Assembly: GCF_021129155.1 (NCBI RefSeq)
Contig: NZ_JAJOMC010000003.1
Coordinates: 1-64,000, forward strand
Length of the DNA stretch: 64,000 nucleotides
Direction: 5' to 3'
From: Arthrobacter sp. AK04
GTDB lineage: Bacteria; Actinomycetota; Actinomycetes; Actinomycetales; Micrococcaceae
Shown here in pieces: positions 1 to 64,000 of the stretch. The notes under the pieces were generated by a model. It saw only the letters and a list, made by a program, of their open reading frames with translations. It was not told where the DNA came from and made no database searches. How positions within the stretch are numbered: position 1 is the stretch's first letter; each line of letters opens with the position of its first letter. The position numbers were made by a program, and so were the translations under genes.

Positions 1-410
1 GCCCACTCCTGACCTGGACCCTCACCCTCCGGATCCTGCTGGTCTCAGCGCTCCTTGTGGCAGGGACCTGGTGGATTTTCGAACTCGAACTGGCCGGTGG
101 TGCGTCGCTTGCCGAAGCCCGGACCGCTGCAGTCAACCTCTTCGTGGCGGTGGAGACCTTCTACCTCTTCAGCTGCCGTTCCCTCACCCGGTCCGTGTGG
201 CGGATCGGGTTCTTCAGCAACCGCTGGGTGGTTCTCGGTGTCCTGGTCCAGGCGGCCGGCCAGCTGGCCATCACCTACTCCCCCGTAATGAACGAACTCT
301 TCCACACAGCCCCCATAGGCCCGGAGACCTGGCTGCGGATCCTGGGCATCGCAGTGCTGGCTTCACTCGTCGTCGCCGTGGACAAGCGCTTCAGGCGCCA
401 CTCGTTCTAG
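1..410 (+). CDS. Cation-transporting P-type ATPase, C-terminal fragment (cut by window start)
   Basis: The frame is open from base 3 to the TAG at 408-410, so only the last ~135 residues are visible. They form at least three hydrophobic segments (LLVSALLVAGTWW, WVVLGVLVQAAGQLAI, ILGIAVLASLVVAV) and end in a short basic tail. The segment VAVETFYLFSCRS is typical of the C-terminal transmembrane bundle (Cation_ATPase_C) of P2-type Ca/Mg ATPases. The catalytic core lies outside the window, so ion specificity cannot be told. A tandem 15-bp repeat follows the stop codon. Confidence 0.75.
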   Translation, partial: PLLTWTLTLRILLVSALLVAGTWWIFELELAGGASLAEARTAAVNLFVAVETFYLFSCRSLTRSVWRIGFFSNRWVVLGVLVQAAGQLAITYSPVMNELFHTAPIGPETWLRILGIAVLASLVVAVDKRFRRHSF

Positions 411-455
411 CCAGGTCCCGCCGTTCCAGGTCCCGCCGTTCCAGGTACTGCCGGC
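411..455. repeat. 15-bp tandem repeat after the ATPase stop codon
   Basis: The unit CCAGGTCCCGCCGTT occurs at 411-425 and 426-440, followed by a diverged partial copy beginning CCAGGTACTGCCGG at 441. It fills the gap between the convergent ATPase and membrane-protein genes. It has no recognisable terminator structure and looks like replication slippage. Confidence 0.8.
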
Positions 456-462
456 GCGGGCC

Positions 463-1116
463 TCATGGCTTTGGCAGGAGCCGGACCAGCACCAGGCCGG
501 TCACCGCGGCCATGGCCACCGCCATCAGGACCGCCGCCCCTATTCCAATGGCGGCTGTCAGCCACAAGTCCTGTCCGGGCTGCCACAGCGGAGTCGCGAC
601 GGCCATGAAAACGCCCAGTCCCACGGCCCAGGCGGCGGCGCTTCCGGCGATCCACCGCCAGGCCCCGGGGACATGACGGCGCAGTTCGAACCATTGCGCA
701 AGGCCGATCGAGACCAGGAGCACCATTGCGGCCCCGGTTTCCGTAACTATTTGGGCTGCTGCCGGCCACCCCTGCCAGGACTCGCTGCTAAAGGACAACA
801 GGCCCACCGTCCAGGCAACGGCAGCTGCGGCGGCGGTGAGCAGGACCCAGCGCCGGACGGACACGGCGGGAAGCCTTGATTCGAGAACCCGCCCCTGAAA
901 CCACCCCAGCACGGCGCCCTCTGCAAGGCCGGCAAGCACCAGCAACGGAACCCCGGCCGCTGGCCAGAAGGCAACCGAAACGGACTGGGCCGCCGCAGGG
1001 GCAAGAAAGCCGAGGCTCTCGCCGGCGCTCACCCATGCCACCCAGCGGACAAGAAAGGTGGTCCTGCGCGGCGAATCGGCTGCCTCAGCACCCATCAGGC
1101 ACGGCCCTCCCTTCAT
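463..1116 (-). CDS. Conserved integral membrane protein, unknown function
   Basis: This 217-residue protein is almost entirely hydrophobic with about five or six membrane segments. Charged residues are confined to short loops (for example GWFQGRVLESRLP and FELRRHVPG). I recognise no catalytic motif. The start at 1116 has GGAAG nine bases upstream and a TACGCT hexamer (1126-1131) that could be a -10. A start at 1095 (MGAEAAD) is also possible because AAGGGAGGG precedes it. It is convergent with the ATPase fragment and divergent from the hemerythrin gene. Confidence 0.65.
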   Translation of the reverse strand: MKGGPCLMGAEAADSPRRTTFLVRWVAWVSAGESLGFLAPAAAQSVSVAFWPAAGVPLLVLAGLAEGAVLGWFQGRVLESRLPAVSVRRWVLLTAAAAAVAWTVGLLSFSSESWQGWPAAAQIVTETGAAMVLLVSIGLAQWFELRRHVPGAWRWIAGSAAAWAVGLGVFMAVATPLWQPGQDLWLTAAIGIGAAVLMAVAMAAVTGLVLVRLLPKP

Positions 1117-1132
1117 GGTTCTTCCAGCGTAG

Positions 1133-1146
1133 GGGACCAACGGCTC
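1133..1146 (+). promoter_or_regulatory. Possible DosR-type box upstream of the hemerythrin gene
   Basis: GGGACCAACGGCTC resembles the palindrome repeated through this region. A CATAGT hexamer at 1171-1176 lies 24 bp downstream, close to the 23-bp spacing of the better sites, and faces the hemerythrin gene. One of the weaker members of the set. Confidence 0.35.
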
Positions 1147-1275
1147 TGCCACGCGCCCGGCCCCACTGCCCATAGTTAAGGCAAGGGGCGGGTGGGACGC
1201 TGCCGGCAGTCTGCAGGCACAGGCCTGCCGCACCCTGGAAAAGGACGATTGGGAAGGGACGATGAGGAAGGGACC

Positions 1276-1752
1276 ATGAACCAGGACAAGGACGCTGCCG
1301 CCGAGGCAGAAGCGCTCCAGGCGGTTGAAAGACACCACGCACACATGCTCAAGCACCTGAACGGACTCGTGGCCCTCCTGATGGCAGCAGTGGAGGCACG
1401 TGATGCCGCTGCCGAGGAAACAGCGCAGGCATCGCTCCTGGACTGGTGCGACAGCCACCTCATCCCCCATGCCCTGGCCGAGGAAGGTCCCCTGTACGGC
1501 GGACCGCACGCTACCTCCGAGGGAAGGCTCCTGGTGGAGGGGATGCTGGCCGAACACCGCGTCATTGTGGACCTTGTGGAGGAACTGCGCACCTCCAACG
1601 GACTAGCCGCCGCGGTGGCAGGTTCTGCCATCCAGCGGTTGTTTGCCCTGCACCTGGACAAGGAAAACCGCCTCCTGATGCCCTTCATCGTCGAGTCCCC
1701 GGACATGTCCCTCGCCGCGTCCGTGCAGGGGCTTCACGAACTGACCGGATAA
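1276..1752 (+). CDS. Hemerythrin HHE cation-binding domain protein
   Basis: The 158-residue all-helical protein has the spaced histidines and acids of the HHE family: HHAHMLKH near the N-terminus, HLIPHALAEEGPLY in the middle, LAEHRVIVDLVEE, then LHLDKENRLLMP near the C-terminus. Such domains bind a non-haem di-iron centre and act in oxygen, NO or iron handling. The ATG at 1276 was chosen because GAGGAAGGGA precedes it at good spacing; an upstream in-frame extension is compositionally poor. It is divergent from the membrane protein and probably belongs to the stress island. The ligand is unknown. Confidence 0.85.
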   Translation: MNQDKDAAAEAEALQAVERHHAHMLKHLNGLVALLMAAVEARDAAAEETAQASLLDWCDSHLIPHALAEEGPLYGGPHATSEGRLLVEGMLAEHRVIVDLVEELRTSNGLAAAVAGSAIQRLFALHLDKENRLLMPFIVESPDMSLAASVQGLHELTG

Positions 1753-1814
1753 GGCGCGGGCCACCACGCCGGAACGCACGACGACGGCACGCAGCATCGC
1801 TGATGACACGTCGC

Positions 1815-2276
1815 TTATTGCCCGCCGCCGCTTTTCCGGTGCGCGGCTTCTTCCGCGGCGTGGACCACCAGGACCGGACAGTGCGCGTGGCTGACGCACG
1901 CCGAACTCACCGAGCCCAGCACCAGGCTGCCGTGGCCGCGCCGCCCCACGATGAGGAGGGCTGAGTTCCGGCTCCCCTCAATCAATTGCTCACTGGCTTT
2001 GCCCCGCACCAGCCGCGGGTGGACAAATGCCGGCAGCTCCGGGCCGAAAGCGTCTGCAAGGGCCTGCTCCAGTGACTGCCTGGCTGCGTATTCGAAGCCT
2101 TCGATGCCCACCACAAGGTAAAGCCCGTACCCGGGAGGAACGTCCCAGCATGCCCACGCTTCCACTGTTGCGCCGAGGGGCCCGGCCAGATCCCCGGCTG
2201 TACGGAGGGCTGCGATCGAGGCGTCGGATCCGTCCACGCCAACAACAATTTTGGGGTGCTCCTCGGGGGCGTCCAT
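1815..2276 (-). CDS. Universal stress protein, single domain
   Basis: The 153-residue UspA-fold protein begins with PKIVVGVDGSDASIAAL, the nucleotide-binding first strand and loop. It carries the GRRGHGSLVLGSVS segment matching the G-x2-G-x9-G(S/T) ATP-binding pattern, then the final strand CPVLVVH. It is therefore likely an ATP-binding Usp, like those of the mycobacterial DosR regulon. The start at 2276 is set where Usp homology begins; longer in-frame starts add a low-complexity leader. It is divergent from the response-regulator gene, with DosR-like boxes in between. Confidence 0.9.
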   Translation of the reverse strand: MDAPEEHPKIVVGVDGSDASIAALRTAGDLAGPLGATVEAWACWDVPPGYGLYLVVGIEGFEYAARQSLEQALADAFGPELPAFVHPRLVRGKASEQLIEGSRNSALLIVGRRGHGSLVLGSVSSACVSHAHCPVLVVHAAEEAAHRKSGGGQ

Positions 2277-2333
2277 GAGGCTCCGATCTGTTTGGTCTGC
2301 TCCCAGACTGTACAGGGTCCGGGCCGCGGTATA

Positions 2334-2347
2334 GGGCCGAAAGTCAC
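2334..2347 (-). promoter_or_regulatory. DosR-type box for the universal stress protein gene
   Basis: GGGCCGAAAGTCAC lies 23 bp upstream of CAGTCT (reverse strand, 2305-2310), a NANNNT -10 hexamer directed at the stress-protein gene. The centre is about 64 bp from the ATG. Confidence 0.5.
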
Positions 2348-2418
2348 CGCCAGGTGCTGGTCGCGGGCCGGCATAGGGCAACCGTTGGCGAGGGGCTGCG
2401 GTTGTATGATCAGGACTC

Positions 2419-2432
2419 GCGACTTTGGTCCC
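2419..2432 (+). promoter_or_regulatory. DosR-type box upstream of devR
   Basis: GCGACTTTGGTCCC has 23 bp to AAAGAT (2456-2461), a possible -10 for the response-regulator gene. This suggests autoregulation. A looser match, GGGACTAGGCCCC, follows at 2462-2474. Confidence 0.5.
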
Positions 2433-2535
2433 TTCCTGCTGGTCCGCGCAGACGGAAAGATGGGACTAGGCCCCTGGCACGGGCTGCCTGCACAGCAGTG
2501 CAGGCATAGTCCTTAAGACAATTGGGAGCATTAGG

Positions 2536-3216
2536 GTGCAAAGGCATGAGTCGGGCCCGGGAGGGGCTGCAGGTCCCCAGGAGCCGCTGCGTGTGTTCAT
2601 TCTCGATGACCACGAGCTTGTCAGGCAGGGGCTGAAGGACCTGCTTGAGGGCGAAGGGTTCGAGGTGGTCGGTGAGAGCGGATCCGCGGCGGAAGCCACG
2701 CGCCGCATCCCCGCGCTCCAGCCGGATATCGCGATCCTGGACGGACGGCTCCCCGACGGCACCGGCATCGAGGTATGCCGGGATGTGCGCTCGCTGGACC
2801 CCCGCCTGCACTGCCTGATCCTGACAAGCTACGACGACGAGCAGGCCATCCGCGGCGCCGTCCTGGCAGGAGCATCGGGATACATCCTCAAGCAAATCAG
2901 GAGCGATGACCTCCTCGCCGGAATCCGCAAGGCGGCCGCGGGCGAGTCCCTCTTTGAGCCCGGGGTCAGGGAGCGGATCATCGCCGGACTTTCCAAGGCC
3001 CCGACGGACCCGCGGCTGGACGCCCTCAGTGCCCAGGAGAAGAAGGTCCTGACGCTGATCGGGCAGGGCATGACCAACCGCCAGATCGGCGAGGAACTTT
3101 TCCTGGCGGAGAAAACAGTAAAGAACTACGTGTCATCCATCCTGGCGAAGCTGGGATTCGAACGCAGGACCCAGGCCGCCGTGTACGTCACGCGGAACAC
3201 CCCGGACGGGCAATAA
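2536..3216 (+). CDS. devR: DevR/DosR-type response regulator (NarL/FixJ family)
   Basis: The 226-residue protein has an N-terminal receiver with the acidic pair D24-D25, phosphoacceptor D69 in AILDGRLPDG, T97 and K119. It ends in a LuxR-type HTH, roughly residues 160-222. The recognition segment LAEKTVKNYVSSILAKLG and the following FERRTQAAV are nearly the same as in mycobacterial DevR, including the two lysines that contact DNA there. The start is GTG at 2536 with GGGAG upstream. Its kinase is the next gene on the opposite strand. It is inferred to activate the palindromic boxes listed here. Confidence 0.9.
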   Translation: MQRHESGPGGAAGPQEPLRVFILDDHELVRQGLKDLLEGEGFEVVGESGSAAEATRRIPALQPDIAILDGRLPDGTGIEVCRDVRSLDPRLHCLILTSYDDEQAIRGAVLAGASGYILKQIRSDDLLAGIRKAAAGESLFEPGVRERIIAGLSKAPTDPRLDALSAQEKKVLTLIGQGMTNRQIGEELFLAEKTVKNYVSSILAKLGFERRTQAAVYVTRNTPDGQ

Positions 3217-3258
3217 ACCAGTCCCATTGACCAAAGCTGCCTGCTGGCTTCCCATCCG

Positions 3259-5076
<1,818 letters not shown>

Positions 5077-5141
5077 TCAAGGTCTGAAATGCCCCAAGTA
5101 TGGAAGGCCGGACGGCAGCAGCCGCCTGCACCCGGCGCATC

Positions 5142-5155
5142 AGGACCTTCTTCCC
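5142..5155 (+). promoter_or_regulatory. DosR-type box with leaderless promoter for the 5191 gene
   Basis: AGGACCTTCTTCCC is followed after 23 bp by TAGGCT (5179-5184), then six bases and the ATG at 5191. The box centre is 42.5 bp from the start codon, the usual position of an activator overlapping -35 if transcription starts at the ATG. Confidence 0.55.
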
Positions 5156-5190
5156 TAGCCCCGCCCCGCTCCGCGTCCTAGGCTACGGCC

Positions 5191-5652
5191 ATGGACACAG
5201 CTGCAACAGAACCGGAACCCGAAAACCTTGGCGTGCATGACTGCTGGAGATACCTGCGGTCAACGTCCGTTTGCAGGATGGCCTTCACCCGCGGCGACAC
5301 GGTGGAGATCTTCCCGGTCAACTTCGTGCCCAGCAACGGCACCCTGCTGATCCGCACCGGCCCGGGCACCAAAATGGACGCAGTGGCCGGCCGCAAAGCA
5401 GTGTCCCTGGAGGCCGACGGCCTGAACCAGTACGGCACCATTGCCTGGAGCGTGGTGGTGAAGGGGCACGCGGCCGTCGTGGACGACACCGAAGACTTCC
5501 AGGATGCCTCCGACGCAGGTTTGTCTCCCTGGCAGGCTGGCCCCAAGGACAGCCTCATCCGGGTAACACCGGAGGAGATCACCGGGAGGAGATTCTTCAT
5601 CACCCCGCCCACCCGGTGGTGGGCCCCGCAGGAACCGGCCGACAGGGCCTGA
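5191..5652 (+). CDS. Pyridoxamine 5'-phosphate oxidase-fold (split beta-barrel) protein
   Basis: The 153-residue protein shows CWRYLRSTSVCRMAF, EIFPVNFVPSNGTLLIRTGPGTK and the late SLIRVTPEEITGRRFF segment, the pattern of Pyridox_ox_2/nitroimidazole-resistance-like flavin-binding proteins. Two similar proteins are encoded at 22567 and 23193. It probably binds a flavin or F420-like cofactor, but the substrate is unknown. There is no clear Shine-Dalgarno sequence before 5191, which fits a leaderless message. It probably starts an operon with the tandem stress protein and P-type ATPase downstream. Confidence 0.82.
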   Translation: MDTAATEPEPENLGVHDCWRYLRSTSVCRMAFTRGDTVEIFPVNFVPSNGTLLIRTGPGTKMDAVAGRKAVSLEADGLNQYGTIAWSVVVKGHAAVVDDTEDFQDASDAGLSPWQAGPKDSLIRVTPEEITGRRFFITPPTRWWAPQEPADRA

Positions 5653-5707
5653 AGCCCTTTCCGGCACTAAGACTCTCAACCACCAGCAGCACCACGGAAG
5701 GTACCCC

Positions 5708-6583
5708 ATGGACGCACACAAGCCCGTCGCCGTCGGCATCGCCGATTCCGCCCCTTCCAAGGCGGCCCTGCTGTGGGCAGCGGCCCGCGCGCGGCGGCAA
5801 AAGGTGCCGCTGGCAATCCTGCATGTCCTCGACGACCGCTGGATGGCAGGCGAAAGGATCGAAGCGCTCCCCTACATCGACGTCCTGCGCCAGTCCGCGA
5901 TGGACATGCTGACAGAAGCCGCAGAAACGGTGCGCAGCGCCGAACCGGACCTTCAGGTGTCACAGGAACTGCTGGAGGGAAGCGTCGGGGCCTCACTCGG
6001 GAAGTACTCGAAGGACGCCTCGATGCTGGTCCTGGGCAGCAGCGGCCACTCCCGCGGCGCACTGACCGACCGGGCACTCCAGGCAGCCGCCACGGCCGAA
6101 TCCCCGGTAGCGGTGATCGGGACAGGCCAAAGCAGCGGGCAGGGTGTTGTGGTGGGTGTTGACGGGTCCGAAGAGTCCACCCAGGCCGTGGCCTTCGCGG
6201 CGGCCGAGGCTGATGCACTGGGCGAGGAACTCACCGTCCTGTATGCGTTCACTGGCCCCAACCGCTGGATCAAAGCGGGCCTGCCGTCCAGCAGCTTCGC
6301 CGGGCACGTGGTTGAAGAGGAACAGATTGTCCTGTCCGAGACGGTCGCCGGGCTCCGCCAGGACTACCCCGGCCTGGTCGTGCACGGAATCCTGGAAACC
6401 GTCATGGAACCCGCAGACGCCCTGGTCCGGGCAGCCGCGGACGCCCGGATGCTGGTCCTGGGCAGCCGCGGCAGGGGCAGCTTCGGCAGGCTCCTGCTCG
6501 GATCGACGGCGCACGGCGTCCTCACCCAGCCTCCCTGCCCCACAGTCATCACCCGGCTGAAGAAATCCCGGCATGACGCATGA
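5708..6583 (+). CDS. Tandem universal stress protein (two Usp domains)
   Basis: The 291 residues hold two Usp domains. The first, about 1-140, starts KPVAVGIADSAPSKAALL. The second, about 145-288, starts GVVVGVDGSEESTQAVAF and ends LVLGSRGRGSFGRLLLGSTAHGVL...CPTVI. Only the second has the full G-x2-G-x9-G(S/T) nucleotide loop; in the first the loop reads GSSGHSRGALTDRALQA, which departs from it. GGAAGG lies at good spacing before the ATG. The gene sits 55 bp after the pyridoxamine-oxidase-like gene and 3 bp before the P-type ATPase gene, so it is likely in one operon with both. Confidence 0.9.
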   Translation: MDAHKPVAVGIADSAPSKAALLWAAARARRQKVPLAILHVLDDRWMAGERIEALPYIDVLRQSAMDMLTEAAETVRSAEPDLQVSQELLEGSVGASLGKYSKDASMLVLGSSGHSRGALTDRALQAAATAESPVAVIGTGQSSGQGVVVGVDGSEESTQAVAFAAAEADALGEELTVLYAFTGPNRWIKAGLPSSSFAGHVVEEEQIVLSETVAGLRQDYPGLVVHGILETVMEPADALVRAAADARMLVLGSRGRGSFGRLLLGSTAHGVLTQPPCPTVITRLKKSRHDA

Positions 6584-6586
6584 CGG

Positions 6587-9052
6587 GTGGGCTCTGCGCT
6601 CCAGGTGATGTTTGAAGCAGGGGAAAGCACCGGACGCCACGTGGGGTCCGGTGCTCCGGCGGGTCGGCCGGCGGTGGACGGGCTGTCCTCCGACGAGGTC
6701 CTGGCACGGACCAGGGCCGGACGGATCAATAGCATCCCCGGGGCAACAAGCCGCAGTGTGTGGGACATTGTCCGGGCGAACGTCCTGACCCTCTTTAACG
6801 CCATCGTGGCTGGCTGCTTTGTCCTGCTGCTGGTGCTGGACCAGTGGCGGGATGCACTGTTTGGCTTTTCAGCGCTGGGGAATTCCCTGATCGGAATCAT
6901 CCAGGAATACCGCGCCAAGCAGTCCCTGGACAGGCTGGCCATTCTCCACGCCGCGCAAATCAGGGTGGTCCGGGACGGCAGCCCACGGCTGATCCCGGCG
7001 GAGGCCCTGGTCCCGGATGACATCGTCCTGCTCAGCGCCGGCGAACAGGTGGCCGCTGACGTGCGGCTCCTGGACGACGGGTACGTGGAGGCAGACGAAT
7101 CCTTTTTGACCGGGGAGTCAGCACCAGTTCCCAAGCTTCCGGGAGCAGTGCTCCTGTCCGGGTCGCTGATCATGGCCGGGAGCGGACGGGCGGCGGTGGT
7201 CCGGGTGGGCCCCGAGACGTTCGCCTACAAACTGACTGCAGAAGCGAGGCGGTTCGCCCTGGTCACGTCCGAGATACGCTCCGGCCTGGACAGGGTGCTT
7301 CGCGTCATCACCTGGCTGCTCCTGCCCACTGCAGCCCTGGTCACCCACGCCCAGGTCCAGAACGCCGGCGGCTGGGCAGCCGCCTTCAGTTCCGGCCAGT
7401 GGATACCGGCGGCGGTGGGACTGGTGGCCAGCATCATGTCCATGATTCCCCTTGGCCTGGTCCTGCTCACCAGCGTGGCCTTCGCGGTGGGAGGGGTCCG
7501 CCTGGCCGGCCACATGGTCCTGGTCCAGGAGCTCGCGGCCGTTGAGGTACTGGCACGGGTGGATGTCCTGTGCCTGGACAAGACCGGCACCTTGTCTTCC
7601 GGCGCCATGGCTTTCGACGCCGTGCACGACGCTGGCGGGCCGGCGGCCGAGGGGTGGCGGCAGGCCCTTGAATGGTTCGGCGCCAGGGAGGAGGCAAGCA
7701 CCACCGCCAAGTCCATCGGTGACGCGTTTCCCGCGGCCGACGTCCTGCCGGAGGCGTCATCCGTGCCGTTCACCTCAGCCCTGAAATGGAGTTCCGTAAC
7801 GTTCCCGCCGGGCTCCCCGGCCGCCGGGACCTGGGTTATTGGGGCACCGGATTTTGTCCTGGCGGACTTATCCTCCGGCGCCCACGCCCGCCGGAGCGCC
7901 GCAGCGCTGGCCTCCACCGGCCTGCGGACGCTGGCGTTAGCCCACATGCCCGGGGCCCTTCCCGGGTCCGCGACAAGCGGCGCGCTGCCCGCTGAACTGG
8001 TTCCAGTGCTGCTGCTAACCTTCCGCGAGGAGATCCGGAAGGAAGCACCGGGAACCCTTGCCTACTTCCGGGAGCAGGGCGTAGGCCTAAAGATTATTTC
8101 CGGGGACGACCCCCGCACCGTGGCAGTGCTCGCACGCGCGGTGGGCCTTGGGACGGGCAAGGCCTACGACGCCCGGAACCTGCCCACGGACCCGTTGCTG
8201 CTGGAAGAAGCAGTGGAAAACCATCACGTTTTTGGAAGCGTGTCCCCTTCCCAGAAGCGGGACATGGTCCAGGCGCTGAAGCGGCGCGGGCATACGGTGG
8301 CCATGACAGGCGACGGGGTCAACGACGTCCTGGCACTCAAGGAAGCCGATCTGGGCATTGCCATGGACACGGCGTCACCGGCCACCAAGGCGGTAGCCCG
8401 GCTTATCCTCCTGGACGGTCGCTTCGACAGGTTGCCGGCGGTTGTTGCGGAAGGCCGCAGGGCCATCAGCAACATCGAGCGGGTCTCCATGGTGTTCCTC
8501 AGCAAGACCGTCTACATAACCGTTATTTCGCTGACGTTTGCCCTGCTCCTGTGGCCTTTTCCGTTCCTTCCGCGCCAGATGTCCGTCCTCGATGGGCTGA
8601 CCATCGGCCTTCCGGCCTTCTTCCTGGCACTGCAGCCCGGTGCGCAGCGGTATGAGCCCGGATTTTTGAAGCGCTCCCTTGCCTTCTCCGTGCCGGCCGG
8701 ATTGTGCGGCGCCCTGTGTGTGCTGGCTGTCAGCATGTACGCGCACTTCGCGGCATCCGGCAGTGCCGGGGCCACGCAGTCGGCCGCCGTCATCACCCTG
8801 GCCCTGGTGGCCTCCTGGATCCTCGTGACGGCATCCCGGCCCCTCAACTGGACGAAGACCCTCATTCTGGCGGGCATGTACGGGGGCCTGGCGCTCCTGT
8901 TCACCGTGCCCCCGGCAAAAGAATTCTTCCGGCTGGACTGGCCGCCCGCGGAACTCCTGGCCGCGTCCGTCACCGTGGCCGTGGCCGGCAGCCTGGTCAT
9001 CGAAGCCATCCGGTACTTCCAGCGGCGCCTCGCCGGACGCCCGGAGGACTGA
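6587..9052 (+). CDS. P-type ATPase related to mycobacterial CtpE, with altered M4 motif
   Basis: The 821-residue HAD-IC ATPase has the TGES actuator loop (175-178), catalytic D331 in DKTGTL, GDGVND in the hinge, and about ten membrane segments. The overall layout (WDIVRANVLTLFNAI, IGIIQEYRAKQSLD, HMVLVQELAAVEVLARVD) matches the CtpE branch, which transports Ca2+ in mycobacteria. M4 reads MIPLGLVLL instead of the usual PEGL, so the ion-coordinating glutamate is replaced by L289. The start is GTG at 6587, four bases after the previous stop; a GTG at 6605 is an alternative. Ion specificity is unclear. Confidence 0.88.
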   Translation: MGSALQVMFEAGESTGRHVGSGAPAGRPAVDGLSSDEVLARTRAGRINSIPGATSRSVWDIVRANVLTLFNAIVAGCFVLLLVLDQWRDALFGFSALGNSLIGIIQEYRAKQSLDRLAILHAAQIRVVRDGSPRLIPAEALVPDDIVLLSAGEQVAADVRLLDDGYVEADESFLTGESAPVPKLPGAVLLSGSLIMAGSGRAAVVRVGPETFAYKLTAEARRFALVTSEIRSGLDRVLRVITWLLLPTAALVTHAQVQNAGGWAAAFSSGQWIPAAVGLVASIMSMIPLGLVLLTSVAFAVGGVRLAGHMVLVQELAAVEVLARVDVLCLDKTGTLSSGAMAFDAVHDAGGPAAEGWRQALEWFGAREEASTTAKSIGDAFPAADVLPEASSVPFTSALKWSSVTFPPGSPAAGTWVIGAPDFVLADLSSGAHARRSAAALASTGLRTLALAHMPGALPGSATSGALPAELVPVLLLTFREEIRKEAPGTLAYFREQGVGLKIISGDDPRTVAVLARAVGLGTGKAYDARNLPTDPLLLEEAVENHHVFGSVSPSQKRDMVQALKRRGHTVAMTGDGVNDVLALKEADLGIAMDTASPATKAVARLILLDGRFDRLPAVVAEGRRAISNIERVSMVFLSKTVYITVISLTFALLLWPFPFLPRQMSVLDGLTIGLPAFFLALQPGAQRYEPGFLKRSLAFSVPAGLCGALCVLAVSMYAHFAASGSAGATQSAAVITLALVASWILVTASRPLNWTKTLILAGMYGGLALLFTVPPAKEFFRLDWPPAELLAASVTVAVAGSLVIEAIRYFQRRLAGRPED

Positions 9053-9060
9053 TGGCATTG

Positions 9061-9074
9061 GTGACCTTCGGCTC
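9061..9074 (+). promoter_or_regulatory. DosR-type box upstream of an alcohol dehydrogenase gene
   Basis: GTGACCTTCGGCTC, similar to the box before the hsp20 gene, lies 24 bp upstream of CATTGT (9099-9104). The centre is about 64 bp from the GTG start at 9132. Confidence 0.4.
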
Positions 9075-9131
9075 TGGCATGCGCGTCCCGGCCCCGGCCA
9101 TTGTTGACTAAGCCGGCGGAAGGAGGACAGC

Positions 9132-10136
9132 GTGCTCGCATGGTGGGTGGGCCGGCCCGGCCCCATATCTGCCCGTCCCCTGGTCAAGGGCACCCGCGAG
9201 GACCCCAGGCCCGCGGCCAATGAACTGCTGGTGGACGTCAGCGTCTGCGGAATCTGCCGGACCGACCTCCACCTGGCCGAAGGGGACCTGCAACCACGCC
9301 GCCCCGGAGTTGTCCCGGGCCATGAGGCGGTAGGCGTGCTGGTGGAAACAGGGCCGGAGGCCTCCCGGTTCGCGCCGGGTGACAGGGTGGGCGTAGCGTG
9401 GCTGGGCGGTGTCTGCGGGAAGTGTGCGTACTGCCGCCGCGGGGACGAAAACCTGTGCTCGGCGCCCGTCTTCACGGGCTGGGACAAGGACGGCGGCTAC
9501 GCCCAAAAACTCACCGTCTCCGAGGATTTCGCGTACCTCATTCCGGACGTGTTCACCGATGAACAGGCCGCGCCGCTGCTGTGCTCGGGCATCATCGGCT
9601 ACCGCGCATTGAAACGCGCCAACCTCCCGGCCGGAGGGCGCCTTGGCATCTACGGGTTCGGCAGCTCCGCCCACCTGACCGCGCAGATGGCCATGTACCA
9701 GGGGGCATCCGTTTTTGTCATGACCCGCTCTGAGGAGGCCCGTGCCCTTGCCCTGGAGCTGGGAGCCGAATATGCCGGCGACGCCTATGACACTCCTCCG
9801 GTGCCGCGTGACTCGGCGATTCTGTTCGCCCCTGTGGGCGGCCTGGTGCCGGCCGCGCTCGCTGCCCTTGACCGCGGCGGGACGCTTGCGGTTGCCGGTA
9901 TACACCTCACCGACATCCCGCCACTGAACTATGAGGCCCACCTGTTCTACGAGCGCCAGGTCCGCAGCGTGACGGCCAATACACGGGCTGACGGGAATGA
10001 GTTCCTGGCCCTGGCGGCCCGGATTCCACTGGCACCAACCACCACCTCCTACCCGTTCGATGCCGCGGACACGGCCCTCGAGGATCTCGCTGCGGACAGG
10101 ATTACCGGCTCGGCCGTCCTGCGGGTCCGCCCGTAA
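9132..10136 (+). CDS. Zinc-dependent alcohol dehydrogenase (AdhA-like, MDR family)
   Basis: The 334-residue protein has catalytic-zinc ligands in [14 protein letters not shown] and GHEAVG. It has a structural zinc lobe with the four cysteines of [18 protein letters not shown], and a Rossmann segment [11 protein letters not shown] where the usual GxGxxG is degenerate (GFGSS). It oxidises or reduces an alcohol/aldehyde with NAD(P). Similar actinobacterial AdhA-type enzymes are known, but I cannot name the substrate. AAGGAGG precedes the GTG start. Another member of this superfamily is encoded at 32730; both genes have DosR-type boxes. Confidence 0.88.
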
Positions 10137-10154
10137 ACACCTCGGGGCCACGGT

Positions 10155-10168
10155 GGGACCTTGGACTC
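10155..10168 (+). promoter_or_regulatory. DosR-type box upstream of hsp20
   Basis: GGGACCTTGGACTC is followed after 23 bp by GATGGT (10192-10197). Predicted transcription starts about 45 bases before the hsp20 ATG, which has its own AGGAGG. Confidence 0.6.
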
Positions 10169-10248
10169 TGGAACAGCACCCGCAGAGGGCGGATGGTGTT
10201 AATGCCGGGCAATGCGTCGGCCCGGCTCACAATGAGCAGGAGGCAACA

Positions 10249-10671
10249 ATGACTGACCTGATGAAGTGGTTTGATTCCCGCCGCTCCCCCATGGATGTGA
10301 TCGAAAGACTCTTCGAAGGAGAGATGGGTTCGTCCGCCATCCGGGTGGAGGAGGTGGTGGACGGCAACACCTTAGTGGTGCGCGCGGAACTGCCCGGGAT
10401 CGACCCGGAAAAGGACGTGGACGTGACGGTGACCGACGGCGTCCTGTCCATCAGGGCCGAACGGCAGGAAAAAACGGAACACAAGGACAAGGACAGCTAC
10501 CGTTCCGAATTCCGCTACGGTTCTTTCGTCCGGCGGCTCCCCCTTCCCAGCGGGGTGCAGCAGGCTGACGTCACCGCTTCATACAAGGACGGCGTCCTGG
10601 AAGTCCGCGCTCCCCTTCCGGACCAGCAAGAGGTGGCCTCGGCGTCGAAGATCCCGATCAGCAGGGGCTGA
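10249..10671 (+). CDS. Hsp20/alpha-crystallin small heat-shock protein
   Basis: The 140-residue protein has a short N-terminal arm (MTDLMKWFDSRRSPMDVIERLF), then an alpha-crystallin domain from about 32 to 122 with VVRAELPGIDPEKDVDVTV, GVLSIRAERQE and the A-x-x-x-G-V-L motif in ASYKDGVLEVRAPLP. A C-terminal IPI motif (KIPISRG) matches the I-x-I oligomerisation tail. It is an ATP-independent holdase chaperone. The start at 10249 follows AGGAGG. The parallel is with the DosR-controlled HspX of mycobacteria. A hairpin terminator follows. Confidence 0.95.
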   Translation: MTDLMKWFDSRRSPMDVIERLFEGEMGSSAIRVEEVVDGNTLVVRAELPGIDPEKDVDVTVTDGVLSIRAERQEKTEHKDKDSYRSEFRYGSFVRRLPLPSGVQQADVTASYKDGVLEVRAPLPDQQEVASASKIPISRG

Positions 10672-10678
10672 GGTTTGA

Positions 10679-10703
10679 TGCCTGGTCCCTCCGGGGCCAG
10701 GCA
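10679..10703. terminator. Bidirectional hairpin between hsp20 and pfkA
   Basis: TGCCTGGTCCC and GGGGCCAGGCA form an 11-bp stem (one G-U) around a TCC loop between the convergent hsp20 and phosphofructokinase genes. No T-run follows, as is common in actinobacteria. Confidence 0.7.
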
Positions 10704-10727
10704 CGGTCACGCCATCGAAGTGTACTT

Positions 10728-11753
10728 TCACCCGAACAGGACTGCCGCCTCCTTGTACCGTTCCTCGGGCACCACCTTCAGGCGTCCGAGCGCAAGCTCC
10801 AGGCCTACGGTGACGACGTCCGTCCCGCGGAGGGACACCATGGTCCCCCATGAGCCGCCGGCCGCTGCCTCGACGGCGGCCAGGCCCAGCCGGGTGGCAA
10901 GGACACGGTCGTAAGCGGTGGGTTCTCCGCCACGCTGGATGTGGCCCAGGACAGTGGCCCGGGTCTCGATCCCGGTGGTGTGCTGCAGCTGCTGCTCCAG
11001 CAGCCGGCCGATGCCTCCAAGACGCGGCCGGCCAAAGGTATCCAGCCCCCGCGGCGCGTAGGGTGTCTCCTGCCCCTCCGGTACGAAAGCTTCAGCCACC
11101 ACCACCAGGGGCGCCCGCCCCCGGTCCCGTGCTGACAGGACCCACGCGGAGATCTGGTCCAGGGGCACCGGATGCTCCGGTATGAGGATCGCGTGGGCAC
11201 CCGAGGCCATTCCGGAGTGCAGCGCGATCCAGCCGGCATTGCGGCCCATGACCTCCGCGATCATGCACCGGTGGTGGGACTCCCCGGTGGTCCTCAGCCT
11301 GTCAATGGCTTCAGTGGCTGTCTGGACGGCGGAATCAAACCCAAACGTATAGTCCGTGGCACCAAGATCGTTATCGATCGTCTTGGGAACCCCGACCACG
11401 TTGATGCCCTGGTCGCACAGCTCCTTAGCCGCGGCCAGTGTTCCCTCGCCGCCGATGGCGATCAGCCCCATCAGGCCGTTGCGCCGCAGGCTGTCCCGCA
11501 CCGCATCGGTTCCGCCGCCCTCAAGCGGATTGGTGCGGGACGTCCCAAGGATGGTCCCGCCGAGCCGGGATATTCCGCGGACACTGCGCCGGGGCAAGGG
11601 AACCACATCCTGTTCCAGGACTCCCCGCCAGCCGTCACGGAACCCCACGAATCCATAGCCGTGGACAACCTCACCGCCCAGCACTGCTCCGCGGATGACT
11701 GCGTTGACGCCGGGGCAGTCTCCGCCGCTTGTGAGGATCCCGAGTTTCTTCAT
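10728..11753 (-). CDS. pfkA: 6-phosphofructokinase, probably ATP-dependent (group III)
   Basis: The 341-residue protein begins LGILTSGGDCPGVNAVIRG and has GGEGT at 101-105, PKTIDND at 123-129 with catalytic D127, and MGRNAGWIAL. Gly104 is the residue linked to ATP use, since PPi enzymes have Asp there. Lys124 is the residue seen in PPi enzymes and in actinobacterial group III ATP enzymes. I predict ATP use. The ATG at 11753 overlaps the stop of the upstream HAD-GH65 gene (ATGA), so translation is coupled. The expected product is fructose 1,6-bisphosphate for glycolysis. Confidence 0.93.
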   Translation of the reverse strand: MKKLGILTSGGDCPGVNAVIRGAVLGGEVVHGYGFVGFRDGWRGVLEQDVVPLPRRSVRGISRLGGTILGTSRTNPLEGGGTDAVRDSLRRNGLMGLIAIGGEGTLAAAKELCDQGINVVGVPKTIDNDLGATDYTFGFDSAVQTATEAIDRLRTTGESHHRCMIAEVMGRNAGWIALHSGMASGAHAILIPEHPVPLDQISAWVLSARDRGRAPLVVVAEAFVPEGQETPYAPRGLDTFGRPRLGGIGRLLEQQLQHTTGIETRATVLGHIQRGGEPTAYDRVLATRLGLAAVEAAAGGSWGTMVSLRGTDVVTVGLELALGRLKVVPEERYKEAAVLFG

Positions 11754-14700
11754 GATGCAGCCGATCCCTCCGCCGGCATGCGTAGCCGGAATGTCCTGGC
11801 CTGGCCGGCCGCGAGTGCCGCCTTCCTGCCGTTGACGCGCACGCTGATGGGTTCGGCGTCCCCGGCCGCCGATGCAATCCTCATGCGCCCGTCCTTGAGT
11901 TCGACGTTCAGGTGATGCCCCCGGTACCGGACCCTGAAGGCGACGGACCGCAGGCCGGTGGGCAGGTTGGGGGCGAAGACGATTGCGTCGTTGCTGAGCC
12001 TCAGCCCGGCGAAACTGCGCTGGATGACATCGATGCTTCCAGCCATGGCGCCCAGGTGGATGCCCGTCCGTGTGGTGCCGTGCTGGGTATCGTCGAGGTC
12101 GGCGTCGAGCGCTTCGCGGAAGCTGTCCCAGGCACGGTCGGCGTCCAGCGCCGCCAGCACGGACGCGTGGGCTACCCGGCTCAAGGTGGACCCGTGGGCA
12201 GTCCGAGCGAGGTAATACTCGATGGTCCGGTTCAACAGGTCTCCCGTGAACGCGTATCCCAGTTCCTGGAGGAGGGCGACCACACCTTCATGGCCCAGCA
12301 GGTAGGGCAGCATCAGGACATCGGCCTGCTTGGCAAGCTTGTACCGGTTGGTTTCATCCCCCTCGGCTTCCAGGATCAGGTCGAGCCGCTCGATGCTGTC
12401 ATAGGTTTCCCGGTACCGTTCCCAGTCGAGTTCGTCGAGTTCCTCGTATCCGGCAAACTGGCTGATCACGCCGTCCGTGTGGAAGGGGATGAACATGGCC
12501 CTGCCCACCTGCTCCCAGCCTGCGGCCTCCTCACCGGTGACGCCAAGCCTTTCCATCAGGCCGGCGAGTTCGTTCCCGTGGAAGATGCCCATGATCTCGG
12601 CCGCACGAAGGCAGGCCCATGCAGCCATGGCGTTGGTGTAGGCGTTGTCGTCCAGCCCGGGATCCGGGTGTCCCGGATATCCCGTGTGGTACTCATCGGG
12701 CCCCACGACGCCGCGGATGTGGTACCGCCCGGTGTCCTGGCTGTACCCGGCCCGTGCTGCGAAGAACCGGGCAACGTCGATCACCAGTTCGGCGCCCTTG
12801 CGGAGCAGCCAGGCTTTGTCGCTGGTGGCCTGGAAGTACTGCCAGACGTTGAAGGCCACAGCCAGTCCGGAGTGCAGCTGCAGGTGCGAGTGGTCCTTCA
12901 CCCACCTGCCGGATCTGTGGTTGTAGAGCCACTTGGGGGTTTCCTCCGTACCGTCACTCCCGCTCTGCCAGGGAAACTGCGCCCCCGGGAGGCCCTGGAG
13001 CGCTGCCGCGTGGCGGGCAGCCGGAAGCCTGCGCCACCTGTATTCGATGAGGGAGCGGGCCACATCCGGCGTCCTGGTGGTCAGGAGCGGCAGGACAAAC
13101 AACTCGTCCCAGAAGACGTGGCCCCGGTATCCCTCGCCGTGGAGCCCCCGGGCCGTGACCCCGGCGTCGAGTTCTGCCGTGTGGCGGGTGAGGGTCTGCA
13201 GCAGGTGGAAGATGTGCAGGTTGAGGACCAGGCGCACCTGCACCGGAGCCTCGATGTCCACCAGGAACGGATGGAGTTCGTGCCGCCACGCGTCCTGGTG
13301 TGCGGTCAGCAAGGCGTCAAAGTCCCCGCCGGCGCGGGCCAGCACTGTCACGGCGGCGGAGGCCGGGGAGGCGATGGCCCGGTCACGGGATGTCACCACC
13401 GCCACCGTCTTGCAGATTCTTGCTGCAGCCCCGTCAGCGAGGGCCACCTGGAATGTCCGGAAGTGGAACGGGCCGGTGCTGCCGGGCTGCCCTGTGCCTT
13501 GTACGCCGCTGCCTGCTGCCCCCGACGCGCTGGTGCGGTATGCCACGGCTATCCGGACCAGGCTTTGGGTTGTCTCAGCCTCGACGACGGAAACGTCATC
13601 CGGAGCCGGTTGCTTGAAGCCTCCGCCGTTCATGGTCCGGTCAACAAGGTGGATCCCGGGGCTGGAGACCGGTTCGGGGACATTCGAGTTGGTGACGCCC
13701 ATGTTCACGCCGCTGCGCACTTCCACGGCTCCGCTCCAGCCCAGCGGCGTGATCTTCGTTTCGAGTCCCAGCAGGTGGGGCTCCGCCATGGAGACGAACC
13801 TCGTCTGGACGATTTCCATGCGCCGCCTGTCCCCGGTTTCCAGCAGGAGCCGCCGTTCCAGAACCGCGCGCTGGAGATCCAGCGTGCGGCGCTCGCGGAC
13901 AGCCACCAGGCCTCCCTCCGACCACCACTGCCCGTCCGCCAGCCGCAGGTCCAGGGGAAGGCAGTCCGGGGCGTTGACCATGTGTTCTTCCACAAGCACC
14001 TCGCCGGCCACTTCGGCGGCCAGGCGGTTGAAGACTCCAGCCAGGTACATGCCGGCGTACCGGGCGCTGCCCCCACCTTCGGGCGATGCGCCCCGGACGG
14101 CGAGGTAGCCGTTGCCAAGGGTGGTCAGCGCTTCCCGGTGGCCCTCGTGTCCGGCGTCGAAGCCCTCGTAGACGAGCTGCCAGGGATCGCCAAGGACGAG
14201 CCCCAGGTCCAGTTCACTGACGTCGTTGAGGACTGTGCTGGCACCGGCGGCTTCGAGCTCCCGCCGGGTTCCGCTGCGGTCGATGCCCACCACGAGGCCG
14301 AACCCGCCCTTGTGAGCTGCGAGGACCCCTGCCACCGAGTCCTCGATGACCACGGCGTGGGACGGAGATACCCCAAGGCGGAAGGCGGCCGCCAGGAAGA
14401 CGTCGGGAGCGGGCTTTCCCCGCAGGCCGAGGTTGGCCGCAGCAGTCCCGTCCAGGATGACGCCGAAAAGATCCGGAAGCCCGGCCGCGTCCAGGACCGA
14501 GGACGCATTCCGGCTGGACGTGACCACTCCGGTGGGGACCCCGGCGTCGGAAAGCCGTTGCAGCAGCTGCACTGTTCCCGGATAGCTCTGGACGCCGTCC
14601 CGCTTGAGCCGCTCCTGGAACAGCCGGTTCTTCAGGGCGCCGAGGCCGAACGCGGTCCAGGTGCCGGGCTCATCACCGTCCAACCCCTTTTCGACTTTCA

Positions 14701-14956
14701 CCCCCCTTGACGCCAGGAACTTCAGCACGCCTTCCTCCCTGGGCAGGCCATCGATATAGGTGCGGTAGTCGGCTTTGGAAAGGGGTGCGCGGTTGGCGGT
14801 GTCCGGCACCCGCGGGTCCTGCAGGATGCGTTCGAATGCATCCCTCCAGGCGGCCTGGTGGACCAGCGCAGTATTGGTCACCACCCCGTCCAGATCGAAA
14901 ATGACGGCGTCAAAGGGCGGCTTGGCAGCTGCAGCGGTGGGTGACGACGCGGTCAT
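11750..14956 (-). CDS. Fusion of beta-phosphoglucomutase-like HAD phosphatase and GH65 disaccharide phosphorylase
   Basis: The 1068-residue fusion has residues 1 to about 250 as a HAD domain: FDLDGVV with D21/D23, TSSRNASSVL, GKPAPDVFLAA and VIEDSVAGV. From about 265 to the end it is a GH65 protein (N-terminal sandwich, (alpha/alpha)6 barrel with WDELFVLPLL and GVVGPDEYH carrying the presumed acid glutamate, and a C-terminal beta domain). GH65 members phosphorolyse trehalose, maltose, kojibiose or nigerose to beta-glucose 1-phosphate, which the HAD domain could convert to glucose 6-phosphate. It is translationally coupled to pfkA. The disaccharide cannot be assigned. Confidence 0.9.
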   Translation of the reverse strand: MTASSPTAAAAKPPFDAVIFDLDGVVTNTALVHQAAWRDAFERILQDPRVPDTANRAPLSKADYRTYIDGLPREEGVLKFLASRGVKVEKGLDGDEPGTWTAFGLGALKNRLFQERLKRDGVQSYPGTVQLLQRLSDAGVPTGVVTSSRNASSVLDAAGLPDLFGVILDGTAAANLGLRGKPAPDVFLAAAFRLGVSPSHAVVIEDSVAGVLAAHKGGFGLVVGIDRSGTRRELEAAGASTVLNDVSELDLGLVLGDPWQLVYEGFDAGHEGHREALTTLGNGYLAVRGASPEGGGSARYAGMYLAGVFNRLAAEVAGEVLVEEHMVNAPDCLPLDLRLADGQWWSEGGLVAVRERRTLDLQRAVLERRLLLETGDRRRMEIVQTRFVSMAEPHLLGLETKITPLGWSGAVEVRSGVNMGVTNSNVPEPVSSPGIHLVDRTMNGGGFKQPAPDDVSVVEAETTQSLVRIAVAYRTSASGAAGSGVQGTGQPGSTGPFHFRTFQVALADGAAARICKTVAVVTSRDRAIASPASAAVTVLARAGGDFDALLTAHQDAWRHELHPFLVDIEAPVQVRLVLNLHIFHLLQTLTRHTAELDAGVTARGLHGEGYRGHVFWDELFVLPLLTTRTPDVARSLIEYRWRRLPAARHAAALQGLPGAQFPWQSGSDGTEETPKWLYNHRSGRWVKDHSHLQLHSGLAVAFNVWQYFQATSDKAWLLRKGAELVIDVARFFAARAGYSQDTGRYHIRGVVGPDEYHTGYPGHPDPGLDDNAYTNAMAAWACLRAAEIMGIFHGNELAGLMERLGVTGEEAAGWEQVGRAMFIPFHTDGVISQFAGYEELDELDWERYRETYDSIERLDLILEAEGDETNRYKLAKQADVLMLPYLLGHEGVVALLQELGYAFTGDLLNRTIEYYLARTAHGSTLSRVAHASVLAALDADRAWDSFREALDADLDDTQHGTTRTGIHLGAMAGSIDVIQRSFAGLRLSNDAIVFAPNLPTGLRSVAFRVRYRGHHLNVELKDGRMRIASAAGDAEPISVRVNGRKAALAAGQARTFRLRMPAEGSAAS

Positions 14957-14992
14957 ATGACAGGGATACCAGCAGGCCGTCCTCCGTTGACA

Positions 14993-15006
14993 GTGCCGTT
15001 AGGCCC
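14993..15006 (-). promoter_or_regulatory. Possible DosR-type box for the HAD-GH65/pfkA operon
   Basis: GTGCCGTTAGGCCC overlaps the stop codon of ppsA and is centred 43.5 bp upstream of the ATG at 14956. A TATCC segment (reverse strand) is a poor -10. The position fits the other sites but the sequence match is weak. Confidence 0.3.
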
Positions 15007-17413
15007 CTCTGCCCAGCTGCTGCTCGGCCGCGGCAATGACTGGGACGGTCTTCACGTAAGTGTCAGGGTTCAGCGAAATTGAATCTATGCCGCGGCCAAC
15101 CAGGAACTCGGCAAGATCCGGATGGTTGCTTGGCCCCTGCCCGCAGATTCCAATCTTGATGCCTGCGGCGTGCGCCTTGTCGATCGCCTGGGCAATCATG
15201 GCACTGACGGCAGGGTCCCTTTCATCGAACAGCCCGGCAAGCTGCTCGGAGTCGCGGTCCACGCCCAGGACCAGTTGGGTGAGGTCGTTGGAGCCGATGG
15301 AGAACCCGTCGAAGCGCTCGGCGAACTGCTCGGCAAGCACGACGTTCGAGGGTATTTCACACATCATGTAGAGCTGCAGCCCGGCACTGCCCCGCACCAA
15401 TCCCTGCCCGGCCATCGCTTCGATGACCAGGTCCGCTTCCCGGACAGTCCGGCAGAACGGGACCATAACGATGATGTTGGAAAAGCCAATCTCTTCGCGT
15501 ACCCGTTTGAGGGCTTTACATTCGAGGGCGAAGCCTTCCCGGTAGTGGTCGCTGTAGTAGCGGGAGGCTCCGCGGAAGCCCAGCATGGGGTTCTCTTCCG
15601 GGCGTTCGAAGAACCCGCCACCAATCAGGTGGCTGTACTCGTTGCTCTTGAAGTCGCTGAGCCGCACAATTACCGGTTTGGGGTGGAACGGCGCCGCTAT
15701 CTTGGCGATCCCGGTGGCCAGCACGTCAACAAAGTACTCCGTGGAATCGCTGTAACCGCTGGTGAGCTTCCGGATGAGCGCGGCTTCCTCCGGATCCGTC
15801 ACTGTTTCAGGGTGCACCAGGGCCATGGGATGGATGCGGATGAGGTTGTTGATGATGAATTCCATCCGTGCCAGGCCAACGCCCGCCGCCGGCAGCCGCC
15901 ACCACTTGAAGGCTGCTGCAGGGCTGCCGATGTTGACCATCACGTCCGTGCGGGTGGCGGGAAGGGCCTCGAGGTCCACCTCTTCCATGGTGAACTCCAG
16001 CAGCCCCTCGTAGACGCGGCCTTCCTCGCCTTCGGCGCAGGACAGGGTGATGGGGGCACCGTCGGTGACGGCTTCGGTCGCGTTCCGGGTTCCGACGACG
16101 GCGGGCACGCCGAGTTCACGGCTGACGATGGCTGCGTGGCTGGTAGGGCCGCCGTGGTCAGTGACGATGCCGGCGGCCCGCTTCATGACCGGGACCCAGT
16201 CCGGGTCCGTCATCCTGGTCACCAGCACTGAACCGTCCACGAACGATTCGATGTCCTTTGCGTCCCGGATGACGCAGGCCTGACCGCCGGCGATGGCATC
16301 GCCAACGGCCGCCCCCGAGGTCAGCAGCCGGCCCTGCTGTTGGAGGTGGTACGTCCTGAAGGACGTGCTGCTGCGCTGGGCCTGCACTGTCTCCGGCCTG
16401 GCCTGCACCATGAACAGCTCGCCCGTCAGGCCGTCTTTGGCCCACTCCATGTCCATGGGCCGCCCGTAATGGTCTTCAACGGCCTTGGCCCAGCGTGCCA
16501 GCAGGACCACTTCCTGGTCCGACAGCACTAGGGAACCCTGCTCCCGTTGGGTGGTTTCCACCATTTGGGTCCGCGCGTTGCCCCCGTGGCTGTAGACCAT
16601 TTTGCGTTCCTTCGCGCCCAGTTCCCTCTCGATCACGGGGTTGAAGCGCTCGTCGGAGAGCAGCGGCTTGAACACCTGGTATTTGTCCGGGTTGATGGTC
16701 CCCTGGACAACGGTCTCACCCAGGCCCCACGCCGCGCTGATGAGCACGGCCTGCGGAAAACCGGACTCGGTGTCGACGGAGAACATGACCCCTGAAGCGC
16801 CGAGGTCCGAACGGACCATGCGCTGGACGCCCACCGACAGGGCGACGTCGAGGTGGTCGTAGCCCTTCATTTCGCGGTAGCTGATGGCGCGGTCGGTGAA
16901 CAGCGAGGCGTAGCAGTTCCGGCACGCATCGAGGACGGCGCGCCCGCCGGCCACGTTGAGGAACGTCTCCTGCTGGCCGGCGAAACTTGCGTCCGGCAGG
17001 TCTTCCGCGGTGGCGCTGCTGCGGACTGCAACCGATACCTCGTGCTGGCCTGCCCGCTTGGAAAGGAGCCGGTAGCGCTCCTGGATCGCCTCACCGATGC
17101 TGTCCGGGAACGTTGCCGACAAGAACAGCTCGCGGATGGCTGCTCCGGCTTGGCGCAGGGTTGCGCGTCCGGCCCGGTACTCCTCGATGTACGTCCTGAT
17201 CCGCGGCTCCAGGGAGTTCGCTGCCAGGAAGGCGCGGTAGGCGCCGGCGGTGGTGGCAAACCCGTCGGGGACCCTCACGCCGGCGGACTGCAGGGAGCGG
17301 CTCAGCTCGCCCAGCGATGCGTTTTTTCCTCCCACGGAGGCGATGTCCCCTATCCCGGTGTCCTCGAACCATTTGACGTGAACATCGGCCGGGGACGTTG
17401 CGGGAGCAGTCAT
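14999..17413 (-). CDS. ppsA: Phosphoenolpyruvate synthase
   Basis: The 804-residue protein has an N-terminal ATP-grasp PPDK_N domain (about 10-345, with SVGGKNASLGEL and VAVRSSATAEDLPDASFAGQQET). It has the swivelling phospho-histidine domain with GGPTSHAAIVSRELG (H426) and a C-terminal TIM-barrel PEP-binding domain with FKSNEYSHLIGG, SIGSNDLTQL and GICGQGPSNHP. It converts pyruvate, ATP and water to PEP, AMP and Pi for gluconeogenesis. The start at 17413 lies directly after a -10-like CAGAAT (17420-17425), consistent with a leaderless message. A paired pfkA is encoded 3 kb away. Confidence 0.94.
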   Translation of the reverse strand: MTAPATSPADVHVKWFEDTGIGDIASVGGKNASLGELSRSLQSAGVRVPDGFATTAGAYRAFLAANSLEPRIRTYIEEYRAGRATLRQAGAAIRELFLSATFPDSIGEAIQERYRLLSKRAGQHEVSVAVRSSATAEDLPDASFAGQQETFLNVAGGRAVLDACRNCYASLFTDRAISYREMKGYDHLDVALSVGVQRMVRSDLGASGVMFSVDTESGFPQAVLISAAWGLGETVVQGTINPDKYQVFKPLLSDERFNPVIERELGAKERKMVYSHGGNARTQMVETTQREQGSLVLSDQEVVLLARWAKAVEDHYGRPMDMEWAKDGLTGELFMVQARPETVQAQRSSTSFRTYHLQQQGRLLTSGAAVGDAIAGGQACVIRDAKDIESFVDGSVLVTRMTDPDWVPVMKRAAGIVTDHGGPTSHAAIVSRELGVPAVVGTRNATEAVTDGAPITLSCAEGEEGRVYEGLLEFTMEEVDLEALPATRTDVMVNIGSPAAAFKWWRLPAAGVGLARMEFIINNLIRIHPMALVHPETVTDPEEAALIRKLTSGYSDSTEYFVDVLATGIAKIAAPFHPKPVIVRLSDFKSNEYSHLIGGGFFERPEENPMLGFRGASRYYSDHYREGFALECKALKRVREEIGFSNIIVMVPFCRTVREADLVIEAMAGQGLVRGSAGLQLYMMCEIPSNVVLAEQFAERFDGFSIGSNDLTQLVLGVDRDSEQLAGLFDERDPAVSAMIAQAIDKAHAAGIKIGICGQGPSNHPDLAEFLVGRGIDSISLNPDTYVKTVPVIAAAEQQLGRGA

Positions 17414-17448
17414 GCCTAGATTCTGGGCCGTGCCCCGGAGGCTATGCA

Positions 17449-17462
17449 GAGTCTTTGGTCCC
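17449..17462 (-). promoter_or_regulatory. DosR-type box with leaderless promoter for ppsA
   Basis: On the minus strand it reads GGGACCAAAGACTC. It lies 23 bp upstream of CAGAAT (17420-17425), which is six bases before the ppsA ATG. The centre is 42.5 bp from the start codon. Confidence 0.6.
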
Positions 17463-17530
17463 GAGCACCGGTCCGGCCCGGCTGGAGACACACGGGCTGG
17501 AAGCACACAGCAAGGGTTCCTGGGTGCTGC

Positions 17531-20083
17531 TCAGCGGGCGCCGCGGCCCCTGAATCCCTTGTAGGCCCAGTCGGCCGCCAGGACCGCCGGTACGGCCAGG
17601 GTGGCCAGGAGCAGCCCGGCCATCGGCGGCGGGGCCTGGCCCAGCAGGGCGGCGAGCTGCGGCACGTACAGGCAGGCCGCAAGCACGGCCAGTTCAGCCA
17701 GGACGGCCCACGCCAGGAGCCTGTTCGAGCCCCACCCCAGCCTCCACGGCGGCACGCTGGCACTCCGGCAGGCGTAGGCGTTGGCCAGCTGGCCCAATAC
17801 CACCGCAGTGAAGGCCGCCCCGGACGCGGCCATGAGAAGCCCGGGTTCCGGCGGTTCGCCCCGGGTCCAGCCGCCGCCAAAGAGCACCACGGAAAAAGCG
17901 GACATTTCAACCAGGGCCTCCACCGGGCCCAGCACGCAGAAGACCCGCACCATCAGCTGCCGGTCCATCAGGTGCCGCCGCTCCGGCGGGCGGGACAGCA
18001 CCCGCTTGCCGGGCGGCTCGGCGCCCAGTGCCAGGGCAGGCAGCAGGTCTGTACCAATGTCCAGGGCAAGGATCTGCAGGACCCCCAGGGCCAGCGGAAA
18101 CTGGCCGCCCGAGAGGGCCCAGACCACAAAGGGGGTCAGCTCCGCCACGTTGTCGGTGAGGTGGTAGGTCAGGAACCGGTGGATGTTCGAGTAGGTGGCC
18201 CGGCCCTGCTCGATGGCTGCCACGATCGTCGCAAAGTGGTCGTCAAGGAGCACCAGGTCGGCGGCTTCGCGCGCAACGTCGGTCCCGCTCAGGCCCATGG
18301 CCACCCCGATGTCCGCCTCACGGAGGGCCGGGCCGTCATTGACGCCGTCGCCCGTCATGGCCACCACATGGCCGCGGGACTGCAGGGCCTTGGCAACCCG
18401 GAGCTTCTGCTCCGGGGAAACCCGGCTCACCACCACCCCGTCCCGGTCCAGGAGTGCCCCCAGCAGTTGTTCGTCGTCGGGGAGATCCGAGCCCTCCAGG
18501 ATGAACTCCGGCGCCCCCATCAGCCCGATCTCGCGGGCAATCGCCGCTGCGGTCGCAGGATGGTCACCGGTGATCATGGCCAGTTTGAGCCCTGCCGTGC
18601 GGGCAGTCCGGATGACGTCGGCCACGTCCGGCCGCGGCGGATCGTGGAGCCCGATCAGTCCCAGCAGCTCCATGCCGCGTTCAATGTCCCCGGGAGGGCG
18701 GGATTCCCAGGCTTCGGACGGTCCATCGAGCCGCCTGCGCGCCACGGCGATGACACGGAGTCCGCGGGAGGCCATGAGCTGGACCTGGCCTGCAACCTGG
18801 CCGTCGGTGTCGCTGCACAGCGGAAGTACGGCCTCCGGCGCGCCCTTGCAGAAGAGGTCGTGCCCCACGATCGCCGACTCCCGCCGTCGTGAAGGATCAA
18901 AGGCGAACCGGCGCGAAGGCGCCGTCCGGATCTCCGCCGCCCCGCCCAAACGCCGCGCCAGCACGTCGATTGCGGCTTCCATGGGGTCGCCCAGTGCCCG
19001 CCACTGCCCGTCATGCAGTTCTGCCCGGCCCTGCGAGGCGGCGAGCGCCGCGAGAGCCGTTTCCGCGGCTTTCTCCTGCCCGTCTCCCTGGACGGCACCG
19101 TCCGGGTTGTACCCCTCGCCCACGATGCTGACCGTGCCACTGCAGGTGACGACCTCGACGGCGTTCATCCGGTTTTGCGTGAGCGTTCCTGTCTTGTCGG
19201 TGCAGATGAAGGTGGTGGAGCCGAGTGTTTCCACCGCCTCAAGGTTGCGGACCAGTGCGTTGCGGGAGGCCATGCGCTGCGCTCCCATCGCCAGCGACAG
19301 CGTCACGGTGGGGAGCAGGCCTTCCGGGACAAGCGCGACGGCAACGCCGATGGCAAACAGGAAGGAATTGCGCCATTCGATCCCCACCAGCAGGGAGACC
19401 AGGAAAAACAGGGCGCCGATCGCAAGGGCAAGGGATGCCACCACCCGGACTATCCGGCGCAGTTCCAGGGACAGCGGGGTGGGCGGCGGAACGGCGCCGC
19501 TGGTAAGGGTGGAAATCCCGGCCAGGCGGGTCCCGGCACCGGTGGCGGTTACGGTGGCTTCGGCGTCGCCGTTCACCAGGAACGTTCCGCCCCAGGCGGA
19601 GTCGCCGGCCGTTTTGGGCACCGGGTCGCTTTCGCCGGTCAGCATCGACTCGTCCACGGCGCAGGCTTGTGCCGTAACAAGGATGACATCTGCGGGGATG
19701 CGGTCGCCTGCCGTCAGGAGCACGGCGTCGTTGACCACCAGTTCGCTGGCGTGGACTTTGCGGACGCGCCCGTCCCGCCGCACCATGACGTCTGCCGGCA
19801 GCAGCCCGCGCAACCTGGCCGCGGCGTGCTGGGCACGTTCCTGCTGGATGTGGGCAAAGATCCCGTTGACAAGGACGACGACGATGATCGCCACGCCCAG
19901 CTGCGGCAGGTCCGCTAGGAAGGCCAGGGCTGCCGCGCACCACAGCATAAGGGCGAAGAAGTGCGTCAGCTCCCCCCAGAGTTTCCGCCACTGCGATTCG
20001 GACTTCTCGGCAGGGAGGACGTTGGGCCCTGCCTTTTCCAGGAGTTCCGCAGCCTGGCCCGAGGTCAGGCCCGCCGCTGTCAT
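17531..20083 (-). CDS. P2-type cation-transporting ATPase
   Basis: The 850-residue ATPase has an N-terminal cation_ATPase_N segment, TGES loop (ESMLTGESDPVPK), M4 with the intact VPEGLLPTVT ion-site motif, phosphorylation motif DKTGTLTQNRM, nucleotide-domain FCKGAPE, TGDGVND and a full C-terminal transmembrane bundle. The PEGL motif and large C-terminal domain suggest a Ca2+/Mg2+/Mn2+ type pump, but the ion is not determinable. The ATG at 20083 overlaps the TGA of the upstream stress-protein reading frame (ATGA), marking a two-gene operon and fixing this start. Mycobacterial DosR similarly controls ctpF. Confidence 0.92.
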   Translation of the reverse strand: MTAAGLTSGQAAELLEKAGPNVLPAEKSESQWRKLWGELTHFFALMLWCAAALAFLADLPQLGVAIIVVVLVNGIFAHIQQERAQHAAARLRGLLPADVMVRRDGRVRKVHASELVVNDAVLLTAGDRIPADVILVTAQACAVDESMLTGESDPVPKTAGDSAWGGTFLVNGDAEATVTATGAGTRLAGISTLTSGAVPPPTPLSLELRRIVRVVASLALAIGALFFLVSLLVGIEWRNSFLFAIGVAVALVPEGLLPTVTLSLAMGAQRMASRNALVRNLEAVETLGSTTFICTDKTGTLTQNRMNAVEVVTCSGTVSIVGEGYNPDGAVQGDGQEKAAETALAALAASQGRAELHDGQWRALGDPMEAAIDVLARRLGGAAEIRTAPSRRFAFDPSRRRESAIVGHDLFCKGAPEAVLPLCSDTDGQVAGQVQLMASRGLRVIAVARRRLDGPSEAWESRPPGDIERGMELLGLIGLHDPPRPDVADVIRTARTAGLKLAMITGDHPATAAAIAREIGLMGAPEFILEGSDLPDDEQLLGALLDRDGVVVSRVSPEQKLRVAKALQSRGHVVAMTGDGVNDGPALREADIGVAMGLSGTDVAREAADLVLLDDHFATIVAAIEQGRATYSNIHRFLTYHLTDNVAELTPFVVWALSGGQFPLALGVLQILALDIGTDLLPALALGAEPPGKRVLSRPPERRHLMDRQLMVRVFCVLGPVEALVEMSAFSVVLFGGGWTRGEPPEPGLLMAASGAAFTAVVLGQLANAYACRSASVPPWRLGWGSNRLLAWAVLAELAVLAACLYVPQLAALLGQAPPPMAGLLLATLAVPAVLAADWAYKGFRGRGAR

Positions 20084-20540
20084 GGCACGTCGTCCGCCTC
20101 CTGGCCCACCAGGAGCACCGGGCACACGGAGTGTGCCGCGCACGCCTTGCTGACCGAGCCCATGGATGCGCCCAGGAATCCGCCCTCGCCGTGCCGCCCG
20201 ACTACCAGCAGCTGCGCCCGCCGGCTCTCGTCCACGAGGACTTTTCCGGGCGGACCGAACCTGACCGTGACGTCGATGTTCTGCGGCCGCTCACCGGCGA
20301 ATGCCCGTCCCAGGGCTTCCTCAGGCGGGCGGCGGTTTCCTCCAGCCGCGCGGTCAACGGATGCTCGCCGCCTTCGAGGTGCGCCACCACCAGGTAATCG
20401 GGCATGCCGATGCAGGTGATGACCTCCAGACGCGCGCCAAGGCGGGCGGCGAGGGCCCCGGCGTACCGCAGGGCGGCGGAGGAATACTCGGAACCGTCAA
20501 CGCCCACAATGACAGGCTTGGACACTGTTTCTGCGTTCAT
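20080..20540 (-). pseudogene. Universal stress protein disrupted by a single-base frameshift
   Basis: The N-terminal part (PVIVGVDGSEYSSAALRYAG to HPLTARLEETAARL) is in one frame. The rest (EEALGRAFAGERPQN, VVGRHGEGGFLGASMGSVS, CPVLLVGQEADDVP) continues in another, with the switch near 20322. Adding one base at CGCCTGAGGAAG would restore a complete ~153-residue Usp ending in a TGA that overlaps the ATG of the ATPase gene. Without correction the protein ends about 118 residues in with a nonsense tail. This is either a true recent pseudogene or a base-call error. The ATG at 20540 is supported by the promoter spacing; GTG at 20549 or 20558 is possible. Confidence 0.85.
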
Positions 20541-20576
20541 ACCCACCACATTCGCCACTCCTGACGGACGGCGGAA

Positions 20577-20590
20577 GGGCCGAAGGTCAT
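20577..20590 (-). promoter_or_regulatory. DosR-type box with leaderless promoter for the Usp-ATPase operon
   Basis: The plus strand reads GGGCCGAAGGTCAT. On the minus strand it lies 23 bp upstream of GAATGT (20548-20553), followed by seven bases and the ATG at 20540. The core GGGCCGAA(A/G)GTC is shared with the sites at 2334 and 30660. Confidence 0.5.
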
Positions 20591-20606
20591 GCCGGTGCCT
20601 TCCGGC

Positions 20607-22595
20607 TCAGCCCCGGCCCGTGGGTTTCCGCGGCCGGGCCGGGCGCAGCGCCCTCAGCCCGTTCAGGATCGTGGCAAGGTCCACGAGTTCCTGCAGGAGG
20701 GCGCCGGTGACCGCTGGAATGTAACCTGTCATGGCCACGGCCATCAGGCCGATGCTCAGGCCTATTCCTGTCCAGATGCTCACCAGGGCCACCGCCATTG
20801 TGCGCTTGCCGATTTCGACTGCCACGGCCACCCTGGACAGATCGTCGAGCATGATCACAACGTCCGCCGACTCGCTTGCGGCGGTGGCGCCTTTTGCCCC
20901 CATGGCGATGCCCACGTCCGCGGCGGCCAGGACGGGGGCGTCATTGACGCCGTCGCCCACCATGATGACGGGCCGTTCCTTCACGGCTGCCACGGCATTC
21001 ACTTTGTCCTCCGGCAGGCAGTCGGCCCGGACATGCCGGATGCCTGCTTCCTCGGCGATGTGGGCCGCAGTCCCGTGGGCGTCGCCGGTCAGCAGCATGG
21101 TGTGCCGCACTCCCAGCCGGTGCAGCCGGGCCAGGGTGTCACCGGCGTCGCCGCGCAACGGGTCCTTCATGATCAGGGCTCCGGCATAAATGCCGTTGAC
21201 GGCGACGTAAATGGCCAGCTGTCCGCTGTGGAGGACAGCTTCCCGGAAGCCCTCCGACGCGTCCCGGACCAGCCCCGCCTTGCCCACCACCACGGTGTCC
21301 CCGCCACAGACGGCTTCGACGCCCTGGGTGGCATGTTCCGTAGCACGGGTGACGGGAAGGAGCTCAAGGTTGCGCTCGGCGGCGGCCTCGATCACCGAGG
21401 CCGCCAGGACGTGCGAGGAGTACTGCTCGGCTGAGGCGGCGAGCTGCAGGATCCGCTCCGCGCTCATCGCCGCACCGGCGGATGGTCCGTGGTCCTGTGC
21501 AACCTGGACCATGTCCAGGACCGGGCGGCCTGAGGTCAGCGTTCCGGTCTTGTCGAAGACGGCGGTCCTGGCTTTGGCCAGCTGCTCCAGGGTTCCGGTG
21601 TTCTTGATGATGATGCCCCGGTGGGCCGCCTGGCTGGTGCCGGCGAGGAACGCCACCGGCGCCGCGATCAGGAGCGGGCAGGGCGTGGCCACCACCAGGA
21701 CCTGGGCGATGCGCACGGGATCCCCTGAAAGGGCCCAGGCTGTTCCGGCCATGAGGATCGCCAGCGCGGTAAAGGGGACGGCGTACCGGTCCGCCAGGCG
21801 GACCACCGGTGCCCGGCTGGACGCCGCTTCCTCCACCAGGGCGATGATGCGGCTGTACTGTGAATCCCTGGCCGTGGCGGCCGCCCGCATCCTGATGGCC
21901 GTCTCGCCGTTGACGGAGCCGCTGAGAAGGAGTTCCCCCCGGGTCCGTTCAACGGGCAGGCTCTCCCCCGTCAACGAGGATTCATCCATGCTTGCGGCGT
22001 CGGACAGGAGCTCACCGTCCACCGGGACCAGCTCGGAGGGGCGCACCACCAGCACGTCGCCGGGAACCACCTCGCCCACGGGTGTTTCTTCCAGGACTGA
22101 TCCGGCGGCTTCCCGGTGGGCGAAGCGGGGCGCCCTTGCCAGCAGGGACTTCAGTTCGCGTGCTGCGCGTCCCTGGGCGAAGGTTTCCAGCGCCTCCCCG
22201 CCGGAGAGCATGAGGATCACCACGAGGGCAGCGAGGTACTCGCCCACCCAGACGGTGCTGGCAATGGCCATCAGCGCCAGGACGTCGATGCCCCAGCGGC
22301 CCTCGCGGAGCGAGCGGAACATCGCTGCGGCACGGATGACGGCGACGACGGCGGCATAGGCGGACGCGCCGAGCCGGGCGGGCTGTTCCAGTCCGGACTG
22401 CAGCAGCATTCCGGTGACGGCGAGCACCAGGCACGTCAGTGCCACCAGGGGGTACTGACGGATCAGCGCCGAGGCCCGGCCCGGGAGCGACTGGCCTGGC
22501 TCCTCCTCGGGACCGGCCGCCGGCTGCGGCGGTACGGGGGTGCCGGGCGGGGCGGCCGGCTTTCCCTCAGGCAAGGCCCGCCCGCGCCGGATCAT
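20607..22595 (-). CDS. P1B-type heavy-metal ATPase with TPC motif
   Basis: The 662-residue pump has a Pro-rich cytosolic N-terminus of ~40 residues with no CxxC metal-binding domain. It has about eight membrane segments, ESSLTGESLPVE, the transmembrane metal motif ATPCPLLIAAPVAF, catalytic FDKTGTLTSG, a TGDAHGTA motif and VGDGVNDAPVLAAADVG. The TPC (not CPC or SPC) motif is, as I recall, that of the P1B-5 group linked to Ni/Fe export. No HP dipeptide is obvious, but SSHVLAASVIEAA occupies that position. The start overlaps the upstream oxidase-like gene by 29 bases, so they are co-transcribed. Confidence 0.88.
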   Translation of the reverse strand: MIRRGRALPEGKPAAPPGTPVPPQPAAGPEEEPGQSLPGRASALIRQYPLVALTCLVLAVTGMLLQSGLEQPARLGASAYAAVVAVIRAAAMFRSLREGRWGIDVLALMAIASTVWVGEYLAALVVILMLSGGEALETFAQGRAARELKSLLARAPRFAHREAAGSVLEETPVGEVVPGDVLVVRPSELVPVDGELLSDAASMDESSLTGESLPVERTRGELLLSGSVNGETAIRMRAAATARDSQYSRIIALVEEAASSRAPVVRLADRYAVPFTALAILMAGTAWALSGDPVRIAQVLVVATPCPLLIAAPVAFLAGTSQAAHRGIIIKNTGTLEQLAKARTAVFDKTGTLTSGRPVLDMVQVAQDHGPSAGAAMSAERILQLAASAEQYSSHVLAASVIEAAAERNLELLPVTRATEHATQGVEAVCGGDTVVVGKAGLVRDASEGFREAVLHSGQLAIYVAVNGIYAGALIMKDPLRGDAGDTLARLHRLGVRHTMLLTGDAHGTAAHIAEEAGIRHVRADCLPEDKVNAVAAVKERPVIMVGDGVNDAPVLAAADVGIAMGAKGATAASESADVVIMLDDLSRVAVAVEIGKRTMAVALVSIWTGIGLSIGLMAVAMTGYIPAVTGALLQELVDLATILNGLRALRPARPRKPTGRG

Positions 22596-23049
22596 CCAGG
22601 TGGCTCCACCAGGTCAGCGGGGAGGTTACGGTGAACCGCCTGCCGCTTACCGTCGTCGGAACAATCCGCACAAAGTGGTCCTTGTGGCCTGCCTGCCAGG
22701 GGAACAGGGTAAGGCCAACACCGGCCAACAGCTCCGGTGAGGGCTCGAGTACCTCGGCATGGCCCTTAATCTGGACGCTCCATGCGGTCCGTTTGTCCTG
22801 GTCAGTGCCGTCGGCTTCGAGGGCGACGGCGGTGGGCCGGGACGCGGCGTGAAGCTTAGTTCCTTCTCCGGTGCGGAAGACCACCGATCCGTGATCCACC
22901 TTGTAGTTCACGGGGAAGATTTCCGGATGGCCGTCCACCAGGACGGCCAGGTGGCCGACCGACACCCCGCGCAGGAGGTCCCAGCAGGCATTCGCATCCA
23001 GGACTTCCACTGCGGACGAGGCATCCCGGCCCGGTGAGTTGTTGCGCAT
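22567..23049 (-). CDS. Pyridoxamine 5'-phosphate oxidase-fold protein
   Basis: The 160 residues are clearly paralogous to the proteins at 5191 and 23193: CWDLLRGVSVGHLAVLVDGHPEIFPVNY, VVFRTGEGTKLHAA, AWSVQIKGHAEVLE and FVRIVPTTVSGRRFTV. They form a flavin-type split barrel of unknown substrate. The gene is first in an operon with the P1B ATPase. A TACTTT hexamer (23057-23062) seven bases before the ATG at 23049 suggests leaderless transcription from the divergent region shared with the 23193 gene. Confidence 0.85.
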   Translation of the reverse strand: MRNNSPGRDASSAVEVLDANACWDLLRGVSVGHLAVLVDGHPEIFPVNYKVDHGSVVFRTGEGTKLHAASRPTAVALEADGTDQDKRTAWSVQIKGHAEVLEPSPELLAGVGLTLFPWQAGHKDHFVRIVPTTVSGRRFTVTSPLTWWSHLDDPARAGLA

Positions 23050-23085
23050 ACAGCTGAAAGTACTGCCGCCCGGCCGGAACCGCTA

Positions 23086-23099
23086 GGGCATTTAGGCCC
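23086..23099 (-). promoter_or_regulatory. DosR-type box for the leftward oxidase-like/P1B-ATPase operon
   Basis: GGGCATTTAGGCCC matches the core palindrome well. It lies 23 bp upstream of TACTTT (23057-23062) and is centred 43.5 bp from the ATG at 23049. Confidence 0.6.
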
Positions 23100-23143
23100 G
23101 GGCCGGCCCCTGGAGGAGGGGTGGGGTCAGGCGGGCAGGTCAA

Positions 23144-23157
23144 AGGTCTTTGGGCCC
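23144..23157 (+). promoter_or_regulatory. DosR-type box for the rightward oxidase-like gene
   Basis: AGGTCTTTGGGCCC is followed after 23 bp by TAGGAT (23181-23186), six bases, then the ATG at 23193. The centre is 42.5 bp from the start. With the site at 23086 it gives a divergent pair. Confidence 0.6.
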
Positions 23158-23192
23158 TGTCAGGGACGTGGCGCGCGCCTTAGGATCTGGGC

Positions 23193-23663
23193 ATGACCGA
23201 CAAGAAAATCGCTCCCGAAGCAGAGATCCTGGACTCCACCGAGTGCTGGAGGCTGCTGGAACAAACGAGTATTGGACGGCTTGGCGTCGTGGTCGATGGA
23301 CAGCCCGACGTCTTCCCGGTGAGTTTCAAGCGTGACGGCGAGGGCCTGGTCTTCCGGACGGGCAGCGGAACAAAGCTGCAGGCCATTGAGGCGAACTCGA
23401 TGGTCGCGCTGGAAGCGGACAGCGTGAGTGCCGAGTTCGGCCTGGCCTGGAGTGTTGTGGTCAAGGGTACGGCTGTCGAGGATGACGCCGCCTCACCCGC
23501 CCTGAATGAGACACGGCGGGGGCTTTTTCCCTGGCAGGGCGTTGGGCAGGACCACCTCATCCGGATCATTCCGCAGTCTGTGACGGGCCGGAGGTTTGCG
23601 CTGACGGCCACCGGCACCTGGCAGACCCCGTTGAACGAAGCCACCCGCGCAGGCCTCGAGTAG
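23193..23663 (+). CDS. Pyridoxamine 5'-phosphate oxidase-fold protein
   Basis: The 156-residue paralogue of the neighbouring divergent gene product has CWRLLEQTSIGRLGVVVDGQPDVFPVSF, LVFRTGSGTKLQAI, LAWSVVVKGTAVE and LIRIIPQSVTGRRF. The GSGTK loop probably binds phosphate of a flavin-type cofactor. It is predicted to be leaderless from a DosR-type box promoter. The divergent duplicate pair suggests local gene duplication. Confidence 0.87.
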   Translation: MTDKKIAPEAEILDSTECWRLLEQTSIGRLGVVVDGQPDVFPVSFKRDGEGLVFRTGSGTKLQAIEANSMVALEADSVSAEFGLAWSVVVKGTAVEDDAASPALNETRRGLFPWQGVGQDHLIRIIPQSVTGRRFALTATGTWQTPLNEATRAGLE

Positions 23664-23677
23664 CCACAGCCGTCCCG

Positions 23678-24049
23678 GTGGAAGGCGCCGAACCCTGGAC
23701 TGTTGACCGTTTTTTTGAAGGTTCCGGCGCTGCCCGTGTCATCTACGGGGCGGCGGAACGCATGGCGTCCGGCATGGGCCCCATGACCGTCCGCGTGTCA
23801 AAGAGCCAGGTTTCGTTCCGCCGCCGGCGGGGCTTTGCGTTCCTTTGGTGCCCGGGCATGTATATCAGGTCAGATGTTCCTGTTGTGCTTTCCCTGGCGC
23901 TTCCCTACGAGATCGGCTCGCCCCGGTTCAAGGAAACAGCGCACCCTGCCCCGGGGATCTGGATGCATCACCTTGAGCTTTTGGACAGCAGCCAACTCGA
24001 CGGCGAGGTGGAGCAATGGATGCGCCAGGCCTACGAGGCTGCCGGCTGA
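23678..24049 (+). CDS. Hypothetical protein, DUF5655-like
   Basis: The 123 residues read WTVDRFFEGSGAARVIYGAAERM, then GPMTVRVSKSQVSFRRRRGFAFLW, then HHLELLDSSQLDGEVEQWMRQAYEAAG. The order of motifs reminds me of DUF5655, small proteins of unknown function, but I cannot test this. The start is GTG at 23678, 14 bases after the previous stop, without a clear ribosome-binding site, so it is likely translated from the same message. Confidence 0.6.
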   Translation: MEGAEPWTVDRFFEGSGAARVIYGAAERMASGMGPMTVRVSKSQVSFRRRRGFAFLWCPGMYIRSDVPVVLSLALPYEIGSPRFKETAHPAPGIWMHHLELLDSSQLDGEVEQWMRQAYEAAG

Positions 24050-24089
24050 GTCCCGCCCGCCTGGACCGGCCCGCGGGCGGCACGGTTTA

Positions 24090-24103
24090 GAGTCCTAAGG
24101 CCC
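24090..24103 (+). promoter_or_regulatory. DosR-type box for the GyrI-like/flavodoxin operon
   Basis: GAGTCCTAAGGCCC (reverse complement GGGCCTTAGGACTC) lies 24 bp before CAGGCT (24128-24133), which is six bases before the ATG at 24140. Confidence 0.5.
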
Positions 24104-24139
24104 TGTCAGGCCCGGTGACGGCAGGCGCAGGCTGGAGTC

Positions 24140-24610
24140 ATGAGTGACTCCGGCCCGCACCCAAAGAAAGTCCATCTCGCTGAGCAGCCGGTCGCCGTCG
24201 TCCGTGAACGGGTCCCGATGGACGCCCTGACGGCATTCTTTGGCCGGGCCTTCGGGACCGTGATGGCAGCAGCCCAGAAGCAGGGCGCGGCCCCTGCCGG
24301 GCCTCCCTTTGCGCTGTACCGCGGCATCCCCGGCGAAACCGTCGACGTGGAAGCCGGCTTTCCCATGGCCGGCAGCTTCAGGGACGCTGATGGAGTGGCC
24401 GCCGGGACCCTGCCGGAAACTGATGCCCTCGAAGCCCTGCACATCGGCCCGTACGACACCCTGGAAAACACGTACAACGCGGTCCTCGGGCAGATGCAGG
24501 CGGAAGGCCTCACACCGGCGGACATCATGTGGGAGTACTACCTGAGCGACCCCGAAACGGAGCCCGACCCCGAAAAGTGGCAGACGCGGGTCATCTGGCC
24601 CTTCGCATGA
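24140..24610 (+). CDS. GyrI-like small-molecule-binding domain protein
   Basis: The 156-residue protein has two repeats typical of AraC effector-binding/GyrI domains: VAVVRERVPMDALTAFFGRAFGTVMAA and EALHIGPYDTLENTYNAVLGQM, followed by WEYYLSDPETEPDPEKWQTRVIWPF. There is no DNA-binding domain, so it is a stand-alone ligand-binding protein (SOUL/GyrI superfamily). The acid-rich DPETEPDPEKW end is common to the family. It is 22 bases upstream of the flavodoxin gene. Confidence 0.82.
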   Translation: MSDSGPHPKKVHLAEQPVAVVRERVPMDALTAFFGRAFGTVMAAAQKQGAAPAGPPFALYRGIPGETVDVEAGFPMAGSFRDADGVAAGTLPETDALEALHIGPYDTLENTYNAVLGQMQAEGLTPADIMWEYYLSDPETEPDPEKWQTRVIWPFA

Positions 24611-24632
24611 CTGCCGGACCCCAGGAGATCCT

Positions 24633-25193
24633 GTGAAAATCCTCGTTGCCTATGCAACCCGCCATGGCGCGACGGCCGGCATCGCCGAACGCATCGCCTC
24701 CCGCCTTGCCGCGGACGGTATCCCGGCCGAGGCCCACCCGGTAGCAGCCGTGGACGACGTGGGCTTGTACGACGCCGTAGTGCTTGGCGGCGCCGCCTAC
24801 ATGGGGCATTGGTTGAAGGACGCCACATCATTCGCCAAGCGGCACCAGCGGGAGCTGCAGGCCCGGAAGGTCTGGCTCTTCAGCAGCGGCCCGCTCGGAA
24901 ACGACGTTGTGGATCAAGACGGCGGGGATGTCCTGCACAGTGCGCGGCCCAAGGAATTCGCGGAACTGCAGGCGCTGCTCCAGCCCAGGGGCGAAGAAGT
25001 GTTTTTCGGTTCGTGGAACCCGGAATCTCCTCCCATTGGCATCGGCGAGCGCCTGATCCGGCTGGCTCCGGCGGCCAAGGAAGCATTGCCGGCAGGTGAC
25101 TTCCGTGATTGGGATGCCATCGACGCCTGGGCGGACCGCATAGCTGCCGACGTAAAAAAGGGCAGCGGAGCAGGGCCTGTCCAGCCGGACTGA
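24633..25193 (+). CDS. Flavodoxin-domain protein
   Basis: The 186-residue protein starts MKILVAYATRHGATAGIAERIASRL, the FMN phosphate loop of flavodoxins/protoporphyrinogen-oxidase HemG-like proteins. It continues with VVLGGAAYMGHW and VWLFSSGPLG, the isoalloxazine loops. It is a cytosolic electron carrier or quinone/menaquinone-dependent oxidoreductase; its partner is unknown. GTG start at 24633 with AGGAGATCCT upstream. The stop codon lies inside a 16-bp tandem duplication. Confidence 0.85.
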   Translation: MKILVAYATRHGATAGIAERIASRLAADGIPAEAHPVAAVDDVGLYDAVVLGGAAYMGHWLKDATSFAKRHQRELQARKVWLFSSGPLGNDVVDQDGGDVLHSARPKEFAELQALLQPRGEEVFFGSWNPESPPIGIGERLIRLAPAAKEALPAGDFRDWDAIDAWADRIAADVKKGSGAGPVQPD

Positions 25194-25218
25194 GTGGGTA
25201 CAGGACTGAGTGGGTACA
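25187..25218. repeat. Perfect 16-bp tandem duplication
   Basis: GGACTGAGTGGGTACA occurs at 25187-25202 and again at 25203-25218. The first copy contains the TGA of the flavodoxin gene. No gene is disrupted. Confidence 0.9.
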
Positions 25219-25281
25219 ACTAGCCCACGCCGTTGTCCCCCTGGCCGGCCGTCACGGTAGGCCCGGGCAGACACCCATAAC

Positions 25282-25295
25282 GGGACCTTGGGCCC
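25282..25295 (+). promoter_or_regulatory. DosR-type box for the DUF1508/ABC exporter operon
   Basis: GGGACCTTGGGCCC is close to the ideal palindrome. CACGGT (25319-25324), a NANNNT hexamer, lies 23 bp downstream. The first gene starts at 25365 with its own ribosome-binding site. Confidence 0.6.
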
Positions 25296-25364
25296 TAATC
25301 GATTGGCCCGTCCTCTGGCACGGTGGACGGAGGCCGGATGCACACCATCGAGGAGAGCACATTT

Positions 25365-25637
25365 ATGGCGGGAACGTTCGAGCTGTTTGCCGATGAGGAT
25401 TCGCGGATCAGGTTCAGGCTTGTTGCGCCGGATGGAACCGTGCTGGCGGTGTCCGGACAGTACCGGGACAAGGACCAGGCTGCCGCCGCCATCAAGGATG
25501 TCCGCGAGTGCGCCGGCACGGGCTTGATCCGTGACCTCGCTCCTGCGCCCGGCCCGGCGAAGGCCAGGGCTTCCAGGCGCCCGCACCAGGTCCGCCCTTT
25601 TATGCCAAACAAGGAAAAGTCGCTCGGTGCCGCGTAG
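25365..25637 (+). CDS. DUF1508 (YegP-like) small protein
   Basis: The 90-residue protein starts MAGTFELFADEDSRIRFRLVAPDGTVLAVSGQY and continues DKDQAAAAIKDVRECA, a DUF1508/YegP unit where the K-x-x-A-x-x-x-I-x-x-V pattern is conserved. A basic C-terminal tail follows. Function is unknown. ATG at 25365 has GGAGAG upstream; earlier starts at 25323 or 25338 would add a poor leader. Its TAG abuts the ATG of the ABC ATPase gene, so the two are translated together. Confidence 0.8.
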   Translation: MAGTFELFADEDSRIRFRLVAPDGTVLAVSGQYRDKDQAAAAIKDVRECAGTGLIRDLAPAPGPAKARASRRPHQVRPFMPNKEKSLGAA

Positions 25638-26615
25638 ATGTCCGTGGAGCCCGTGACGGCTGAGGTCCAGACGCACCGTGCCCAGGTCCTGGGCGTCAAA
25701 GGCCTGGTCAAGCGCTATGGCGCCCACACCGTCGTCGACGATGTCTCCTTCCACATCGGGGCCGGTGAAACGTACGGGCTGCTGGGCCCCAACGGCGCGG
25801 GCAAGACCACCATCATTTCCATGGTGGCCGGGCTGATTCCGGCAGCCTCGGGTTCCATCGAGCTGGCAGGCTCGGCGATGACGCCGGGGAGTACCCGGGT
25901 CAAGGGGCACATTGGCCTGGTCCCGCAGGAACTTGCCATCTACCCGGACCTGACGGCGAAGGAAAACCTCCGGTTCTTCGGCCGGCTCCAGGGCCTTCAC
26001 GGCCAGGAGCTGAAGCGCCGCACCGGGGAGGTACTGGACCTCATCGGCCTTGCGGACCGGGCGGGCGAGCAGACCAAAAAGTTCTCCGGCGGGATGAAAC
26101 GCCGGCTCAATATCGGCATCGGGCTGCTGCACCGGCCAACCCTGCTGATCCTGGATGAACCAACCGTGGGGGTGGACCCCCAGTCCCGGAACTCCATTCT
26201 GGAATCGGTTGAAGGGCTTGCAACCGAGGGGATGGCTGTCCTCTACACCACCCATTACATGGAAGAAGCGGAACGGCTGTGCGACCGGATCGCCATCATC
26301 GACGAAGGACGGATCCAGGCAGAGGGCACCAGGAGCGAACTGGTGGAGCTGACCGGCGGAGTGGACCGCATCGACCTGCACGGCAGCGGAAACACCGGTG
26401 CCGCTGCCACGGCACTGCGGCGGCTTGCAGGGGTACAGCATGTCGACGGCGGTGCGGCGGGTTTGACGCTGACGGTGCACAACGGCCCCGGCCTTCTCGC
26501 CCCCATTGTCGCTGAGGCGGGCGGAGCCGGAATGGCGCTCACGTCCGTGGAGATCGTCCGGCCGGACCTTGAATCCGTCTTCCTGCACCTGACCGGCAAA
26601 GCACTGCGGGACTGA
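25638..26615 (+). CDS. ABC transporter ATP-binding protein (ABC-2 drug/lipid export type)
   Basis: The 325-residue protein has Walker A GPNGAGKTT (about 54-62), Q-loop VPQELAIYPDLT, signature FSGGMKRRLNIG, Walker B LLILDEPTVGVDP and H-loop TTHYMEEAERLCD. The C-terminal ~90 residues are an extension common in DrrA/CcmA-type exporters. It powers the two permeases encoded immediately downstream. It starts directly after the stop of the DUF1508 gene. Confidence 0.95.
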   Translation: MSVEPVTAEVQTHRAQVLGVKGLVKRYGAHTVVDDVSFHIGAGETYGLLGPNGAGKTTIISMVAGLIPAASGSIELAGSAMTPGSTRVKGHIGLVPQELAIYPDLTAKENLRFFGRLQGLHGQELKRRTGEVLDLIGLADRAGEQTKKFSGGMKRRLNIGIGLLHRPTLLILDEPTVGVDPQSRNSILESVEGLATEGMAVLYTTHYMEEAERLCDRIAIIDEGRIQAEGTRSELVELTGGVDRIDLHGSGNTGAAATALRRLAGVQHVDGGAAGLTLTVHNGPGLLAPIVAEAGGAGMALTSVEIVRPDLESVFLHLTGKALRD

Positions 26616-26616
26616 C

Positions 26617-27789
26617 GTGCGCGGACTCTGGACAATGGTCGCCAACGACCTCCGGCAGCGTATCCGCGACAAGTCCGTCCTGATCTTCTCCCTCCTTGTT
26701 CCCTTGGCACTCATGGGAGTCCTGAATCTGTCATTCGGCGGCTTCGACAGCGGGAGCGCCACCCTGAAGCCCGCCGTCGTCATTGCAAACTCTGAAGACA
26801 GCGGGCCGCTTGGCAGCGCACTGCTGGAAGCGGTGGACTCGCTGCCCACCATGGACGTGACTATTCAACGGGCCGCGGCCGGCGATGTCCGGCAGGAAAC
26901 AAAGGACACGGGGGCCGACCTGGGCATCATCCTGCCGGCGGACTTCACGACGGCCCTGTCCACCGGACGGGCGCTCTCGGTCCAGATCATCGAAGGGGAT
27001 GCGGCGGGTCTGGAAACCGGTGTCCTGGTCTCCGTGGTGGACGGGCTCCTGCAGCAGTTCTCGGCGGGCACCGTGACAGCCACGGCCGGGGACATCGCCG
27101 GACTCCCCCACGGGGTCCTCGGCGGGCTTGCACAGCAGGCTGCAGCAGGCACGCCCGCCCTGACATTGTCAGAAGGCCAGGCGTCGGCCGAGCAGCTCTC
27201 ACTCAAGGGAACGCTCGTGGCGGGCCAGACCGGGCTCTTCCTGCTCTTCACCGTCGGGTTCGGGGTCCTGGGGCTGCTGGCCGAGCGGGAGGAGGGCACG
27301 CTCGCCAGGCTGCAGTCAACCCCGGTGGCCGCCGGGACAATCATCTCGGCCAAAGCCCTGGTGGGATTCATCCTCGGCGTGGCGGCAACAACCGTCCTGC
27401 TCACGGCGGGCAGTGTGCTGTTCGGTGTCTCGTTCGGCTCACCGGCGGTGGTGGCGCTCCTGGTCCTGGCTGTGGCCGCGGCCGCCACGAGCCTGACGTT
27501 CATCGTTGCCCGCCTTGTCCGCAGCGCCGAACAGGCCAACATTGCCCAGTCCATCGTTGCCATGCTCCTGGGAATCGCCGGCGGCGCGTTCTTCCCCGTC
27601 GAAGCCTCGGGCTTTCTGGCCACGCTCATGGACCTCAACCCCATCGCGGCCTTTATACGCGGCCTGGGCATCACCGCGGGAGGCGGCGGAGTACCGGACA
27701 TCGCCACCCCCCTCGCCATCATGCTGGGCTTCGCCGCCGTGGCCACCCTGGCGTCCCGGCTGCTTCCGGACAGGGGTGTCCGGGCATGA
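26617..27789 (+). CDS. ABC-2 type exporter permease
   Basis: The 390-residue protein has an N-terminal membrane anchor (SVLIFSLLVPLALMGVL), a large extracytoplasmic loop of about 180 residues, then five C-terminal membrane helices including LFLLFTVGFGVLGLLAEREEGTL, the ABC-2 membrane-domain signature. The start is GTG at 26617, one base after the ATPase stop. It is homologous in layout to the next gene product, implying a heterodimeric channel. The substrate is unknown. Confidence 0.9.
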   Translation: MRGLWTMVANDLRQRIRDKSVLIFSLLVPLALMGVLNLSFGGFDSGSATLKPAVVIANSEDSGPLGSALLEAVDSLPTMDVTIQRAAAGDVRQETKDTGADLGIILPADFTTALSTGRALSVQIIEGDAAGLETGVLVSVVDGLLQQFSAGTVTATAGDIAGLPHGVLGGLAQQAAAGTPALTLSEGQASAEQLSLKGTLVAGQTGLFLLFTVGFGVLGLLAEREEGTLARLQSTPVAAGTIISAKALVGFILGVAATTVLLTAGSVLFGVSFGSPAVVALLVLAVAAAATSLTFIVARLVRSAEQANIAQSIVAMLLGIAGGAFFPVEASGFLATLMDLNPIAAFIRGLGITAGGGGVPDIATPLAIMLGFAAVATLASRLLPDRGVRA

Positions 27790-28952
27790 GGAGCATCATC
27801 GGAATCGCTGTGGTGGAAGTCCGGCTCTTCCTGCGGGACAGGTCCAACATTTTCTTTGTTTTTGTTTTCCCCCTCCTGCTGATCCTGCTGCTCGGCTCGC
27901 AGTTCGGCGCCAACAGCGCCCAGGCACGCGTGGCACTGTCCGGCGCGCCGGGGACGGAACTCGCGGAGGCCCTGTCCGGGCAGCTGGAAGAGGACGGCCT
28001 TGAGGTGTCCCCAGCCGGAGCCGCATCAATACGGGACCAGCTGAGCCGCGGAAGGACCGACGTCGGGATCTTCATCAGCGACGACGACGCCGCGGCCTTC
28101 GCAGCCGGCCGGCCGGCGGACATCGAAGTGGTGACAGCTTCGCAGTCAGCCGCGCAGGCTGTGCTCCAGGAGGTGCGCGCCTCCATCCAGGCCGTCAGCA
28201 CGGAACGGCGGCAACAGTCCCTGCTCGAATCAGCAGGAGTGGGCGCACCGGAGGCGGCTGCGGCGCTAAAGCAGGCGAAGGAATCGGTGCAACAGCCCCG
28301 GGTGGAGCTGGTGGACACCAACGACGTCACGCAGGTCTTCCAGGGACTGGGCCGGTTCGACCTTGGGGCCACCCAACAGCTCCTCCTGTTCGTCTTCCTG
28401 AGTTCCCTGACGGGTGCCGCCACCCTGATCAAGGCCCGGCGGCTGGGGGTCATAGCCCGCGTCATGGCGGCGCCCGTTTCAAGCTGGCAGGCGCTCGCGG
28501 GCCAGGCGCTGGGCAGGTTCGGCATCGCGGCGGTCCAGGGCGGGTACATCATGGCTGGCACGGCGCTGCTGTTCGGCGTCGATTGGGGGAATCCCCTGCT
28601 GGCGGGCTTGGTTCTGGCATTCTTTTGCGCAGTCTCGGCCGCGGCAGCAATGGTGGTTGGCGCGCTGATGGATAACGACGCCGCCGCGGCCGGTGTGGGG
28701 GTGGGACTGGGTTTGGTGCTGGCAGGGTTGGGCGGTTCCATGGTGCCGCCGGAATTCTTCTCCGAGGCGCTCCAGGCAGTGTCCCGCGCGACGCCGCACC
28801 GCTGGGCGTATGACGCTTTTGCGGATATCCAGCGGCATGACGGCACCCTGGTGGACATCCTTCCGCAGCTCGGGGTCCTGGCCGCCATGGCACTGGCGCT
28901 GCTGGCGCTGGGGTCATTCCTGCTGCGCCGGAGCCTCAGCCGGGCGCTGTAG
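27786..28952 (+). CDS. ABC-2 type exporter permease
   Basis: The 388-residue protein has the same architecture as the preceding permease: an anchor helix (NIFFVFVFPLLLILLLGSQFG), an extracytoplasmic domain, and C-terminal helices with QLLLFVFLSSLTGAATLIKARRLGVIARVMA. Its ATG overlaps the upstream TGA by four bases (ATGA). Together with the ATPase it forms a complete exporter expressed from the DosR-type box at 25282. Confidence 0.9.
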   Translation: MRSIIGIAVVEVRLFLRDRSNIFFVFVFPLLLILLLGSQFGANSAQARVALSGAPGTELAEALSGQLEEDGLEVSPAGAASIRDQLSRGRTDVGIFISDDDAAAFAAGRPADIEVVTASQSAAQAVLQEVRASIQAVSTERRQQSLLESAGVGAPEAAAALKQAKESVQQPRVELVDTNDVTQVFQGLGRFDLGATQQLLLFVFLSSLTGAATLIKARRLGVIARVMAAPVSSWQALAGQALGRFGIAAVQGGYIMAGTALLFGVDWGNPLLAGLVLAFFCAVSAAAAMVVGALMDNDAAAAGVGVGLGLVLAGLGGSMVPPEFFSEALQAVSRATPHRWAYDAFADIQRHDGTLVDILPQLGVLAAMALALLALGSFLLRRSLSRAL

Positions 28953-28963
28953 TTCCGGTTTGA

Positions 28964-28997
28964 CCGGCCCGGCCCGCCGCTCCTGGAGCCGGGCCGG
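28964..28997. terminator. Hairpin between convergent exporter and DUF5129-like genes
   Basis: CCGGCCCGGC (28964-28973) pairs with GCCGGGCCGG (28988-28997) around a 14-base loop, between convergent genes. Confidence 0.7.
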
Positions 28998-29000
28998 AAT

Positions 29001-30470
29001 TTAGAAACTGGACGAGCTGCCGGACCCGGAGAAGCTCCCGCCGCTGCTTCCATAACCGGTGGTGCTGCCGCCTCCGCCCCGGGCGGAACTGACGCTGCTG
29101 ACTCCCGTGTTCAGCCCGGAATTGAAGGTGGCCACGGAGAAGAAGTGGTAGGACGGGTATACGGTGCCCAGGATGCTTGGCTCGTAGCTGCGCCGGCGCT
29201 TGTGGTTGAGTCCGTCCTGGGCCGCCTCCATCTCCTTTCGCATCAGCTGCGCTTCGCGTTCGTTCTTCGCGAATCCCCCAATGACTGTCTGGGCATGGTT
29301 TTCCAGGAGCACGGCGAGCCTGGACCGGGCATCGTAGAGGCGGTCGAGCGCCTTTTCCGGACTGATTTTTTCCTCGGCGAGCTCCGCCGTCCACCGTTCG
29401 ATTTCACGCAGGCTCTGGTCGCGGAAGGACCGCAGCGCCGCCGCCGTTGGCGAGTCCCCCTGCCCGTGGCGCTTGGTGAGGAGTTGCTCCAGGCCCGCGA
29501 GGTCCTTGCGGAAGGGGGCGAGCTGACGGTCCCACGCGGTAGGCCACGTGCCGGCCTTGTTGAGGAGCGCGTTGGTGTCGGCGATGACATCGTCCAGCGC
29601 GTCGAGCTCGGATGACGCATCCGCGTACTCCCGGGCGAGCTTCAGGTGCCTGCGGCGGCCCAGATCCCGCCTGGACAGCGCATGCACCTTGTTTGAGAGC
29701 TGGCTGGCGGTGTTGTAACGGTTCAGGAAAGTGCGGTGCTTCTCCAGGACGTGGCCTCCGTAGCGCGACGATTCCGGAATGGTGCCCGCGTTCAGTTCTG
29801 TCACCTCAAGGTCCATGCTGACGTTGGCGTAGCTTTGGTCACCGCGCTCGATCTCCTTCCGGCTGGAGGACCTGGTCACGGCCCGCACGATGAGCCAGGC
29901 GGCGGCACCCAGTGCCGCTGTTCCTGCCGTCACCCAGGCCGTGACCAGGAAAGCGGCGGACCGGTACCACGGCTGGTTGATGAGTCCGGCCGCGCGGCGT
30001 ACCCCGGCGATGGTTCCGTCCGTCCACTGCGCGTCACGGAGGAGATCCTTGGCCGCGTCCTGGATGTCGTTCCGCTGCTCCAGGGACACTTTGCGGTCCT
30101 CGCCCATGTACGTTCCAACGTGGCGGCCCACCGGATCAAGGGCGAAGATGAAGAGCCCGTCGGCCCACTTCTGCCCGTCCGCGCTGATCCATTCCGGATG
30201 CTCGCTCCGGGCATACCTCAGGACCTCTTCATTGAGGTTATCCTCTGCGCTGCCGTTGTAGGTGTAGACGGCAACCCGCGTGGGCGCGTAGAAGTCAATG
30301 CCCTCCAGGGCCGGAACCAGCTTGTTCCGGTCCAGGACGCCGGCAGTGTCCTCCACCCCCACAGAAACCGGCGGATCAGCGAAGGCAACCGCTGCTCCGG
30401 CCGGTAGCAGCGCTGCCAGGACCAGCAGCAGGCCCACAAGCCTTTGTACTGCGGTGTTCATCTGCGTCAC
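29001..30470 (-). CDS. Secreted/anchored TPM-like (DUF5129-type) membrane protein
   Basis: The 489-residue protein has a signal peptide (RLVGLLLVLAALLPAGAAVAFA). An extracytoplasmic domain (DTAGVLDRNKLVPALEGIDFYAPTRVAVYTY...) resembles TPM domains. A membrane segment follows (SAAFLVTAWVTAGTAALGAAAWLIV), then a long cytoplasmic helical region (about 215-430), and a Gly/Ser-rich tail ending SGSGSSSSF. The tail type is common in TPM proteins. I call DUF5129 from memory only. Start GTG at 30470 has GGGGAG eight bases upstream; ATG at 30461 is the alternative. Role unknown, perhaps envelope stress. Confidence 0.75.
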   Translation of the reverse strand: MTQMNTAVQRLVGLLLVLAALLPAGAAVAFADPPVSVGVEDTAGVLDRNKLVPALEGIDFYAPTRVAVYTYNGSAEDNLNEEVLRYARSEHPEWISADGQKWADGLFIFALDPVGRHVGTYMGEDRKVSLEQRNDIQDAAKDLLRDAQWTDGTIAGVRRAAGLINQPWYRSAAFLVTAWVTAGTAALGAAAWLIVRAVTRSSSRKEIERGDQSYANVSMDLEVTELNAGTIPESSRYGGHVLEKHRTFLNRYNTASQLSNKVHALSRRDLGRRRHLKLAREYADASSELDALDDVIADTNALLNKAGTWPTAWDRQLAPFRKDLAGLEQLLTKRHGQGDSPTAAALRSFRDQSLREIERWTAELAEEKISPEKALDRLYDARSRLAVLLENHAQTVIGGFAKNEREAQLMRKEMEAAQDGLNHKRRRSYEPSILGTVYPSYHFFSVATFNSGLNTGVSSVSSARGGGGSTTGYGSSGGSFSGSGSSSSF

Positions 30471-30659
30471 CCGGCTGCTCCCCTGCGCGCGGCCTTGCCC
30501 TCGAACCGGCCCGGCGTGATGTGTTCCTGCCACACAACCATGGGCGCTCCTCAATCCTCAGCACGTGTTGCTTCCCGATGCTGTGTGGTGCTCTGCTTGG
30601 ATGAGCGGTTACACAGGAACCCCCGCCATCATCATGGAGCCTCAGGAGAAGCCACCACA

Positions 30660-30673
30660 GGGCCGAAGGTCCT
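30660..30673. promoter_or_regulatory. DosR-type box between the TPM-like and stress-protein genes
   Basis: GGGCCGAAGGTCCT is only ~28 bp (centre) from the stress-protein ATG, too close for the usual geometry. Read leftward, CATGAT (30631-30636, minus strand) lies at 23 bp and could serve the TPM-like gene. Direction is unresolved. Confidence 0.4.
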
Positions 30674-30694
30674 CCGACCAGGAGCGCAGGAGCT

Positions 30695-31567
30695 ATGCAG
30701 GATTCGAGATCTATCGTTGCCGGCTATGACGGTTCGGCTGAAGCTGCAGCGGCCATCCAGTGGGCGGGGGAACAGGCGCGCCTGCGCAGCCGCCCCCTTC
30801 TTGTGGTGCACTGCTCCATCTGGCCGCTGCTGACCAGGAACCTGGGCCCGGTTCCGGGCGTTGCGGACAGCGGGCTGGAGCGGGCGGCGCAGGAAATTCT
30901 TGAAGAGGGCATCAGCCGTGCCGAAGCGGCGGCACCCGGGCTGAAGGTTGAAGGCACCCTGCTGCATGGACTGCCGGCGTCGTACCTCGCCGAAATTTCT
31001 TCCGGCGAGGAGATGATCGTGGTCGGCAGCCGGGGTTTGGGCGGGTTCCTGGGCCTGCTGGTGGGATCCGTGAGCCTGGAACTGGCGGCCACCGCAGCAT
31101 GTCCAGTAGCCGTGATCAGGCCTGACCTTCACCCTGGCGGGCCCGTCGTCGTCGCGGTGGACGGACTGGGGTCCCCCACTGCGCTGGAAGACGCCTGTGA
31201 ACTCGCCTCCGCCTGGGAAACGGGCCTCACCCTCGTCCATGTCCGCCACACGCCGCCGGGATACGGGCACCGGGAAATGCCCGACGCCGACGCTGCCGCC
31301 GGGGAGGTCCTCAGTTCTGCGCTGGAACGGGCCCGCACCCTGGCCCCAGCGGTTCCCGTCGAGGGAAAGGTGCTCACTGACACATCAGTGGCCCATGCCA
31401 TCCTCAGGGCTTCGGAAGGTGCACGGATGCTGGTTGTGGGAACCAAGGGCCAAGGGTTCCTCCGGGAGACAATAGGTTCCACAGCCCACGCTGTGCTGCA
31501 CCATGCCCGCGGTCCGGTCCTCATCTCCCGCCGCGGCACGGCCGCCCGCATCAGGGAAGAACAATGA
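30695..31567 (+). CDS. Tandem universal stress protein
   Basis: The 290-residue protein has two Usp domains: RSIVAGYDGSAEAAAAIQWA at the N-terminus with loop VVGSRGLGGFLGLLVGSVSLELA, and GPVVVAVDGLGSPTALEDA with loop VVGTKGQGFLRETIGSTAHAVL. Both contain the glycine-rich nucleotide loop, so both may bind ATP. GGAGCGCAGGAGCT precedes the ATG. It is divergent from the TPM-like gene, with a DosR-type box in between. Confidence 0.9.
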   Translation: MQDSRSIVAGYDGSAEAAAAIQWAGEQARLRSRPLLVVHCSIWPLLTRNLGPVPGVADSGLERAAQEILEEGISRAEAAAPGLKVEGTLLHGLPASYLAEISSGEEMIVVGSRGLGGFLGLLVGSVSLELAATAACPVAVIRPDLHPGGPVVVAVDGLGSPTALEDACELASAWETGLTLVHVRHTPPGYGHREMPDADAAAGEVLSSALERARTLAPAVPVEGKVLTDTSVAHAILRASEGARMLVVGTKGQGFLRETIGSTAHAVLHHARGPVLISRRGTAARIREEQ

Positions 31568-31622
31568 ACCTCATGGGAGCACTGTTCGTAGCTGGGTTGG
31601 TTCATCGGGCACGATGGGAGCC

Positions 31623-32156
31623 ATGACCTTCGAACTTCGTCTATGGACATCTGAAGATGCTCCGGCGCTGTGCGCCGCGTACGGAGAGAACCCGGATTTA
31701 CACACACAGTTCGGTGGCGCTGACCTTTCCACGGTTGACTCCGCGCGTGACTATATCGGCAAGCATTTTTCCTTCAGTGAATCCGGGCGCAATTGGGCCA
31801 TAAGTATTGGCGATTTAGCTGTGGGCAATGTCGGACTGTCCGCCATAGAGCAACGCCATGGAACTGCCTGGGCGTTTTACTGGCTCACATCCCCTGCTCG
31901 CGGCCGCGGTTATGCATCCCGTGCCCTTGCCACGGTAGCTGCCGAAGCTTTCAACGACGGCCTCTTCCGCCTCGAACTTGGACATCGAGTCAACAACCCG
32001 GCGTCCTGCAAAGTAGCTACCCGCGCCGGATTCATCCCCGAGGGCCTTGAGCGCCAGAAGTTGCAGTACGGTGGCGAACGGTTCGATGTGGAGACGCATG
32101 CACGACTACGCACGGACCCCATCCCAGATCTGGAACTTCTTTCAACAGCACGCTGA
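31623..32156 (+). CDS. GNAT-family N-acetyltransferase
   Basis: The 177-residue protein has FELRLWTSEDAPALCAAY at the N-terminus and the acetyl-CoA-binding motif with SPARGRGYASRALATVAAEAF (Q/RxxGxG/A-like RGRGYA). It ends in NNPASCKVATRAGFIPEGLERQKL, the RimJ/RimL pattern that acetylates protein N-termini or small amines. ATG at 31623 preferred; 31614 is in frame. The substrate is unknown. Confidence 0.85.
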   Translation: MTFELRLWTSEDAPALCAAYGENPDLHTQFGGADLSTVDSARDYIGKHFSFSESGRNWAISIGDLAVGNVGLSAIEQRHGTAWAFYWLTSPARGRGYASRALATVAAEAFNDGLFRLELGHRVNNPASCKVATRAGFIPEGLERQKLQYGGERFDVETHARLRTDPIPDLELLSTAR

Positions 32157-32165
32157 GGAATACCC

Positions 32166-32602
32166 ATGGCCATCAAATTCGAGAATGTCGGCATCGCCGT
32201 CCGCGACCTTGAAGCAGCAATCGCCTTTTTACCGACCTCAGGCTCACTGTGGTTGGCCGTGACACTGTCAGCGGCGAGTGGACAGAAACTGCCGTAGGAC
32301 TGGATGGCAACCACGCCAAGATTGCGATGCTCCAGACGCCAGACGGCCATGGTCAACTTGAGCTCTTTGAATACATCCACCCCGAAGCGAATGAAACGGC
32401 CCCAACCCGCACCAACGACATCGGCATGCACCGCGTGGCCTTCTCGGTGGACAACCTGGACACAGCCCTGGAGATAGCGGCGAAGCACGGATGCCATCCT
32501 CTGCGCGGTGTGGGGACCTACGGCGACGCCTATAAGCTCACGTACCTCCGCGGCCCCAGCGGGATCCTTGTGATGCTCGCCGAGAAACTGCAGGAAGACT
32601 GA
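32166..32602 (+). pseudogene. VOC/glyoxalase-family protein with a frameshift in a T-run
   Basis: From ATG 32166 the frame reads MAIKFENVGIAVRDLEAAIAF and then fails at the T-run 32226-32230. One additional T would restore TDLRLTVVGRDTVSGEWTETA through DIGMHRVAFSVDNLDTALEIA to ILVMLAEKLQED at 32602, a complete ~145-residue VOC metalloenzyme-fold protein. As given, the first frame stops after about 40 residues. A homopolymer miscount is a realistic alternative to a true mutation. It follows the acetyltransferase gene by nine bases. Confidence 0.85.
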
Positions 32603-32630
32603 CACCCGCGGGCGGCACAATCCCGGCCCC

Positions 32631-32644
32631 GGGACCTAGGACCC
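32631..32644 (+). promoter_or_regulatory. DosR-type box upstream of alcohol dehydrogenase gene
   Basis: GGGACCTAGGACCC is followed after 23 bp by CATCCT (32668-32673). Predicted leader of about 50 bases to the ATG at 32730, which has AAGGAG. Confidence 0.6.
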
Positions 32645-32729
32645 TTACCGATCCTGGGCCCCTCCTCCATCCTTGAGGTTGACGCAGCACTCAAGAACAA
32701 CCGGATCGGGCCACCAGCAAGGAGCAGCC

Positions 32730-33785
32730 ATGAAAGCCATTGTCTACGGCGGACCCGGAAAGAAATCCTGGACCGACGTGCCGGACCCGTCGATCATCAA
32801 TCCCAGCGACGCGATCGTCAAGGTGGACACCACCACCATCTGCGGAACGGACCTGCACATCCTCAAAGGCGATGTGCCGGCAGTGCAGGAGGGACGGATC
32901 CTGGGCCACGAGGGCGTGGGAACCATCACGGAAGTGGGGTCCTCCGTGACCACCCTGAAACCAGGCGACAGGGTCATCATTTCCTGCATCAAATCCTGCG
33001 GCCACTGCGCCAACTGCAAGACCGGGCTCTACTCCCATTGCCTGGGGGACGAAGGCGCTTCGGGAATCGGCTGGGTCTTCGGCCACCTCATCGACGGCAC
33101 CCAGGCCGAATATGTCCGTGTTCCCTATGCGGAAAACTCCCTTCACCTCCTCCCGGAGGGAGTCACCGACGAACAGGCGGTCATGCTCTCGGACATCCTC
33201 CCCACCGGCTTCGAAATCGGCGTCCAGTACGGCCGCGTCAAGCCCGGGGACACGGTGGCGGTGGTGGGAGCCGGCCCGGTGGGACTGGCTGCGATTGCAA
33301 CGGCGGGGCTCTATGGGGCGGCCACCATCATCGCCATAGACCTTGATCAAAACCGCCTGGAGCAATCGCGTGCGTTCGGGGCCACCCACGTTGTGCTGTC
33401 CGGTGATTCCGACTGGAAGGACCAGGTGCTGTCCCGTACGGACGGGCAGGGCGTGGACGTTGCCATTGAGGCCGTCGGCATTCCTGCCACCTTTGGCATG
33501 TGCACCGAGATCGTCCGGCCGGGTGGCACGGTTGCCAACGTTGGCGTGCACGGCAAACCGGTGGAACTGCACCTGGAGAACCTCTGGATCCAGAACATCA
33601 ACATCAGCATGGGACTGGTCAACGCCAACACCACGCCGATGCTCCTGAAACTCGTTGCGCAGAAGAAGCTGCCCGCAGAAAAGTTCGCCACCCACCATTT
33701 CCGCTTTGAGCAGTTCATGGACGCGTACGACACCTTCGCCCGGGCCGCGGAGACAAACGCACTGAAGGTAGTCATCACCGCCTGA
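32730..33785 (+). CDS. Zinc-dependent alcohol dehydrogenase (MDR family)
   Basis: The 351-residue protein has CGTDLHILKGD (first zinc ligand C and catalytic T/H), GHEGVGTI, the structural-zinc segment SCGHCANCKTGLYSHC and Rossmann VAVVGAGPVGLAAIATA followed by acidic DLDQNR, which predicts NAD preference. Similar actinobacterial enzymes are annotated as alcohol or butanediol-type dehydrogenases; the natural substrate is unknown. It likely regenerates NAD under low-oxygen metabolism, consistent with its box. It follows the broken VOC gene. Confidence 0.9.
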   Translation: MKAIVYGGPGKKSWTDVPDPSIINPSDAIVKVDTTTICGTDLHILKGDVPAVQEGRILGHEGVGTITEVGSSVTTLKPGDRVIISCIKSCGHCANCKTGLYSHCLGDEGASGIGWVFGHLIDGTQAEYVRVPYAENSLHLLPEGVTDEQAVMLSDILPTGFEIGVQYGRVKPGDTVAVVGAGPVGLAAIATAGLYGAATIIAIDLDQNRLEQSRAFGATHVVLSGDSDWKDQVLSRTDGQGVDVAIEAVGIPATFGMCTEIVRPGGTVANVGVHGKPVELHLENLWIQNINISMGLVNANTTPMLLKLVAQKKLPAEKFATHHFRFEQFMDAYDTFARAAETNALKVVITA

Positions 33786-33873
33786 CGGGCGCTTCCTGAT
33801 GGGCACGTCCTGATAGTCACGGCGCGGGGGCGTCCGCCCGGCTGGCAGCCACACCGCGGCCTATGCTGGTCCA

Positions 33874-34404
33874 GTGACCGCTGCCCCCTCCCCAAGCCCG
33901 CTCGACGTCGTCGTCCATTCCGGACCGGCTGACTGGTGGGTCATCCTTGCCGGGCTGGGTCCCCTGGCCGTCCTCATCGCTGCCCTGCTGGCGTTCTACA
34001 TCAACTGGCGAACGCTCAAGCAGCGCACTGCTGCCGATGCCACTGCGCTGGAGCAGAAGCGGGAAGCGGACGCCCATGCCCTGCTGCAAAAAACCGAGGC
34101 GGACAGCCGCGCGGAATGGTGGCGCCGGACGCAGTGGGCCCTGGACCGGGCACTGGACCAGGACGAAGGGACAAAAGCTTTGGGACTGGCAACCCTGGAG
34201 GTCCTGGCGCGCAGCGAACTGGCCCGCAACGAAGAGCTCGAGTTGTTCGACATCGCCTGGAAGAGCGTGTGGGGCGATGAGAACGCGGACGACGACGGGC
34301 AAGGCACCGGGGCGGACCAGGAGACGGCGTTCGTGGACGCCGGTGGCAACTTAGGCGAGAATGGAACCACGGGTGAAGACAATACCAAGGAGGTTGGACC
34401 ATGA
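33874..34404 (+). CDS. Hypothetical protein with one N-terminal membrane helix
   Basis: The 176-residue protein has an N-terminal segment WWVILAGLGPLAVLIAALLAFYINW predicted to span the membrane. A Lys/Glu/Ala-rich coiled-coil-like stretch follows (TLKQRTAADATALEQKREADAHALLQK...), then a helical domain with ALGLATLEVLARSELARNEELELFDIAW and an acidic tail. No family recognised. GTG start preceded by TATGCT seven bases upstream, so possibly leaderless. It overlaps the next gene by four bases. Confidence 0.7.
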   Translation: MTAAPSPSPLDVVVHSGPADWWVILAGLGPLAVLIAALLAFYINWRTLKQRTAADATALEQKREADAHALLQKTEADSRAEWWRRTQWALDRALDQDEGTKALGLATLEVLARSELARNEELELFDIAWKSVWGDENADDDGQGTGADQETAFVDAGGNLGENGTTGEDNTKEVGP

Positions 34405-34595
34405 GCGCGGCATCGTCTGAACACCGGTTCGTCCATACTCCGCGGAGCGCCGCCGCCAAGCCGGCCCCGAAGAAAGCCACCCCCGCCGAGCATCGGGTCC
34501 AGGTGGCTGCTGCCAGGCTGCGCGTCACGCTCGACCAGCGGCTCGGCCGCGAAACCCCCGCCAGGACCAAGGCGCTGGCCAAGGAACCCATCTAG
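34401..34595 (+). CDS. Small basic hypothetical protein
   Basis: The 64-residue protein is rich in Ala, Lys and Arg (TPRSAAAKPAPKKATPAEHR), ending RLGRETPARTKALAKEPI. The ATGA overlap with the upstream membrane-protein gene and AAGGAGG before the ATG make translation likely. No domain recognised; it could be a partner of the upstream protein. Confidence 0.65.
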   Translation: MSAASSEHRFVHTPRSAAAKPAPKKATPAEHRVQVAAARLRVTLDQRLGRETPARTKALAKEPI

Positions 34596-34651
34596 GTTCC
34601 GTTCTGCAGGCTGTTAAGGCCAACGCACGTCTGTGCTGGATTGGGTGAGTA

Positions 34652-35539
34652 GTGGCTGCAGTAATTCTTGGATGGAACCCCACCGCACCCGCACGCTGGG
34701 ACTACCGTGCCGCCGTCGACCTCCTGGCGGAGTCCGGAAGGTATCTGCAGCGCTGGAGCGCTGACCAGCCACTCAACGTCACCGCAGGAACTGAAGCCTG
34801 GCTGTTCGTCCAGGGAAGCAGCGACGCCGGCACCGGGCTGATCGGCCATGGGGTGGCCATGTCCGAGCCGTACCAGACGCTGCCCGGAGACAGCCCCGCA
34901 GAGTGGCACGTCAGCATCCTGTTCGACGCGCTGCTCCCCCTCGGTGAGCAGGTCCGCCATGATGCCCTCCGCGCAGGAGCCCCCGGGATTCCCTGGGGTG
35001 AGGCGATGAACCGCCCAGGCGTTGCCGTTCCTGGCCATGAGGAGCCGGGCCTTCGCCGTCTGTGGCGGGACCTCGGACCCGCGGCGACAGGTTTTCCGCA
35101 CGTTGTTTCGGGGACCTGCCCGCCGGAGACTGTCAGCACGCTCGATGTGAACCGCTATGAGCGGAACCCTGACGCCCGCCGGGTGTGCCTGGCTTTCCAT
35201 GGCACCTCCTGCGCTGCCTGCGGGTTTTCCTTCGAGGCCTTTTATGGCGACGCCGGCTCCGGGTCGATTGATGTACACCACGTGGTGCCGCCGGAGCTGC
35301 TTGGGAGCGGGTACCAGCTGGATCCCGTTGCCGACCTCGTGCCGCTGTGCCCCAACTGCCACTCCCTGGCACACTGCAGTGCCGGCCCGCCGCGCACCGT
35401 GTCTGAGCTCCGGCACATCATTTCCGCCTCCGGCCACCTGAGGGGCCAGGTGGTCAGCGACCTTGCCCTCCAAGCCCAGGACGATGCGCGGAGGATTCTT
35501 GAAGGACCGCCGGTTCACCGGCAGGAGCCCCGGGGTTAG
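34652..35539 (+). CDS. HNH endonuclease-domain protein
   Basis: The 295-residue protein has an N-terminal ~150-residue domain without recognised motif, then an HNH domain with CAACGFSFEAFYG, IDVHHVVPPELLG and DLVPLCPNCHSLAH: the paired CxxC zinc ribs and the H-H...N-x-H active site. It is probably a nuclease, related to restriction-like HNH proteins rather than the DUF222 group. GTG start at 34652 with GGGTGAGTA upstream. The end overlaps the convergent membrane-protein gene by four bases. Confidence 0.82.
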   Translation: MAAVILGWNPTAPARWDYRAAVDLLAESGRYLQRWSADQPLNVTAGTEAWLFVQGSSDAGTGLIGHGVAMSEPYQTLPGDSPAEWHVSILFDALLPLGEQVRHDALRAGAPGIPWGEAMNRPGVAVPGHEEPGLRRLWRDLGPAATGFPHVVSGTCPPETVSTLDVNRYERNPDARRVCLAFHGTSCAACGFSFEAFYGDAGSGSIDVHHVVPPELLGSGYQLDPVADLVPLCPNCHSLAHCSAGPPRTVSELRHIISASGHLRGQVVSDLALQAQDDARRILEGPPVHRQEPRG

Positions 35540-36258
35540 GTTGCCGGGCCTTCGCGCCGGAGGCGTCCAAGGGCGAGTGCGGCGCGCGCGTTGCCGGCAA
35601 GATGAACCAGGGCCGCGATCACCAGGAAGGCCACCAGTACCCGGGCAATGGAAGCCAGCGCAGCAGGCCAGCCGCCCTCGAGCGTGGGATCAAGGAAGTC
35701 GTAGACGTACCAGCCGTCCATGGAACCCCGCGCCCACGAAAAGATGAGGAAGGCCACCGGGTAGGCAAGCCACGCCAGGGGCCGCCACCAAGGGCCGCGC
35801 ACCGTCCTCGTGACCAGGAGCCAATCGAGGAGAACATACAGCGGAGCCAGGCGGTGGTGGGCCATCTGCGGCCAGTACAGGTCCCAGCTCCACCAGGGTT
35901 CACCCGGGGGCGCCACGAGGACAATGTAGATGAGTCCCGTCATCACCAGGTACAGGACAAACGCGCCGAAGAGGTGGTCCCACCAACGCGGAAGCCTGGC
36001 CGCCGGCCATGCCGCCGATGCGATCAGCAGGAGCCCGAGGCCGAGGTTCGCCTGGACGGTGAATTCCGAATACAGCTGGAAGATGTCGACGTCGTTGCCC
36101 GGCATGGTTGCATCGTAGGTCTTCTGCACGAGGGCAGCGAGCACGAACCCGCCTACCAGCAGCCGGACCACCCTGACCCACGGGCTGTCCGGGTGCAGGG
36201 CGCTGCCCGCGTCACGGTGATGCTCCTCCAGGGGAACCAACTTGCGTGGGCTGCTCAT
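35536..36258 (-). CDS. Pr6Pr-family membrane protein
   Basis: The 240-residue protein has six predicted membrane helices (WVRVVRLLVGGFVLAALVQ, LGLGLLLIASAAW, FGAFVLYLVMTGLIYIVLVA, LAPLYVLLDWLLV, LAWLAYPVAFLIFSWARG, IARVLVAFLVIAALVHL). The loops FSEFTV-like LYSEFTVQANL and HHRLAPLY, with DGWYVYDFLDP, match the Pr6Pr (FAR-17a/AIG1-like) family in actinobacteria. Function unknown. ATG at 36258 chosen; a longer in-frame start at 36300 lacks support. Confidence 0.8.
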   Translation of the reverse strand: MSSPRKLVPLEEHHRDAGSALHPDSPWVRVVRLLVGGFVLAALVQKTYDATMPGNDVDIFQLYSEFTVQANLGLGLLLIASAAWPAARLPRWWDHLFGAFVLYLVMTGLIYIVLVAPPGEPWWSWDLYWPQMAHHRLAPLYVLLDWLLVTRTVRGPWWRPLAWLAYPVAFLIFSWARGSMDGWYVYDFLDPTLEGGWPAALASIARVLVAFLVIAALVHLAGNARAALALGRLRREGPAT

Positions 36259-36312
36259 TCGCAAAGTGTTGCACGCCAGGTACGTCCCTGCGCAGGGCAC
36301 AAAGACCGTCTG

Positions 36313-36816
36313 TCAGCGGCTTTCAACTGCTTTAACCGTCATGTCCCGCATTCCGCTGTAGGCCATGGCGGCCCCCGCCAGGAATATGAGGACCGCAAGG
36401 TAAACCGGGCCCAGGTGTCCCAGCGTTGCCAGGCCCCACGGGTAGTGCGCCGGGAGGGACACCGCGAGGCTGGCGGCCGTGACGGTGACGGTTGCGGCGA
36501 AGGCCCACCGTTCCCCCCGCCGCACCCCGAACCAGGACAACGCTGCGATAGCCAGCCCGGTGGCAGCGATGAAGCCGCTGAGCGCAATGTGCAGGTGGCT
36601 GATGTAGTGGGACAGCTGGGGGCTGAACGCCTGGACCTCCGCCCTGCCCTTGTCCACCTGTTCGGGGCCGATGCCCAACTCCAGGAAGGCGCCCGAGAAG
36701 TTGAGTGCCAGGAAGACTGCGGCGTACCCCACGAAGGCCAGCCCGGCGAGTGCCATCAGGGCGGCTCCGGCCCGGAGCCGCGACTGCTGTGCGGAAGTAG
36801 TTTGGATGGCAGGCAC
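36313..36816 (-). CDS. Conserved membrane protein, unknown function
   Basis: The 167-residue protein has four hydrophobic segments (AALMALAGLAFVGYAAVFLAL, LHIALSGFIAATGLAIAALSWFG, WAFAATVTVTAASLAVSL, LGPVYLAVLIFLAGAAMAY) with a central loop GIGPEQVDKGRAEVQAFSPQLSHYISHLH. No family recognised. GTG at 36816 has AGAGGGGG at good spacing. A strong DosR-type box lies at 36927, about 117 bp upstream. Confidence 0.68.
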   Translation of the reverse strand: MPAIQTTSAQQSRLRAGAALMALAGLAFVGYAAVFLALNFSGAFLELGIGPEQVDKGRAEVQAFSPQLSHYISHLHIALSGFIAATGLAIAALSWFGVRRGERWAFAATVTVTAASLAVSLPAHYPWGLATLGHLGPVYLAVLIFLAGAAMAYSGMRDMTVKAVESR

Positions 36817-36926
36817 GGCCGCCACCCCCTCTCTGATGCACGTCCTTCTTTGATGAGAGTCCCCTGTTCTATGCCTGTCAAGGGAAATTTTCTGGGAAGA
36901 CGCGGGCTGGCTTACCCCGGGGAAAA

Positions 36927-36940
36927 GGGCCTTTGGTCCC
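36927..36940. promoter_or_regulatory. Orphan DosR-type box between membrane-protein gene and lacI
   Basis: GGGCCTTTGGTCCC is one of the best palindromes in the window, but I see no NANNNT hexamer exactly 23 bp away on either side. It could act on the leftward membrane-protein gene or repress/activate the LacI locus. Confidence 0.45.
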
Positions 36941-36981
36941 CGTCTGCGCGAAGTAGCCGGCAGCGGAATCCGCGAGAAAGC

Positions 36982-37011
36982 TTGACGGGCGCAAAACGTT
37001 TTGCATATAGT
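36982..37011 (+). promoter_or_regulatory. lacI promoter
   Basis: TTGACG (36982-36987) and TATAGT (37006-37011) are separated by 18 bp. The first LacI operator fills the spacer and the second lies just downstream of the expected start site. Confidence 0.75.
36992..37003. promoter_or_regulatory. LacI-family operator O1
   Basis: CAAAACGTTTTG is a perfect palindrome with the central CG typical of LacI-family sites, extended by one matched base on each side (GCAAAACGTTTTGC, 36991-37004). It lies between -35 and -10. Confidence 0.85.
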
Positions 37012-37026
37012 GATGCAAGCAACATA

Positions 37027-37038
37027 CAAAACGTTTTG
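37027..37038. promoter_or_regulatory. LacI-family operator O2
   Basis: A second identical CAAAACGTTTTG is centred 35 bp from O1, between the predicted transcription start and the lacI ATG. Confidence 0.85.
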
Positions 37039-37054
37039 CAAAGGAACGAAGTCA

Positions 37055-38077
37055 ATGGCGACAAAGGTAAACATCCGGGACGTGGCGAAAGCCGCAGGCG
37101 TCTCCGTGACCACTGTGTCGCACGCCCTGAGTGAAGCGCACAGCTCCCGGGTCAACGCCCGGACCGTGGAGCACATCAAGGCCGTGGCCGGCGATCTCGG
37201 CTACGCCCCGAACCGGCTGGCAAGCGGGCTGCGCAACCAGCGCTCCCAGATCCTTGGCCTTGTCAGCGACGAAATCACCACCACCCCTTTTGCCGGCGCC
37301 ATGATCCAGGGGGCGCAGGACGCCGCCTCCGAACACGGGCACCTGCTGATGGTGGTCAACTCCGGCCTGGACAACGAACTCGAGCGCCAAGAGATCCGGG
37401 CACTGCAGCAGCACCAGGTGGACGGCATCATCTTCGCGCGCATGTTCAACCAGCAGGTATCCGTCCCCGAGGAGCTCCGGGCAGTGCCCACCATCGTGCT
37501 GGATGCCACCTCGGACAACCCCGGGCTGTCCTCCGTGGTGCCGGACGAGTTCGGCGCCGGCGACTCCGCCGCCGAGCTGCTGGTCGCGGCCGGGCACCGC
37601 AGGATCGCCATGATCAACAACGAGGACGATATTCCGGCCGCCCACGGGCGGCTCGCAGGCTTCCGGGCAGGCCTGGACCGCCACGGGCTCCGGCTGCCCG
37701 CGGAGTTCCTGGTTGCGGGCCATCCCAGCACAGCGGGCGGGCGGGAAGCGGCGCTGGACCTGCTGTCAAGGACGGAGCGTCCCACCGCGCTGTTCTGCTT
37801 CAACGACCAGATGGCCATGGGCGCGTACCAGGCCGCCGGCCACCTCGGCCTTCGCGTCCCGGACGATATTTCCGTGGTCGGCGTGGACAACCTTGAACTC
37901 ATCGCCGATGGGCTCTGGCCGGGCCTGTCCACCATGGCACTCCCCCACTACGAGATGGGCCGGTGGGCTGTCCTGAAGCTCCTCAACGAACTCGAAAACC
38001 CCGAAGCGCCCCGGACCCACGAAAAAATCCCCTGCCCTCTGGTTGAGCGGCAGTCCGTCGCTCCGCCCAAGGGCTGA
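37055..38077 (+). CDS. LacI-family transcriptional regulator of the fructan locus
   Basis: The 340-residue protein has an N-terminal HTH and hinge: NIRDVAKAAGVSVTTVSHALS, RVNARTVEHIKAVAGDLGYAPNRLASGL. A periplasmic-binding-like sensor domain follows (LGLVSDEITTTPFAGAMIQGAQDAA, VDGIIFARMF, HRRIAMINNEDD, ALFCFNDQMAMGAYQAAG). ATG at 37055 has AAAGGA nine bases upstream. Two operators cover its promoter, so it is autoregulated. The ligand is presumably sucrose, a fructo-oligosaccharide or a derivative, inferred from the downstream GH32 gene. Confidence 0.92.
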   Translation: MATKVNIRDVAKAAGVSVTTVSHALSEAHSSRVNARTVEHIKAVAGDLGYAPNRLASGLRNQRSQILGLVSDEITTTPFAGAMIQGAQDAASEHGHLLMVVNSGLDNELERQEIRALQQHQVDGIIFARMFNQQVSVPEELRAVPTIVLDATSDNPGLSSVVPDEFGAGDSAAELLVAAGHRRIAMINNEDDIPAAHGRLAGFRAGLDRHGLRLPAEFLVAGHPSTAGGREAALDLLSRTERPTALFCFNDQMAMGAYQAAGHLGLRVPDDISVVGVDNLELIADGLWPGLSTMALPHYEMGRWAVLKLLNELENPEAPRTHEKIPCPLVERQSVAPPKG

Positions 38078-38131
38078 CCGGCAGCCGGCCCAGCTACAGG
38101 CCTGGCCACACTCCACCTCCCCCACAAAAAC

Positions 38132-38163
38132 GGGAACGCAGCCGTTGCAGCGGCCGCGTTCCC
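38132..38163. terminator. Hairpin after lacI
   Basis: GGGAACGC-A-GCCG pairs with CGGC-C-GCGTTCCC around TTGCAG. It lies between lacI and the solute-binding protein gene and may limit read-through. I see no separate operator or clear promoter in 38164-38213. Confidence 0.65.
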
Positions 38164-38213
38164 TGCAGGACCCAATCAATCCCTCCACCCTGTCCAAGTA
38201 GAAAGACCGACCC

Positions 38214-39506
38214 ATGAACAAGAAGCTCACCAGGATCCTGGCGACCAGCATAGCCGCTGCCGCCCTCACCGCCACCCTCGCCGGCTGCGGCAAAGGCAGC
38301 GCCTCCTCTTCCACGGAAGGATCCGGCGAAATTGCCCTGTGGACCCACAACGCCGGGAATCCGGAGGAGCTGGCCGCGGTGCAGGGAATCGTCGATTCCT
38401 ACAACAGCAGCCAGGACAACGTGAAGATCAAGGTCCAGGCCTTCCCCCAGGACTCCTACAACGACTCCGTGGTCTCCGCGGCCGCCGCCGGCAACCTCCC
38501 CTGCATTGTGGACATCGACGGCCCGAACGTGCCCAACTGGGCATGGGCCGGGTACCTGGAGCCCCTCGAACTGGGCACGGACCTATCCAAGCACCTGCCC
38601 AGCACAGTGGCTGAATGGGATGGAAAGCCCTACGCCGTGGGCTACTACGACGTCGCCCTGGCCATGATGGCCCGCGCTTCAGACCTGGAGGCGGCGGGTG
38701 TCCGGGTTGCCACGATTGAACAGCCCTGGACCAAGGAAGAGTTCCAGGATGCCCTCAGCAAGCTCAAGGCCCTGGGCAAGTGGGAGCACCCGCTGGACCT
38801 CGGCACGGCCGGCACCGGTGAATGGCTCCCGTACGCCTACTCCCCCTTCCTGCAGTCCTTTGGCGGCGACCTGGTGAACCGCGACGGTTTCCAGAGTGCC
38901 GAGGGTGAGCTGAACGGTGACGAAGCAGTGGAGTGGGCCAACTGGTTCCACGGGCTTACCGACGAAGGGTTCATGGCCAAGAAGAGCGGCAAGGATTCCA
39001 CCCAGGACTTCCTGAACAACAAGAGCGCCATCGTGTACACGGGCTCATGGGCTGGGGAGAAGGCCAAGGAGGCCCTCGGTGACGACCTTGTGGTCATGCC
39101 GCCGGTTGACCTCGGCCAGGGCCCGAAGATCGGCGGCGCATCCTGGCAGTGGGGCGTCACCAGCGGCTGCACCGATACCGGCGCAGCCATGGACTACCTG
39201 GCGTACTCGCTGAAGCCGGAGAACATCGCCGCGGTGGCCAAGGCCACCGGCGCCATTCCGGCCAGCGAGGAGGCTGCGGCCCAGATTCCCAGCTTTGCCG
39301 AGGGCGGCGCCAACCGGATCTTCATGGACTTCTCCCGGGAATACGCCGTCATGCGTCCTGAAACACCCGCCTACCCCTTCATCGCCACCGAGTTCGGCAA
39401 AGCCACCCAGGACATCCTGAACGGGGCGGACCCCCAGTCCACGCTGGACAGCGCCGTGAAGGCGATCGACGCCAACATCAAGTCCAACGGCGGCTACAAG
39501 AACTAG
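38214..39506 (+). CDS. ABC transporter solute-binding lipoprotein (oligosaccharide, family 1)
   Basis: The 430-residue protein has a lipoprotein signal (KKLTRILATSIAAAALTATLAGC, lipobox LAGC with Cys24) and then an extracellular family 1 binding protein with IALWTHNAGNPEEL, VDSYNSSQDNVKIKV, PCIVDIDGPNVPNWAWAGYLEPL and a late EFGKATQDILNGADPQSTLD segment. It captures the sugar outside the membrane for the two permeases downstream. The GH32 gene in the same operon points to sucrose or fructo-oligosaccharides. Confidence 0.93.
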   Translation: MNKKLTRILATSIAAAALTATLAGCGKGSASSSTEGSGEIALWTHNAGNPEELAAVQGIVDSYNSSQDNVKIKVQAFPQDSYNDSVVSAAAAGNLPCIVDIDGPNVPNWAWAGYLEPLELGTDLSKHLPSTVAEWDGKPYAVGYYDVALAMMARASDLEAAGVRVATIEQPWTKEEFQDALSKLKALGKWEHPLDLGTAGTGEWLPYAYSPFLQSFGGDLVNRDGFQSAEGELNGDEAVEWANWFHGLTDEGFMAKKSGKDSTQDFLNNKSAIVYTGSWAGEKAKEALGDDLVVMPPVDLGQGPKIGGASWQWGVTSGCTDTGAAMDYLAYSLKPENIAAVAKATGAIPASEEAAAQIPSFAEGGANRIFMDFSREYAVMRPETPAYPFIATEFGKATQDILNGADPQSTLDSAVKAIDANIKSNGGYKN

Positions 39507-39519
39507 CCGGAGCACGGCC

Positions 39520-39566
39520 GGGGGGGGGGGGCCGCCCCCCCCCCCGCCCCCCCCCCCCCCGCCCCC
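39520..39566. repeat. G12 / C11 / C14 homopolymer hairpin between binding protein and permease genes
   Basis: The stretch reads 12 G, CC, G, 11 C, G, 14 C, G, 5 C. The G-run can pair with either C-run to give a very stable stem just after the binding-protein stop codon. Such intergenic stems often hold downstream permease expression lower than binding protein. Run lengths of this kind are also error-prone in sequencing, so the exact sequence is doubtful. Confidence 0.8.
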
Positions 39567-39588
39567 AGCCCGACCTACGGAGACCCCC

Positions 39589-40566
39589 ATGGCAACTGCT
39601 TCCCTTCCCACACGCCCAAGTCCAGCCACCCCTGAAACTGCCCTGCCGCCGTCGAACGCGAAAGGCAAGGCCCCCAAGGCCCACAGCCGCCCCGGCTTCC
39701 GCCGCGAGCAGCTGAGCGGGTGGGGCATGATCGCCCCGGCGGCAGTGCTGCTGCTGGCCTTCATCTTCATCCCGGCCATCCTCGGCTTCGGCCTGGCCTT
39801 CACCAACGCACGGCTAATCTCGCCCCGTCCGGTCGAGTTCGTGGGCGTGGACAACTTCGCCCGCCTCTTCTCGGACCCCACGTTCTACCGGGCCCTGCTC
39901 AACGTCGCCTACTTCACGGTGGTGATTGTGCCGGTGCAGTCCGGCCTGGCCCTGGTGATGGCGCTGTTGATCAACAAGAAGTTCCGTGGCGTCAATTTCT
40001 TCCGCACCGTGTACTTCCTGCCCGTGGTCACCTCCATGGTGGTGGTGTCGCTGCTGTGGCTGTTCATGTACCGCAAGGACGGCCTGATCAACGAGATCCT
40101 CTCCGCGGTCAGCTTCGGCCTGATCGACGGCCCGGACTGGCTCGGTGACCCGAACACGGCAATGCCGGCCATCATCATCCTGTCCATCTGGCAGGCGGCC
40201 GGCTTCCACATGATCATCTGGCTGGCCGGGCTCCAGGGCATCTCCGGCGAACTGTACGAGGCCTCGCAGCTGGACGGCACCAGCCGCTGGCAGCAGTTCC
40301 GCTACGTCACCTGGCCCGGACTCTTCCACACCCGCAGCCTGGTCCTGGTGACCATCACCATCCAGGCCCTGGGCCTCTTCGACCAGATCAGCGTGATGAC
40401 CCAGGGCGGCCCGATGGACTCGACCACCACCATCATTTACGAGGCTGTCCAGTCCGGCTACCGGCAGCAGGAAACCTCCTACGCCTCCGCGATCTCGCTG
40501 GTGTTCTTCGTCCTTGTGCTGATCGTCTCCGCGGTGCAGCGCCACCTCACGCGGGAGAAAGACTGA
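39589..40566 (+). CDS. Carbohydrate ABC transporter permease (MalF type)
   Basis: The 325-residue protein has a Pro/Ala-rich cytosolic N-terminus of ~45 residues, then six membrane helices beginning GMIAPAAVLLLAFIFIPAIL. The EAA loop, which contacts the ATPase, reads YEASQLDGTSRWQQFRYVTWPGL. The second subunit follows one base after the stop. The locus lacks an ATP-binding subunit, as is usual for actinobacterial sugar systems using a shared MsiK-type ATPase. Confidence 0.93.
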   Translation: MATASLPTRPSPATPETALPPSNAKGKAPKAHSRPGFRREQLSGWGMIAPAAVLLLAFIFIPAILGFGLAFTNARLISPRPVEFVGVDNFARLFSDPTFYRALLNVAYFTVVIVPVQSGLALVMALLINKKFRGVNFFRTVYFLPVVTSMVVVSLLWLFMYRKDGLINEILSAVSFGLIDGPDWLGDPNTAMPAIIILSIWQAAGFHMIIWLAGLQGISGELYEASQLDGTSRWQQFRYVTWPGLFHTRSLVLVTITIQALGLFDQISVMTQGGPMDSTTTIIYEAVQSGYRQQETSYASAISLVFFVLVLIVSAVQRHLTREKD

Positions 40567-40567
40567 C

Positions 40568-41446
40568 ATGAAAAACCAACTGTTCCTGAAAGACGCGGGC
40601 ACCATGCTGGTGCGCATCCTCTTCGCCGTCGTCGCCGCGTTCCCCATCGTCTTTATGCTGGTGTCCTCGCTCAAGCCGGACCAGCAGATCTTCGGCGACA
40701 TGTCCTCCCTGGCCGCGTTCCTGCCGGTGGGCAACATTTCCTTCGACAACTACGCAGCCGTGTTCGACCGCGTCCCGGCCGCACGCTTCCTGCTCAACTC
40801 CGTGGGCGTCTCCGCCGTCACGGTCATCCTGGGCATCTTCGTCAACAGCCTTTGCGCCTTCGCCCTGTCCCGTATGCAGGTCCGCGGCAAGAAGATCGTG
40901 TTCACAGCGATCCTGGCCACTCTGATTGTTCCCTTCCAGACCCTGGCCCTGCCGCTGGTGTGGTGGGTCAACCAGCTCCCCTACTTCGAGCTGAACGGCT
41001 TCAGCCTTGAATTCTCCAAGGGCTGGCTGGACACCTACCAGGTCCAGATCATCCCGTTCATCGCCAACGCCTTCTCGATCTACCTGTTCCACCAGTACTT
41101 CGAGTCCATTCCCAAGGAACTGGACGAGGCCGCCCGGATCGACGGCGCCGGCTGGTTCAAGATCTACCGCCAGGTGGTCATGCCGCTGTCCGGTCCGGCC
41201 ACCGCCACCGTGGCGATCCTGACGTTCCTGCCGGCCTGGAACTCCTACCTCTGGCCGCTGATGGTGGTCCAGTCGGAAGAGCTGCGCCCGGTGATGATCG
41301 GCATCCAGTACTTCTTCCAGCTGAACGTCTCATGGGGCGAAGTCATGGCGTACGCGTCGCTCATCACCGTTCCGGTGGTGGTGCTCTTCATCGCCTTCCA
41401 GCGTTCCTTCGTCAACAGCATCGCCTCCAGCGGCGTGAAGGGCTGA
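40568..41446 (+). CDS. Carbohydrate ABC transporter permease (MalG type)
   Basis: The 292-residue protein has six membrane helices and EAA loop DEAARIDGAGWFKIYRQVVMPLSGP. It pairs with the upstream permease to form the channel. The segment MVVQSEELRPVMIGIQYF is typical of the MalG branch. It ends two bases before the GH32 start. Confidence 0.93.
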   Translation: MKNQLFLKDAGTMLVRILFAVVAAFPIVFMLVSSLKPDQQIFGDMSSLAAFLPVGNISFDNYAAVFDRVPAARFLLNSVGVSAVTVILGIFVNSLCAFALSRMQVRGKKIVFTAILATLIVPFQTLALPLVWWVNQLPYFELNGFSLEFSKGWLDTYQVQIIPFIANAFSIYLFHQYFESIPKELDEAARIDGAGWFKIYRQVVMPLSGPATATVAILTFLPAWNSYLWPLMVVQSEELRPVMIGIQYFFQLNVSWGEVMAYASLITVPVVVLFIAFQRSFVNSIASSGVKG

Positions 41447-41448
41447 GC

Positions 41449-43002
41449 ATGAATGTATTGACGACGGCGGCCGGGGCGCCGTCCGCTTCCACCACAGGGA
41501 GCGCCGCCAGTTCCGCCAGTTCCGCGGCGGACCCGTTCCGGCCCGAGTGGCACTTCACCTCCGAACGGAACTGGCTGAACGATCCCAACGGGCTGGTGTA
41601 CCTGAACGGCACCTACCACCTCTTCTACCAGCACAACCCGTTCGGCCCGGAGTGGGGCAACATGTCCTGGGGCCATGCCACCTCCCGGGACCTGCTCCGT
41701 TGGGAAGAGCAGCCGGTGGCCATCCCGTGCGACGAGCGTGAGGCAATCTTTTCCGGGTCGGCCGTGTTTGACGAGCACAACACCAGCGGGCTGGGCTCTG
41801 CCGGCACTCCTCCGCTGGTGGCCATTTACACCAGCGCCCACAGTGGCGCCTCGCCGCTGGCCGGCCGCCAGGCGCAGTCGCTGGCCTACAGCCTCGACGA
41901 GGGCACCACCTGGACCAAGTACTCCGGCAATCCCGTCCTGGACCGCGCGTCCGCTGACTTCCGGGACCCGAAGGTTTTTTGGTACGACGGCGGTGCCGGC
42001 AGTTACTGGGTAATGGTCGCCGTTGAGGCGGTGGAGCGCCAGGTGGTCCTGTACAAGTCGGCGGACCTTAAGAACTGGGAGCACCTCAGCACGTTCGGAC
42101 CTGCCAACGCCACCGGCGGGGTCTGGGAGTGCCCGGACCTCTTCGAGCTGCCCGTGGACGGGAATCCGGCGGACAGCCGGTGGGTCCTTATTGTGAACAT
42201 CAACCCCGGCGGCATCGCCGGCGGCTCGGCCGGGCAGTACTTCCTGGGAGAGTTCGACGGCGTGGCGTTCCGTTCCGACTCCAACGTCACCGAGGGCCTC
42301 CAACAGGACGGCAGTCTCATGCGGGAGTACGGCTGGCTGGACTGGGGCCGCGACTACTATGCTGCGGTCTCCTTCAGCGGGATCGCTGACGGCCGGCGGA
42401 TCATGATCGGCTGGATGAACAACTGGGACTATGCCGGCTCCACACCCACCGGCGGCTGGCGCAGTGCGATGTCGCTGCCGCGCGAGGTCTCGCTGGCACA
42501 GGTTGACGGGAAAGTGGTGCTTCGGCAAACGGCCATTGACCCGTTTGCCGGCCAGGAATCCCCGAGCTTCAGTCTGGGTCCGCAGGCCCTGGCATCTGGT
42601 GTCCTCGAGCTTCCGGCCTCAGCAGCCGTTGCCCGTATTGACGTCGAGTTCGAGCCGGGCACAGCAAACAGCGTGGGGCTGCTGGTCCGGGCTGGCGGAG
42701 CCGAACGTACCGTCCTCAGCTACGACGTGGAGGAGGGCATGCTCCGCCTGGACCGGCGGGAATCGGGAGAGGCGGGCTTCCACCACACCTTCCCTTCCGT
42801 TGAAGCCGTCGCCGTGCCGCTGCGGGATGGCCGCCTCCGGCTGAGGATCCATTTGGACCGCTGCTCCGTGGAGGTCTTCGCCCAGGACGGGCTCGCCACC
42901 ATCACGGACCTTGTGTTCCCTGCAGAGGCAAGCACGGCCCTGGCGGTCTTCGCGGAAGGTGAGGGCGCGCACCTCGTGGCGCTCGACGTCGTCGGACGCT
43001 GA
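41449..43002 (+). CDS. Glycoside hydrolase family 32 (beta-fructosidase), cytoplasmic
   Basis: The 517-residue protein has a five-blade propeller N-terminal domain with nucleophile motif NWLNDPNG (D45), FRDPKVF (transition-state stabiliser) and WECPDLF (acid/base Glu), followed by a GH32 C-terminal beta-sandwich (RLRIHLDRCSVEVFAQDG). A Ser/Ala-rich leader of ~28 residues is not a signal peptide. It therefore acts on imported sucrose, inulo- or levano-oligosaccharides, releasing fructose. It is the last gene of the operon, ended by a hairpin. Confidence 0.93.
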   Translation: MNVLTTAAGAPSASTTGSAASSASSAADPFRPEWHFTSERNWLNDPNGLVYLNGTYHLFYQHNPFGPEWGNMSWGHATSRDLLRWEEQPVAIPCDEREAIFSGSAVFDEHNTSGLGSAGTPPLVAIYTSAHSGASPLAGRQAQSLAYSLDEGTTWTKYSGNPVLDRASADFRDPKVFWYDGGAGSYWVMVAVEAVERQVVLYKSADLKNWEHLSTFGPANATGGVWECPDLFELPVDGNPADSRWVLIVNINPGGIAGGSAGQYFLGEFDGVAFRSDSNVTEGLQQDGSLMREYGWLDWGRDYYAAVSFSGIADGRRIMIGWMNNWDYAGSTPTGGWRSAMSLPREVSLAQVDGKVVLRQTAIDPFAGQESPSFSLGPQALASGVLELPASAAVARIDVEFEPGTANSVGLLVRAGGAERTVLSYDVEEGMLRLDRRESGEAGFHHTFPSVEAVAVPLRDGRLRLRIHLDRCSVEVFAQDGLATITDLVFPAEASTALAVFAEGEGAHLVALDVVGR

Positions 43003-43010
43003 AACGGGGA

Positions 43011-43035
43011 GGTGGTCCCGGTGTTCGGGACCGCC
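43011..43035. terminator. Hairpin terminator after the GH32 gene
   Basis: GGTGGTCCCG and CGGGACCGCC form a 10-bp stem (one G-U) with a GTGTT loop between convergent genes. Confidence 0.75.
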
Positions 43036-43040
43036 TGTCC

Positions 43041-44301
43041 TCAGGCTGGTGCCCTTTCGGTTGAGCTCGTGTCAACGGCCTGCAGCCAGGTGGTCAGAAC
43101 CCCGCAGGCGAGCTCCAGGTTTCCCATCTGGCAGTGCTGGTCGGCGTGCTCGGCCCGGGTGAATGTGCGCGTGGTGACGCTTCGGGCAGCCACCAACGCC
43201 TTTGCCTGCGCCCGGGCCAGCGCCGGCGGCTGGAAGGCGTCATGTTCGCCGCACATCAGCAGCACGTCCTGGCTCACCCGGCCGCTGCCCAAGTGGTCCT
43301 TGTTCATTCCCAGGAACCACTCGGCGACGTCCGCCGGATCGTCGCTGTCCAGCATGTACAGCACCTGGTCCACCACTGCACGGAGGGTGGGAAACAGCCG
43401 GGCGCGGGTGCGTACGCTCCACCGCATGAAGCCGCGGTGCCGCACCATGGCACGGATCGGGCCGCGCGCCACGCTCGGCACCCTGTAAAGCCAGTCATAT
43501 ACCGGCGGCCAGGCCACCACACGCTGGATCCGAGGCTCGCGTCCTGCGGCACGCAATGCCCAGTAACCGCCCATAGAGATACCCACCAGGGCAGCCTGGC
43601 CGAGCCGGAAGTGGTCCAATACCGCCCCCACCGGCTTTTCCCAGTCGTGGTCGAAGGTGAGCCCGTTCAGTGTCCGGGCACCGCCTTGGCCCGGCCCTTC
43701 GAAGGCAATTACGTGGAATCCGGCGGCCGCAATCCGCTGGCAGATGGGGAAGAATTCCTCGATCAGGGAGTCGAACCCGCCGTGCAGCAGCACCGTGCCG
43801 CCGTTTCGTGGGCCGGACGCCGGAAGCGCATAGGCCGGCAGCGACGCCCCGCCGTAGGGGATGTTGTGGCGTGTCAAGGCGTGTCAGGCCGGCGCCGGCG
43901 AATGCGGTGTCGAAGAGTTGCAGGTAGCGGCGGTAGCGGTCCGCTTTCACCACTGACCGTGGCGGCGTGAAGAACTCCGCGATCCTCGCGTAACCTGCTG
44001 CCTGCCGGTGCCGGTCCCCGGCTGCGGCCCGGTTGGACAAGCCCTCGAACACGGCGGCACAGTCATCCATCCGCCGTATGGACGTGGCGGCGCCGAGCAG
44101 CTCATCCCGGTCGGCAAATCCCAACGCATGGGCACGGTTGAGTTGGTAGTTGATGAAGTCCCGTCGATGGAATCGTTCAAACCCCACCGGCAGGGCCACA
44201 AGCTCTGGATCGCTCACATCGCGATCGTACTCTTGCGATGATGAACGCAGTAGGCGCTGGGCTTCACTCGGCAATCCCCCGGCAGGCCCCGGTTTCCACA
44301 T
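43041..44301 (-). pseudogene. Alpha/beta hydrolase broken by a 10-bp tandem duplication
   Basis: From ATG 44301 (AAGGAG eight bases upstream) the frame runs MWKPGPAGGLPSEAQRL through YRRYLQLFDTAFAGAGLTR and then shifts at 43868-43887, where GGCGTGTCAA/GGCGTGTCAG is duplicated. Deleting one unit gives LTRHNIPYGGASLPAYALPA and the rest of an alpha/beta hydrolase: LLHGGFDSL, GPGQGG, nucleophile elbow VGISMGGYWAL, and MCGEHDAF. The reconstructed protein is ~416 residues. A downstream start could still make the C-terminal hydrolase part alone (ATG at 43877). The ancestral function is unknown (dipeptidyl aminopeptidase-like). Confidence 0.87.
43868..43887. repeat. 10-bp tandem duplication inside the hydrolase gene
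   Basis: GGCGTGTCAA (43868-43877) and GGCGTGTCAG (43878-43887) match at nine of ten bases. Removing one copy restores the reading frame exactly. Confidence 0.85.
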
Positions 44302-44397
44302 GTGCCCGGCTCCTTCCGGTTCTCGTGCCGGCTCCGCTTTTCCGTGCCTCCGGCCCTCTCTGCGGTGATTGTCAGACCCTCCCACGATGATTAGTAC

Positions 44398-45993
44398 ATG
44401 GGCAGGGAAGCGGTGGCGAAGGCGTTTGCGGATATCAGGGCCGCCCTTGCTGTGCTCAACGCTGAGGTGGATGGGTGTGGTGGGGAGCCGTTTTCGGCTG
44501 CTGATCCGTTGGCCGGGCTGGCCGATGGGAACCTGGACATCCTCGCCGGCGCCAAGGAAGCAGAAGCCGGGATCGCAGGCCTGAAGGCCCGGGCCGCGAT
44601 AAAGTACGCCGACACCGCCCACGCCCTGGCACCGGACATGCCAGCCCGGGCGCAGGAGATGGCCATCGCGGCGGAAATCGGGGCCGTGCTGGCCATCGGG
44701 CCACGGGCCGCAAGCACGTTCCTTGCCACGTCCCACGCCCTGGACACGACCTTGCCCCTGACACTCTCGGCCCTGCAATCCGGAACCATCTCCTGGCAGC
44801 ACGCCCTGGCCCTCGCGGACGAGGCCGCCACCCTCGACCCCGCCGGCGCCGCCGCCCTCGAAGCCCACTTCCTCGACCCCGACACACCCAAGCCCGCCAC
44901 CGCCGCCACGATCGGGGAAATCCCCGCGCACCGGCTCCGGCACAAAGCCCGCACCTGGCGCGAACGCCACCACGCCGAATCGATCGAGAAACGCCACGCA
45001 AAGGGAGTGGCGGACCGCCGGGTGGAGTACCGGCCGGACCAGGACGGCATGGCCTGGCTCTCTGCCTACCTCCCCGGGCATCAGGCAATGGCGGGCTGGA
45101 ACCGCCTCAACGCCCTCGCCCGGGCCGCACAAGGACCCAACGAACCCCGCACCCTCACCCAGATCCGGGCCGACGACTTCGCCGAAGCCATCCTCACCAG
45201 CGGTAGCAGTCGCGGTAGTGGTGACGGCTCCAGCGTTCCTGCAGACACCAGGGTGGGTAACGGCAACGGCAACGGCGACGGGGCAGGTGCAGGAACAGAT
45301 TCCGCGCCGTCGTCGACGGTCCGGGCGCAGGTCCTCGTCACGGTCCCGGTAGTCGCGCTGATGGGCTTGACGGACGAGCCCGCCGTGCTGGACGGGTTCG
45401 GGCCGATCCCGCCGTCCATGGCGAGGGAGCTGGTCGCGAACGGTGCCGATTGCTTCCACCGCGTCCTTGTCGATCCGCGGGACGGGGCACCGTTGGAGAT
45501 CGGGCGGACCAGCTACCGGGTTACCAAAGCCATGCGGAAATGGCTAATGATGCGGGACGGCACATGCCCCTTCCCAGGCTGCAGCAACAGTTCCTTGGAT
45601 AACGAGGCAGACCACCTCCTCGCCTGGCAGCACGGCGGAACCACCGGCATCAGCAACCTCGGACAACCCTGCCCCAAACACCACAAACTTCGGCACAGCA
45701 GCGGCTGGACACCAACACCGGCCACCCACAACGAACCGCCCGGCTGGACCTCACCCACCGGCCGCCACTACAAAAGCGAACACCAGGACTGGGAACCACC
45801 CCACTGGCCGGAAACTGTCTCGTCGGCCCTGCCCGCGCACCTGAAACCCCGGGAACGTCATAAGGGGCAAGCGCACCGCCCGCCGCCCTGCACGTCCATG
45901 CCCACTGAGCCCGGCGGCCACGCAGACTATCTGTACATTCCACGATCCCCGGCGGAAGACAGCCTGCGCCGATTCCTCTACGGCGGCTCCTGA
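44398..45993 (+). CDS. DUF222 / HNH endonuclease (13E12 repeat-family-like)
   Basis: The 531-residue protein has a long alpha-helical DUF222 domain (about 20-340), interrupted near 275-305 by a low-complexity GSSRGSGDGSS...GNGNGNGDG insert. A C-terminal HNH domain follows with CPFPGCSNSSLDNEADHLLAWQHGGTT and NLGQPCPKHHKLRH. These proteins occur in many copies in Arthrobacter and mycobacterial genomes; whether they are mobile nucleases is unresolved. The start is ATG 44398, preceded by a short ~95-bp gap to the broken hydrolase. Confidence 0.88.
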   Translation: MGREAVAKAFADIRAALAVLNAEVDGCGGEPFSAADPLAGLADGNLDILAGAKEAEAGIAGLKARAAIKYADTAHALAPDMPARAQEMAIAAEIGAVLAIGPRAASTFLATSHALDTTLPLTLSALQSGTISWQHALALADEAATLDPAGAAALEAHFLDPDTPKPATAATIGEIPAHRLRHKARTWRERHHAESIEKRHAKGVADRRVEYRPDQDGMAWLSAYLPGHQAMAGWNRLNALARAAQGPNEPRTLTQIRADDFAEAILTSGSSRGSGDGSSVPADTRVGNGNGNGDGAGAGTDSAPSSTVRAQVLVTVPVVALMGLTDEPAVLDGFGPIPPSMARELVANGADCFHRVLVDPRDGAPLEIGRTSYRVTKAMRKWLMMRDGTCPFPGCSNSSLDNEADHLLAWQHGGTTGISNLGQPCPKHHKLRHSSGWTPTPATHNEPPGWTSPTGRHYKSEHQDWEPPHWPETVSSALPAHLKPRERHKGQAHRPPPCTSMPTEPGGHADYLYIPRSPAEDSLRRFLYGGS

Positions 45994-46031
45994 TCGTTGT
46001 GCAGCTCTCCCCGTCGAGCCCGACTTCAGCG

Positions 46032-46634
46032 TCACGCCGATTCAGCCCGGCTGCGCACGTTCAGCAGCATTTTGCGCATCATCCAGAAGTCGCCGAACTC
46101 AAGCAAGAGGGAGAAAGCGATGCTGGGCGAGAGCCACCGGTACCGTGAACGCACCCGGCTGATCAACCGCGTTGAGCCGTCCGAAATGGGGTCAAGCTGC
46201 CATGTCCAGGTGGTGTCACCGGGCGTACCCCAGACCATGGACCTTGGAGCTTCAATCGCTTGGACTGGCATGCCGTGCTTGCCGTCGGGACTCATCGGCA
46301 CGATGTCACCCACGGCGAGCTTCTGAAGTTCGGGAATGATGCGGCGCGCGCTTGGACGGCCCAGGTTGTCGAGGAGGTCGTAGCTGTACCAACCGGCCCG
46401 GGTAAGTCCGGCCTGGACCAGCCACGGCCAGATCTGCTCCGGTGGCACGCCGACAGTGATGGCCCGCGTGGCGTTGAACGTTGGCCTCAGCACGAGGTCA
46501 TCTCCGGGCAAAGCTCGCGAGACCTCTTCCGGCGTCGCACCCCAGTGGAGCTGCCAGGGACGCACAAACCGGGCGTAAGCGGCGATCGCAGCAGCGGATA
46601 TGAGCACAACGCTCCAACGCAGGTGGGCTTGCAT
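46032..46634 (-). CDS. SRPBCC-family protein with N-terminal membrane anchor
   Basis: The 200-residue protein has an N-terminal hydrophobic anchor (WSVVLISAAAIAAYARFV) then an SRPBCC (START-like) ligand-binding domain with VPPEQIWPWLVQAGLTRAGWYSYDLLDN and TWTWQLDPISDGSTRLISRVRSRY. It is related to the protein encoded at 48948 (shared WPWLVQ-x-G and RAG-x-YSY). Ligand unknown. ATG at 46634 favoured; 46667 is in frame. Confidence 0.8.
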   Translation of the reverse strand: MQAHLRWSVVLISAAAIAAYARFVRPWQLHWGATPEEVSRALPGDDLVLRPTFNATRAITVGVPPEQIWPWLVQAGLTRAGWYSYDLLDNLGRPSARRIIPELQKLAVGDIVPMSPDGKHGMPVQAIEAPRSMVWGTPGDTTWTWQLDPISDGSTRLISRVRSRYRWLSPSIAFSLLLEFGDFWMMRKMLLNVRSRAESA

Positions 46635-46692
46635 CACCCCAGTCTGTCCGTCACTCCCCTGCCGCATCCAGAGGCCAACGTCCCGGCCGGCC

Positions 46693-47514
46693 TCAGGGTC
46701 CGCCGAGGCCCTGGAGGATTGCGGCGCCCCACTGTGCGCTGTTAGCCAGCATCACTAACCCGATGGCCGGAACGCCTAACGCCCAGGCTGCCTGCCGCCG
46801 TCGTGCCTGGTCCACAAGCAGCCGGAGGGCAGTGAAGCTGCGCTGAAGGGCCGGCAGATCGGTGGTGGCAGGAGGCTGCCGGCACCAGGTCCCCGGCCGG
46901 ACGGCCGCCTGCGCGATCTGTGCCACCTGCTCCGTTCCCAGCACGGGCTGCAACTGGCGCAGCCAGGCAAGGAGCCGCGCCTCCCTCACCACAGCCACGC
47001 GCTCGGGCCGCGATTTGATGGTTAGCTTCTTCGGGTTGACGATGACGACGACGCCGGTCACCTCGACAGGGAAGCCAGCCGCCGTGCTCAGAAGCTTTGC
47101 TGCCCGGGCGGCTTCGTGCGCAGAGCAAAGAAGGTGCCGGGTCCTCTTTCCCGCAACCAGGAGGGCCCGCCCGGCCACCCACACGGGCTGGCCGGAGTGG
47201 TTCTTGGTGTTCAAGGTGAACACTCCCGCCGGCCCCACCAGCACGTGGTCTATATCCGCGGAGCCTGTGCCCACCGGCACTGCATGCAGGACCAGCCACT
47301 CGGGACCGAGTCCCTCAAGGATCTGCCCGACGGCGATCTCGCCGAGCGCTCCTTTGTACCACGTGATGGTTTCCGGCCTGAGCGGGCTGGCACCAAAGAC
47401 CCGCTGCAGCCAGTTGCGGGGCGGAACGCGGCTTTGGAGCGCCATCAGCTCTTCGAGCACTGCCTGCCCGGGAACGCGCTCGCCCAACAGCAGTGGTGTG
47501 GCATCAGCGCCCAT
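46693..47514 (-). CDS. NERD (nuclease-related) domain protein
   Basis: The 273-residue protein has a NERD domain from about 65 to 175: GALGEIAVGQILEGLGPEWLVLHAVPVGTGSADIDHVLVGPAGVFTLNTKNHSG. It carries the endonuclease-like D-H-V and T-K-N-H residues, followed by a helical region and one C-terminal hydrophobic helix (WALGVPAIGLVMLANSAQWG). Probably a membrane-associated nuclease-fold protein of unknown role. ATG 47514 has GGGAG six bases upstream. Confidence 0.85.
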   Translation of the reverse strand: MGADATPLLLGERVPGQAVLEELMALQSRVPPRNWLQRVFGASPLRPETITWYKGALGEIAVGQILEGLGPEWLVLHAVPVGTGSADIDHVLVGPAGVFTLNTKNHSGQPVWVAGRALLVAGKRTRHLLCSAHEAARAAKLLSTAAGFPVEVTGVVVIVNPKKLTIKSRPERVAVVREARLLAWLRQLQPVLGTEQVAQIAQAAVRPGTWCRQPPATTDLPALQRSFTALRLLVDQARRRQAAWALGVPAIGLVMLANSAQWGAAILQGLGGP

Positions 47515-47693
47515 GGCCGTCTCCCAAAGTTTCGGATGCTGGACAGCGTAGATCGGGAAGGGTTTGAAAAACAGCGGCTGACGGCCCGGTTCCTGAATGC
47601 TTCCGGAATATTGACAGGACGTTGAGCACTTCTTGCGGAAGCGTGAAATGCGGTGCCCTATCCAACGCTTCGCGGCCTCCCGCCCCGTCCCTT

Positions 47694-48590
47694 CTAGGGC
47701 AGCCCGTCCGCCGCGCCGAGCCCACGCCGGGCCACAACGTACCCCCACAGCAACAGCGCGTGAGGACGCGTTCCCCGCCAGCTCAAGGGGACAGAAAAAC
47801 CGTCCCGCTCCACAACAGTGGCCGACCAACGGCGGCGTACCAGCCCGGGACGGCGGAGCCGGAGATGGCTGAGGTAGGCGTACGGGATCCACCGCCCTGC
47901 GTGCTGCTTTGCAAGCCTGACGGCACGCGCCGGCGTCACGGTGGCGCGCTGGAAGCGGGGATTCTCGCCCCGGTCCAACGGACCGTGCGGGATGGTTCCA
48001 GCGGGCAGGATAAGGATGCCGTTCATGTTGACCCACACTTGAACCCGGCGGCCACGGCTGGCGGCGTCCCCGCAAACCAGCCGGCACAGGTCATCATCCT
48101 CTTCAGGTTCCACCGGCTGCTCCGGATGGGACCTAGTAGCTGAGATGTCCGGGGTGGCGCCGCCTCCGGGCGGGACATCCGGCTGCTCCGCGGCAGAGGG
48201 ATCATGCGCCCTGGCGTTGGCAGCTGCGACAGCCTGCATCACGGCTGCGCGCAGTCCATCGGCACACAACCGGGGCGCGTCAACGGCGAACACCTCGCGG
48301 TCAAGCTGGACAACCGAGCGGACGCCGGCCTGCCCGCCCAGGCGTTCGGCCAGATCGTCATGGTCGGGGCGGACAAGCAGGCCAACTTCATCGCCCAGTC
48401 CCACCTGCCAGCCGTGGCCGGCAATCTCTGGTTCGGCCTCGAGCTCCACATCGATCCAGTCCGCCAACTCCGCCGCACCAACCGGTCTGAGATCCTCCCC
48501 TGCAATGCACGGCACGAGGAGTCCCAGACGGTGCAGAACATCAGTGGTGTGGACAGTACAGTCATGCTTGTTCGGTCGGTGCTGCACCAT
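47694..48590 (-). CDS. Hypothetical protein
   Basis: The 298-residue protein has no family I recognise. It has a mixed N-terminal domain (LGLLVPCIAGEDLRPVGAAELADWIDVELEAEPEIAG), an acidic low-complexity linker (HPEQPVEPEEDDD) near 165, then a basic domain with repeated ARAVRLAKQHAGRWIPYAYLSHLRLRRPG and an Arg-rich end. GGGGGAG precedes the ATG at 48590. Codon use looks normal for the window, so it is likely real. Confidence 0.6.
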   Translation of the reverse strand: MVQHRPNKHDCTVHTTDVLHRLGLLVPCIAGEDLRPVGAAELADWIDVELEAEPEIAGHGWQVGLGDEVGLLVRPDHDDLAERLGGQAGVRSVVQLDREVFAVDAPRLCADGLRAAVMQAVAAANARAHDPSAAEQPDVPPGGGATPDISATRSHPEQPVEPEEDDDLCRLVCGDAASRGRRVQVWVNMNGILILPAGTIPHGPLDRGENPRFQRATVTPARAVRLAKQHAGRWIPYAYLSHLRLRRPGLVRRRWSATVVERDGFSVPLSWRGTRPHALLLWGYVVARRGLGAADGLP

Positions 48591-48947
48591 CAGGCTCCCC
48601 CAGGATTAGTGCGGGCCAGGACCTGGACCGCCCCCAACGGCCGGCGTCCCGGTTCGCTTCCTGGGTCCGCATCGAGATGTCATTGAATAAGCCGGTTTCG
48701 ACGTGAGTTCGATAGTAAGTCATTTCACCTGGGACGATGCGGGTCCCGGACCAAAAGTTTTAATCCGGCACCTGGGCGCGGTGCCGTGGTGCATCTGCGC
48801 CCTGGCAGCCGCGTCGGTTCCAAAGGGACCTTGGGCTCTGGGTTCCGGGCCGGCCGGGCCGTAGTCTCAGGCCATCCAGGATTTCCGTGGCGGTGTCCAC
48901 AGTTTCCGTAGGGTGCCCGGACGCCACTCACCGTAGGAGACACGAAG
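48591..48947. other. 357-bp intergenic region with one DosR-type box
   Basis: The region lies between divergent genes and holds the box at 48825 and a possible -10 at 48862. Otherwise I see no gene, repeat or RNA. Confidence 0.6.
48825..48838 (+). promoter_or_regulatory. DosR-type box upstream of an SRPBCC gene
   Basis: GGGACCTTGGGCTC is followed after exactly 23 bp by TAGTCT (48862-48867), directed at the SRPBCC gene whose ATG is at 48948. Confidence 0.55.
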
Positions 48948-49679
48948 ATGCTTCCACTTCGAACCCCGAACCACCGCAGAACGGCGCGCACTCCGGGGCG
49001 CTGGATTCCGGGATCCATCGGGACCGCAGTGGCTGCCGGTGTCCTTACGCACGGCGTGCTGCCCCGTTTTTTAGGTAGGTGGGGTGCTGCCGGACCCGAG
49101 GCGGGTATGCCGCTTCCAGGCGATCGCCTGATCCCTGAACCCGACTCCGTGCAGACGATGGCAGTGAACATCGCCGCGCCGCCCGCGGAGGTATGGCCCT
49201 GGCTGGTGCAGATGGGGGTTGACCGGGCTGGGCTCTACTCGTACACGTGGGTTGAGAACGGGCTGCTCCATTTGGGCGTAACCAACGCAGATCGGATCCA
49301 CCCGGAGTGGCAGGACCTCACAGTAGGCGACATTATTGCCTTCACGCCCGCCCGTTACCCCGGAGGGCGCATGGGGCCCCGGGTAGTGGAGTTGGAGAGG
49401 GGCCGGCACCTCGTTCTCGACGCAAGCCCGGGCGCCCCGGCAGGCACGGTAACCGGCACGTGGCAGTTTATCCTCCACGCTGCCGACGACGGCGGGACGC
49501 GGCTGCTGCTGCGGACACGCAGCGGTCCGGGCCGGCCCGCAGCGCTGCGCTTCCTTGATTTCCTGCTTCAGCCGGCTTACCTGGTCATGGACCGCGCGAT
49601 GCTGTTGGGCATCAAGCAACGCGCTGAGCGGGGGACGCAGAAGAAGGAGCAAGCCGGCGCGGGAAGCCCGCTCACCTAA
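48948..49679 (+). CDS. SRPBCC-family protein with N-terminal hydrophobic segment
   Basis: The 243-residue protein has an N-terminal basic stretch and hydrophobic helix (GSIGTAVAAGVLTHGVLPRFLG), then an SRPBCC domain: VNIAAPPAEVWPWLVQMGVDRAGLYSYTWVEN, DIIAFTPARYPGGRMGPRVVELE and GTWQFILHAADDGGTRLLLRTRSG. Paralogue of the 46032 product. GTAGGAGAC lies before the ATG. Ligand unknown. The end overlaps the convergent membrane-protein gene by eight bases. Confidence 0.8.
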   Translation: MLPLRTPNHRRTARTPGRWIPGSIGTAVAAGVLTHGVLPRFLGRWGAAGPEAGMPLPGDRLIPEPDSVQTMAVNIAAPPAEVWPWLVQMGVDRAGLYSYTWVENGLLHLGVTNADRIHPEWQDLTVGDIIAFTPARYPGGRMGPRVVELERGRHLVLDASPGAPAGTVTGTWQFILHAADDGGTRLLLRTRSGPGRPAALRFLDFLLQPAYLVMDRAMLLGIKQRAERGTQKKEQAGAGSPLT

Positions 49680-50538
49680 CTCCTGCCCAGACCCGCGGCG
49701 AACGGGACAGAGCGAGAGCCCATCCACCGGCCACCCCAATGGCAAGCAGTACCGCGACAAAGCCGATCGCCTGCGCACTCGTCCATGCCAGGTCGCCGCC
49801 ATACCGCAGCAGGGCAAGCGCCTGCAGAATGACGAAGGCAACGGAGGTCAGTGCCACAGGGCGGACAGTGCGGAGGTCGCCGCTGAGCTGGCCCTGCGCG
49901 GCTGACCACCCAAGGCCGACCAGCCACGCTCCGACCGCCCTCGCTGTGAGCTCGGACAGTGTCCACGGCCACCACGCCGCAGCATAGGCGGGTACTGCCA
50001 GGAGCGCCACGCCATAGATCAGCAGCACCCCGGCAATTGCCACCATGAGCAGGCGGAGCGCAGGGGGCAGTACCGGCCGTCCCGCCGTCACGGACCCTGG
50101 GACGCTACGCAGGGCGCGGATCTGAATCCAGCTGATCACCAGCATGGCCACGGGCACGACTGCATAGATTGCCAGCCACGCCCAGGTGGCTACCTGCGCA
50201 AGGGGACCACTGTCCGGCGACAGGTGGAAGCGGTCAAGGTGAAGCAGGGTGACTCCGAGAGTAAGCGTCGTGAAGACGAACACGGGCCAGACTGCCAGCC
50301 TCGCTGAGTCCCAACTCGCTGACCGGGCACCCGTCACCTCCAGGCCGGCGGCGGACCAGTATGCCGCCCCAAGGAAGACTGCGGTCATGGGCGGATTCAC
50401 TGTCCACGCGAACCATTCCGCCGTCCGCAGCGGAAACACGAACAGCACCAGTCCGGCAAGAAAGACCAGGAATGCGGCGGCGTAGAGCAGCCGCCGCATT
50501 GCCGGAATCAACGGTGTGGCCTCAGCTGAAGCGGACAT
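49672..50538 (-). CDS. Membrane protein with eight predicted helices, unknown function
   Basis: The 288-residue protein is nearly all hydrophobic: LLYAAAFLVFLAGLVLFVFPLRTAEWFAWTV, AVWPVFVFTTLTLGVTLL, WAWLAIYAVVPVAMLVISW, LLMVAIAGVLLIYGVALLAVPAYAAAWWPWTLSELTARAVGAWLVGLG and others. The phrase FPLRTAEWFAWTVNPP and its echo PAYAAAWWPWTLSELTAR suggest an internal duplication of a four-helix unit. It overlaps the end of the flavoprotein gene by 17 bases, implying one operon. Confidence 0.7.
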   Translation of the reverse strand: MSASAEATPLIPAMRRLLYAAAFLVFLAGLVLFVFPLRTAEWFAWTVNPPMTAVFLGAAYWSAAGLEVTGARSASWDSARLAVWPVFVFTTLTLGVTLLHLDRFHLSPDSGPLAQVATWAWLAIYAVVPVAMLVISWIQIRALRSVPGSVTAGRPVLPPALRLLMVAIAGVLLIYGVALLAVPAYAAAWWPWTLSELTARAVGAWLVGLGWSAAQGQLSGDLRTVRPVALTSVAFVILQALALLRYGGDLAWTSAQAIGFVAVLLAIGVAGGWALALSRSPRVWAGVR

Positions 50539-52288
50539 CACCGGGCAACTCCTCGAGTACGGCTTCCCCAGCAGGAGCAGCCGGCGAAGCGGGAAGGGGG
50601 TGCTCGGCCAGATAAGTGTGGAGCATCGAGACCACGGTGGCGCCATCTCCCACGGCGGTGGCTACCCTTTTGATCGAACCGGCCCGCACGTCCCCGATCG
50701 CGAAGATGCCGGGCATGCTGGTTTCCAGCGCCAGCGGAGGCCTGTCCGGCCTGACGGACCCGGTGGCAATGGCATCCCGGTTGGTCCCCGTGCGCAGAAA
50801 ACCGGCCGGGTCGCGCTCCACTGTGTCGGGCAGCCAGGAGGTCCGCGGCACCGATCCGATGAGAACGAACAAGCCGCCCGCTTCGATCTCCTCGGCCGGG
50901 ATTGCGTCGGGGGCTCCGGCTGCCGCGACCTTGACGGCGGCAAGGAATCCGTCCCGGTCGCGGGCCCCCACGATCACGGCCCCATAGCGGATCGCCACGT
51001 TCCGGGTGGCCTCAAGTTGGGAGATGAGGTAATCCGACATGCTGACCGACAGTGTGGGTCCGCGCACCAGCAGCGTCACCTTCTTCGCGAACTTCGCAAG
51101 GTGCAGCACCGCCTGTCCGGCCGAGTTGCCGCCACCTACAACGCAGACCTGTTTGCCGGCCATCGACGGCGCCTCCGACACCGTGGCCCCGTAGAAGACT
51201 CCCCTGCCCACCAGATCCTCAAGCTGGGGTATGCCGAGGCGGCGGTAGTCCACGCCGGTGGCCACCACCACTGTGCGGCACCGCACCACACTGCCGTCGG
51301 AAATGGACACAGCGTAGAGTGCTCCGTCCGCACGGAGCCCCTCGACCTTCCGCATGAACAGGAAGTCCGTTCCCAACGTCCAGGCCTGGTGGAACGAACG
51401 GTAGGCCAGGTGGGCGCCGCTCACACCTCGGGAGAAGCCAGGGTAGTTGCGGATCAACGAGCTGGTGCCTGCCTGGCCTCCCACGGCTTCGCCCTCCACA
51501 ACCATGGTGGCGAGGCCCTCCGAGGAGGCATACACGGCGGTGGCAAGACCGGAAGGACCGGCCCCCACAACCACCACATCGAAGATCTTGTCCGCCGGTG
51601 GCGGTCGTGTCACCCCCATCGCTTCGGCAATCTCCACGTCGCTGGGGTTCTGGAGGACAATGGGTGACGCGGTGAACTGCAGCACCAGGACCGGCAGCAC
51701 GGGGTCGCGCAGGCCCAGGACCTCCAGTGTCCGTTCGGCAGTCTCGGACCCGGCCGGGTGGAAGCCCACGGGGATGTGGTTTCGGCTCAGCGAGTCGCGC
51801 AGCGCATGGGTCCTTTCGTCACCTATCCCCCCGATCAGCCGGACCGCCTCGAACCCCACCCCCTGGGCCAGGTGCCAGTCGTCGAGGGCGTCGGTGATCG
51901 CCCCGTGGAATTCTTCGTCGCGCGGGCGTTCAGGCCGGATGATCAGCAATTCCGCATGCCCCTGCCCGATCGCCCGGAACACTGTCGGGGCGCTGGCGAA
52001 GTCACCCCAGGTCACCACAACCACGCGCTTGGCGGCCGGATGAAAGCCATAAGCACGACGCAGGAAATCGAGGCCGCCGCGGTCGGCGGGTCCGTAGCAC
52101 CCGAGGATGAGGGCCACCGGCCGGTTCCAGCGCCGAAGCCCCTCGAGCACGGCCCGCCCGTGGGCGTGGCTGGCGCATGCCACCACCTCGTAGTCGGCAC
52201 CGTAGCGCCGGCGTAATTCATCCCCAAGAATGCGCCGGGAATCCGGGTCTGGGGTAGCAATCAGCATGATCGGAACCGAGTCATCCAT
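50522..52288 (-). CDS. Thioredoxin reductase-like flavoprotein with degenerate receiver and thioredoxin-like N-terminal domains
   Basis: The 588-residue protein has residues 1-135 as a receiver-like domain where the phosphoacceptor position reads LGCYGP, with no Asp. Residues ~145-215 resemble a glutaredoxin/thioredoxin fold without a CxxC. From ~235 there is a two-dinucleotide-domain flavoprotein: VVVVGAGPSGLATAVYASS (FAD), ATGVDYRRLGIP, CVVGGGNSAGQAVLHLA (NADPH) and IFAIGDVRAGSIKRVATAVGDG. The usual redox CxxC of thioredoxin reductase is replaced by FYGATVSEA. It is divergent from the UBP zinc-finger gene, a pairing I recall from other bacteria. Function unknown. Confidence 0.87.
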   Translation of the reverse strand: MDDSVPIMLIATPDPDSRRILGDELRRRYGADYEVVACASHAHGRAVLEGLRRWNRPVALILGCYGPADRGGLDFLRRAYGFHPAAKRVVVVTWGDFASAPTVFRAIGQGHAELLIIRPERPRDEEFHGAITDALDDWHLAQGVGFEAVRLIGGIGDERTHALRDSLSRNHIPVGFHPAGSETAERTLEVLGLRDPVLPVLVLQFTASPIVLQNPSDVEIAEAMGVTRPPPADKIFDVVVVGAGPSGLATAVYASSEGLATMVVEGEAVGGQAGTSSLIRNYPGFSRGVSGAHLAYRSFHQAWTLGTDFLFMRKVEGLRADGALYAVSISDGSVVRCRTVVVATGVDYRRLGIPQLEDLVGRGVFYGATVSEAPSMAGKQVCVVGGGNSAGQAVLHLAKFAKKVTLLVRGPTLSVSMSDYLISQLEATRNVAIRYGAVIVGARDRDGFLAAVKVAAAGAPDAIPAEEIEAGGLFVLIGSVPRTSWLPDTVERDPAGFLRTGTNRDAIATGSVRPDRPPLALETSMPGIFAIGDVRAGSIKRVATAVGDGATVVSMLHTYLAEHPLPASPAAPAGEAVLEELPGDVRFS

Positions 52289-52455
52289 GGCCGCCGTCTT
52301 TCCGGTTCAATGGTTCGGTGGCGCTCACGATACTCGCGGTAGGACACTAGCGACAAGGGGTCCTGCACGCCTCCGCAAAGGTCCTTCTGTACCGGGGCCG
52401 GGCCTGCATTGAGGCCCGCCCGTGGCCGGGATTCTGTCATTCCAAAGATGCGGAG

Positions 52456-52468
52456 ATTCTGCCAGAAT
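52456..52468. promoter_or_regulatory. Possible operator (inverted repeat) between flavoprotein and UBP genes
   Basis: ATTCTG-C-CAGAAT is a perfect 6-1-6 inverted repeat. A related half-site ATTCTG lies at 52431-52436, 25 bp away. It lies in the 245-bp divergent region. The binding protein is unknown. Confidence 0.35.
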
Positions 52469-52533
52469 GGCTCCCGACGACGGGCCTGCAGGATGACCTG
52501 GACAGCACCGGAGCGATGGAAGTGGAGGACCCC

Positions 52534-52896
52534 ATGGAGGACCGCCCTATCCCGGGAATCAGCCTTACCGCCACACCCAGCGGAACGGGGTGCCTGGAGT
52601 GCCTCAGCGGCGACGGCCCAGGATGGTGGCTGCATCTTCGCCGCTGCGCCCATTGTGGCCACATCGGATGCTGCGATTCCTCACCCTCACAGCACGCCAG
52701 TGCCCACGCGCGCACCGCCGGTCACCCCGTGATGAGGTCCTTTGAACCTGGGGAGGCTTGGTTCTACGAACACACCACAAAGAAGTTCTTCCGCGGACCA
52801 AGGCTTCCGGATCCCCAATCCAGGCCACCGGACCAGCCGGCACCTGCACCGGCAGACAAGGTGCCGGCAGACTGGCGGGAGCGCCTGCACCAGTAG
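52534..52896 (+). CDS. UBP-type zinc-finger protein
   Basis: The 120-residue protein has a single ZnF-UBP domain: CLECLSGDGPGWWLHLRRCAHCGHIGCCDSS, then HASAHARTAGHPVMRSFEPGEAWFYEH. Its Cys/His ligands are all present. In eukaryotes this domain binds the free C-terminus of ubiquitin; in bacteria its partner is unknown. A Pro-rich tail follows. ATG at 52534 has GGAGG five bases upstream; 52516 is an alternative. It is divergent from the flavoprotein gene. Confidence 0.88.
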   Translation: MEDRPIPGISLTATPSGTGCLECLSGDGPGWWLHLRRCAHCGHIGCCDSSPSQHASAHARTAGHPVMRSFEPGEAWFYEHTTKKFFRGPRLPDPQSRPPDQPAPAPADKVPADWRERLHQ

Positions 52897-53038
52897 GCAG
52901 TGATCCTGAATCAACGGGGCCAACGCCTGCTAATGACCCGGGAGCTGGTAGTGGCTAAAATCAGGGTTCAACGCTCCAACCGGCTGAGGCACGGCGTCCG
53001 TGGAGCCGAAGAGTCCCAGGCGAGCAGAGAGGCCAGCC

Positions 53039-54205
53039 ATGGATTTCAGCACGTCCCCTGAATATCAGCTCGACCCTTTCCCCTACTACGAACGCATGCG
53101 GGAAACCGCCCCCGTCTATTACGACGAACAGTCGGGGAGTTGGCACGTCTTCCGGTACGACGACGTTCAGCGGACATTGTCCGAATATGCAACGTTCTCC
53201 TCGCGCATGGGCGGTGACGATGCTTCGGGGACGGGCCAACTGTTCGCCTCCAGCCTGATCGCCACAGATCCCCCAAGGCACAGGCAGCTGCGTTCCCTGG
53301 TCACCCAGGCGTTCACTCCCAAAGCGGTGGACGCACTGGCGCCCCGCATTGCCGGGCTCACGGACGATCTTCTGGAGGGAATCGCGGCCCGGGGCAGCGC
53401 CGACCTGATTAGGGAGTTGGCCTACCCGTTGCCGGTCATAGTGATTTCCGAACTCATGGGCATCCCCGCCCAGGACCGTGAGCGCTTCAAACAGTGGTCC
53501 GATGTGATTGTCAGCCAAACGCGGAGCGGGTCGGCCAGCGAGAACCATATTGCCGCGAACATGGAGATGACGGAGTACTTCCTGGCCCTGATCGACGAAC
53601 GCAGGAGCCGGCCGGGACATGACCTGATCAGCACCCTGCTGGCAGCGGAGATTGACGGCCAAAAACTGACGGTGCCGGAACTGCTCGGTTTTTGCGCTTT
53701 GCTGCTCGTCGCAGGCAATGAGACCACCACCAATCTGATCGGCAACGCCGTTTTGTGCCTGGCTGAGAACCCCGGCACCATGGACCGCCTGCTGAGGGAA
53801 CCCGCCCTGCTGCCCCAGACCATCGAAGAGGTGCTGCGTTTTCGATCGCCGGTCCAGTCCATGTATCGGATGACTGTTGCGGAGACTGCCTTGGGAGACG
53901 AAGTCATTCCCGCCGGCGCACCGGTCGTGGCTTGGATAGGCTCCGCCAACCGGGACGAGCGGCAGTTCCAGCGGCCTGCAGAGTTCGACATAGACCGCGG
54001 CCAGAACCGGCATCTGGCATTCGGCCACGGCATTCACTTTTGCCTCGGTGCGCCCCTTGCCCGGCTCGAAGCCAGGATCGCGCTGGAGGCCCTGCTGTCC
54101 CGTTTGCCCGGGCTTTCCCTGGATCAGGGAGCGGGCCTGGAACGAATGGAGAGCACGATCGTCTACGGACTGAAGGCACTCCCGGTGAGTTGGCAGCCGG
54201 CCTGA
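53039..54205 (+). CDS. Cytochrome P450
   Basis: The 388-residue soluble bacterial P450 has the I-helix oxygen-activation motif AGNETT (225-230), K-helix EEVLR (E264/R267), the NRDERQFQRPAEFDIDR meander and haem loop FGHGIHFCLGAPLARLEAR with C335 as thiolate ligand. It is missing no core residue. No ferredoxin or reductase gene is adjacent, so redox partners lie elsewhere. ATG at 53039 has GAGAGG upstream. Substrate unknown. Confidence 0.94.
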   Translation: MDFSTSPEYQLDPFPYYERMRETAPVYYDEQSGSWHVFRYDDVQRTLSEYATFSSRMGGDDASGTGQLFASSLIATDPPRHRQLRSLVTQAFTPKAVDALAPRIAGLTDDLLEGIAARGSADLIRELAYPLPVIVISELMGIPAQDRERFKQWSDVIVSQTRSGSASENHIAANMEMTEYFLALIDERRSRPGHDLISTLLAAEIDGQKLTVPELLGFCALLLVAGNETTTNLIGNAVLCLAENPGTMDRLLREPALLPQTIEEVLRFRSPVQSMYRMTVAETALGDEVIPAGAPVVAWIGSANRDERQFQRPAEFDIDRGQNRHLAFGHGIHFCLGAPLARLEARIALEALLSRLPGLSLDQGAGLERMESTIVYGLKALPVSWQPA

Positions 54206-54226
54206 CCGGCAGGACTTGGTCCGACC

Positions 54227-54817
54227 ATGGGAGCGAGGGACAGGCGGCAGCTGGTTGCGCTTGCCGCGTGCTCGCTGATCACTCTGGCGGGGTGCTCTTA
54301 TGACTACCCTGAGCCGGGGTATCCGCCACCAGGTGGCACTGCTTCATTGAACAAGCCAACCACCGCCCCTGATGCGTCGGCTGCGTCCCCGCCGGTTTAT
54401 GTCGACCCGCTGGTCCTGGAGCGGGAGGTCAAGAACTATGGTGAGCTGGACCGGCTGCTCAAGGCAGTGCCGGGACCCGCCATCCTTTTTGAGGAGGGGC
54501 CACTGGATGGGCCGGTCAGGGGCTTTGGAGCAATGGAAAAGGTGCCGGCGGCCGGGGAGTACACCGTGACAGCTGCCTGTGTTGGTGCACCAGGGGCCAA
54601 GGTTTCCGTTGGCCAGGAGCACCCTGGCGCGCCCTTTCAGCCTCTGGAGCTGGCACTGGATTGTGCTGGGGCCGCTTCGAATGTCGTTGAACTCGAGCAG
54701 GGCTACGTTTTCGCGCACCTGGTCCTTCCCGGGCCCGGTGATACTCCGTGGACGGGGGCAGTTGGCGGGGTCCGTGTGACAGGCCCCGTCCCGGCAGCAG
54801 ATGAAGGCGGACGGTAA
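54227..54817 (+). CDS. Predicted lipoprotein, unknown function
   Basis: The 196-residue protein has a lipoprotein signal (RRQLVALAACSLITLAGC, lipobox LAGC), a Pro/Gly-rich linker (YDYPEPGYPPPGG), then a beta-rich domain with AGEYTVTAACVGAPGAKVSV and two cysteines. No family recognised. It starts 21 bases after the P450 stop. Confidence 0.75.
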   Translation: MGARDRRQLVALAACSLITLAGCSYDYPEPGYPPPGGTASLNKPTTAPDASAASPPVYVDPLVLEREVKNYGELDRLLKAVPGPAILFEEGPLDGPVRGFGAMEKVPAAGEYTVTAACVGAPGAKVSVGQEHPGAPFQPLELALDCAGAASNVVELEQGYVFAHLVLPGPGDTPWTGAVGGVRVTGPVPAADEGGR

Positions 54818-54828
54818 CGTCCCACTGC

Positions 54829-55140
54829 TCACTCCGGCTGGTCCTCAAGGGAGGCGATGATACTGCCGCAGCCCTGGAAGAACATTCGCCGGCCAAGACC
54901 GCCATCAGACCAAATCCAGACAATGGAGTGGTCGCCCGTCATGGCATCCACGACGCCCGTGCCGGAGAGGCCGGCGTCCAGAAAGCTCACCCTCTCCCCT
55001 ATTGTGAACCGGGGGTGCCGGGTCCTCTTCCGGCGCAGCCTTGAGTGGGAGGTTTCGGCTACCACGGGAAGACGCCTGTTGGCCGGGAGGTGAACACGTT
55101 CATGAAATTCCTTGGGTCGCGGGCGGTTCTGCCAGCTCAT
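54829..55140 (-). CDS. Small hypothetical protein
   Basis: The 103-residue protein has a basic N-terminal half and a better-organised C-terminal half: FTIGERVSFLDAGLSGTGVVDAMTGDHSIVWIWSDGGLGRRMFFQGCGSI, resembling a small beta-barrel. AGGG lies six bases before the ATG at 55140. It is convergent with the upstream lipoprotein gene. Coding status is probable rather than certain. Confidence 0.55.
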   Translation of the reverse strand: MSWQNRPRPKEFHERVHLPANRRLPVVAETSHSRLRRKRTRHPRFTIGERVSFLDAGLSGTGVVDAMTGDHSIVWIWSDGGLGRRMFFQGCGSIIASLEDQPE

Positions 55141-55276
55141 TACAACCCTGCCCGCTGCTCCCAGGTCACGCATACACGTGGTGAAATCACAGTATCCGTA
55201 TTGGGGGGACGCTGCACCGGGAACGCTTGTTTTTCGAATGTGACCGGCGAACGCCTTCCAGCCATAGACTGCATCC

Positions 55277-55801
55277 ATGAAAACGGGTTGGGGGATCCTG
55301 GGCGTCGCCGCGCTGATCGCGGTCACGCTGCCGGCTGCGGGCTGCAGTACGGCGTGTCCCGCCATTGGCTACGTCAGCACCCTCGAAGTGACCGTTGAAG
55401 GCGGTGCGGAGGCTGTCGACGACGTCCAGCTGTGCACGGACGAGGGGTGCTCGGCGCCGGAACCCACTGCGGCCCCAGCCCCTTCCATTGCGGTCACCGA
55501 CCACTGGATACAGCTGCCCGGGGGAGGATTCTCCCCCGCACCCGGCCCAAGTGTCCCGCCGCCCACCTACCCCGACACCCGCTACATCGGCAGCAGGCAG
55601 GGCGGGGACACCTGGCGGTTCACCTTCATCCTTGGTCCGGTACCAAGCCATATCACCCTGCGCGCCCTCGCTGAGGACGGCTCGGTGCTTGCCGAGCAGG
55701 TGAACGATCTGGAGTGGACCAGGGAAGACCCCTTCAGTCCTTGCCCCGGCCAGGTCACTACTCCCCCGGTGGTCTTCTTGGTGGGTGAACTATCACCGTG
55801 A
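55277..55801 (+). CDS. Predicted lipoprotein, unknown function
   Basis: The 174-residue protein has a signal peptide GWGILGVAALIAVTLPAAGC with lipobox AAGC, then a domain with AIGYVSTLEVTVEGGAEAVDDVQLCTDEGC and a Pro-rich middle. The pattern SLxV-x-G and paired cysteines recall small actinobacterial lipoproteins of unknown role. Confidence 0.7.
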   Translation: MKTGWGILGVAALIAVTLPAAGCSTACPAIGYVSTLEVTVEGGAEAVDDVQLCTDEGCSAPEPTAAPAPSIAVTDHWIQLPGGGFSPAPGPSVPPPTYPDTRYIGSRQGGDTWRFTFILGPVPSHITLRALAEDGSVLAEQVNDLEWTREDPFSPCPGQVTTPPVVFLVGELSP

Positions 55802-55873
55802 GTGGCCTGTGACCGGCAGATTTTGATGGGTCGGGGTGGGCGCTGCCATCGAGCGGGTGGATAGGCTGGGTCA

Positions 55874-56566
55874 ATGGCGACAGTACTCCTCGTGCGGCAC
55901 GGCCGCACCACAGCCAATGCCACTGGACTGCTGGCCGGCCGGGCTGCCGGTGTCAGCCTTGACCACACTGGCCGCGAGCAGGCGGCTCTGACCGGTGAGC
56001 GGCTCGCGGCAGTACCCTTAGCAGGGGTGGTATCGAGCCCCCTTGAGCGTTGTCAGCAAACCGCACAGCTCATCCTCGACCGCCAGGCCGGCACTCCTTA
56101 CGCACCGTTGGAACCCGATCTTACCGAGTGCGATTACGGCCAGTGGCAGGGCCGCACGCTCACTGATCTCGCAACCGAAGATCTGTGGGCTGCTGTGCAA
56201 TCGCAGCCGTCCGCCGTCATCTTTCCCGGCGGTGAGTCCATGGCCGGGATGCAGGCTCGGGCGGTGGCAGCCATTCGACGCCACGATGCAGCCTTCGAAG
56301 CCGAGTACGGGCCAGCAGCCGTATGGGTCGCGGTCAGTCACGGTGACGTCATCAAATCAATCCTTGCCGACGCGCTGGGCATGCACCTCGACCTGTTCCA
56401 GCGCATCAACGTGAGCCCTGCCTCCGTATCGATCGTGCGCTACAGCGGCACCCGGCCAAGCGTTTACGCAACCAACACCGAGGCCGGGGACCTGTCGTGG
56501 CTGTCGAACAGCATCCTTTCTGCCGACGCGCCGGTGGGCGGCGGTGCAGGGCAACAGGCGCCATGA
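55874..56566 (+). CDS. Histidine phosphatase family protein (MSMEG_4193 type)
   Basis: The 230-residue protein has catalytic RHG motif LLVRHGRTTANATG, SPLERCQQTA, ECDYGQWQG and the second catalytic His in VAVSHGDVIKS: a complete phosphoglycerate-mutase-like phosphatase. The combination with DUF3090 and SCO1664 genes is conserved in actinobacteria. TAGGCT lies seven bases upstream of the ATG, suggesting a leaderless message. The physiological substrate is unknown. Confidence 0.93.
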   Translation: MATVLLVRHGRTTANATGLLAGRAAGVSLDHTGREQAALTGERLAAVPLAGVVSSPLERCQQTAQLILDRQAGTPYAPLEPDLTECDYGQWQGRTLTDLATEDLWAAVQSQPSAVIFPGGESMAGMQARAVAAIRRHDAAFEAEYGPAAVWVAVSHGDVIKSILADALGMHLDLFQRINVSPASVSIVRYSGTRPSVYATNTEAGDLSWLSNSILSADAPVGGGAGQQAP

Positions 56567-56590
56567 GGCGCCTGTGCCTAAAATGCTCTT

Positions 56591-57145
56591 ATGCCTACAC
56601 GTGTTCATGAGTTCGACTGGCCTGATCGGGTCGTCGTCGGCACCATTGGCCTTCCGGGGGCACGGACGTTCTACCTGCAGGTGCGGGCAGGGAACCAGAT
56701 CGTCAGTATCGCCATGGAGAAGCAGCAGTCGGCCCTGATCGCGGAGAAGATCGACGAAATCCTCGACCAGCTTCTCACCGTCGAGGGCAACCCTCACAGC
56801 GTTCCCACCAGCACTCCCATTGAACTGGTTGACAATGACGGGCTTGAGGCCGTTGAGGAGCAGTTTCGGACCGGCGCCATGGGCTTAGGGTGGGACCCGA
56901 CGACGGCGCAGGTCGTGATCGAGGCCTACCCGATCACCGATGTCGACGCTGATAGTGACGACGAATCGCCAGATGAGGATGACGCCGAGGTGCCCGAAAT
57001 GCTGCTGGTGCGGATGCCCGTTGGCACCGCCCGTGCATTTGCTAAGCGCACGCGGGAGGTTGTGGGCGCCGGGCGTCCCGCGTGCCCGCTCTGCGGTTAC
57101 CCCGTAGACGCCGAAGGGCACGTCTGCACTTTGCCCGAGGCCTGA
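56591..57145 (+). CDS. DUF3090 family protein
   Basis: The 184-residue protein starts RVHEFDWPDRVVVGTIGLPGARTFYLQVR and ends with CPLCGYPVDAEGHVC, a small zinc-rib-like CxxC...C. These are hallmarks of DUF3090. An acidic linker (DADSDDESPDEDD) separates the two. TAAAAT lies seven bases before the ATG, suggesting its own leaderless start. Its stop overlaps the next ATG by one base (TGATG). Confidence 0.92.
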   Translation: MPTRVHEFDWPDRVVVGTIGLPGARTFYLQVRAGNQIVSIAMEKQQSALIAEKIDEILDQLLTVEGNPHSVPTSTPIELVDNDGLEAVEEQFRTGAMGLGWDPTTAQVVIEAYPITDVDADSDDESPDEDDAEVPEMLLVRMPVGTARAFAKRTREVVGAGRPACPLCGYPVDAEGHVCTLPEA

Positions 57146-57912
57146 TGCCGGCGCCGGACCTGGTGGCGGCCGAGCTGACGCTCACCGGGCGCATTACGAC
57201 GGCGTCCAACGCCACTTTCGTGGGCAGCATTGGCGATACCACGGTTGTCTATAAGCCGGTAGCCGGGGAAAAACCGCTGTGGGATTTTCCTGACGGCGTC
57301 CTTGCCCACCGGGAGGTTGCCGCCTACCTGGTCTCGGAGGTCCTCGGCTGGAACGTGGTGCCGCGCACCTGGCTGCGGGATGGTCCGCTAGGCGAAGGGA
57401 TGGTGCAGCTCTGGCAGGAGAGAGACCCCGACCAGAACGCGGTGGACCTCGTTGCGTCGGACGACGTACCGGAAACGGGTTGGAAACACGTCCTCGAGGG
57501 TCAGGATGAGACCGGACGGATGGTCGCCCTCATACACGAGGACTCTCCGGCGCTCAGACGTATGGCAGTGTTCGACGTCGTGGTGAACAACGCCGACCGC
57601 AAAGGCGACCACATCCTTGCCATGTCAGGAGGGCACCGGCACGGCGTGGACCACGGGCTTACCTTTCACCGCGACCACAAGCTGCGCACGGTGCTGTGGG
57701 GGTGGCTGGGAGACGCCCTGACGGTCGAGGAACTTGAGGGCATCGACCGTGTCAGGGCAGGACTGGACGGGGAGCTGGGCCGAAACCTGGCTGACCTGCT
57801 CACCGCCGCAGAAATTGCGTCGCTCGCTGCGCGCTGCGCCCGGTTGCGCTCGGCGGGTCGGTTCCCCGCTCCAAGCGGTCAGATGTCGGCGGTGCCCTGG
57901 CCGCTGTTCTGA
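57145..57912 (+). CDS. SCO1664 family protein (PI3/4-kinase-like fold)
   Basis: The 255-residue protein has NATFVGSIGDTTVVYKPVAGEKPLWDFP, HREVAAYLVSEVLGWNVVPRTWLRDGPLGEGMVQ and DVVVNNADRKGDHIL with HGVDHGLTFH, the SCO1664 signature. The N-A-D...D-H-G residues suggest a divergent kinase-like ATP site. It is translationally coupled to the DUF3090 gene and followed by a terminator. Confidence 0.92.
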   Translation: MPAPDLVAAELTLTGRITTASNATFVGSIGDTTVVYKPVAGEKPLWDFPDGVLAHREVAAYLVSEVLGWNVVPRTWLRDGPLGEGMVQLWQERDPDQNAVDLVASDDVPETGWKHVLEGQDETGRMVALIHEDSPALRRMAVFDVVVNNADRKGDHILAMSGGHRHGVDHGLTFHRDHKLRTVLWGWLGDALTVEELEGIDRVRAGLDGELGRNLADLLTAAEIASLAARCARLRSAGRFPAPSGQMSAVPWPLF

Positions 57913-57949
57913 GCAGGAACCGCAGCTTCTGCAAAACAAGGCACGAAAG

Positions 57950-57985
57950 AGGCCCGAACCCGCGAATCACGCAGGTCCGGGCCTT
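57950..57985 (+). terminator. Hairpin terminator after the SCO1664-family gene
   Basis: AGGCCCGAACC pairs with GGTCCGGGCCT (one mismatch) around a 13-base loop. Between this and the glpX remnant (57986-58151) I see nothing coding. Confidence 0.75.
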
Positions 57986-58151
57986 GACCAGCCCTTCGGG
58001 CGGGCCTCAGACGGAAACTGTGAGATCGCTGGCTAACTGGCGAGACCCGCCAGTCAGCAGACGGCTGGATTGCGGCATCCATCGCCCAAGTCCCGCTGCA
58101 GCCGTTCCCGGGGTAGTTGGCGAAATCGTGATAGGGGTTCATTATCGGCTC

Positions 58152-58691
58152 TTAGGCGTTCCCGCTAAGGATGGCGACAGTGAGCTGATTGACCTCAACG
58201 CCTTTGGCTCTGGCGATGAGCTGCAGGTTCTGTCGGACTGGCAGTCGGAGGTCTACGAAGTCTGCTGCTTCGGGCCCGGTTGCCAGCTTCTCCATCTAGT
58301 AGATGCCGGATGGGTCAAACATTGCCACGCGTTCTGTGACGGCGAGAACGGCAAGGGCGCCGTCATTCCCAGCGCGGCCAAGCGGGTGCCGTCAATCGGG
58401 CCGACGGCGAGGTCGCATGTTGCGCCGCCGCCGTCTCCGACATTTTCCCCGTAGTAGAGCATTGGGGCTTCGTCCTTCTCCCCTTCGCCGATGACGACGG
58501 TGCCGTTGAACCTGACGGTGGAGAGGAAGGAGCGCATAGCGTCCACGGCGGCGCCGTCGGCGGCATTCTTGTCCCCCATACCGACCCCACTACCTGCGGA
58601 CGATGGCAGCTGCTTCAGTGACGCGCACCAGCTCCAGGCCGAGGCTGCGATCAATGATGTCGGACCGGATTTCCGTTGCTGCGGTGGGCAT
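58152..58691 (-). pseudogene. glpX: Decayed fructose-1,6-bisphosphatase class II (glpX)
   Basis: From ATG 58691 (AGGAG upstream) the frame reads [20 protein letters not shown]...AAAIVRR, then TAG at 58590-58592. After a frameshift [42 protein letters not shown] and [14 protein letters not shown] follow, then another frameshift into [23 protein letters not shown] at 58296-58298, and [23 protein letters not shown] up to LTVAIL before the homology ends at ~58165. At least four lesions and loss of the C-terminal ~40 percent mean no function. It lies 48 bp downstream of a kinase gene in the same operon. Confidence 0.9.
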
Positions 58692-58739
58692 GCTTCTCCT
58701 GTGCGAATGGTGGGGTGTTCTGGCGGTGCCTAGACGCGA

Positions 58740-60218
58740 TTATTGGGTAACCGGAATTGCCTTAGCGGCTTGCACCCTGTGGGTCTCTTCGATTTTCGCC
58801 TCTTCGTATCCCAGTACGGTTTTGGCTGCAGCGTGCTGCTCCACGATTTGTGACTGCAACGGCGCAGTCGGCAGTTCAGCCGTCATCACCTGCCAGGTGG
58901 GGAACGAACCCACGAGGGCCGCGGCGGCCTGCATGGCCGCACCCTTGGTGACGTATTCGTCGAACTCCGGAACAACGACGGGGATGTCTACCATCTGACT
59001 GAGGATTTGTTGGACTGCGGGACTTTCGGCTGCTCCCCCAATGAGCATCAGCCTATTGGCGTTGACTTTGCAGTTTCGGACAAGGTCCAGCATTGCGACC
59101 TGGCTGGCGAGCGTTCCCTCAATGACGGCCCGGGCGAAATTGGGCCGGTTGAAGTTGGTCAATGACGCCCCATGCAGTGAACCGCGCGCGTTGGGCAGAT
59201 CCGGTGTCCGTTCACCCTCGAAGTAGGGCAACAGGGTCAGGCCCTCCGCTCCGGGAGGTGCCTGCAGCGCCAGGTCGGAGAGCTCGGTGTAGCTGCACCC
59301 AAGCAGTGCCGCGCCGAGGTCGAAGTTTCGGGCTGCGTTCAGGGTGGCGACGAGGGGAAGATGAGCGCCGGTGGCGTCGGCGTAATTGCACACATATCCT
59401 GCGTAATCGTGAACGGGTGTGGCGGACCGGGCATACACCACCCCTGATGTCCCGAGGGAGAGAACGGCGTCTCCTTCGGATAGTCCGAGCGCCAGGGCTG
59501 CGGCTGCGTTGTCTCCGCTGCCGACCCCAATGGGGATGCCGGCGGGAACGCCGGGGATCCCAGCTCCGGTCACTCCGGCCCTGTCCAGGGGGTGGAGCAC
59601 CCGCGGCAGTATCGCTTTCTTGCCGAATGCATGTTCAAAGAGATCCATGCAGTAGTCGCCGGTTTCAGGAGACCAGTACGCCGTGCCGCTCGCTTCAGAG
59701 CGGTCTGTGATCAGCTGGTCGACACCTCCTGTTCCCGGGCCGAACCCCATAAGGCGCCAGGTCAGCCAGTCGTGGACAACACCGACGGCTGCTGTTCGCC
59801 GGGTGGCGTCGGTATTCACGTCCCGCAGCCACCGCAGTTTCGTAACGGTGTCGGAAAGGGTGATGGGCAAACCGGTCCGCCGGATCCATTCGTCCTTGCC
59901 GAGCTCGTTGTTCAGGTCGACCATCTGCGAGTGTGAATCTGTGTCATTCCACAGAGGTGACTTGCAGACGACGTTTCCAGTTGTGTCGAGGAAGATGGGT
60001 GTGTGCTGCTGGCCGCTGACGGAAATTGCCACGACGTCGTCAAGTCCGCCCGCGCGCCGCACGGCAGTGAGCAGCGCGTCCCACCAGGCGTCCGGATGGA
60101 CGATGGTATCGGCGGGATGGGAGGCTTTGCCCTCGCGGACGCGCATCCCGGTTGCTAAGTCACGAACCGTGACTTTACATGTCTGGGTGGAGGAATCGAC
60201 TCCTGCGACAAGCATCAT
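58740..60218 (-). CDS. xylB: FGGY carbohydrate kinase, xylulokinase-like
   Basis: The 492-residue protein has LVAGVDSSTQTCKVTVRD (phosphate-1 loop), SVSGQQHTPIFLD, WNDTDSHSQM and GVGSGDNAAAALALGLSEGDAVLSLGTSGVVYA (ATP-binding), with late LMLIGGAAESPAVQQILSQMVDIPV. It fits xylulokinases (XylB), which phosphorylate D-xylulose at C5; a related ketose from polyol oxidation is equally possible. It is the third gene of the leftward operon behind a second FGGY kinase. Confidence 0.88.
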   Translation of the reverse strand: MMLVAGVDSSTQTCKVTVRDLATGMRVREGKASHPADTIVHPDAWWDALLTAVRRAGGLDDVVAISVSGQQHTPIFLDTTGNVVCKSPLWNDTDSHSQMVDLNNELGKDEWIRRTGLPITLSDTVTKLRWLRDVNTDATRRTAAVGVVHDWLTWRLMGFGPGTGGVDQLITDRSEASGTAYWSPETGDYCMDLFEHAFGKKAILPRVLHPLDRAGVTGAGIPGVPAGIPIGVGSGDNAAAALALGLSEGDAVLSLGTSGVVYARSATPVHDYAGYVCNYADATGAHLPLVATLNAARNFDLGAALLGCSYTELSDLALQAPPGAEGLTLLPYFEGERTPDLPNARGSLHGASLTNFNRPNFARAVIEGTLASQVAMLDLVRNCKVNANRLMLIGGAAESPAVQQILSQMVDIPVVVPEFDEYVTKGAAMQAAAALVGSFPTWQVMTAELPTAPLQSQIVEQHAAAKTVLGYEEAKIEETHRVQAAKAIPVTQ

Positions 60219-60279
60219 TGCTTCGCTCCTGAATTTTCGTCCGTCGTGGTTTTTCCCTGGTCTTGTCCGTCCCGGGTTT

Positions 60280-61722
60280 TCACGCGGGGAGTCCTTTCAG
60301 GTACTCCCACTGAGGTTGGATGTCCGCAGACCACTGGCCAAGGCGCGCGTTACGGTCGGTGTCCACGAGTACGTCTTCTGGCCGGCAGGTTTCCCAATCG
60401 CATGAGGCGTCCGATGCCAGGGCTTGGGCGCCGCGGGAGACGACTTCGCTCATCTGTGACACGCTCAGCGGTGTTCCGAGCAGATCGGCCTTGAGCTGGA
60501 GCCAGAGCGGGTTTGCACTGGCGGGGCCAATGACCTTGATACGCTCCGGGGCGGCAGGGAAGAGGTTGAGGACGTCCTGGAACTGCAGGGCCATTCCCAG
60601 GAAGCAGCCAAGGACGATGTCCTCGGTGCTCGTATCGGTTCGAAGCCCTGCGATCACTCCACGGGCTGCGGCGCGTTTTGTTGGTGGCGGGCTGCCCCGG
60701 AACTGTGGCAGGACGAGCGGGATCGCATTGAGGTCCACTTTCCCTGCAATGTAGCGCTCGTGCAGGTCGCTAATGCACGCCGAGAGCTGGGCTGCGTCGA
60801 GGCCGAGCATGGTTTGCAGCGTCGCGAATGCTGATCCGCCGGTCGGAATGGAAGCGAACAAGGTGTAGTCGGTGCCGGTGCAGGCGAAACCGTTGGCCAG
60901 CTTTGACTGCTCCGCGTGCTTGTCGAGGCTGGGGGCATCCTGGAGGAACAGCAGCCCTTCTGTGGTGCCGGTGGAGTTGAGCAGCTCTCCGTGATGCAGG
61001 CCTGCACCAATTGCACCGACCATGTGGTCATGGCCGACCACATGGACCCGGACGTCATCCAGCAGGCCGATGGTGCGGGCAAAGTCAGGCGTGATGGTGG
61101 CGCCTTCGGTGGCGCTGCGCAGTTCGGGGAATACACCGACGTCGAGTCCGAGGAGTGCGCAGATCTCAGGTGACCATTTGCGCAGGTTAAGGTCCAGGGC
61201 CATGGTTCGGCTTGCAAGGGAGTACTCAGACCAGCGCTGCCCTGTCATCACCGCGGCCAGATACTCGGAAATGTTTAGCCACTGGGCGCTTGCTGCATCG
61301 GTGGCATGTTCGGCAGCCCATGCGACCTTGGACAGCCCGTAGTTGGCGTTGGCCGGCAGGCCCGTGATCCGGTAAAGCTGTGAACGGTCGCCCTGGCTGA
61401 GCCGGGCAAGGTAGTCCGCTCCGCGGTGGTCGTGCCAGAGAATCATCGGCGAGGCCAGTGTGAGGTCCGGGCGGACGAGCCCGCCTGACTCGCCCACCCC
61501 GGTGATAGCTACCCTTTTGACGGTCGCGCGCACGGTTGGGTCCAGGTGCCGGATGAAATCGAAGACTGCGCCGGTCAGGGCTTCCAGGTCATAGATTTCA
61601 CCCCAGGTGTCCAGCACCGTGGGAGTGGCGTGGCGCGCCGATGCGAGCACTTTTCCACTGGTGCCGAACATGCACAGTTTGATGCTTGTCGTTCCAACGT
61701 CGACCGTAATTGTGGGTAGCAC
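60280..61722 (-). CDS. FGGY-family carbohydrate kinase
   Basis: The 480-residue protein has TITVDVGTTSIKLCMFG, VAITGVGESGGLVRPD, MILWHDHRG, GHDHMVGAIGAGLHHGELLNSTGTTEGLLF and VIGPASANPLWLQLKADLLGTPL, in which the usual GGGA of FGGY kinases is GPAS. Its specificity differs from the neighbouring xylulokinase-like protein and cannot be named. The start is GTG at 61722 with GAGGAAA upstream, 13 bases after the aldolase stop. Confidence 0.85.
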   Translation of the reverse strand: MLPTITVDVGTTSIKLCMFGTSGKVLASARHATPTVLDTWGEIYDLEALTGAVFDFIRHLDPTVRATVKRVAITGVGESGGLVRPDLTLASPMILWHDHRGADYLARLSQGDRSQLYRITGLPANANYGLSKVAWAAEHATDAASAQWLNISEYLAAVMTGQRWSEYSLASRTMALDLNLRKWSPEICALLGLDVGVFPELRSATEGATITPDFARTIGLLDDVRVHVVGHDHMVGAIGAGLHHGELLNSTGTTEGLLFLQDAPSLDKHAEQSKLANGFACTGTDYTLFASIPTGGSAFATLQTMLGLDAAQLSACISDLHERYIAGKVDLNAIPLVLPQFRGSPPPTKRAAARGVIAGLRTDTSTEDIVLGCFLGMALQFQDVLNLFPAAPERIKVIGPASANPLWLQLKADLLGTPLSVSQMSEVVSRGAQALASDASCDWETCRPEDVLVDTDRNARLGQWSADIQPQWEYLKGLPA

Positions 61723-61735
61723 GAACTTTTCCTCG

Positions 61736-62575
61736 CTATGCCACAGACGGGTTCAGGGTACGGATGCGCGCTTCGACCACGTCCGTGACCGCATTGACCG
61801 CGTCCATTGACACACGGATGAGGGAGTTCTCGTTGGGGTTGGCAGCATAGGCTTCACCGAACGCGCGGATCATGGCGTTGCGCAGGTCGGCTGCAACGTT
61901 CACCTTGACCACGCCGAATTCGTGCAAGCGGCCAAGCTGCTCGGACGGCAGTCCCGAGGCGCCGTGAATGACCAACGGGACAGGGCTTTCGGCCTGCACC
62001 TTGGCCAGCAGGTCGAAATCGATTCGGGCGTTGGGCGCGTAGCCATGCTGGTTGCCGACCGAGACTGCGAGCATGTCACACCCTACGGAATCGACGAAGT
62101 GCTTCACCTGGTCAGGGTTCGTGTAGCTGGCGTGCTCGGGAGCGACATCGTCTTCCTTGCCTCCGATGCTGCCAAGCTCCGCTTCCAGCGCCACACCAGG
62201 GGGGCACATTTCGCGGGCACGCGCCGAGACCCTGATGTTCTCTTCGTACGGGTACTCCGAGTAATCGATCATGATCGAGGTGAACTTGGCGGCCAGCGCT
62301 CCCTCAACGGATTCCAGGGACTTTCCGTGGTCCAGGTGCAAGGCAACGGGCACATCACAGGTCTCAAGCCGGCGGCTCACCATGTCGTAGATGTACTCGT
62401 AGCCGGAGAGCGCCACGTTTGTAGGAGCCACCTGGATGAAAGTCGGGACACCTACCCGTTCGATGGCTGCAACGATACCCATCGTCGTCTCGATGTTGGT
62501 GGTGTTGAACGAACCGGCCACCAGCCCCCGGGAGGTGCATTCCTTGATGATGTCCATGCCACTGACCAAAGCCAT
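61736..62575 (-). CDS. Class II fructose-bisphosphate/ketose-bisphosphate aldolase (GatY/KbaY type)
   Basis: The 279-residue protein has zinc site HLDHGKSLESV, ALEAELGSIGGKEDD, SVGNQHGYAPN, VIHGASGLPSEQL and KVNVAADLRNAM. All metal ligands and the phosphate-binding GASG loop are present. It cleaves a ketose 1,6-bisphosphate into DHAP and an aldehyde. ATG at 62575 has AAAGGA upstream; the upstream in-frame leader is not aldolase-like. First gene of the leftward operon. Confidence 0.92.
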   Translation of the reverse strand: MALVSGMDIIKECTSRGLVAGSFNTTNIETTMGIVAAIERVGVPTFIQVAPTNVALSGYEYIYDMVSRRLETCDVPVALHLDHGKSLESVEGALAAKFTSIMIDYSEYPYEENIRVSARAREMCPPGVALEAELGSIGGKEDDVAPEHASYTNPDQVKHFVDSVGCDMLAVSVGNQHGYAPNARIDFDLLAKVQAESPVPLVIHGASGLPSEQLGRLHEFGVVKVNVAADLRNAMIRAFGEAYAANPNENSLIRVSMDAVNAVTDVVEARIRTLNPSVA

Positions 62576-62742
62576 TGAAAGTCCTTTCGAGGGGGTCGTC
62601 ACCGAGACGAGGGCGACGACAGGACACGAGCAACTGCAGTCTTTTGGCGTTCGTGTCCGGTGATGAGTCGGGGGGTCACTGCTTCGCTTCCGCCAAGCTG
62701 TTATGCCCACCACAATAAAGCGTCATGTACGCCTTGTCGAGT

Positions 62743-62755
62743 CTGTACGTACAAT
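62743..62755. promoter_or_regulatory. Operator A (TGTACGTACA palindrome)
   Basis: CTGTACGTACAAT is the exact reverse complement of operator B at 62876-62888. The core TGTACGTACA is a perfect 10-bp palindrome of the kind bound by GntR-type HTH regulators; B. subtilis AraR sites, as I recall, share TTGTACGTACAA. It lies upstream of the aldolase gene. Confidence 0.75.
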
Positions 62756-62824
62756 TAAGCCTAGCTGGGTGGTGCTAGCCCTGTGGCTGGCATTAAAGGG
62801 TCCTGTGACGAAAAACCCAGCGTA

Positions 62825-62853
62825 TTGACCGCTTTACAGCTCGGCCTTATGCT
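62825..62853 (+). promoter_or_regulatory. Promoter of the solute-binding protein gene
   Basis: TTGACC (62825-62830) and TATGCT (62848-62853) are separated by 17 bp. The start would be near 62860, with operator B just downstream, a position suited to repression. Confidence 0.7.
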
Positions 62854-62875
62854 ATAGACAGTCCAGCCGATACGG

Positions 62876-62888
62876 ATTGTACGTACAG
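62876..62888. promoter_or_regulatory. Operator B (TGTACGTACA palindrome)
   Basis: ATTGTACGTACAG, the inverted copy of operator A, is located ~16 bases after the predicted start site of the rightward transcript. Two sites 133 bp apart could allow looping. Confidence 0.75.
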
Positions 62889-62925
62889 CTCGATAACCAG
62901 TGTTGTTTATCCCGAAAGGTTTAAG

Positions 62926-64000
62926 ATGCGAATCGGACCCAATCGCCGCAAGGCGGCTGCCAAGGTCTTGGCCGTTACAGCGGCAGGGGCAGTACTTGCA
63001 GGCTCCTTCACAGCCTGCTCAACCGACGGAAGTGGCGGAGGAACCAGCGGAGGCGGTGACGTCACGATCAACGTGGCTCTCGCTGCAAACCCGCAGATGA
63101 AGACCGCTGAATCCCTCATCAGTGATTTTGAACAGAAGAACCCGGGCATCAAGGTCAAGTTCACGACCCTGCCCGAGAACGACCTCCGCCCGACCGTCAC
63201 GAAGGACGTGGCCTCCAAGGCCGGCCAGTTCGACGTCACGATGATGGGCAGCTACGAAGTGCCGATCTGGGCGAAGAACAACTGGATCATCCCGCTGGAG
63301 GACTACGCCTCGAAGGACTCGGCGTGGAAGAAGGATGACATTCAGAAGCCCATCGCGGATATTCTCTCCGCCGATGACAAGATGTATGCTGCCCCGTTCT
63401 ACGGCTCTTCCTCGTTCCTGTTCTACCGCAAGGACCTCGCGCAGAAGGCCGGCGTCACCATCTCCGAAACCCCGACCTGGGAGCAGATTGCGGACGCGGC
63501 GGCGAAGATGGACGACAAGGCCAACGGCGTCTCCGGGATCTGCCTGCGCGGTCTTCCGGGCTGGGGCCAGAATCTGGCCTCGCTGACCACCGTGATCAAC
63601 ACCTTCGGTGGGCGCTGGTTCGATGAGAACTGGAACCCGCAGCTGACCTCCCCTGAAACGACGAAGGCTGTCCAGTTCTACGTCGACCTGCTGCGCAACC
63701 ACGGCCAGGCCGACGCGGCAAAGGACGGCTGGGAAGGCTGCCTGCAGAAGATGAGCCAGGGCACCACGGCGATGTGGTACGACGACACCGTCTTCGCCGG
63801 TTCGGTCCTTGGCCAGGCCACTCCTGAGGTGAAGGACAACATCGGCTTCGCCATGGCCCCCACCGGCCCGGCCAACATCGAGTCCGGCTGGCTCTGGTCC
63901 TGGGGCCTGGGCATCACCTCCAGCAGCAAGCACCCGGAAGAGGCCTGGAAGTTCATCTCCTGGGTTACCAGCCCCGAGTACATCAAGCTCGCCGGTGAAA
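62926..64000 (+). CDS. Polyol/sugar ABC transporter solute-binding lipoprotein (cut by window end)
   Basis: At least 358 residues are visible. The N-terminal lipoprotein signal is RRKAAAKVLAVTAAGAVLAGSFTAC. A family 1 binding protein follows: INVALAANPQMKTAESLISDFEQKNPGIKVKF, FDVTMMGSYEVPIWAKNNWIIPLEDYA, MYAAPFYGSSSFLFYRKDL, GGRWFDENWNPQLTSPET and ESGWLWSWGLGITSSSKHPEEAWKFI. It resembles SmoE-type sorbitol/mannitol-binding proteins. AAAGG lies before the ATG. Permease genes presumably follow beyond the window. With the kinases and aldolase it suggests a polyol catabolic locus. Confidence 0.92.
   Translation, partial: MRIGPNRRKAAAKVLAVTAAGAVLAGSFTACSTDGSGGGTSGGGDVTINVALAANPQMKTAESLISDFEQKNPGIKVKFTTLPENDLRPTVTKDVASKAGQFDVTMMGSYEVPIWAKNNWIIPLEDYASKDSAWKKDDIQKPIADILSADDKMYAAPFYGSSSFLFYRKDLAQKAGVTISETPTWEQIADAAAKMDDKANGVSGICLRGLPGWGQNLASLTTVINTFGGRWFDENWNPQLTSPETTKAVQFYVDLLRNHGQADAAKDGWEGCLQKMSQGTTAMWYDDTVFAGSVLGQATPEVKDNIGFAMAPTGPANIESGWLWSWGLGITSSSKHPEEAWKFISWVTSPEYIKLAGE

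Follow-up and report, generated by a model that had tools for sequence, protein, structure and literature searches.

The window, a 64-kb stretch of the Arthrobacter sp. AK04 genome, contains a leftwards-transcribed gene for a large flavoprotein and a divergently transcribed gene for a stand-alone UBP-type zinc finger (ZnF-UBP) protein. The two genes are confirmed at the positions given in the initial annotation, with start codons 227 bp apart (Table 1), and a simple scan of this intergenic region found no sigma-70-like site. A third gene, absent from the initial annotation, encodes a predicted all-helical, hydrophobic membrane protein; its chosen ATG (50536–50538) is situated inside the 3′ end of the flavoprotein gene, such that the two genes overlap.

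Table 1. Features of the flavoprotein/ZnF-UBP locus (coordinates are those of the window).
Feature	Coordinates	Strand	Details
Membrane-protein gene	49672–50538	-	288 aa; start codon inferred
Flavoprotein gene	50522–52288	-	588 aa; receiver-like domain, thioredoxin-like domain and thioredoxin-reductase fold without CxxC
Thioredoxin reductase-like FAD and NAD(P)H domains	50594–51595	-	residues 232–565; GxGxxG and GGGNSA kept
FYGATVSEA, at the site of the thioredoxin reductase CxxC	51170–51196	-	residues 365–373
Thioredoxin-like domain, without CxxC	51611–51850	-	residues 147–226; R169-N170-x-I-P173
Receiver-like domain	51860–52288	-	residues 1–143; from the alignment of 153 members and the fold in the model
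Intergenic region of the divergent starts	52289–52515		227 bp
Stand-alone ZnF-UBP gene	52516–52896	+	126 aa; proline-rich C-terminal tail ending DWxxxLHQ
zf-UBP domain	52591–52773	+	C26, C29, C44, C47, C52, C53, H60, H64, H70

The C-terminal part of the flavoprotein matches Pyr_redox_2 (residues 236–549, E 6.7e-30) and has the fold and the FAD and NAD(P)H motifs of thioredoxin reductase (TrxB) but not its CxxC, and the TIGR01292 equivalog score of 191.8 bits is below the cut-off of 343.45. The window flavoprotein itself has no Pfam match to Response_reg or thioredoxin up to E 1. However, in an AlphaFold model (mean pLDDT 88.7, pTM 0.85) residues 7–142 follow the element order of a (βα)5 receiver and residues 149–223 that of a thioredoxin fold, and relatives match Response_reg (PF00072) over the corresponding region (L049, E 3.9e-14; L104, E 7.7e-12), with L104 also having a Glutaredoxin match at the thioredoxin-like region, below cut-off (20.7 vs 22.9 bits); both domains are therefore considered present. 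The receiver fold is kept without its active site: in an alignment of 153 family members, which leaves out the duplicates L141 and L147 and flavoprotein matches below 430 bits, the acidic pair is replaced by T12-P13, the phospho-Asp by C64, the Thr by V92 and the Lys by R118.

None of the 153 members has a CxxC in either the thioredoxin-like or the reductase part, and nearly all retain the FAD and NAD(P)H motifs. No Cys is conserved throughout the family, the best column having one in 82 of 153 members and Met in the window protein; the lone Cys at window column 376 is present in 75/88 receiver-type members outside the window's clade, in 6/12 members with a cyclic nucleotide (cNMP)-binding type N-terminus and in 1/53 within the window's clade, the window protein having Met. 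The missing CxxC rules out a disulfide relay within the flavoprotein. The domain description in the initial annotation, with its receiver lacking the phospho-Asp and its thioredoxin-like and reductase folds lacking CxxC, is thus borne out by the alignment and the model. Its statement that all active sites are degenerate holds for each site, but these are not one oddity, as judged from the alignment: receiver decay is confined to one clade, whereas CxxC loss is a trait of the whole flavoprotein family.

Structure searches with the whole flavoprotein as query return matches filled by its reductase part. Low-Mr TrxB structures (7aaw, 5mh4) share the FAD and NAD(P)H domains, with sequence matches in the PDB down to E 3.5e-40 and Z up to 36.2, although the window flavoprotein lacks their CxxC and has two extra N-terminal domains. 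The model fits 5mh4 best (title: FR conformation; Z 36.2, rmsd 1.5, 303 residues) and 5mjk less well (title: FO; Z 29.5, rmsd 7.7); AlphaFold may favour one conformation regardless of function. The top Foldseek match is AhpF (4xvg), in which thioredoxin-fold domains likewise precede a thioredoxin reductase-like module, but AhpF has no receiver and retains CxxC in both parts.

The ZnF-UBP protein matches zf-UBP (PF02148; E 1.1e-10, 42 bits vs a cut-off of 22.7) and keeps all nine Cys and His residues that are near-invariant among 122 bacterial ZnF-UBP sequences. Two zinc sites presumably use eight ligands, as in the HDAC6 scheme, and the conserved set has one Cys more. ZnF-UBP domains are best known as readers of ubiquitin tails, in which the Arg of a CGR motif (HDAC6/USP5 type) holds the C-terminal carboxylate. 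At positions 54 and 55, which align with the HDAC6 CGR, none of the 122 bacterial sequences has an Arg (one has Arg at 53), and the window protein has D54 and S55. The ubiquitin-tail binding mentioned in the initial annotation is thus not supported for these proteins, and the bacterial ZnF-UBP, without the tail-holding Arg, offers a setting in which the fold can be studied in a different role. PDB 2IDA, a ZnF-UBP of the bacterial type that carries the label hypothetical protein, matches residues 10–92 (E 4.4e-20), ending before the proline-rich tail; no paper on 2IDA is among the literature matches listed.

Flavoprotein and ZnF-UBP genes occur together far beyond the window. The initial annotation had proposed genome-wide co-occurrence as a check on the pair, and ZnF-UBP is present in 49/62 genomes with the flavoprotein family vs 19/234 without (37/45 vs 14/153 by genus), leaving 13 of the 62 with no ZnF-UBP match; the 62 are those with a listed match at about E ≤ 1e-58, and weaker matches, which overlap ordinary thioredoxin reductases, are left out. 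Within the window's family (Micrococcaceae), all seven genomes with a flavoprotein orthologue, its own included, also have the same stand-alone ZnF type, and the genes adjoin in five of these (four divergent, one convergent) but not in the other two. Actinomycetota, Bacteroidota and Cyanobacteriota all include loci that combine the two genes. In a set of 40 such loci, 22 have the order flavoprotein–histidine kinase–ZnF and seven kinase–flavoprotein–ZnF, on one strand. Only 8/53 members of the window's clade have a ZnF nearby; ZnF fractions across the 153 rows are biased upward since loci L032–L120 were picked for having a ZnF, and the 80 named loci, of which 20 have a ZnF, are the best 80 of 590 by flavoprotein similarity. 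Neighbours may also be missed because contig ends truncate 24 of 89 stretches and the flanks taken for family loci span 1.5 kb. Because co-occurrence is joined by adjacency across several gene orders and phyla, the pairing goes beyond chance; chance adjacency is ruled out, and the two genes behave as the linked unit that had been proposed. Flavoprotein and ZnF-UBP are probably a widespread signalling partnership, and none of the literature matches listed examines the pair biochemically.

The zinc finger is also found with other partners. It is fused to a cNMP-binding kinase (L104), to LtrA, and in seven instances to a Na+/H+ antiporter, as identified by Pfam (L044, L069, L089, L092, L113, L150 and L155); in L150 and L155 the antiporter fusion is immediately upstream of the flavoprotein. 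No fusion to the flavoprotein itself was seen among the fusions and loci examined. Of 36 genomes of the window's family, 20 have the window's ZnF type but no listed flavoprotein, and this ZnF therefore has other roles or partners.

In its commoner form the flavoprotein either has an intact receiver and a neighbouring gene that matches the kinase profile, or carries an N-terminus of the cNMP type (the cNMP domain is Pfam-confirmed in L099, L148 and L104). Receivers are intact in 88/88 receiver-type members outside the window's clade vs 13/53 inside, and a kinase is nearby in 80/88 vs 0/53, counting the supported 53-row clade. Put by residue, 80/101 members with D64 and K118 have a kinase within 1.8 kb and 0/40 without them do, although the 13 members of the window's clade that retain both residues have no kinase near. 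Nine neighbours went into the kinase profile and eight into that of the membrane gene, so kinase neighbours are profile matches only. The link between kinase and receiver largely reflects one old split: an independent-pairs test yields four pairs on supported branches and is not significant. The tree, which comes from a quick LG+G4 run and contains some long branches, requires at least seven changes for the receiver, eight for the kinase, 17 for the ZnF and three for the membrane gene, gains and losses being counted together. There is no kinase-profile match within the window and no Pfam cNMP-domain match in its flavoprotein or ZnF-UBP protein. A search of the window's own genome with the cNMP-kinase of L148 gave 13 matches, all to the C-terminal part only (from residue 278), the best at 43.9 bits.

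The membrane gene is within 1.8 kb of 12/40 members with a degenerate receiver vs 0/101 with an intact one; it is also found apart from the flavoprotein and is missing at L146. Its product has no Pfam or PHROG match, and Foldseek, given a model built from five sequences, lists nothing from the PDB at E ≤ 0.001. In VIA, 8xqw_O is well above the others (Z 15.5, rmsd 4.5, 241 residues; next 8.1), a possible resemblance that is a lead only.

Burroughs, Iyer and Aravind are said to have predicted, in Mol Biosyst 7:2261 of 2011, a bacterial ZF-UBP cyclic-nucleotide-dependent redox signalling system. The suggestion that the pair is undescribed is therefore not supported: the link between ZnF-UBP and redox flavoproteins, here of thioredoxin-reductase fold, is shared with that system and was re-derived here independently. 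The window locus differs in having neither a cNMP-binding domain nor a kinase, and in its degenerate receiver and membrane-protein partner. Proteins of the same flavoprotein superfamily (39–40% identity) with a ZnF-UBP gene are encoded on a Rhodococcus pyridinivorans plasmid, as a ‘Cyclic nucleotide-binding domain-containing thioredoxin-disulfide reductase’ with a UBP-type zinc finger, and in Tsukamurella and Streptomyces, in operons of FAD-dependent oxidoreductase, ATP-binding protein and UBP-type zinc finger. These have a cNMP N-terminus, or are of the receiver type with a kinase, and form one-strand operons, unlike the divergent genes of the window.

The window pair is perhaps a kinase-free variant of the ZF-UBP redox-signalling system, in which the zinc finger perhaps reads a NAD(P)H/flavin switch that works without thiols. 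The reading that we tentatively favour, while holding it as somewhat short of probable, is of a signalling module widespread in bacteria and present here as a branch without a kinase; its core would consist of a NAD(P)H/FAD flavoprotein with the thioredoxin-reductase fold plus a ZnF-UBP protein. NAD(P)H would still reduce the FAD, and with no disulfide to receive the electrons, the oxidation state of the flavin, or else slow turnover that uses some other acceptor, may set conformation via the N-terminal domains. The ZnF-UBP would dock as an adaptor or as an output piece, a role that it plausibly also has in its fusions with kinases and Na+/H+ antiporters. At this locus it may connect the flavoprotein with a protein in the membrane, perhaps the one encoded alongside. 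Phosphorylation would have no role at the window locus, the pseudo-receiver serving as a scaffold or dimerisation surface. A more specific version is unlikely, in which the conserved pseudo-receiver replaces phosphorylation control and the flavoprotein, lacking redox-active cysteines, reports NAD(P)H status through its flavin state alone, with the ZnF-UBP as adaptor, to a dedicated membrane protein. This version, if true, would be thiol-free redox signalling within a thioredoxin-reductase fold.

It is possible, though on the unlikely side, that the flavoprotein is an ordinary NAD(P)H-dependent reductase, passing its electrons to a ferredoxin, to a quinone or to the membrane protein encoded beside it, with the ZnF as an accessory or metal-handling subunit. 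CxxC is likewise absent from thioredoxin reductase-like ferredoxin-NADP reductases, which appear in the PDB search results, the FAD and NAD(P)H motifs persist, the model resembles the FR form, the overlapping membrane gene recurs beside the flavoprotein gene, and in Caballeronia a gene for NADH-quinone oxidoreductase subunit M is two genes away; however, the kinase operons point to regulation, as does the presence of different regulatory domains at the N-terminus, a receiver in some members and a cNMP-binding domain in others, and eight plasmid neighbourhoods contain no annotated ferredoxin. Less probable still is that adjacency at the window is a leftover, or a shared control region only, with the proteins acting separately and the ZnF serving antiporters or other partners. 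The flavoprotein-free ZnF genomes, the two close members without adjacency and the antiporter fusions are consistent with this, but the ZnF accompanies every orthologue in the family, adjoins most of them and recurs in several arrangements elsewhere.

On the suggestion of the initial annotation that the zinc finger may be an electron partner, the flavoprotein would reduce its thiols with NADPH. The near-invariant Cys/His set, with its Cys beyond the presumed eight ligands, and a Rhodococcus operon in which thioredoxin, ZnF-UBP and cNMP-type flavoprotein genes are consecutive would fit such a role, but it is very doubtful: the flavoprotein has neither a CxxC in its thioredoxin-like or reductase parts nor a family-wide Cys, and zinc-bound thiols are poor electron acceptors.

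The six other Micrococcaceae orthologues are 76–88% identical to the window flavoprotein and have open frames of 583–638 aa. Of 18 domain-by-domain dN/dS values, 17 are 0.07–0.43 and one is 0.79; the reductase part is at 0.12–0.25, and the pseudo-receiver, at 0.07–0.14 and lowest of the three domains in 6/6 comparisons, is the most constrained domain of the flavoprotein. That three missing active sites mark a decaying pseudo-enzyme is barely conceivable, since these open frames and the family-wide CxxC loss speak against it and the receiver and reductase dN/dS values nearly refute it, ruling out a pseudogene. The kinase-linked clade, with all its receivers intact, and the clade with a constrained pseudo-receiver constitute a natural experiment on phosphorylation-free receiver function.

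The flavoprotein and the stand-alone zinc-finger (ZnF-UBP) gene form the divergent pair proposed in the initial annotation, with 227 bp between them (see table). The flavoprotein matches Pfam Pyr_redox_2 (E 6.7e-30), and the zinc-finger protein matches zf-UBP (42 bits; cut-off 22.7). The receiver-like and thioredoxin (Trx)-like parts of the flavoprotein are too diverged for detection by Pfam; the element order of both folds is present in an AlphaFold model (pLDDT 88.7, pTM 0.85), and relatives have Pfam Response_reg matches at the position corresponding to the receiver-like part. For the modelled thioredoxin-reductase (TrxR)-like part the closest structural fit is to 5mh4, a TrxR structure whose title gives the FR conformation (Z 36.2, rmsd 1.5, 303 residues), and the FAD and NAD(P)H motifs are retained. 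A third gene, absent from the initial annotation, encodes a hydrophobic protein with no Pfam match.

Coordinates of the flavoprotein gene and its two neighbors
Feature	Position	Strand	Size	Remark
Membrane protein gene	49672–50538	-	288 residues	Hydrophobic, predicted all-helical; likely ATG within flavoprotein 3′ end
Flavoprotein gene	50522–52288	-	588 aa	
ZnF-UBP gene	52516–52896	+	126 aa	

The degenerate active sites noted initially are all borne out, but only the receiver loss differs by clade. The CxxC motif is absent from the Trx-like and reductase parts in 153/153 family members, a trait of the family rather than a sign of decay. Members with the receiver residues D64 and K118 (window numbering) mostly have a match to a kinase profile, the partner typical elsewhere, within 1.8 kb (80/101), compared with 0/40 of those without. 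In a tree built from the Trx–TrxR part the window falls in a 53-row clade (SH-aLRT 99) in which none has a kinase within that distance and the receiver is intact in 13; among receiver-type members outside it, the receiver is intact in 88/88 and a kinase present in 80/88. The association is mainly one old split, and an independent-pairs test of receiver integrity against kinase yielded four pairs and was not significant. Twelve further members have another N-terminus replacing the receiver (Pfam cNMP_binding in the one checked, L091), with a ZnF nearby in six.

The kinase profile has no match in the 64-kb window. A search of the window's own genome with a cyclic nucleotide (cNMP)-kinase query found 13 places (best 43.9 bits), all matching only the C-terminal part of the query: these are ordinary kinases, and none is an orthologue. 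No family-wide conserved Cys was found in the flavoprotein alignment. A lone Cys at window column 376, five or six residues beyond where the second Cys of CxxC would stand, occurs in 75/88 receiver-type members outside the window's clade versus 1/53 within.

Comparisons of the window with its relatives by NG86 are rough, with dS up to 1.1. The receiver has the lowest dN/dS of the three flavoprotein parts in each of six comparisons (0.07–0.14; Trx-like part 0.12–0.79, reductase part 0.12–0.25); with four relatives, values are 0.08–0.17 for the ZnF and 0.18–0.29 for the membrane protein. This strongest constraint despite the lack of phosphorylation chemistry argues for a putative scaffold, dimerization or ligand role of the pseudo-receiver.

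Among the 296 genomes of the phylum, ZnF-UBP is present in 68 and the flavoprotein family in 62 (among matches listed, at about E≤1e-58). Both occur in 49, the flavoprotein only in 13, ZnF only in 19 and neither in 215 (Fisher p 3e-28, although genomes are not independent); the genome-wide co-occurrence suggested initially as a check is thus positive (49/62 flavoprotein genomes with ZnF-UBP versus 19/234 others). The corresponding numbers of genera are 37, 8, 14 and 139, and the flavoprotein is present in 17/89 stretches taken around ZnF matches. Seven of 197 genomes of the window's family have a flavoprotein orthologue (its own at 100%, six at 76–88% identity), and all seven have a ZnF of the same type. 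The two genes are neighbors in five of the seven, divergently oriented in the window's own genome, G399, G457 and G427 and convergently in G332; in G439 and G455 the ZnF lies elsewhere. Against a link, this ZnF type is present in 36 genomes of the family, of which 20 lack any flavoprotein match at E≤1e-50.

Adjacency also recurs more widely, but no ZnF-UBP fusion to the flavoprotein itself was seen among the loci examined. In 40 loci with both genes (L032–L140 and L171–L258) the order is flavoprotein, kinase, ZnF on one strand in 22 and kinase, flavoprotein, ZnF in seven, the remaining orders being varied. Annotated plasmids of Tsukamurella and Streptomyces have the flavoprotein–kinase–ZnF order with overlapping genes and a Rhodococcus plasmid has thioredoxin, ZnF-UBP and a cNMP-type flavoprotein, in that order; the remaining five plasmid neighborhoods examined contain no ZnF-UBP. 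Of the named relatives (the best 80 of 590 by similarity to the flavoprotein), the locus contains a match to the kinase profile in 58 and a ZnF in 20. ZnF-UBP is fused to a kinase (L104), to LtrA (L117) and to the C-terminus of Na+/H+ antiporters (L044, L069, L089, L092, L113, L150, L155), the fusion gene in L150 and L155 lying directly upstream of the flavoprotein gene. The L069 fusion has a TrkA_N domain between antiporter and ZnF-UBP, and LtrA genes lie near flavoprotein–kinase genes on Deinococcus and Nostoc plasmids (L174, L175).

Within the zinc finger, C26, C29, C44, C47, C52, C53, H60, H64 and H70 are nearly invariant (120–122 of 122 bacterial sequences), and L41-R42 is present in 121, with one gap. 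Arg is absent from positions 54 and 55 in all 122; these align with the HDAC6 Arg holding the ubiquitin C-terminus, so that binding of ubiquitin-like tails, the domain role first invoked, would not be expected. In the HDAC6 ligand scheme no zinc is assigned to one of C52/C53. The proline-rich tail of the window-type ZnF, with (D/N)WxxxL(H/R) at its end, is also seen at Streptomyces loci; 2IDA is a solved structure of a bacterial-type member.

A membrane-protein profile match adjoins the flavoprotein in six of the seven members of the window's clade (the window, L142–L145 and L179, not L146) and in six further members with a degenerate receiver. The gene is present in 16/296 genomes of the phylum, in several away from the flavoprotein. 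The best structural match of its model is chain O of 8xqw, the Ycf2–FtsHi motor complex (Z 15.5; next match 8.1).

The retained FAD and NAD(P)H motifs, the lack of CxxC and of a family-wide Cys, and the genomic links are observed. In the proposed mechanism NAD(P)H would reduce the flavin and the signal would be passed on by conformation of the flavoprotein, with the ZnF-UBP protein as putative adaptor and the membrane protein as putative partner. A serious alternative is that the flavoprotein is an enzyme, a reductase with another acceptor. Burroughs, Iyer and Aravind reportedly proposed in 2011, from comparative genomics, that bacterial ZF-UBP domains act in a cyclic-nucleotide-dependent redox signaling system; the general ZnF-UBP/flavoprotein pairing is therefore not new, contrary to the initial view of an undescribed unit. 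For the kinase-free, pseudo-receiver, membrane-linked variant no description was found in the literature searched, mostly outside subscription journals. The 2011 study (Burroughs, Iyer, Aravind, Mol Biosyst 7:2261) is cited in PMC4506424.

A cytochrome P450 gene (53042–54205, +) lies downstream of the ZnF-UBP gene, in the same orientation; its best NCBIfam match is to Cyp119 (E 3.4e-79, below its cut-off). Genes for an MSMEG_4193 phosphomutase, a TIGR03847 protein and an SCO1664-family protein are consecutive at 55874–57912 (+), each above its NCBIfam cut-off.
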